DNA of 20,902 bases. It comes from a virus. The notes below the pieces were generated by a model that was not told the origin of the DNA, did not search any database, and saw only the letters and a list, made by a program, of their open reading frames with translations. The stretch spans positions 1 to 20,902 of IMG/VR virus record IMGVR_UViG_3300035698_024506; one strand, 5' to 3'. Shown in pieces: positions 1 to 20,902 of this stretch (within the stretch, counting starts at the first letter, position 1; each line of letters begins with the position of its first letter). Position numbers and translations under genes: made by a program.

Positions 1-218
1 GACTGTAATGCAGGTGGTAAATTAGAAATCTGAGAAGCTTCTTGCATTGGAATCCCTAAGGCCTCTAACCCGCTTGATATTTTTTCCGCCTGCCTTTTTT
101 GAATCATCTTATTCATTTTATCTTGTAATAACGTCTGCAAACCCTGGCCAAGCCCAGTTCCTAGTGATGCTCCTAATGCAGATGTTCTACTTTGTCCTGG
201 AAGTATTTGTATTGCCAT
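1..218 (-). CDS. Virion-associated protein, N-terminal part (runs off left edge)
   Basis: About 72 codons are visible, starting ATG at 218 and continuing past base 1. The start MAIQILPGQSRTSALGAS is followed by a Gly/Leu-rich stretch (GTGLGQGLQTLL) and a basic, Gln-rich helix (KMNKMIQKRQAEK). A good SD (AAAGG) lies upstream, 12 bases past the stop of the neighbouring ejection-like gene. Small proteins with this 'Gly-rich start, then amphipathic Gln/Lys helix' layout are common near the ends of podovirus structural operons and are often internal virion or tail proteins. That assignment is by position and composition only. The C-terminal part is not in the window. Confidence 0.6.
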   Translation of the reverse strand, partial: MAIQILPGQSRTSALGASLGTGLGQGLQTLLQDKMNKMIQKRQAEKISSGLEALGIPMQEASQISNLPPALQ

Positions 219-230
219 AACTAAACCTTT

Positions 231-833
231 CTATAGACCTGCTAAAAGAGGCAACAAACTCATTAAAGATGATGCTCCTGCTCCAAAAAGGCCCTGGCTG
301 GCTGGTGAATATCCAGTATCAAATCTTGGCTGTAAACCTAGACCAAGTTTTTGCATACCACCCTGTTGCCTTAGGGCTGCCAATTGTGCCTCTAAATCAG
401 ATCCAGCCCTTCCTAGTGAAGATTCAAACGCACTAGATCGTTGTCCTCCAGCACCCATCGAGGTAAATCTTTCAGCAAGTGATGGAATTGTGTCTTCTTG
501 AAATCTCTTTCTTGCTAGTCCCTCTACTCCGTCCATTCCAGTTTGTTCTTGGCCCTGCTGCATAAGTTGATCTAACGTTGATTGTTGTTCTGGTGTGAAT
601 CTTTGAATCTGTTGTTCTTTTGCTGGATCTCCAAGAAAGAGTTTAGACAAACCCTTACCACCCAATAAACTTGCAATTGCTGCTCCTCCACCTAACAAAC
701 TTCCAATCCCTGTTCCTCCGCCTAAAACTTTTTTTAACCCTGGTATATTTTTTCCTGCAATTTTTCCAGCTAGTCCACCAATCCCTCCACCACCTGTTAA
801 CATTCCTAATATCGCCAATAAAGGAAGTGCCAT
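231..833 (-). CDS. Putative internal virion / DNA-ejection protein
   Basis: 200 residues with an SD (AAAGGAG) 6 bases before the ATG. Residues 1-66 are strongly Gly/Leu/Ile-rich and hydrophobic (GMLTGGGGIGGLAGKIAG, then GGGTGIGSLLGGG), which suggests membrane insertion. The middle is a Gln-rich helix (EQQSTLDQLMQQGQEQ). The C-terminal part has RSSAFESSLGRAGSDLEAQL followed by GLGLQPRFDT, a pattern I associate with ejection or pilot-like proteins of podoviruses and related phages; no database search supports this. It lies between a conserved virion protein and the left-edge gene, at the tail end of the structural operon. A role in the injected protein set is inferred from the hydrophobic glycine-rich start and position. 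Confidence 0.5.
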   Translation of the reverse strand: MALPLLAILGMLTGGGGIGGLAGKIAGKNIPGLKKVLGGGTGIGSLLGGGAAIASLLGGKGLSKLFLGDPAKEQQIQRFTPEQQSTLDQLMQQGQEQTGMDGVEGLARKRFQEDTIPSLAERFTSMGAGGQRSSAFESSLGRAGSDLEAQLAALRQQGGMQKLGLGLQPRFDTGYSPASQGLFGAGASSLMSLLPLLAGL

Positions 834-860
834 TAAAGCTCCTTTTCTAGGTTTAGAAGT

Positions 861-1397
861 TTAAAATTTAATCCACTCTAAAATAACATATGTAATCGTA
901 AAAGCAGTAAGGTCAATACCAGTTTCGATACGAACATAAGTATCGTCTAAGTATAATTGTACATTATTGGCATCGGTCGGAGAAGCAAGTGGTAATGGTA
1001 TATATTCTAATCCTGTTGGATTGCTTGATGCACCGTATATACGTGTAAATATAGTGTTTGCATCGCAATTAATGCCATGCGCAACAGTTTTTTCTGCTGT
1101 ATCAAGAAGCGCACCAAAATTAATTACTTTTCTATAAACCTGTCTAAAGTCAGGAGTTGTTCCACTTAAAGAAGTAAGACCAGGCTTCGGAAAGAACTTC
1201 TGACCATTTACAAACTCATCAGTATTGTAATATCCAGTATCTTTAACATTAAGTGTAACTGCCATAGTATTAAGATTCTGATAGAGACGAACCATAAGTT
1301 CTTTAAACTCAGGGCTTGTAACCTCTGTTGAATAGATTTCAGTCGGATCCCAAATATTAGTCGTTGGTACAAATGCGCCTATCTCATTATTAGCCAT
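861..1397 (-). CDS. Conserved virion structural protein, function unknown
   Basis: 178 residues. The start codon overlaps the stop of the upstream tail gene by one base (TAATG), so the two are translationally coupled. The sequence has no signal peptide or membrane span. It opens with MANNEIGAFVPTTNIWDP, then VTSPEFKELMVRLYQNLN, and later a beta-rich C-terminal half ending ITYVILEWIKF. The look is of a small beta-structured virion protein such as a tail-tip or head-tail accessory protein, but I do not recognise a named family. Its place directly after the large tail protein and before the ejection-like gene supports a tail role. Function is not assigned. Confidence 0.6.
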   Translation of the reverse strand: MANNEIGAFVPTTNIWDPTEIYSTEVTSPEFKELMVRLYQNLNTMAVTLNVKDTGYYNTDEFVNGQKFFPKPGLTSLSGTTPDFRQVYRKVINFGALLDTAEKTVAHGINCDANTIFTRIYGASSNPTGLEYIPLPLASPTDANNVQLYLDDTYVRIETGIDLTAFTITYVILEWIKF

Positions 1398-3652
1398 TAA
1401 CTAAGCCTTCCAGTTGAAGACACATTAAGTATGAAACCCTCTAATTGAAAGTCAGACCCAGCAACAGAAGCATCTAACATTTGAGTATCGCTTAAATAAA
1501 GTCTCAACTGGACACCATCTCCCTCTGTTGCGCAATAAATTCTATGCCACAACATGTCTTGAGACGCCTCTAAAGGAACCGTAGCGTAGGGATAGGTTTC
1601 TAATACATTTGTTCCTAGTATGGAACCTGAAACCATTCCATCATTAACCATTGAAACATTAGAAGAAGAAGCGAAGTAATCTACAGTTATACTTCCACTA
1701 GTGGTCTTCTGTACTCCGAAATCTATGCTATCAATTGAAACATTCTTACCTGTGCTTATAAATGGATTATATTTCTTAGTTAAAATATCTATACGCGAAA
1801 CACGAGCAATTACACCACCACCAGTATATGTTCCTGCAAAATCAGGTTCTTGAATAGTTATCTCGCCGACCGCTGTTGACGTAACTTGATAGATTTTATC
1901 ATTAATACCAGTAACACCTTGGCAGTTTGATATTTTAACAAAGTCATCTGTATCTAGATTATGATCTATAACAGCCATAGTAACTGTGTGACCAGCTCCG
2001 GCCGTAACATTCGTTGCTTGAAGTACACTTTCATTAGAAGAAATGTCAGTATCTATCTGGAAAACATATCCATGCTGATTTCCAGCTATAATTCTTCTAA
2101 ATTGAGGCTGTATTGTTCCACTATTCCATGCAAAATCAACTTCTTCCCATGTTAAATATGTAGAAGACCAAGTTGTTCCTGTCTGCTGCTCAAAAACACC
2201 AAAAGCTGTAATAGAATCATCATTAATAGCCCATGTTCCATCAATATAGTTATAAACTAGAACTTTATTTGGAAAAGTTTCTGCAAAATCATCTGAGCTA
2301 GAAGTTGGGAACGTCCAATAAACATTCTCTTTCAAATAATCTCTTATTCCAGCAACTCTAAGTGGACCGTCGTTATCGTTTCTAATCTCAAAGATTAAAT
2401 CAGATATTTCTTTGTCTATTCGCTCTACATTGGCTCCATTACAAGCGTGTATTCCAGTTGTACCTACAGTTAATACTGCCTTATCGAAAGGAACAGATGA
2501 AAATGTAGACTCCGAACCTAATTCAGTATTTATCTTTTGCCATATAAATGGTTGAACAGCGTTTCCAGTATATGCAAGCTCCCAAGTAGACCTCTCAAAA
2601 TAAACAATCAGCCTATCTTTAATGAATTCTGCTCCAATTATCTCTTCTTTTGTTGAAGCGTCTATCCATCCACCGCCAGTTGCACCAGCCTGATTTGGTT
2701 CATAATATGCACTTGCAGCTATAGGGCTACCGTTATGGGAAAACCTACAACGATTAGGATGTGCAGTATTTGTACCAACCCCACCACCACCATCATTTTC
2801 TATTGTATTTAGAAGTATAAGACGATCTTTAAATGGAAGAACAATCCTTGCTGTTCTTACAAAGTTTGCACCAACCAAGAATATAGGCTGAAAAGTTGTC
2901 CATCCAGTGATACCAGTTCCATCATAGCGCCACATTGGATCGTCTGTAGCAGCGGCTGGAACAGTGGCCTGAAAATTAGTAACAAACATTAGGTTTACAT
3001 CAGAAGTGGCTCCGCGCCAATTGGTTACTTTAAAGAAGTTTGCATCATCTCCATTGAATTGACTTCCTGCTGTTGGACCCATCCTTAACCATGAGTCTCC
3101 AGAGTATTGATAGGCAAATTGCGTATCAAAAGCTATTGCTGGACGATCATTTAATGTATTCGTTTCCCAGTTAACTAATCCCATTACAGATTCTGCTGGA
3201 TAGAAGTAGATTTGTGTATTGATAGTTGCACCAACAAAATTATACGCACCAGTTGTTGTATCAAGCGTCATGGTTGTAGCAGCACCAGTTGTATACATTA
3301 CGGCAGGTGTACCAGTTTGATAAACAGTAAAGATCTCTCCACCAATAGAAAAGAGCTGACCTATCTTAAATAGATTACCTGGAACAGTTCCATTAGCATC
3401 TCCAGATCCGTCTGTCGTTCCTACTTTAGCTCCACCAGTAAGTGCAATTCTCAGTCTAGAAAATAAAGGCTGTGTTAATGCGCTTGTCCACCCGGCACCA
3501 GTATAAAGAGAGCCAAATCTTTTTTTAATCTGGCCCTCATGAATGTATGCATTTTTCATTCTTGCAAAGGCATTCTCTGGAAGCATCCATGGCCGAAGAT
3601 CCGTTCTTAGGCCATCCTTAATAGGAGCAATTAAGAAACGGTTTTGTGCCAT
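1397..3652 (-). CDS. Large tail protein, probable tail nozzle/tubular-type
   Basis: 751 residues from the ATG at 3652 (MAQNRFLIAPIKDGLRTDLR). An in-frame ATG ten codons upstream is less likely: the 3652 start has an SD (AGGAA) and sits two bases after the stop of the upstream fibre gene. The start 'I..GL.TDLRPWMLPENAFARMKNA' with the following KKRFGS is typical in style of podovirus tail hub or nozzle proteins, where a short 'input data and rules' N-terminus leads into a beta-propeller-like body rich in W, G and aromatic strands. Around residues 540-605 there is an FCCH-like beta module (IDHNLDTDDFVKI, INDKIYQVTS) also seen in the structural protein at 5823-6809. Homology to P22 gp10 or T7 gp12 is a guess from size, order and style. 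Confidence 0.55.
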   Translation of the reverse strand: MAQNRFLIAPIKDGLRTDLRPWMLPENAFARMKNAYIHEGQIKKRFGSLYTGAGWTSALTQPLFSRLRIALTGGAKVGTTDGSGDANGTVPGNLFKIGQLFSIGGEIFTVYQTGTPAVMYTTGAATTMTLDTTTGAYNFVGATINTQIYFYPAESVMGLVNWETNTLNDRPAIAFDTQFAYQYSGDSWLRMGPTAGSQFNGDDANFFKVTNWRGATSDVNLMFVTNFQATVPAAATDDPMWRYDGTGITGWTTFQPIFLVGANFVRTARIVLPFKDRLILLNTIENDGGGGVGTNTAHPNRCRFSHNGSPIAASAYYEPNQAGATGGGWIDASTKEEIIGAEFIKDRLIVYFERSTWELAYTGNAVQPFIWQKINTELGSESTFSSVPFDKAVLTVGTTGIHACNGANVERIDKEISDLIFEIRNDNDGPLRVAGIRDYLKENVYWTFPTSSSDDFAETFPNKVLVYNYIDGTWAINDDSITAFGVFEQQTGTTWSSTYLTWEEVDFAWNSGTIQPQFRRIIAGNQHGYVFQIDTDISSNESVLQATNVTAGAGHTVTMAVIDHNLDTDDFVKISNCQGVTGINDKIYQVTSTAVGEITIQEPDFAGTYTGGGVIARVSRIDILTKKYNPFISTGKNVSIDSIDFGVQKTTSGSITVDYFASSSNVSMVNDGMVSGSILGTNVLETYPYATVPLEASQDMLWHRIYCATEGDGVQLRLYLSDTQMLDASVAGSDFQLEGFILNVSSTGRLS

Positions 3653-3654
3653 GA

Positions 3655-4215
3655 TTAAATTCCTATAGCAAGATAGTACCAATTTCTAGGACCGTTATCG
3701 CTAGCATTATAAACAGTCACCTTAGTTAAATCGTTGGATTGATAGTAAAGGGTTCCTGAGTCGCCAGAACCTCCCTTTCTCGTTACCAAAACATTATACA
3801 CAGCAGCAAAAGCAATAGTTGAATCAAAATTAACATTGGCTGAGGTGTTGGCGGCGACACTTGAGGTTCCCCATTTAATAAGTATTCCAGATGGAAGCCT
3901 GGTCCATCCATTAGCGTTCTGTGTAGACGAAGTAAATTCTGTAACTGTTCCGTCGCTTTCATTTCTAATGAACAATTCTGCGACACCAGAAAGCGCGGAT
4001 TGTTTCGCATAGATAGCTTTTTCATTTGCAGCAACTGTTACGTCCGCACCTTGCTCTGGAAAGCTAACGTGTTTGTGCTTTCCTTCATCTGCATCAGCAA
4101 ATGTCGCATGGTTAACTTCAATTAACGTCTGAATAGCTGCAAAGTTTCCTAGAATATCAGCTTGAGATTGTGATAGAAGGTCTCCGGCTGCTGGTATTGT
4201 GTTACTATATGCCAT
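3655..4215 (-). CDS. Short tail fibre with gp53-like C-terminal knob
   Basis: 186 residues, SD CAGGAA upstream of the ATG. The N-terminal 50 residues (DLLSQSQADILGNFAAIQTL, then GKHKHVSF) form a linker found in short fibre proteins that attach to the tail. The C-terminal 80 residues carry the signature of the gp53-like fibre knob: WTRLPSGILIKWGT, then a beta strand with FDSTIAFAAVYNVLVT, ending NWYYLAIGI. Such knobs form trimers that bind the host surface. The gene sits between the putative connector and the large tail protein. Receptor binding is inferred from the family; the receptor is unknown. Confidence 0.75.
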   Translation of the reverse strand: MAYSNTIPAAGDLLSQSQADILGNFAAIQTLIEVNHATFADADEGKHKHVSFPEQGADVTVAANEKAIYAKQSALSGVAELFIRNESDGTVTEFTSSTQNANGWTRLPSGILIKWGTSSVAANTSANVNFDSTIAFAAVYNVLVTRKGGSGDSGTLYYQSNDLTKVTVYNASDNGPRNWYYLAIGI

Positions 4216-4232
4216 AATTAATTCCTGTTCAT

Positions 4233-5201
4233 TTAAAATTTATCAAATGGTGCAGCTGAACCATCTACATAAATAGTAGACGTTCGTTCTTTTGTTTGTT
4301 GATCTATAGTTCTTCTATTGATTAATATTTCTTGCTTATTAAATTCAGGCATTATCAATGCAACACTTTCCATATCCATACGATCTTCAAATATCTTCTT
4401 TGCTGATCCATAGGCGATGTATTGCCACCACTGTGAGAGTTCGGGCATAGAAGCGGCATCAAGCAACTCTGCTGGTCTAACTGCAACTTCCAATTCAACC
4501 CTGTATGGCTGATCTGGAACAGGCCTAAAAGTTAAGTCATTATTGTAGTATAAGATTGTAGTTGGTTTTCCTGCAACGTAAGAATTGTGATGACTATTAA
4601 CACTGTATCCAACACCAGGAGCAGCATCAAAAGTTATATCATATACTCCGGTAGTATAATTAATCGTACTTGCTGCACCTACATCACCAGTGAATGTTCC
4701 AGTACCATCGTTTGGATCGTTTGGTACATCGCGCATTGTTAAACCGGTAGTATCGGTAGCAATAGATGAAAATGAGATATGATTTCTTAAAGAAGGTATA
4801 CCAGTAAGAGTACCTGTATAATTAACAGTAACTCCATCTCCAGTAGCAATTGATTCTATATTAGCTTGCTGTGGATATAACGAAAAAAACTGCTCACGAT
4901 TTTGTGTAAATAATTGCTTATATCCATCTACATATGAATTGTCATAAACGTTCGTATACAAATTATCAAAATTCGTAACGATGTCGTCATTTGAATATGT
5001 ATCTATGAATGGCTCTGTATAAAAAACTAAAGTAGTTCTTAGTGAGAATGTTCTTAAATGTTCAGGGAAATCATATAGAACAAATGAATTAACGTATTCA
5101 TCTATAGAATCATTAGATATCTGTGAAGTAGAAGGAGACCTAGTTAGCCTTCTAATCTTAATTCTTATTCGATCTAACGTAGAAAGAGTATTATCAGGCA
5201 T
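4233..5201 (-). CDS. Putative head-tail connector / tail accessory protein
   Basis: 322 residues, SD AAGGGGA before the ATG. The first 70 residues are helical and basic (RIRIKIRRLTRSPSTSQI, SIDEYVNSFVLYDFPEHLR), then a beta-rich middle with a possible loop domain (residues about 115-195), and a helical end with PAELLDAASMPELSQWWQYI and KKIFEDRMDMES. This arrangement resembles the adaptor proteins that dock onto the portal in podoviruses (P22 gp4-type), though it is longer than gp4. Its position between capsid genes and tail genes fits. I am confident it is a real virion gene, less so of the adaptor role. Confidence 0.5.
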   Translation of the reverse strand: MPDNTLSTLDRIRIKIRRLTRSPSTSQISNDSIDEYVNSFVLYDFPEHLRTFSLRTTLVFYTEPFIDTYSNDDIVTNFDNLYTNVYDNSYVDGYKQLFTQNREQFFSLYPQQANIESIATGDGVTVNYTGTLTGIPSLRNHISFSSIATDTTGLTMRDVPNDPNDGTGTFTGDVGAASTINYTTGVYDITFDAAPGVGYSVNSHHNSYVAGKPTTILYYNNDLTFRPVPDQPYRVELEVAVRPAELLDAASMPELSQWWQYIAYGSAKKIFEDRMDMESVALIMPEFNKQEILINRRTIDQQTKERTSTIYVDGSAAPFDKF

Positions 5202-5283
5202 TTCGAATCCCCTTTTATTTCAACTTATACATCCCAGTTATCTTTAATAGTATCAATCAAACTAGTAAAATTACTCAACACAA

Positions 5284-5718
5284 CTAGTAAATTTTCTCAA
5301 CATTAATGATCCTAGATGGTTCATTTACAAATTCATCTACATCCACAAACTCTAAACTCTGGAAACCAAAGCGTCTTACTTTTTGCCCTACCTTCATAGA
5401 TACAGCTCCTGTTTCGTCTTTTGTATAACCATGAACAGGATAACTTCCATTATTATTTAAATGTTTTGCTACACCCAAAGGCAACGTATAAACCTTACCG
5501 TCCATCAAAGTAAATGTTTCAACCTGGTCTTCTTTATATTTCTTATAAGAGAAACTTAGCTGACCACCAGGAACTTCATAAAACTTAAAGATCCCCTTAA
5601 CCTTTTCTCTATCTTTGTCTCTTTGAAACCTTAAATTAGGTTTCTTCTTTCTTGATGTAGCCTTTGTGGCAACTACTTCACTATCTTTTATCTCAACTAC
5701 TTCATTCTCTTTAGACAT
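5284..5718 (-). CDS. Conserved phage structural-region protein, unknown function
   Basis: 144 residues from the ATG at 5718, chosen because AAAGGG lies five bases before it; an in-frame ATG at 5793 lacks such a site and would add 25 residues of no clear character. The first 40 residues are charged and probably disordered (MSKENEVVEIKDSEVVA, then a basic KKKPNLRFQRDKDREK). The rest is a compact beta domain: GIFKFYEVPGGQLSFSYKKY, DGKVYTLPLGVAKHLN, and VRRFGFQSLEFVD. The pattern recurs in my memory of capsid-neighbour proteins of podovirus-like phages, but no function is known to me. It lies between the FCCH-domain structural gene and the connector. Confidence 0.55.
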   Translation of the reverse strand: MSKENEVVEIKDSEVVATKATSRKKKPNLRFQRDKDREKVKGIFKFYEVPGGQLSFSYKKYKEDQVETFTLMDGKVYTLPLGVAKHLNNNGSYPVHGYTKDETGAVSMKVGQKVRRFGFQSLEFVDVDEFVNEPSRIINVEKIY

Positions 5719-5822
5719 TTTAACCCTTTCTTTAATTGTTGATATGCGGCTTTCGAATACTGTCGGGAGCGTATGACTATACTCAAAAACCACATATCAA
5801 ACTTAGTCAATTAGATAAATCT

Positions 5823-6809
5823 TTATGCAATATCAGTTGCAAAAGACTTACCGGCTCTCCACTTAATCACGTCACCACTTGTTCCACCAGGACTTCCTAG
5901 TGCAATGGCAGCATCGCTGCTTGTTCCAAGAATCATACCGATAAATCCGGTATTCTCCATTGGTTCATCGCCTACAGGAATTACTTCCGCTGGCGTGAAT
6001 GGAACAGCTGCTGGTAATGGGAAATTAAATGCAGTGTATCCAGATGTATCAACACCTATTGAGAATGTTGATGCATCTACATAAGTAACTGTAACTAATT
6101 GCTCATTAAGTTGAATCATTCCACAGGCGGCAGAAACTCTCATTCTTACTTTGTCGCCAGTTGAATAACCATGATCAACAAGTGTAGTAACTACACCTGG
6201 GCTAGCTGCCGTAATGTTTGCAACAACACGTTTCTTAGGATTAAACATGTTATATACTTCAACATTAGGTGCTATGTAGCGATAGGTTCCAGCTGCACCA
6301 GCTACTACTCCAGGAGCAGTTGCTAATGTATTTGCTAGTCTGAAGCTCGTATCTAATGTAACTGTGTCAACAGAGAAATCTAAACCATTAAGATCTGTAT
6401 GGTCTGAATTCTGAATTCTAACAATGCTACCTGCAATAACTCTCCCTGTATCGCCCGTGCTGTACAGAGGTTGTGTTGCATTTGTTCCAGCTGTAACAGC
6501 AACTGCTGCACCTGGAGTTTTATCAGAAGAATCAACTAGGCTAATTCCTCTAAAAACTGAACCATTAAACCCAATTGCTGAGGTAGACATTGAAAGCGCC
6601 TGAGAAGCAGCTGCATGGAACTGGAGAACAGAGTCATCATCCGTCATCTCTCTCTGCCAATACCATTTAACTGAAGCCCACTGTGTGCTTGCTGCGATGT
6701 TAGTAAGATTATAAACCTCGACCCAATCTACATCGGACCTCAGTGCAATAATCTTATCAGTACCATCAGATGAAAAATCACCCTGTTGGAGAACTGTGTT
6801 ATAAGCCAT
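5823..6809 (-). CDS. Virion structural protein with FCCH-like beta modules
   Basis: 328 residues, SD AAAGGAAA, starting 15 bases after the major capsid gene. It is rich in Ala, Thr, Val and Gly. Two beta modules are visible: residues about 105-165 (SIVRIQNSD, LNGLDFSVDTVTLDTSF) and about 193-258 (VDHGYSTGDKVRMRVS, LNEQLVTVTYVDASTFSI). Both follow the 'HG-x-TGD-x-V ... LN ... F-x-V ... TF-x-(I/L)' pattern of FCCH-type domains common in phage virion proteins. The C-terminus ends GGTSGDVIKWRAGKSFATD. Immediately following the capsid gene, it is probably a head decoration or capsid-tail accessory protein. The exact place in the virion is inferred. Confidence 0.6.
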   Translation of the reverse strand: MAYNTVLQQGDFSSDGTDKIIALRSDVDWVEVYNLTNIAASTQWASVKWYWQREMTDDDSVLQFHAAASQALSMSTSAIGFNGSVFRGISLVDSSDKTPGAAVAVTAGTNATQPLYSTGDTGRVIAGSIVRIQNSDHTDLNGLDFSVDTVTLDTSFRLANTLATAPGVVAGAAGTYRYIAPNVEVYNMFNPKKRVVANITAASPGVVTTLVDHGYSTGDKVRMRVSAACGMIQLNEQLVTVTYVDASTFSIGVDTSGYTAFNFPLPAAVPFTPAEVIPVGDEPMENTGFIGMILGTSSDAAIALGSPGGTSGDVIKWRAGKSFATDIA

Positions 6810-6824
6810 TATAGTTTCCTTTTA

Positions 6825-7772
6825 TTATGCGAGGGTTGCTCTAAGATTGATAACCCACAAGTCATTGGTAATTCTAGGAACTTCCGCAAACTTGTAACCA
6901 ACTGATGCATTTAATGCAAGTGGACCATCATATATAGGTGGTCTGTATATAAAACTTGCACTGTATCCATCTTGTTCAATACTTGCATAAGCTTCCATAC
7001 CAACGCAGAAAATATTATATACATCTGCTCCAAGGTTGGATGCACTTTCTGTGACTGAACCAATTGAAGATACTAAGAATCTAAGGTTACCAATGGCACC
7101 CCATTCTGATCTCAATGCATTCATAGGTGATGGATATTGATTCTTTTGGATAAATCCTGAAACATTATCCAAGTCGCCTGTAAGCTGAGTTGAACAAAGA
7201 GCGAAGTAAGCATCACGTACAGGAGCTGTACCGAACTTATCGTCGCCTTCAATGTTGTCCATAATTGTATAGGCATCATTGTTCAATAATGTTCTAACAA
7301 CCTCATCAACATCACCACGTGATATTTCTGTTGGATTGTCACCATTAACACCTGAAGTACAGTTAATGAAACCTGCCGTAGCAGCCAACATGTCACGTGT
7401 AAGTTGATCTTCAGTCTGTCTCAACGAAACACCAAGTCTTTTTGCAGCTTCATTCAAGACAGGATCTTGAGATTGAAGAGTGACTTGCTCGTTAAGTTGA
7501 ATGTATGTTCCATAGAAACTTACTTTTGCATCGATATCTACAGCCGTAAGAGTCTGTGCTGGAGGTGTAACACCAGTATTACCAAGTGGTACCATTGCTG
7601 TATCAAGAGCGTTATAACGTCTCATACGCAAAGTTGTTCCGCCGTTCCTTGGCATGGTCTTTTTCATCGAAGGAATCTTATGAATAAGATTCGGTACTGG
7701 CACAGAGAGTAGCTTGTAGCTGAAACTCTGCTGCACAGGGGCAGACAGTACAGTCGTTGTTGTTATAGCCAT
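6825..7772 (-). CDS. Major capsid protein, N4-gp56 family
   Basis: 315 residues, SD AAGGA seven bases before the ATG. Conserved blocks of the N4-gp56 capsid family are clear: MPRNGGTTLRMRRYNALDTA (about residue 40), then TPPAQTLTAVDIDAKVSFYG, TYIQLNEQVTLQSQDPVLNE, AKRLGVSLRQTEDQLTRDM, and near the end YRPPIYDGPLALNASVGYKF and RITNDLWVINLRATLA. These proteins adopt the HK97 fold and build the icosahedral shell. The scaffold gene lies directly upstream, as usual. The gene has a 167-base leader containing three short hairpins, unlike the tightly packed neighbours, so it may be separately controlled for high expression. Confidence 0.93.
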   Translation of the reverse strand: MAITTTTVLSAPVQQSFSYKLLSVPVPNLIHKIPSMKKTMPRNGGTTLRMRRYNALDTAMVPLGNTGVTPPAQTLTAVDIDAKVSFYGTYIQLNEQVTLQSQDPVLNEAAKRLGVSLRQTEDQLTRDMLAATAGFINCTSGVNGDNPTEISRGDVDEVVRTLLNNDAYTIMDNIEGDDKFGTAPVRDAYFALCSTQLTGDLDNVSGFIQKNQYPSPMNALRSEWGAIGNLRFLVSSIGSVTESASNLGADVYNIFCVGMEAYASIEQDGYSASFIYRPPIYDGPLALNASVGYKFAEVPRITNDLWVINLRATLA

Positions 7773-7812
7773 TATTAGATCCTTAAGTTATAAATCACCT
7801 AAAATACAACTT

Positions 7813-7889
7813 AAGCTGGACGAGAGCTTGAAATCTGTCCGATCGGGAGGCGAACCCCGATACGCCAAAAACAATATGGGTGCGACCCA
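7813..7889 (-). promoter_or_regulatory. Structured leader of the major capsid gene
   Basis: The 167-base gap between the scaffold gene and the capsid gene holds three short hairpins: AAGCT/AGCTT (7813-7817 with 7825-7829), ATCGGG/CCCGAT (7842-7847 with 7856-7861, 8-base loop) and TGGGT/ACCCA (7877-7881 with 7885-7889, GCG loop). None is followed by a T run, so they do not look like terminators. They lie just upstream of the most highly expressed virion gene. An mRNA-stabilising or processing leader is the likely role, by inference. A promoter is not obvious. Confidence 0.45.
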
Positions 7890-7939
7890 AATGATAACGC
7901 TTAATCTATTCTACTTATTACTAACTTAAAATACAAAAA

Positions 7940-8713
7940 CTAATATCCTTTACTGGAATCTTCCATCTCTTTCCATAGTTGTTTCCTTAGTGCTGGAGTT
8001 AATCCATTTGCAAAAGCATTGGCCTTTGAAAGAGGAGATTCACCTTGTTGAGGCGAAACAGAAGCTAGAGGTTTAGGCTTTAGATTATTCTTTTTTGCTA
8101 TCTCACGCTCTGAACCAAAATTATCTTCTACGTGTATTCCTAGCTTCTTTATCATCTTATAGGCAGACACTGCCTTGCTGTATATGTCAGTAGTTGATGC
8201 TATTGATGAAGCTAATTCAGGCTCTGACTCTCTTAATCTTTTAATATTTTCTTCATTAACAACAGCATCAAAGTCAGTATATTTATTTTTTAGCTTAGAT
8301 TCTGTTGTTGTTAAATTGGCTTGCTGCTGATATCGATCTATGGTCTCTTGTTGTTTTTTAAGTTGTCTCTGAATTTTCTTATAATGTCGTCCTTCAAACA
8401 GGTCATCGTCAGCAAGGTCAACCTCAACCTCTTCTGTAACTTCTCTATCCGGCTTAACTTCTTTTCCGGCGTTTTCATATTCAAGAAGTTTTTTATAAGC
8501 GTCATTCCTCTCACGTTCAAGACGTTCCTTCTCTATTCTTAGTGCCTTAAAATTCATTTGCTGAGGAGATTCAACTACCGCATCTTCTGAAGCTGGTTCT
8601 GATTCAGTTGGTTCTTGCTGTTCAACTGTCTCTTCAATTAAAGGCTCTACTGTTGTTTCAACTTCTACTGTTTCCTCTGGAAGAGGTGGCATAGCAATTT
8701 CTTTTTCTACCAT
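7940..8713 (-). CDS. Capsid scaffolding protein
   Basis: 257 residues, starting on a TAATG overlap with the upstream gene and preceded by AAAGGAT. The first 50 residues are very acidic (PEETVEVETTVEPLIEETVE), followed by charged coiled-coil segments (residues about 55-80 ALRIEKERLERERNDAYKKL and 110-135 YKKIQRQLKKQQETIDRYQ). The C-terminus is basic and helical. An acidic, coiled-coil, low-complexity protein directly before an N4-gp56 capsid gene is the standard scaffold position. It would guide procapsid assembly and then leave. No protease domain is visible in it or in the neighbouring genes shown here. Confidence 0.8.
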   Translation of the reverse strand: MVEKEIAMPPLPEETVEVETTVEPLIEETVEQQEPTESEPASEDAVVESPQQMNFKALRIEKERLERERNDAYKKLLEYENAGKEVKPDREVTEEVEVDLADDDLFEGRHYKKIQRQLKKQQETIDRYQQQANLTTTESKLKNKYTDFDAVVNEENIKRLRESEPELASSIASTTDIYSKAVSAYKMIKKLGIHVEDNFGSEREIAKKNNLKPKPLASVSPQQGESPLSKANAFANGLTPALRKQLWKEMEDSSKGY

Positions 8714-9210
8714 TAATTATCCTTTAAATCAGGTGTTTTGTCTTTTTCTCCGTTCAATTCCTTAGCTAATTTGAAAAGAGATCCATCTGCAAACTTAAGC
8801 ACATTTGAAAGAAGTTCGAACTGGGTCGGATTAACCTCTGTAGTATATTCTTTAAAGTATTTACACGTTTTTTTATCCGGAATAACCCACAATGGCTCTA
8901 CAGAATCTTCCTTTCTAGAATATTTATAGACGATCTGGTCATAGTTTGGAGTAGGACATGAAATACGTCCATAAAAATAATTACGTATAACATTTTCAAG
9001 TAATTTTTCTTTCTTAGTCAAAACTACAATGAAAAAATCACCGTCAAATAGCTTCTTATGTTTTTCTAGACATAAATAGACATTCTTTTCGAAGTCTTCC
9101 AGCTGCTCACCTGCTTGTTCAGATACACTATGCGAAGTGGGCGTAGCTTTTAATAGTAGATCTTGTGATAGCTCACCAACAGTCTTTGTCCTTTTGACTT
9201 CTTTCTCCAT
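8713..9210 (-). CDS. Conserved protein of the portal-scaffold interval, unknown function
   Basis: 165 residues, SD AGGAG five bases before the ATG, and a one-base TAATG overlap with the scaffold gene. It has a mixed N-terminus (EKEVKRTKTVGELSQDLL), then a central helical/beta part with LCLEKHKKLFDGDFFIVVLT and a block ISCPTPNYDQIVYKYSRK followed by EPLWVIPDKKTCKYF. The two Cys sites and the 'CPTPNYDQ...LWVIP' block look like a conserved family found between portal and scaffold genes in related phages, but I cannot name it. Involvement in head assembly is inferred from position and coupling to the scaffold. Confidence 0.6.
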   Translation of the reverse strand: MEKEVKRTKTVGELSQDLLLKATPTSHSVSEQAGEQLEDFEKNVYLCLEKHKKLFDGDFFIVVLTKKEKLLENVIRNYFYGRISCPTPNYDQIVYKYSRKEDSVEPLWVIPDKKTCKYFKEYTTEVNPTQFELLSNVLKFADGSLFKLAKELNGEKDKTPDLKDN

Positions 9211-9218
9211 AGAAGCTC

Positions 9219-9332
9219 CTAATCTTTCTTAGATTTCTTCTTAGCTTTTTTCCTTGCTACTTTTTCAGCGATACTAAAAGCAATAGCAATTGATTGCTCA
9301 GGCCTTCTTATCTTCTTGCTCTTAATAGGCAT
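9219..9332 (-). CDS. Small basic phage protein (37 aa)
   Basis: 37 residues, ATG at 9332 with AGGA eight bases upstream, stop TAG at 9219. The sequence begins MPIKSKKIRRPEQSIAIAFS and ends in a Lys-rich tail (KKAKKKSKKD). It sits between a strong hairpin (9373-9414) and the 165-residue gene, whose SD overlaps the end of this ORF. Small basic proteins starting MPIK or MPVK and with an 'AIAFS' helix occur in virion operons of podo- and microviruses, where some bind DNA; the role here is unknown. The short length lowers confidence, but SD, spacing and resemblance to the 55-residue ORF upstream support a real gene. Confidence 0.6.
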   Translation of the reverse strand: MPIKSKKIRRPEQSIAIAFSIAEKVARKKAKKKSKKD

Positions 9333-9372
9333 TATAATTCCTAAAAGTTAAATAACCAATATTAATAAAGAA

Positions 9373-9414
9373 GGCGACCACCTAATAGTACGCAAATATC
9401 ATTAGGTGGTCGCC
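9373..9414 (-). terminator. 14-bp perfect hairpin, probable terminator or attenuator
   Basis: GGCGACCACCTAAT (9373-9386) and its exact complement ATTAGGTGGTCGCC (9401-9414) flank a 14-base loop. Read on the minus strand it is followed by TTCTTTATTAATATT, a T-rich though interrupted run. It lies between two small genes of the portal-to-scaffold interval. It may partly stop transcription or protect mRNA ends between the portal segment and the scaffold-capsid segment. The read-through level cannot be judged. Confidence 0.6.
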
Positions 9415-9438
9415 GACTATCTAAGGAGAAAGGCTTTA

Positions 9439-9606
9439 TTAACGCCCAACTATGCGAAAGAAATTCTCCGCCTGAATATTGCTTTTAACATTAGCATTAT
9501 TCTTGGAAGGTTTTTTATATCCATCTTTCCGCATGTTGTCAGGTTTTCCTAAAATATCAAAGGCTATTTTCGTAGCCTTCTTATTATTCCTGATCATTAT
9601 AGGCAT
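9439..9606 (-). CDS. Small basic phage protein (55 aa)
   Basis: 55 residues, ATG at 9606, one base after the stop of the 72-residue gene (TAAAATG), so probably translated by coupling; its own SD is weak. Sequence MPIMIRNNKKATKIAFDILG, then a Lys/Asn-rich tail ending FFRIVGR. The start resembles the 37-residue protein at 9219-9332 (MPI, a basic stretch, then a KIAF/AIAF helix), which suggests related proteins. A 14-bp hairpin lies just downstream. Function unknown; virion or DNA-binding roles are possible from charge alone. Confidence 0.5.
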   Translation of the reverse strand: MPIMIRNNKKATKIAFDILGKPDNMRKDGYKKPSKNNANVKSNIQAENFFRIVGR

Positions 9607-9607
9607 T

Positions 9608-9826
9608 TTATACTTTTTCTGGTTGCAATCCGGCTTTCTTAGCAGAATTATCTTTTTTCATCTGGCTATCAACTCCACCCATGCCGTCATTAAGATTCTC
9701 AGATGAGAACCCATCAACTGATGGATACTTCTTAATAATTACATTTTGTGGAAGATTACACATTGCGCTTTTGTCTTCCTTGATCATTCCACCAAGATCG
9801 CCATCATTATAATATCTTTTTGCCAT
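9608..9826 (-). CDS. Small acidic-polar phage protein (72 aa), unknown
   Basis: 72 residues, ATG at 9826 preceded by AAAGGG (spacing 8), first gene after the portal in the operon. The sequence begins MAKRYYNDGDLGGMIKEDKS, followed by a Pro/Val block (LPQNVIIKKYPSVDGF), and ends with a polar Gly/Asp/Lys-rich tail. No membrane span. The 'MAKRYYNDGDLGG' start seems familiar from small proteins close to portal genes, but no function is known to me. Its linkage to the portal and capsid genes suggests a virion or assembly role. Confidence 0.6.
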   Translation of the reverse strand: MAKRYYNDGDLGGMIKEDKSAMCNLPQNVIIKKYPSVDGFSSENLNDGMGGVDSQMKKDNSAKKAGLQPEKV

Positions 9827-9902
9827 CTCGTCGCCCTTTCTAGGAAACTACTTACCCATACTATATGAGCAGCAAGGTTATGCCTCTATCCATATCCAGC
9901 GC

Positions 9903-12032
9903 TTACTGGACTACGTTCTCAACGTTATTAGCAGATTGCTCTCTCATCTGTCCAACTTTTTGAGAAAGAGCAGTCTCATTATTTCCTTTTACTTTATTAA
10001 TCATAGCTTGAGCCTGCTGCTCAGGTGAAGCATTTTCTTCACCCTGTTGGCTAATTGCATCTTCCGACTGCTGAACAACAGAAGAAAGCCTAATTATTTG
10101 CTCAAGTTGTTGTATATCAGCACCCTCTATCTCCTGCATTGCTTTTACAAGATTAAGTAGGCTAGCTGTTCTATCTTTTGAAGCTTCTGCTTTTCTTTCT
10201 ATTGATAATGCCTTGTTTTCTTCGATTCGACTTAATCTCTCAAGACCAAGACCTTGATCTGCAACAGCTCTAGCCTCTGCAAGATTTGTTCTTGCTTGTT
10301 GTTCTTGAAGAGTAGCCTGCATTTGCATTTGTGCTGCTTGTTGTTCGGCTTGCTTAGCTTGATCAATTGCATCTGTAAGTTCTTTTTTGTCTTGGATAGT
10401 AGCTGCATCAATCAAAACAGAATCTGGAATAGGAACACCGACTTCTTTAAGGTGTAAGAGTTGGGCAAATTGCATTTGCTTTTGAGTCGTCGTATTCAAT
10501 CCTTCAGCAATAGCAGCATCATACTTACCAAAAGCTTTATGATAGAACTGAGTAGAAGGCTCTTGTTCAATAATTCTTTTCACCTTGCCAGGAGTAAAGT
10601 TGTTCTGCATTATATCGAGCATGATTTTACCGAGCAATAATTGTGAACGATCTAGACCATCAAACAATCCTTGAAGAGTTGTTAGTCCTGCACCTTGTCG
10701 CAACATAGATAAGACACCAGCTTTATCATCGGTAGCTGAACCAGTTAGTTCTTCATTAACACCAGATATCTCTTGGATCTCTCTACCCATAATCTCTGAA
10801 AGCTGAAACATAGATGGCGGAACCTGTGCAGGAAGAATACGTTCAACGTCTGTCATCTGCGCCGAATCTTTAAGCGCAAGACCGCGACCTTGGCCATTAA
10901 GAAATACATTACCAGGATCAACTAAAGCGTTTTCTTTGTATTTCCATCCTGAGTTGATCTGGCTTTCCATAATATCAAGCTCAATAACTTTTCGACGATT
11001 GTATAGGTATTGCGCATCACGCAAACCACGAACAACGCCTTGTATTCTTTTATCAAACTGAGACATGCTTGGATTGAAATAACCAAAGACAGGAACAAAC
11101 GGATACTTATCTATTCCAATTGGATTAGGACCATCGTACATAACAACATTCTGAACAACAATTGCCACCTTAACTGTTGGAATGTCTTGCTCAAGGATTG
11201 TAACCATAGGATACATACGGAGAAATTCATTAAGTGAGTCTTCATTTTGTGAACTCCACTCTAATGACTCTCCTGTCTGAGTATCAACTAACATGCGTTG
11301 CTTACGATAATCCCTATAATAGAACTCATCATATGTTAATAGATTCTTAGGACCGCACTTATGACTTTCTGGCATAAACTCAAACTTACCGTCAACTGAA
11401 TCTGTACTACTTAGTCCATCGATATCACTTTTTCTATCTGGAAGAAGAGATACACATTCATCTTTAGTCAAAAATGATCGCTTCCATATAGCATTGCAAT
11501 CAGAAAGATCAGCCTTCTTAAAGTAAGGATCCATTAGGAAACTGTTATGAGGGCAGTTATCAACCTTAATATTACCTGAAATAGGGTCTGTTCTGTAATC
11601 TACCCAAACCTGTAATAGGTTCATGCCTGTTACAACAGCGCCATGGAAAGAGTCTGAGATTGTATTAAGAACACCTTCTTGAGAATTGAGCCAATAGAAA
11701 AGTTTTGTAAATTGATCTGCAGTTAAGTCGTCACCATTCTCTACTGGTGTAACTATGGTAGATTTTCTATTTCGTCGCTGATGACCGCTTATCATATTAA
11801 CGATACGTCGTATCCTGTTGAAACTAAACTGTCTCCTATTGGCGGATGGCAACGTACCATACAACTCATTCCACAAGGTCTGATCACCAGCCTCAAACCG
11901 AACATCCGTATCGGCCTCAGACCAAAAAGATTGGTTAATAGTAATGCTGTCAGCGTAGAACTGATTCATCCTATCTAGAATTAGTTTATTGTTATCGGTA
12001 TAAAAGCCTGGATCAGGCTGGAATAAGGCCAT
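9903..12032 (-). CDS. Portal protein, P22-like
   Basis: 709 residues, close to the about 725 of P22 gp1; SD AGGGGA before the ATG. Landmarks: RRQFSFNRIRRIVNMISGHQ and RRNRKSTIVTP near residues 85-115, the helical TADQFTKLFYWLNSQEGV, a beta region GMNLLQVWVDYRTDP and HNSFLMDPYFKKADLSDC, then VQNVVMYDGPNPIGIDKYPF, and the stem/wing helix with QEISGVNEELTGS. The C-terminal third (from about residue 540) is Gln/Ala-rich and coiled-coil-like, as in barrel-bearing portals. The protein forms the dodecameric ring through which the terminase packages DNA and to which the tail binds. It is separated from the terminase gene by the plus-strand cargo cassette and two small genes. Confidence 0.9.
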   Translation of the reverse strand: MALFQPDPGFYTDNNKLILDRMNQFYADSITINQSFWSEADTDVRFEAGDQTLWNELYGTLPSANRRQFSFNRIRRIVNMISGHQRRNRKSTIVTPVENGDDLTADQFTKLFYWLNSQEGVLNTISDSFHGAVVTGMNLLQVWVDYRTDPISGNIKVDNCPHNSFLMDPYFKKADLSDCNAIWKRSFLTKDECVSLLPDRKSDIDGLSSTDSVDGKFEFMPESHKCGPKNLLTYDEFYYRDYRKQRMLVDTQTGESLEWSSQNEDSLNEFLRMYPMVTILEQDIPTVKVAIVVQNVVMYDGPNPIGIDKYPFVPVFGYFNPSMSQFDKRIQGVVRGLRDAQYLYNRRKVIELDIMESQINSGWKYKENALVDPGNVFLNGQGRGLALKDSAQMTDVERILPAQVPPSMFQLSEIMGREIQEISGVNEELTGSATDDKAGVLSMLRQGAGLTTLQGLFDGLDRSQLLLGKIMLDIMQNNFTPGKVKRIIEQEPSTQFYHKAFGKYDAAIAEGLNTTTQKQMQFAQLLHLKEVGVPIPDSVLIDAATIQDKKELTDAIDQAKQAEQQAAQMQMQATLQEQQARTNLAEARAVADQGLGLERLSRIEENKALSIERKAEASKDRTASLLNLVKAMQEIEGADIQQLEQIIRLSSVVQQSEDAISQQGEENASPEQQAQAMINKVKGNNETALSQKVGQMREQSANNVENVVQ

Positions 12033-12136
12033 ATTTTATCCCCTAATTGGATAGTTTGATTTAGCTATAGCAAACGCGTACCATTATTTTAGGGGTGCAA
12101 ACTATTTATAGCAAGATTATTACTTAGTAACACTAA

Positions 12137-12325
12137 CTATGCATATTTTCTTTCTCCGATACCTATACCATACTTCTTATTAATTTTCTTTATAGCAGAA
12201 TTAATCCTACTTCTAGCCCTAACATCTTTAATCTCATCTAAAATAAGATCCATATACTCTCTACGAACATCCAACTCAAACTGTTCAACTTGTAACTTAA
12301 GTGTTTCGCTAATATTATTTTCCAC
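12137..12325 (-). CDS. Small helical protein (62 aa), unknown
   Basis: 62 residues with a GTG start at 12325 (AAGG about six bases upstream), overlapping the end of the 66-residue gene by 11 bases, so the two are coupled. The sequence is almost entirely charged helix: ENNISETLKLQVEQFELD, then MDLILDEIKDVRARSRIN, then a basic end (KKINKKYGIGIGERKY). No membrane span or known motif. It is the last gene before the portal on the leftward transcript that starts at the promoter at 12555-12583. A regulatory or assembly-helper role is possible but not shown. Confidence 0.55.
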   Translation of the reverse strand: MENNISETLKLQVEQFELDVRREYMDLILDEIKDVRARSRINSAIKKINKKYGIGIGERKYA

Positions 12326-12515
12326 TCAATACCTTCTTAATTGTTTCTTTAAACGATGCTAGAAATGTTTTCTTAAAAGATGTAAAAAAAGATTCGTTTG
12401 GATCAATTGTCAACTTAGCCGTAGAAACAGGCCTTTTCTTTGGTTTGACCACTTTCATTCGAGTCTTTTTCGAAACTTTTTTATATATTTCACTATTATC
12501 TTTACTAATAAACAT
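12315..12515 (-). CDS. Small basic protein (66 aa), unknown
   Basis: 66 residues from the ATG at 12515, placed there because AAGGAG lies just upstream; an in-frame TTG at 12533 would overlap that SD and is unlikely. The protein is Lys-rich (KKVSKKTRMKVVKPKKRPVS) and ends in an amphipathic basic helix (FFTSFKKTFLASFKETIKKV). It is the first gene after the leftward promoter that diverges from the plus-strand cassette. Such a basic amphipathic protein could bind nucleic acid or membranes; nothing in the sequence decides. Confidence 0.6.
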   Translation of the reverse strand: MFISKDNSEIYKKVSKKTRMKVVKPKKRPVSTAKLTIDPNESFFTSFKKTFLASFKETIKKVLSGK

Positions 12516-12554
12516 ATTTCTCCTTCTTTTCAATTAGAATAAATAATCAATATT

Positions 12555-12583
12555 ATTATAGTAAAATATAAGGTTGACAGCAA
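12555..12583 (-). promoter_or_regulatory. Leftward sigma-70-type promoter
   Basis: On the minus strand, TTGCTG (complement of 12578-12583), a 17-base spacer and a perfect TATAAT (complement of 12555-12560) stand 40 bases before the SD-bearing ATG at 12515. The -10 box is ideal and the -35 box is weak (three of six bases). Its -35 box overlaps that of the rightward promoter, so both probably cannot be occupied at once. It would drive the two small genes, the portal and possibly the downstream virion operon. Confidence 0.65.
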
Positions 12584-12602
12584 ACATGTATTCCAATATA
12601 GT
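12574..12602 (+). promoter_or_regulatory. Near-consensus rightward sigma-70 promoter
   Basis: Perfect -35 TTGACA (12574-12579), an exact 17-base spacer and -10 TATAGT (12597-12602). Transcription should start near 12609 and run into the secreted-protein cassette. The match means expression by the host housekeeping polymerase without phage factors, as usual for moron-type cargo. It is back to back with the leftward promoter. Confidence 0.8.
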
Positions 12603-12626
12603 TTGACTAACCTATAACCACATTTC

Positions 12627-12645
12627 AAGGAGATTTTTTATGTAG
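12627..12645 (+). promoter_or_regulatory. SD followed by ATG-TAG start-stop element
   Basis: In the leader of the secreted-protein gene, AAGGAG (12627-12632) is followed seven bases later by ATG (12640) and directly by TAG (12643-12645). The frame after the TAG is open and in phase with the gene's own ATG at 12721, coding for a hydrophobic segment (IYFAIVFLFYASLYLRIN). It may be a two-codon minigene-like control element or the remains of a longer first gene whose second codon became amber. TAG is used as a normal stop elsewhere here, so code reassignment is unlikely. Confidence 0.5.
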
Positions 12646-12720
12646 ATATCAACAACACATTCATGTATTTATTTCGCAATAGTATTTTTATTTTACGCAT
12701 CTTTATATCTAAGGATTAAT

Positions 12721-13452
12721 ATGTTTAAGAAAAATCTAGTAAAGTCTCTGCTGGTTGTCTCTGTCTTTGCATCAAGCTCATTAGTTGCTATGGATTTCGA
12801 CAGAACAGAAGGTTCTGAAGTTATTGTTGAACTTAATAGATCAGAAGTATTTGTACCATCAAGACTCGGTGAGCTTTCAGTCGTTCATGATGCAGATGGT
12901 TTCCATGTCATAAAAGATGGTGCATGTCATAATGTTCCAAATCACTTTGTCTCTAAAGAGTTACGTGGCATCTCACCAATGCAACTAAATGCTTTCTTAG
13001 GTAGAGCAAAATATGTAGTTGTTGATGGCCAAATGATTGAGTTCACCAAAGTGTCCAAAGAAGAATTTGATGCTACTGTTGAAAAAGTTGAAGTTGTTGA
13101 TGCATTAGACATTGGATGTGATGTACAAGCAGAACTTAAATCTACATCTGGTTACGTTTATGTTAACCAAACGAGCGATGGTGAATATACATTGCAAGCT
13201 AAATCAAGACTTCTTGGTGGTGGACCAAGTTTTGGTTATGCAGCATATTGGGTAGCAAAAGTAGCTGTATACGGAGCAGGCGCTGCTGTTGCAGGAGCTG
13301 TGTTTGTTGGTACTTCTGCAGTTGCTGGTCCGATAGCTGGATATGTGGCCGCTAAAGGTACCGCAGCAGCTATTGCAGCACCTACCGCGGCAGCTGCAGA
13401 ATGGGTTGGAGTAGCGGCAGCAATAATCGTGTTTCATACACCTACTCCTTAG
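12721..13452 (+). CDS. Secreted protein with Ala/Gly-rich hydrophobic C-terminus (cargo gene)
   Basis: 243 residues on the strand opposite to the virion genes, SD AAGGA five bases before the ATG, stop TAG. Residues 1-23 form a signal peptide: basic start (MFKKNLVK), hydrophobic core (SLLVVSVFA), and a likely cut after SLVA. The soluble part (about 24-160) is a mixed alpha/beta region with two Cys (DGACHN, DIGCDV). From about residue 165 the protein turns into small-residue hydrophobic segments (AAYWVAKVAVYGAGAAVAGA, then GPIAGYVAAKG and EWVGVAAAIIVF), which look membrane-inserting. It has its own promoter and is followed by two micro-proteins and a terminator. Possible roles are envelope modification, exclusion of other phages, or a toxin; no family is recognised. 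Confidence 0.75.
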   Translation: MFKKNLVKSLLVVSVFASSSLVAMDFDRTEGSEVIVELNRSEVFVPSRLGELSVVHDADGFHVIKDGACHNVPNHFVSKELRGISPMQLNAFLGRAKYVVVDGQMIEFTKVSKEEFDATVEKVEVVDALDIGCDVQAELKSTSGYVYVNQTSDGEYTLQAKSRLLGGGPSFGYAAYWVAKVAVYGAGAAVAGAVFVGTSAVAGPIAGYVAAKGTAAAIAAPTAAAAEWVGVAAAIIVFHTPTP

Positions 13453-13472
13453 AAAATAAAAGGAAGGAGAAT

Positions 13473-13577
13473 ATGTTTCAAACACCGTCAGTGTATGTCA
13501 CATTCTTTACTGCTTTTCTGGGATCATTAATTGCATATACATTAAAGATGATATATCAAGATTATTACAGAAAATAA
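13473..13577 (+). CDS. Single-span membrane micro-protein (34 aa)
   Basis: 34 residues, ATG at 13473 with a very strong SD (AGGAAGGAGA), 20 bases after the secreted-protein gene. One membrane span is clear (VTFFTAFLGSLIAYTLKM), followed by a short polar-basic tail (IYQDYYRK). The opposite strand carries an unlikely overlapping reading frame without context. Strong SD and operon spacing argue for a real gene despite its size. It may assist the secreted protein, act as a holin-like or exclusion peptide, or be a toxin component; none is shown. Confidence 0.6.
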   Translation: MFQTPSVYVTFFTAFLGSLIAYTLKMIYQDYYRK

Positions 13578-13593
13578 TGTTAAGGAATGTAAA

Positions 13594-13686
13594 ATGTCAG
13601 AATATGAATATGTATTTATATTACTCACAGCAAGTTATATTGCTGAGTATTTAATAGATATAATAAAAGAACGTTATTTTATCTAA
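13594..13686 (+). CDS. Single-span membrane micro-protein (30 aa)
   Basis: 30 residues, ATG at 13594 with AAGGAA upstream, 16 bases after the 34-residue gene. The sequence MSEYEYVFILLTASYIAEYL followed by IDIIKERYFI gives one membrane helix with an acidic N-terminus and basic C-terminus. It is the last gene before the 17-bp-stem terminator at 13750. Together with its neighbour it makes a pair of tiny membrane proteins in one cassette. Function unknown. Confidence 0.5.
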   Translation: MSEYEYVFILLTASYIAEYLIDIIKERYFI

Positions 13687-13749
13687 TTAGACGCAGTTTA
13701 ATTGATTAGAATATTAAGATCCAAAAGACATACTAGTTAACTTTGGAAA

Positions 13750-13790
13750 CTAAGCCCAGGATGATTAATCCCCAATCATCCTGGGCTTAG
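13750..13790. terminator. 17-bp perfect hairpin between convergent transcripts
   Basis: CTAAGCCCAGGATGATT (13750-13766) pairs exactly with AATCATCCTGGGCTTAG (13774-13790) around a 7-base loop. It lies between the end of the plus-strand cassette (13686) and the end of the terminase gene (13872, minus strand). The T run is short on both sides (TTATCATG on plus, TTTCC on minus), but the stem is very stable. It probably ends transcription from both directions. Confidence 0.75.
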
Positions 13791-13827
13791 TTATCATGAA
13801 AAAAGCAATAATATCTTATTCATGTTT

Positions 13828-13866
13828 ACTTACATAACGTAGTGAAAAGTTTGTCGTTATGTAAGT
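13828..13866. terminator. 12-bp hairpin just after the terminase stop
   Basis: ACTTACATAACG (13828-13839) pairs with CGTTATGTAAGT (13855-13866) around a 15-base loop. On the plus strand it is followed by AGTTTTTAATAA, a usable T run. On the minus strand it comes five bases after the terminase stop codon. It is a second stop between the convergent transcripts, or a 3'-end protector of the terminase mRNA. Confidence 0.6.
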
Positions 13867-13871
13867 AGTTT

Positions 13872-16205
13872 TTAATAACGACTATTATTGTCCCTAAACA
13901 TCGCTGGCATATTTCCTTGAGCTCCGTACATCGCCTTTTGATATCTTCTCTCTAAATCTTCTGCGCTTAGGCCGTCGCGAGTCTTAGGTAACGAGATACA
14001 TAGATAGCGCATGCAGTCTGAAAAATGCGAAGACCAATCGTGAAGCGCACAACTCTTATAGATCTTCTTCTTCTGATCATATTCTTGTCGATAGTTCTCT
14101 ATGGCTTTAATGAGTGGAGCGCATTTAGTCTGATCAATCCAAATCTTACTTAAAGCAGAACGAACAGCCTCTATTCCGTCCTCTATAGATATGGATGGGG
14201 CTATAGTGAAATTAATACCTAACTGCTTAGCTTTTTCCACTCTTGTCATACCTGAACCCCATTCCTTAACTCTAATGTCATGAGGGCCAATATGCTTTCC
14301 ATAAGAGTAAGGCTTCTGTTCTATAACCTTAACGTAATGCTCTAGACCTTGCTTCGAGTTCTCATAGCAATCTATTAACTTAACTGTCTGACCTATTGTC
14401 TGAAAGAAGATAATGGAAGTAGAGTCTCTAACTCCGATATCCCAGGCTGTGTGGACTTTAAACCCAGGCTCCCATGGCACAGGTCCTATTTGGTTGTTGA
14501 CTCGCATACGATCCAAATACTTAGCGTAATAAGCACCTTCTACACCTTGGGTAAAGCTACAATTATGAACTGCTCTTCCTGAAACAATATAACTTTCGTC
14601 ATATTGAACACTTAAATTATAAACACTTCCATCAAAGTTTTCGGACTTGATTGATATTATTTTAGCTGCGATTCCGTATTTAGCACGAGTTAACCAACTC
14701 ACTCTATCTCTATATTTTGTTAAAGATATTTGAATGGAATAAGATTCACGAGTGTTATATGTTTTTCCATGCGGGAACGTTACGGATCCTCCGCTTCTAT
14801 GTGTTATCCCAGCTGCATATCCAAGATTTAAACTATTTCCTAAAAATTGAATTTGATATGCAAGAGGTTTACTTGTTGTTGAAAACGAAAACTTCTCGCA
14901 TCCTTTGTGAACGCTGAAGCATCCGTCTCCCTTCATTAGTTCATGAAAAAAATCACTTTCATGTCCAAGGATAAGGTTGAATGGAATTCTTTTTTCGTAA
15001 CATATCACTCCACATGTTGATTTGAAAAAATCAACATAAAAAACAGAGTTAATTACAACGTTATTAACGTAATCTTTATCGTAAACAGTATGTTCGATAT
15101 TAAGAATATTTAGTAGCTCTTCTACTCTTTTTGATTTCGTCTTATTTATTGTAAATTGAACTCCATTTTTGAAGCAACTACCATCAGAAATATACCAAGC
15201 TAAAATCATGCATAATTCATATGAAATCACCATAATATTAGACAACAGCTTCTTGGGAAACACAACCCTATCCTGCAGTGTTATATCAATTGCTTTTTTC
15301 CAAACATAGGTCTGGGTTGATTGATTATATATTCTAATTGGATGTTCAGGGGTGCATCCTATCTCTTCGTAAGTACCATAAGTTCTTATTTTTATTAATT
15401 CGCCTGAATATTCTCGTTTATATAGTTTTTTTACGGCCCGCAATCTTCCAGAGTGTGAATAAACCAATTCATTAATCTTGATATCAGAAATATCTTTTAA
15501 TCCATATTGAGTTAAGACTTGTTGGTCTCCAGGGAAACAGAAATATTCCTGTTGGATCAAATCCTCTGACATGATTCCTTCAGCACGTTCCTTCTCTATA
15601 GCTGAATATGAAATATGCTTAGTATCATCAACTGAAAGCTTATATGCGAACCAATCTTGAGAGTTGAGAGCGATCTGAAAAAGCTCATATAGATTATTCT
15701 TTCCACGTGGAGTTGATACGAATAGTGCCCAACCGTCGTTAGCTGTAAGTATAGGACGTATAAACTGATAAGCCCTAGGGTCTTGAATAGCATATTCTGA
15801 AAATATACATGCGTATGGGTTACTTCCTACCAAAGAATCAACATTATCACTTCCAACAAGCTGTAGAAGTGAGCCATTAACAAACCTAATTTTCATCTCT
15901 TGGCTGTTAGTTGATATGATAAGTTCCTTGGGGATAAAATCTAGAAATCGCTTTCCTTCGTTCGTAACTGAATCCCAAATAACCTTTTTTGCCTGTGCGT
16001 ATGTAGGAAAAATATAGTAGACAACACAAGACTTCTTAACACATTGCCTTATGGCAAGATTCCATGCAACAATATCCTTCCCTGCTCGACGTGGAAGAAT
16101 GGCTACTACTCGCTTGTATCCTTTATTCTCAATGGCATCTACAATTGGTAACTGATAGGGACGTGGCTTAAATTCGTTTAGTATCTTTCTCGTTGCATAT
16201 TCCAT
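13872..16205 (-). CDS. terL: Terminase large subunit interrupted by an intein
   Basis: 777 residues, SD AGGAGA before the ATG. After removal of the intein (residues 223-548) a 451-residue terminase remains, the usual size. ATPase domain: adenine-motif region KPRPYQLPI (about 14-22), Walker A LPRRAGKD, Walker B region ACIFSEYA, coupling motif VSTPRGKN. Nuclease domain after the intein: HTAWDIGVRDST (Asp589), GPHDIRVKEW, and HDWSSHFSDCMRYL with the last metal-binding Asp. The enzyme drives DNA into the procapsid through the portal and cuts the concatemer. The intein lies in the linker joining the ATPase and nuclease domains, so packaging should depend on splicing. A diverged ATPase-only copy lies directly upstream and overlaps this start by 38 bases. 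Confidence 0.95.
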   Translation of the reverse strand: MEYATRKILNEFKPRPYQLPIVDAIENKGYKRVVAILPRRAGKDIVAWNLAIRQCVKKSCVVYYIFPTYAQAKKVIWDSVTNEGKRFLDFIPKELIISTNSQEMKIRFVNGSLLQLVGSDNVDSLVGSNPYACIFSEYAIQDPRAYQFIRPILTANDGWALFVSTPRGKNNLYELFQIALNSQDWFAYKLSVDDTKHISYSAIEKERAEGIMSEDLIQQEYFCFPGDQQVLTQYGLKDISDIKINELVYSHSGRLRAVKKLYKREYSGELIKIRTYGTYEEIGCTPEHPIRIYNQSTQTYVWKKAIDITLQDRVVFPKKLLSNIMVISYELCMILAWYISDGSCFKNGVQFTINKTKSKRVEELLNILNIEHTVYDKDYVNNVVINSVFYVDFFKSTCGVICYEKRIPFNLILGHESDFFHELMKGDGCFSVHKGCEKFSFSTTSKPLAYQIQFLGNSLNLGYAAGITHRSGGSVTFPHGKTYNTRESYSIQISLTKYRDRVSWLTRAKYGIAAKIISIKSENFDGSVYNLSVQYDESYIVSGRAVHNCSFTQGVEGAYYAKYLDRMRVNNQIGPVPWEPGFKVHTAWDIGVRDSTSIIFFQTIGQTVKLIDCYENSKQGLEHYVKVIEQKPYSYGKHIGPHDIRVKEWGSGMTRVEKAKQLGINFTIAPSISIEDGIEAVRSALSKIWIDQTKCAPLIKAIENYRQEYDQKKKIYKSCALHDWSSHFSDCMRYLCISLPKTRDGLSAEDLERRYQKAMYGAQGNMPAMFRDNNSRY
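14562..15539 (-). other. Intein with LAGLIDADG-type homing endonuclease
   Basis: 326 residues inside the large terminase (residues 223-548). N-terminal splice block starts Cys223 (CFPGDQQVLTQYGLKDI); block B GCTPEHPIRI has the Thr-x-x-His motif; the C-terminal blocks are VYNLSVQYDESYIVSG and the junction VHN with His547-Asn548, followed by Cys549 as the +1 residue. All residues for class 1 splicing are present. The endonuclease part shows two LAGLIDADG-type helices, LAWYISDGS (Asp341) and HELMKGDGCFS (Asp427), both with the acidic residue kept, so it may still be active. The ligated junction would read QQEYF-CSFTQG. Confidence 0.95.
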
Positions 16206-16914
16206 CTACTCTCCTAGGTTTCTTATTAATTTGAGTATCAAAGATGCAAAAATATTCTTGCTGAATTTGTTCTTCAGACATAATCCCCTCAGCACGTTCT
16301 TCTTCGATAGTAGAATAAGGTATGTGCTTCGTATCGTCTATTGAAAGTTTAGTAACGAACCAATCTTGATTGGCTAGAGCTGTCTTATATAGTTCATACA
16401 AATGGTTCTTTCCTCGTGGTGTAGATATAAATAGCGCCCATCCATCAAAGACTTTTAGTAAAGGACCTAAAAGCTGATGAACCTTTGGATCTTGGAGTGC
16501 GTATTCTGAAAATATGCAGGCCGCAGGGTTATTTCCTAACAAAGAAACAACTTTTTTAGATTCAATAAATTGAAGGAGTGAACCATTAGTAAACCTAATC
16601 TTCATCTCTTTATTATTGATCGACTCAACAAGATCTTTAGGAATGAAGTCCAAGAACCGCTTTCCTTCGTTAGTAACTGAATCCAAAATAATCTTTTTTG
16701 CCATGATGCGTGTCGGAAAGACATAGTAGACAACACAAAACTTCTTGACGCACTGCCTTATGGCAAGATTCCAGGCAATAATATCCTTGCCTGCACGACG
16801 TGGTAAAATGGCGACTACACGCTTATAACCCTTGTTCTCAATGGCGTCTACAATTGGGATCTGATAAGATCGAGGTTTAAACTCGCTAAGAATCTTTCTG
16901 GTTTCATACTTCAT
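16168..16914 (-). CDS. ATPase-only terminase large-subunit copy, ends at intein site
   Basis: 248 residues. Residues 1-223 align without gaps to residues 1-223 of the intein-bearing terminase, with about 55 differences by my count (about 75 % identity). Walker A (LPRRAGKD), the Walker B region (ACIFSEYA) and the coupling motif (STPRGKN) are all kept. Similarity stops after QQEYFC, whose Cys223 matches the first intein residue in the other copy. The next 25 residues (from IFDTQINKKPRRVDG) are not terminase and run 38 bases into the next gene. The nuclease domain is absent. The SD is weak (AGAG), unlike the strong site of the downstream copy. It could be a working ATPase-only subunit or a remnant of an intein-free terminase cut at the homing site. 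Confidence 0.85.
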   Translation of the reverse strand: MKYETRKILSEFKPRSYQIPIVDAIENKGYKRVVAILPRRAGKDIIAWNLAIRQCVKKFCVVYYVFPTRIMAKKIILDSVTNEGKRFLDFIPKDLVESINNKEMKIRFTNGSLLQFIESKKVVSLLGNNPAACIFSEYALQDPKVHQLLGPLLKVFDGWALFISTPRGKNHLYELYKTALANQDWFVTKLSIDDTKHIPYSTIEEERAEGIMSEEQIQQEYFCIFDTQINKKPRRVDGICNEKDTKRI

Positions 16915-16957
16915 AAGACTCTATAATTGTTTTTGGAAACGATGAAAGGGTGTCATG

Positions 16958-17509
16958 CTAATTGCGTTGCTTTTCTATTTCGCTTTTCTCAAAAAGCATC
17001 AACAGTTTTAACTTATATTCTGGATGCCTAAGCTTTTTAATCGCCCTAAGTTCCATCTTTTTAATGTACTCGAATGACTTGCCTTGTTCCTTGGCTGTCT
17101 CTCTTAATGTTTTAGAATAGGTAGACCCAATCCCAAACCTTGAGCGCATTATAATATTTTCAATGGAAGTAAGTTTTGATTCTAAAAGTTCTGTCAGTAT
17201 ACAGATAAGCTCTTTATTGTATTGAAGTTTTTCATACGCAAGTTGTTTAGGCATATTTAATATAGAAGACAAAAGAGCAGCGTATCTCTCTGTTTTTGTC
17301 TCTTCCTGCCTAACTAATACATCTACAACGCTATTCAATAAAACAATGTTTCTAGACTCTGATGAATCATGAGCAAACTCTATGGTTACTTTCACACCAT
17401 CTTCAAGAACTATGTCTGCTATCTGATTACTTCTAGTGGAATCAATTGTGCTATTATACCGCAAATTAACATCTGCAACACATCCTGACCTATCTTGCAT
17501 CTTTAACAT
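16958..17509 (-). CDS. Sigma-70 region 4-like transcription regulator
   Basis: 183 residues, very strong SD (AGGAGAGGTG). Residues about 108-174 match sigma-70 region 4: SIENIIMRSRFGIG corresponds to the '..VLRMRFGI' helix of primary sigmas, TLRETAKEQGKSFEYIKKME to the helix-turn-helix, and RAIKKLRHPEYK to the 'KALRKLRHP' end. Residues 1-107 are not recognised (NLRYNSTIDSTRSNQIADIV, then charged helices) and contain no region 2, so it is not a complete sigma factor. Region-4-only phage proteins can recruit or divert host polymerase at late promoters, as in the RinA/ArpU-type late regulators near terminase genes. Its place between the small and large terminase genes suggests late-gene control, an inference. 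Confidence 0.75.
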   Translation of the reverse strand: MLKMQDRSGCVADVNLRYNSTIDSTRSNQIADIVLEDGVKVTIEFAHDSSESRNIVLLNSVVDVLVRQEETKTERYAALLSSILNMPKQLAYEKLQYNKELICILTELLESKLTSIENIIMRSRFGIGSTYSKTLRETAKEQGKSFEYIKKMELRAIKKLRHPEYKLKLLMLFEKSEIEKQRN

Positions 17510-17534
17510 TCACCTCTCCTTTAGATTTGGGATG

Positions 17535-18053
17535 CTATTCTTCTTTTTGTTTTTTAGGTACTAATTTAGAGTCTGGAAACTGTTCTAGAACGAACGTGAT
17601 ATTACTTGTATCAGACTTCTCGTCTTTCTTGTTAAGATTAGATCTCCACTCTTCAAGCTCTTTCCATTCAACTGAATAGTTAGCTGCAGTTTTAGAAACC
17701 ATATTGCCGTCTAGTTTTCTTGTGAGCCCACCTACTTCACGTCTCATACCAATTATGTTTTTAGCTAGAAGGAAAGCTTCATTAAGTTCTGGATGCTTCT
17801 TACGCCATCGAACTATGCTTGTTGTTGGTATGCCCTTACCGATCCAGAAGTAATCTAATATGAGAGCTTCTTCATCGTTATAAGCCCACTCTACTACTTG
17901 TGAAGCAAGCTTCTCTATAAAGAGCATAGGTGCAGGAGTAAGGCGTCTAGAGAAGATGTCTTTATACTCGTCTAAATAGCGGTAATCTATTTTTTTCTTT
18001 TTTGTTATTGATAGTCTAGGCTTGGCTTTACTTACCTTTTTAACTTTAGGCAT
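17535..18053 (-). CDS. terS: Probable terminase small subunit
   Basis: 172 residues; its ATG overlaps the last codons of the RusA gene by eight bases. The start is Lys-rich (KVKKVSKAKPRLSITKKKKI), followed by a helical DNA-binding-like region: EEALILDYFWIGKGIPTTS and VRWRKKHPELNEAFLLAKNI, the 'W..KHPE...A...AK' pattern common to phage small terminases. The C-terminus is charged and probably disordered. It lies upstream of the terminase large-subunit genes, separated by the sigma-region-4 gene. In packaging it would recognise the phage DNA start site and load the large subunit. Confidence 0.65.
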   Translation of the reverse strand: MPKVKKVSKAKPRLSITKKKKIDYRYLDEYKDIFSRRLTPAPMLFIEKLASQVVEWAYNDEEALILDYFWIGKGIPTTSIVRWRKKHPELNEAFLLAKNIIGMRREVGGLTRKLDGNMVSKTAANYSVEWKELEEWRSNLNKKDEKSDTSNITFVLEQFPDSKLVPKKQKEE

Positions 18054-18495
18054 TAAGTTCCTTCCAATCTATTAGTTCTTGAACTTCTTCTGTTACGGTA
18101 ACTTCTGTTCTTGGATTATGAGAGTATTTCTTAGATGCGTTTATTTTGTATATGTAAGAATCGTCTGCATATATAACGTCTGTCATTACATCTAGTGCGA
18201 ACTTAAGAAGATTATCTAGATCTGGTTTAGATGTATGGAAGAGGTCTTTAGTTTTTAAACACGCCTTTGTCTTAGGTAGTTTCATAAAGAAGGTTATATC
18301 TACTGAGATTGGGCCACAAAGCAAAGATTCCTTAAGGGTTGGAAACATGTGAGTGTATGTTTTGAGTAGAAATTGCTGATCTCTTTTCTCTTTAGCCTGT
18401 GGATTGTATGTAGTACCTTGACCGCGTTGGCTGTGTCTTGGTCTTTTTTGAGGTATAGGTTTACCGTACATTGTGAACTTGATAACTCTGCCCAT
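18046..18495 (-). CDS. RusA-type Holliday-junction resolvase
   Basis: 149 residues, SD AGGGAG. The N-terminus MGRVIKFTMYGKPIPQKRPR and the core block SKPDLDNLLKFALDVMTD followed by VIYADDSYI match the RusA family: Asp92, Asp94 and Asp111/112 are in the places of the metal-binding acidic residues, with Lys99 in the 'LLKF' helix. RusA enzymes are dimers that cut four-way DNA junctions and in phages help resolve branched DNA before packaging. The position directly before the small terminase fits. Length is close to the usual 120-150 residues. Confidence 0.88.
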   Translation of the reverse strand: MGRVIKFTMYGKPIPQKRPRHSQRGQGTTYNPQAKEKRDQQFLLKTYTHMFPTLKESLLCGPISVDITFFMKLPKTKACLKTKDLFHTSKPDLDNLLKFALDVMTDVIYADDSYIYKINASKKYSHNPRTEVTVTEEVQELIDWKELNA

Positions 18496-18514
18496 TACTA
18501 TTTCTCCCTTAGTA

Positions 18515-18545
18515 TTGACTTAGATAGTTACAATCTACATATATT
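18515..18545 (+). promoter_or_regulatory. Candidate promoter of the plus-strand membrane-protein gene
   Basis: TTGACT (18515-18520) and TATATT (18540-18545) are 19 bases apart, slightly longer than ideal, 50 bases before the ATG at 18595. The gap also holds the start of the resolvase gene on the other strand. A plausible promoter but not a strong one. Confidence 0.4.
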
Positions 18546-18594
18546 AACAGAACGATAAAGCATATTACTGAATTTAAATATTGAGGTAAACGCT

Positions 18595-18783
18595 ATGACC
18601 TTTCCCGCTGCATTAATTCTGAAAATTCTTTTAGTTCTTGGAGCTGGTATTGCTGGATATATGACACCAAGACTTCTCAAGAAGAATGATACAGCGTTTG
18701 AACAAATATTTGAAAAGATTATAGAAGAACAAACAGGACATGAAATAGACTTTAGTCCTGAAGAAGATAATAAGAAAAAGTAA
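18595..18783 (+). CDS. Single-span membrane protein (62 aa), paralogue of 18964-19077
   Basis: 62 residues with SD GAGGT before the ATG, divergent from the resolvase gene. Residues about 5-22 form one membrane helix (ALILKILLVLGAGIAGYM), followed by TPRLLKKNDTAFEQ, an amphipathic helix and the motif EEQTGHEIDFSP, ending in a charged tail. Small membrane proteins with an 'E-x-TG-x-x-ID-F/L-SP' tail occur in other phages and plasmids as far as I remember, without a firm function. The GYM(T/S)P pattern is shared with the 37-residue protein 181 bases downstream. It might act in exclusion, lysis or membrane attachment of replication; not determined. Confidence 0.65.
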   Translation: MTFPAALILKILLVLGAGIAGYMTPRLLKKNDTAFEQIFEKIIEEQTGHEIDFSPEEDNKKK

Positions 18784-18799
18784 TACACACCCACACTCC

Positions 18800-18842
18800 T
18801 TATAGGCCCTTCTGGGTGAACGCTCCTCAGGGGGGCCTATAA
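18800..18842. terminator. Hairpin after the 62-residue membrane-protein gene
   Basis: TTATAGGCCC (18800-18809) pairs with GGGCCTATAA (18833-18842) around a 23-base loop that may form a short inner stem. No T run follows on either strand, so it is either a weak or Rho-assisted terminator or another structured element. It lies 17 bases after the stop of the 62-residue gene. Confidence 0.45.
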
Positions 18843-18882
18843 ACTATATAGTTACTCACACCACGCACTTGAGTTAGGCTCT

Positions 18883-18910
18883 GCATAAGTTATTTTACAT
18901 TAACTTATGC
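18883..18910. promoter_or_regulatory. 10-bp inverted repeat before the 37-residue gene
   Basis: GCATAAGTTA (18883-18892) and TAACTTATGC (18901-18910) are exact complements with an 8-base centre, followed by an AT-rich tract (TATTATTAATTTATATAAAT). It could be a protein-binding operator over the promoter of the small plus-strand gene or a hairpin terminator. A TTTACA -35-like box starts at 18894, but no -10 box stands at ideal spacing. Confidence 0.4.
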
Positions 18911-18963
18911 TATTATTAATTTATATAAATTAATAAAATTCTAAAAAGTATGGAATACATAAT

Positions 18964-19077
18964 ATGTCGAGCTTTTTGCTATTAATTAAGCTTCTTATTC
19001 TTTGGGGAGGTGCTTTTTTCATTGGTTACATGTCGCCTACGATTTTAATGAATAAAAAAGACACTAATATTAAATAG
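18964..19077 (+). CDS. Single-span membrane micro-protein (37 aa)
   Basis: 37 residues, ATG at 18964, stop TAG; the SD is weak (GGA). One membrane helix (LLLIKLLILWGGAFFIGYM) is followed by SPTILMNKKDTNIK. It resembles the first half of the 62-residue protein upstream: K-x-L-x-x-L-x-G, GYM(T/S)P, then KK-D/N-DT. It lacks the longer tail of that protein, so it may be a shortened paralogue. It runs toward the replication-like gene on the other strand and ends 26 bases before it. Function unknown. Confidence 0.5.
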   Translation: MSSFLLLIKLLILWGGAFFIGYMSPTILMNKKDTNIK

Positions 19078-19103
19078 ATACCTACTACTCACTATACGCT
19101 CTC

Positions 19104-20480
19104 TTAGGTTCCATCAAATTCTTCAAATGCTTCAAAAACATCATTACCAACCAACTCTCTAAATTTGTCTGTTAGCTCTTGTGTGGGTTTCTCTTGGTTA
19201 ATACTAGATAGTAGACGATGTGATGATTCAGGTTGAACATACTTGTGTGATTTAACTTTGTAAGAACGAGACCTAGGATTGTAATTAAACGCATTCTTAG
19301 ATAGTAGATGATCGTAATTAAAGCCATTGTCTTTCAATAGCTTCCTAGTCTTCAATAGTTCTTGATCTGACATATTGTTCGCTTTACATACTGTAATACA
19401 GTGCTCGCATATCCATTGAAAGTTGTTCTTATAACAAGGAGTCTCTCCAAGTTTGCTCTTAATTTCTTGCAATACTTTGTTTGGAAAAGACTTAATAATT
19501 TCTATTTGCTCAGCTGTTAGCTTTTCATCTGAGTTAGTAGCCTTCCATACTTTACCTGATAAATTTCTTTTTATCAAAGACTCTTCATACCTATATACCG
19601 ACCCATAGGCTCTTTTGCCTGTAAAGTAGTGTGAAGCTATCTGTTTATCTTCAAATGAAAGTTCTTTGTATTGAGATTGTGTACAGAACCTTGGATCAAT
19701 CTCTTTTCCGCCTGTTTGTTTTTTATATAGCATTTTTATACTCCGTACATTTTGCTTTGTGTATGGATACGACTCAACGTATATATTTTCAGGATCCTCA
19801 AAGGGAAGAATGTAATCACTTGGTATAGACGTAGTTATCTTGGGCAATTCGTTACTCGTCTTGTAGATTTGTGAGATGTTATAGTTATCTTGCCCAAGAA
19901 TAGTTACATACTCTCTACGTATATAGTTATTCTTATTTTTTATACTCGAAGAGTTAAAAAAGAAATACAGTACTGTTAGAATGGTCTGCAAAAGAGGCTT
20001 GAGAGCAGGCAATGATCGAAGGAGCTTAAAAATAATAGATTGATTGTTCTTAAGATGCTTACACAAGAAATCCATATCGCTCTTGAGACTCTCACCTAAT
20101 GAATACTCACAAGTCTTCTTCCTAAAGAACTTAGAAGTATTATCTATTACTCCCCAACCACGATCCTTCTTATCTATAAACCCTTCACCATGTAACTCAG
20201 ACAACTTTATATTTGACGTCTCACGAACGCAACCAACTTTATCTGATATCCATCGCTGAGATGGATGAACCGTTGCACACGAGTGATTCATAGAAACCAC
20301 AAGATTAAGAGTCTTCCTAGATAATAGAGAGAGATTAATATACTTATCTATAATAGACAGAGATTCAGACTGTTTTATTTTATCATAGTAAATATTCGAA
20401 TAGAAATGTTTCTTGGACTGGGAATTCTTTTTAGAATAATAATTTTTATTATTGACATATATCCTGTTCTCAACTATCAT
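19104..20480 (-). CDS. Winged-helix DNA-binding protein, possible replication initiator
   Basis: 458 residues, SD AAGGA. A basic N-terminus is followed by a winged helix-turn-helix at about residues 68-112 (HPSQRWISDKVGCVRETSNI, then LHGEGFIDKKDRGWG), of the kind used in plasmid and phage replication initiators and some replisome organisers. The middle (about 130-330) is charged and not recognised. Near the end four Cys cluster as C349, C358, C361, C365 (WICEHCITVC), a possible metal site. The upstream block 20481-20902 has imperfect repeats and an AT-rich stretch, the layout expected for a replication origin next to its initiator. No helicase or nuclease motif is visible. Initiator role is an inference; a transcription regulator is the alternative. 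Confidence 0.5.
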   Translation of the reverse strand: MIVENRIYVNNKNYYSKKNSQSKKHFYSNIYYDKIKQSESLSIIDKYINLSLLSRKTLNLVVSMNHSCATVHPSQRWISDKVGCVRETSNIKLSELHGEGFIDKKDRGWGVIDNTSKFFRKKTCEYSLGESLKSDMDFLCKHLKNNQSIIFKLLRSLPALKPLLQTILTVLYFFFNSSSIKNKNNYIRREYVTILGQDNYNISQIYKTSNELPKITTSIPSDYILPFEDPENIYVESYPYTKQNVRSIKMLYKKQTGGKEIDPRFCTQSQYKELSFEDKQIASHYFTGKRAYGSVYRYEESLIKRNLSGKVWKATNSDEKLTAEQIEIIKSFPNKVLQEIKSKLGETPCYKNNFQWICEHCITVCKANNMSDQELLKTRKLLKDNGFNYDHLLSKNAFNYNPRSRSYKVKSHKYVQPESSHRLLSSINQEKPTQELTDKFRELVGNDVFEAFEEFDGT

Positions 20481-20613
20481 ATATGTCCTTCATGGATGCA
20501 TATTGAATGTATAATGATGAATTTAGCACTTATCTTTCCTTTGTGTTGTTAGTGAGTACATTGATAGCCCTTTTAGTGCGATTTATTGCTGTGTATTTAA
20601 TTGTTATAACTCC

Positions 20614-20775
20614 TGTTGGTTAAGTGGTTCATATTCTCCTTTGAACTGGTTTTTCCCTCACGGTTGTCCTATGGATTAAGTCGTTCATATTTGGACTGAT
20701 TTTTCCTTCATGGTTCCCTCTGTTGGGTTAATTACTCTGTGGTTAGGTAATTTTAAAATTGGGTTTTTCATAGTG
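20614..20775. repeat. Three imperfect tandem repeats, possible iterons
   Basis: Units start at about 20614, 20670 and 20721. The first two share GG(A)TTAAGT-GTTCATATT, a CTGRTTTTTCC block and TCAYGGTT; the third is degenerate (GGGTTAAT ... GGGTTTTTCATAG). Spacing is 51-56 bases. They lie upstream of the winged-helix gene. Binding sites for that protein are a natural guess. Confidence 0.5.
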
Positions 20776-20776
20776 C

Positions 20777-20796
20777 ATATTTGTTAACACAAATAT
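20777..20796. promoter_or_regulatory. 20-bp inverted repeat, operator-like
   Basis: ATATTTGT (20777-20784) and ACAAATAT (20789-20796) around TAAC. The size and symmetry fit a dimeric repressor or initiator site. It lies between the repeats and the AT-rich tract. Confidence 0.4.
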
Positions 20797-20859
20797 AGCG
20801 TTATGGAAAGCCTAATTTTTTTTATATAAGCTTTTTTAAAAAAATTCTTAATTGTGTAT

Positions 20860-20887
20860 TATAATCTTATGAGATTAATTTCATAAG
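20860..20887 (+). promoter_or_regulatory. -10 box with adjoining operator-like inverted repeat
   Basis: A perfect TATAAT (20860-20865) is directly followed by CTTATGA (20866-20872), an 8-base centre and TCATAAG (20881-20887). No clear -35 box stands 17 bases upstream. A transcript would start inside the repeat and leave the window to the right, so the repeat is well placed for repression. Confidence 0.4.
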
Positions 20888-20902
20888 AAATACTGTCTGC
20901 CC

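Follow-up and report, generated by a model that had tools for sequence, protein, structure and literature searches.

The 20.9-kb viral contig analyzed here (the window) carries two adjacent terL reading frames. The shorter of them, B, is probably a decaying 5' stub from the terL of a related phage lineage, left by illegitimate recombination at a homing hotspot (probability about 0.6). The duplicate itself is real and unusual, and such a stub would, on our best call, be a variant of known phage mosaicism. B (16168-16914, minus strand, 248 aa) lies just upstream of A (13872-16205, minus strand), a terL gene interrupted by an intein. terL is flanked at one end by P22-like portal, head and tail genes and at the opposite end by RusA-, small-terminase-like and sigma-like genes. 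Relatives of the locus were collected with terL nuclease, ATPase and intein queries; the closest is L006 (90% identity for the terL nuclease, 92% for the portal).

A is composed of 222 ATPase residues (codons 1-222, 15540-16205), a 326-residue intein (14562-15539) and 229 nuclease residues (13872-14561 with the stop codon; relatives in phrog_2472 and other terL genes), all on the minus strand. The intein, residues 223-548, is inserted between extein Phe222 and Cys223, and the spliced junction reads QQEYF-CSFTQG. It matches Pfam Intein_splicing (E=3e-10) and LAGLIDADG_3 (E=3e-6), starts with Cys1 (CFPGD..), contains TPEHP and ends in AVHN before the +1 extein Cys; its endonuclease domain has two LAGLIDADG motifs with acidic residues (LAWYISDGS and LMKGDGCF). 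The 15 nt preceding the ATG of A (AACCTAGGAGAGTAG, 16206-16220, minus strand), which include the ribosome-binding site, are identical to the L006 terL leader at 14 positions. Because of this match we regard A as the native terL and B as having been placed upstream of it.

B aligns with codons 1-222 of A without gaps, with 500/666 nt identical (75%), and through Cys223 the two proteins share 168 of 223 residues (75%). This similarity is far beyond chance and bears out the original prediction of adjacent genes with an ungapped ATPase match about 25% different. That prediction had also placed the end of the similarity right at Cys223, the codon at which the intein begins. As the intein precedes the +1 extein Cys, the right comparison for B is spliced A, in which Cys223 of B pairs with the first post-intein residue. 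B reads QQEYF-CIFDTQINKK and the spliced family QEY[YF]-[T/C]SF[D/E/T/S]xGVEG; the match of B continues as C-I-F-D to codon 226, through the nearly invariant F225 and an acidic residue at 226. It ends at about 16237, at least 12 nt past the intein insertion point (16248/16249), and since B keeps these nucleotides beyond the cut region the exact-codon coincidence is unsupported. The terL-homologous part of B (16237-16914, minus strand) therefore consists of codons 1-226, a complete N-terminal ATPase domain from a second, divergent terL. Its non-terL tail (16168-16236, minus strand; 22 codons and a stop) crosses the illegitimate joint (16221-16236), a spacer of about 16 nt that resembles neither a B-type terL nor the L006 leader, and then the A leader and the first codons of A in a different frame. 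B has no RNase H-like domain of its own, the only nuclease-domain relative downstream being that of A. An intron or RNA account of the joint was dropped, as only these 16 nt or so separate the B homology from the A leader.

The joint was sought in viral contigs, bacterial genomes and GenBank phages, and no second contig has it. An assembly chimera of two co-occurring phages would fit a joint known from a single metagenomic contig, but it is very improbable: the end of B and the leader of A share no sequence that an assembler could bridge, and the gene order on both sides of the joint is that of L006. The gene upstream of B (16958-17509, minus strand), encoding a sigma-70 region 4-like helix-turn-helix protein, is missing from L006, where the corresponding slot holds three other ORFs. 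Protein identity to L006 is 67-69% in the left flank and 90-99% in the right (terL, portal, capsid). A break in divergence between the two flanks was considered and was not borne out: identity at four-fold sites is about 0.4-0.5 for terS, RusA and terL alike. Since these sites show no step, the gap in protein identity is attributed to faster evolution of the small genes, and for the same reason a swap of the entire left module is not visible. On the other flank, between portal and terL, an opposite-strand gene (12721-13452, plus strand) encodes a product in which a signal peptide is apparent and whose C-end is hydrophobic and rich in glycine and alanine. Comparable signal-peptide genes occur near terL in L067 (8535-9101) and L088 (3229-4821); the product possibly has a role at the host-cell envelope.

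The position of B relative to A and L006 was examined with codon and protein models. Under the codon model, the topology with B outside (A, L006) has a lnL of -4643.7, compared with -4650.2 for A+B and -4651.5 for B+L006; protein trees give the same placement with modest support (70-87%). The best placement of B is thus as sister to A and L006 and not as a copy of A, in agreement with the proposal that it came from the terL of a second, related phage. The sister pairing of A and B, 6.5 lnL units worse, was rejected. It is the pairing expected of a tandem partial duplication of A within the same lineage followed by decay. Such a duplication would account for two close relatives standing adjacent in the same orientation, and for third-position identity between A and B that rises to 0.73-0.80 in codons 41-80, as if converted. 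We nevertheless hold it to be quite improbable, as B branches before the A/L006 split, L006 has no B, and nucleotide identity is as low as 75%. Codons 41-80 may reflect local gene conversion between A and B, a reading complicated by the L006 intein at 40/41.

Several observations suggest that B is no longer maintained as a terminase gene. The B branch has a dN/dS of 0.46 against a background of 0.02 for terL (LRT 29), rates that are rough since synonymous sites are near saturation; the value for B cannot be told apart from 1, its 95% likelihood-profile range running from about 0.12 to beyond 1. B has 42 residues changed in it alone, as against 8 for L006 and 6 for A; of the 42, 27 fall within residues 65-156, the most conserved segment of the family. 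The predicted fold is a complete ATPase domain up to its last helix (214-221; AlphaFold pLDDT 84.6), followed by predicted disorder in residues 227-248 (pLDDT <50), and its best PDB match is the P74-26 TerL ATPase domain (Foldseek E about 1e-12 to 1e-11, TM about 0.7). Intact ATPase motifs throughout had been claimed for B. This is correct for Walker A (RRAGKD), the catalytic Glu137 (CIFSE), STPRG and QEY, and B accordingly has the Walker A, Walker B/catalytic Glu and C-motif of a functional TerL ATPase. It is incorrect for the near-invariant GSDN (118-121), replaced by ESKK, and for Asn156, also lost. With G118, D120, N121 and N156 gone, B lacks family-invariant motifs as well as the strong purifying selection of a functional TerL.

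These data also bear on the suggestion that B has been kept as an ATPase subunit without a nuclease, for example a regulatory or hetero-oligomeric partner in the motor, truncated at a natural domain boundary. The open frame, the fold complete to the last helix, the retained motifs and the lack of stops and indels are what this would predict. On the other side stand the loss of GSDN and Asn156, a dN/dS about 20 times the terL rate, and the lack in B of a ribosome-binding site as strong as that of A; moreover, an ATPase-only terL copy of B length is absent from the other relatives (about 200 loci). A kept subunit is thus disfavoured, and we consider it improbable. B has no stop codon, where about 3.5 would be expected if its 42 changes were neutral (P=0.03), and no indels, so it is perhaps not wholly unconstrained. 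From the substitution pattern, constraint on B appears strongly relaxed, possibly not to zero, or else the break is young.

To place the end of B in context we considered the inteins of the terL family, which occupy five sites: 40/41, 123/124, 164/165, 222/223 and about 399-402. The L006 terL (2932-5745) has two: a mini-intein of 138 aa within Walker A (40/41), and one of 348 aa and LAGLIDADG type at 123/124. Site 123/124 is also occupied in L018, L023, L039, L049 and L053, site 164/165 (C-motif) in L081, L082 and L077, and the nuclease-domain site (codon 399-402 or so) in L057, L058 and L090. Besides A, the site-222 intein is found in L066, L067, L120/L122 and L136; L006 has no intein there, and its +1 residue is Thr. 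The inteins of A and L066 are 74% identical and the flanking terL sequences 50-56%; that the intein is so much better conserved than the gene around it indicates horizontal spread. The +1 residue is Cys in all site-222 intein hosts and in B, and Thr in most intein-free relatives.

Such a mobile element could have produced B directly, if the site-222 endonuclease cleaved an intein-free terL (B) at the point of insertion and its broken end was then ligated right in front of A, which would have destroyed the site. The end of B is no more than about 4 codons away from the intein site of its genome (9/452 codons, or about 2% if ends were uniform), a chance that rises to about 10% if any of the five sites of the family counts. 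B has the +1 Cys of site-222 hosts, and cleavage of intein-free alleles whose flanks are 75% identical is known for some TerL inteins of mycobacteriophages (PMC5050341). The coincidence of the B end with the intein site is, however, partly a coincidence with the ATPase domain boundary, as both sit there. Strict cutting with resection should also leave nothing past the insertion point, where B retains its 12 nt or more; no B-lineage phage with an intein was found among the relatives; and other terL stubs, described below, end at codons without a known homing site. We therefore judge this strict form unlikely. The proposal that B escapes further cutting would hold only in part, because B keeps a near-complete target (QQEYFC) at the protein level; at the nucleotide level B matches at 14/20 positions to the left of the site and 8/20 to the right.

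Shorter leftover 5' ends of a related terL are present upstream of the full gene on three other contigs of the family. In L095 a stub of about 38 codons (4802-4920) ends 9 nt before the Walker A insertion scar and is separated from the full terL by an HNH gene. An HNH gene also lies between stub and intact terL in L088 (4957-5013, about 16 codons), and in L092 the stub (1145-1211, about 21 codons) is upstream of an intact terL without HNH. As the L088 and L092 stubs end away from known homing sites, terL stubs arise without site-222 cutting. An extra survey of about 80 loci yielded no further terL 5' stubs. HNH-type nuclease genes lie no more than 1.6 kb upstream of terL in 19/119 loci, a count in which some contigs were fetched twice, so that distinct contigs are slightly fewer.

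Four distinct relatives have a terL frame disrupted precisely at the Walker A codons, both halves remaining open: L075 (5703-5840, +1), L087 (2536-2700, +1), L095 (5687-5830, +23) and L120/L122 (312-420, -1). An HNH-type gene is directly upstream of terL in L087, L095 and L120. The 23-nt insert of L095 starts with a TAG stop and contains a UUCG hairpin, which is reminiscent of the bypass of T4 gene 60; the insert of that gene may have served as protection from a homing endonuclease (PMC5009743). We regard these breaks as candidate elements for frameshifting or bypass, located at a homing site.

The origin that we favour for B, a broken terL end from a related lineage, would have involved two related phages recombining illegitimately at the terL locus. 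A break in a B-type terL, or in a recombination intermediate, would have been followed by normal recombination on the 3' side of the intact terL, and the broken stub end would have become attached a few bases ahead of the ribosome-binding site of intact A. A would perform packaging once its intein splices out, and B, without terL constraint, would have drifted with its frame still open. Such an event would fit one-sided homing, or repair associated with a homing nuclease, at a known hotspot; it is plausible that the intein endonuclease of A triggered the breakage. As expected of one-sided homing, the stub comes from a recipient allele unlike the donor (25% different from A, and outside A+L006). 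It should also end at or before the cut, and B runs past it by the 12 nt or more given above. It counts against this origin that an intact B ortholog was found in neither viral contigs, bacterial genomes nor GenBank phages and that the flanks show no clear mosaic break. No left-flank relatives (small-terminase-like and sigma-like genes) with a B-type terL were found. In bacterial genomes the only terL nuclease-domain relatives are L147 and L148 (37-41%), contigs of a Simkaniaceae (Chlamydiae) MAG, a weak hint that related phages may infect intracellular bacteria. More tentatively, B could be a natural relic of intein homing that failed in an essential gene: the site-222 endonuclease would have broken the resident terL, and the phage would have come through because the broken half was attached in front of the incoming copy with the intein. 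We regard this as possible, with the odds against it; if true, terL stubs beside homing nucleases would be a record of repeated one-sided homing.

For B itself we expect a modest outcome, a decaying gene fragment. As a probable leftover it illustrates how elements that spread themselves remodel a gene essential to the phage, and a terL family with five intein sites, upstream homing nucleases and leftover 5' stubs is a good test system. Illegitimate homing repair is known from T4 laboratory crosses, and natural traces in an essential packaging gene would reveal how frequently homing fails and how phages survive such failures. For T4 introns, one-sided homing yields illegitimate junctions (Parker et al. 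1999, reviewed in PMC2988022). Repair that uses homology at one end of a break in a homing site and illegitimate joining at the opposite end would leave a stub beside the invaded gene. T4 is a laboratory intron system; here a single natural contig is the source from which break and cause are deduced, and the B stub extends past the expected cut.

Inteins in mycobacteriophage TerL proteins (TerL1-a..e, TerL6-f and Pham3880-g) resemble that of A in carrying homing endonucleases within the ATPase domain, g being at its C-terminal end (PMC5050341). These phages form another group with another terminase family, and the sections of that report used here describe no adjacent truncated terL copy. All mycobacteriophage terminase inteins were in the ATPase domain (PMC5050341), unlike the present family, which also has nuclease-domain inteins (codon 399-402 or so). 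The P74-26 TerL ATPase structures (PDB 4ZNI-4ZNL) have the same fold as that predicted for B; they derive from constructs of a full TerL made in the laboratory, whereas B is a natural ATPase-only ORF. Finally, the neighbourhood of phage terL, including its upstream region, is a hotspot for homing genes in ICP1 and other phages (PMC10448857). ICP1-type HEG islands and the present locus have in common that the terL neighbourhood is a hotspot of homing and genetic exchange; work on these islands stresses intact HEG-flanked genes and spliced introns, whereas here terL 5' stubs remain.
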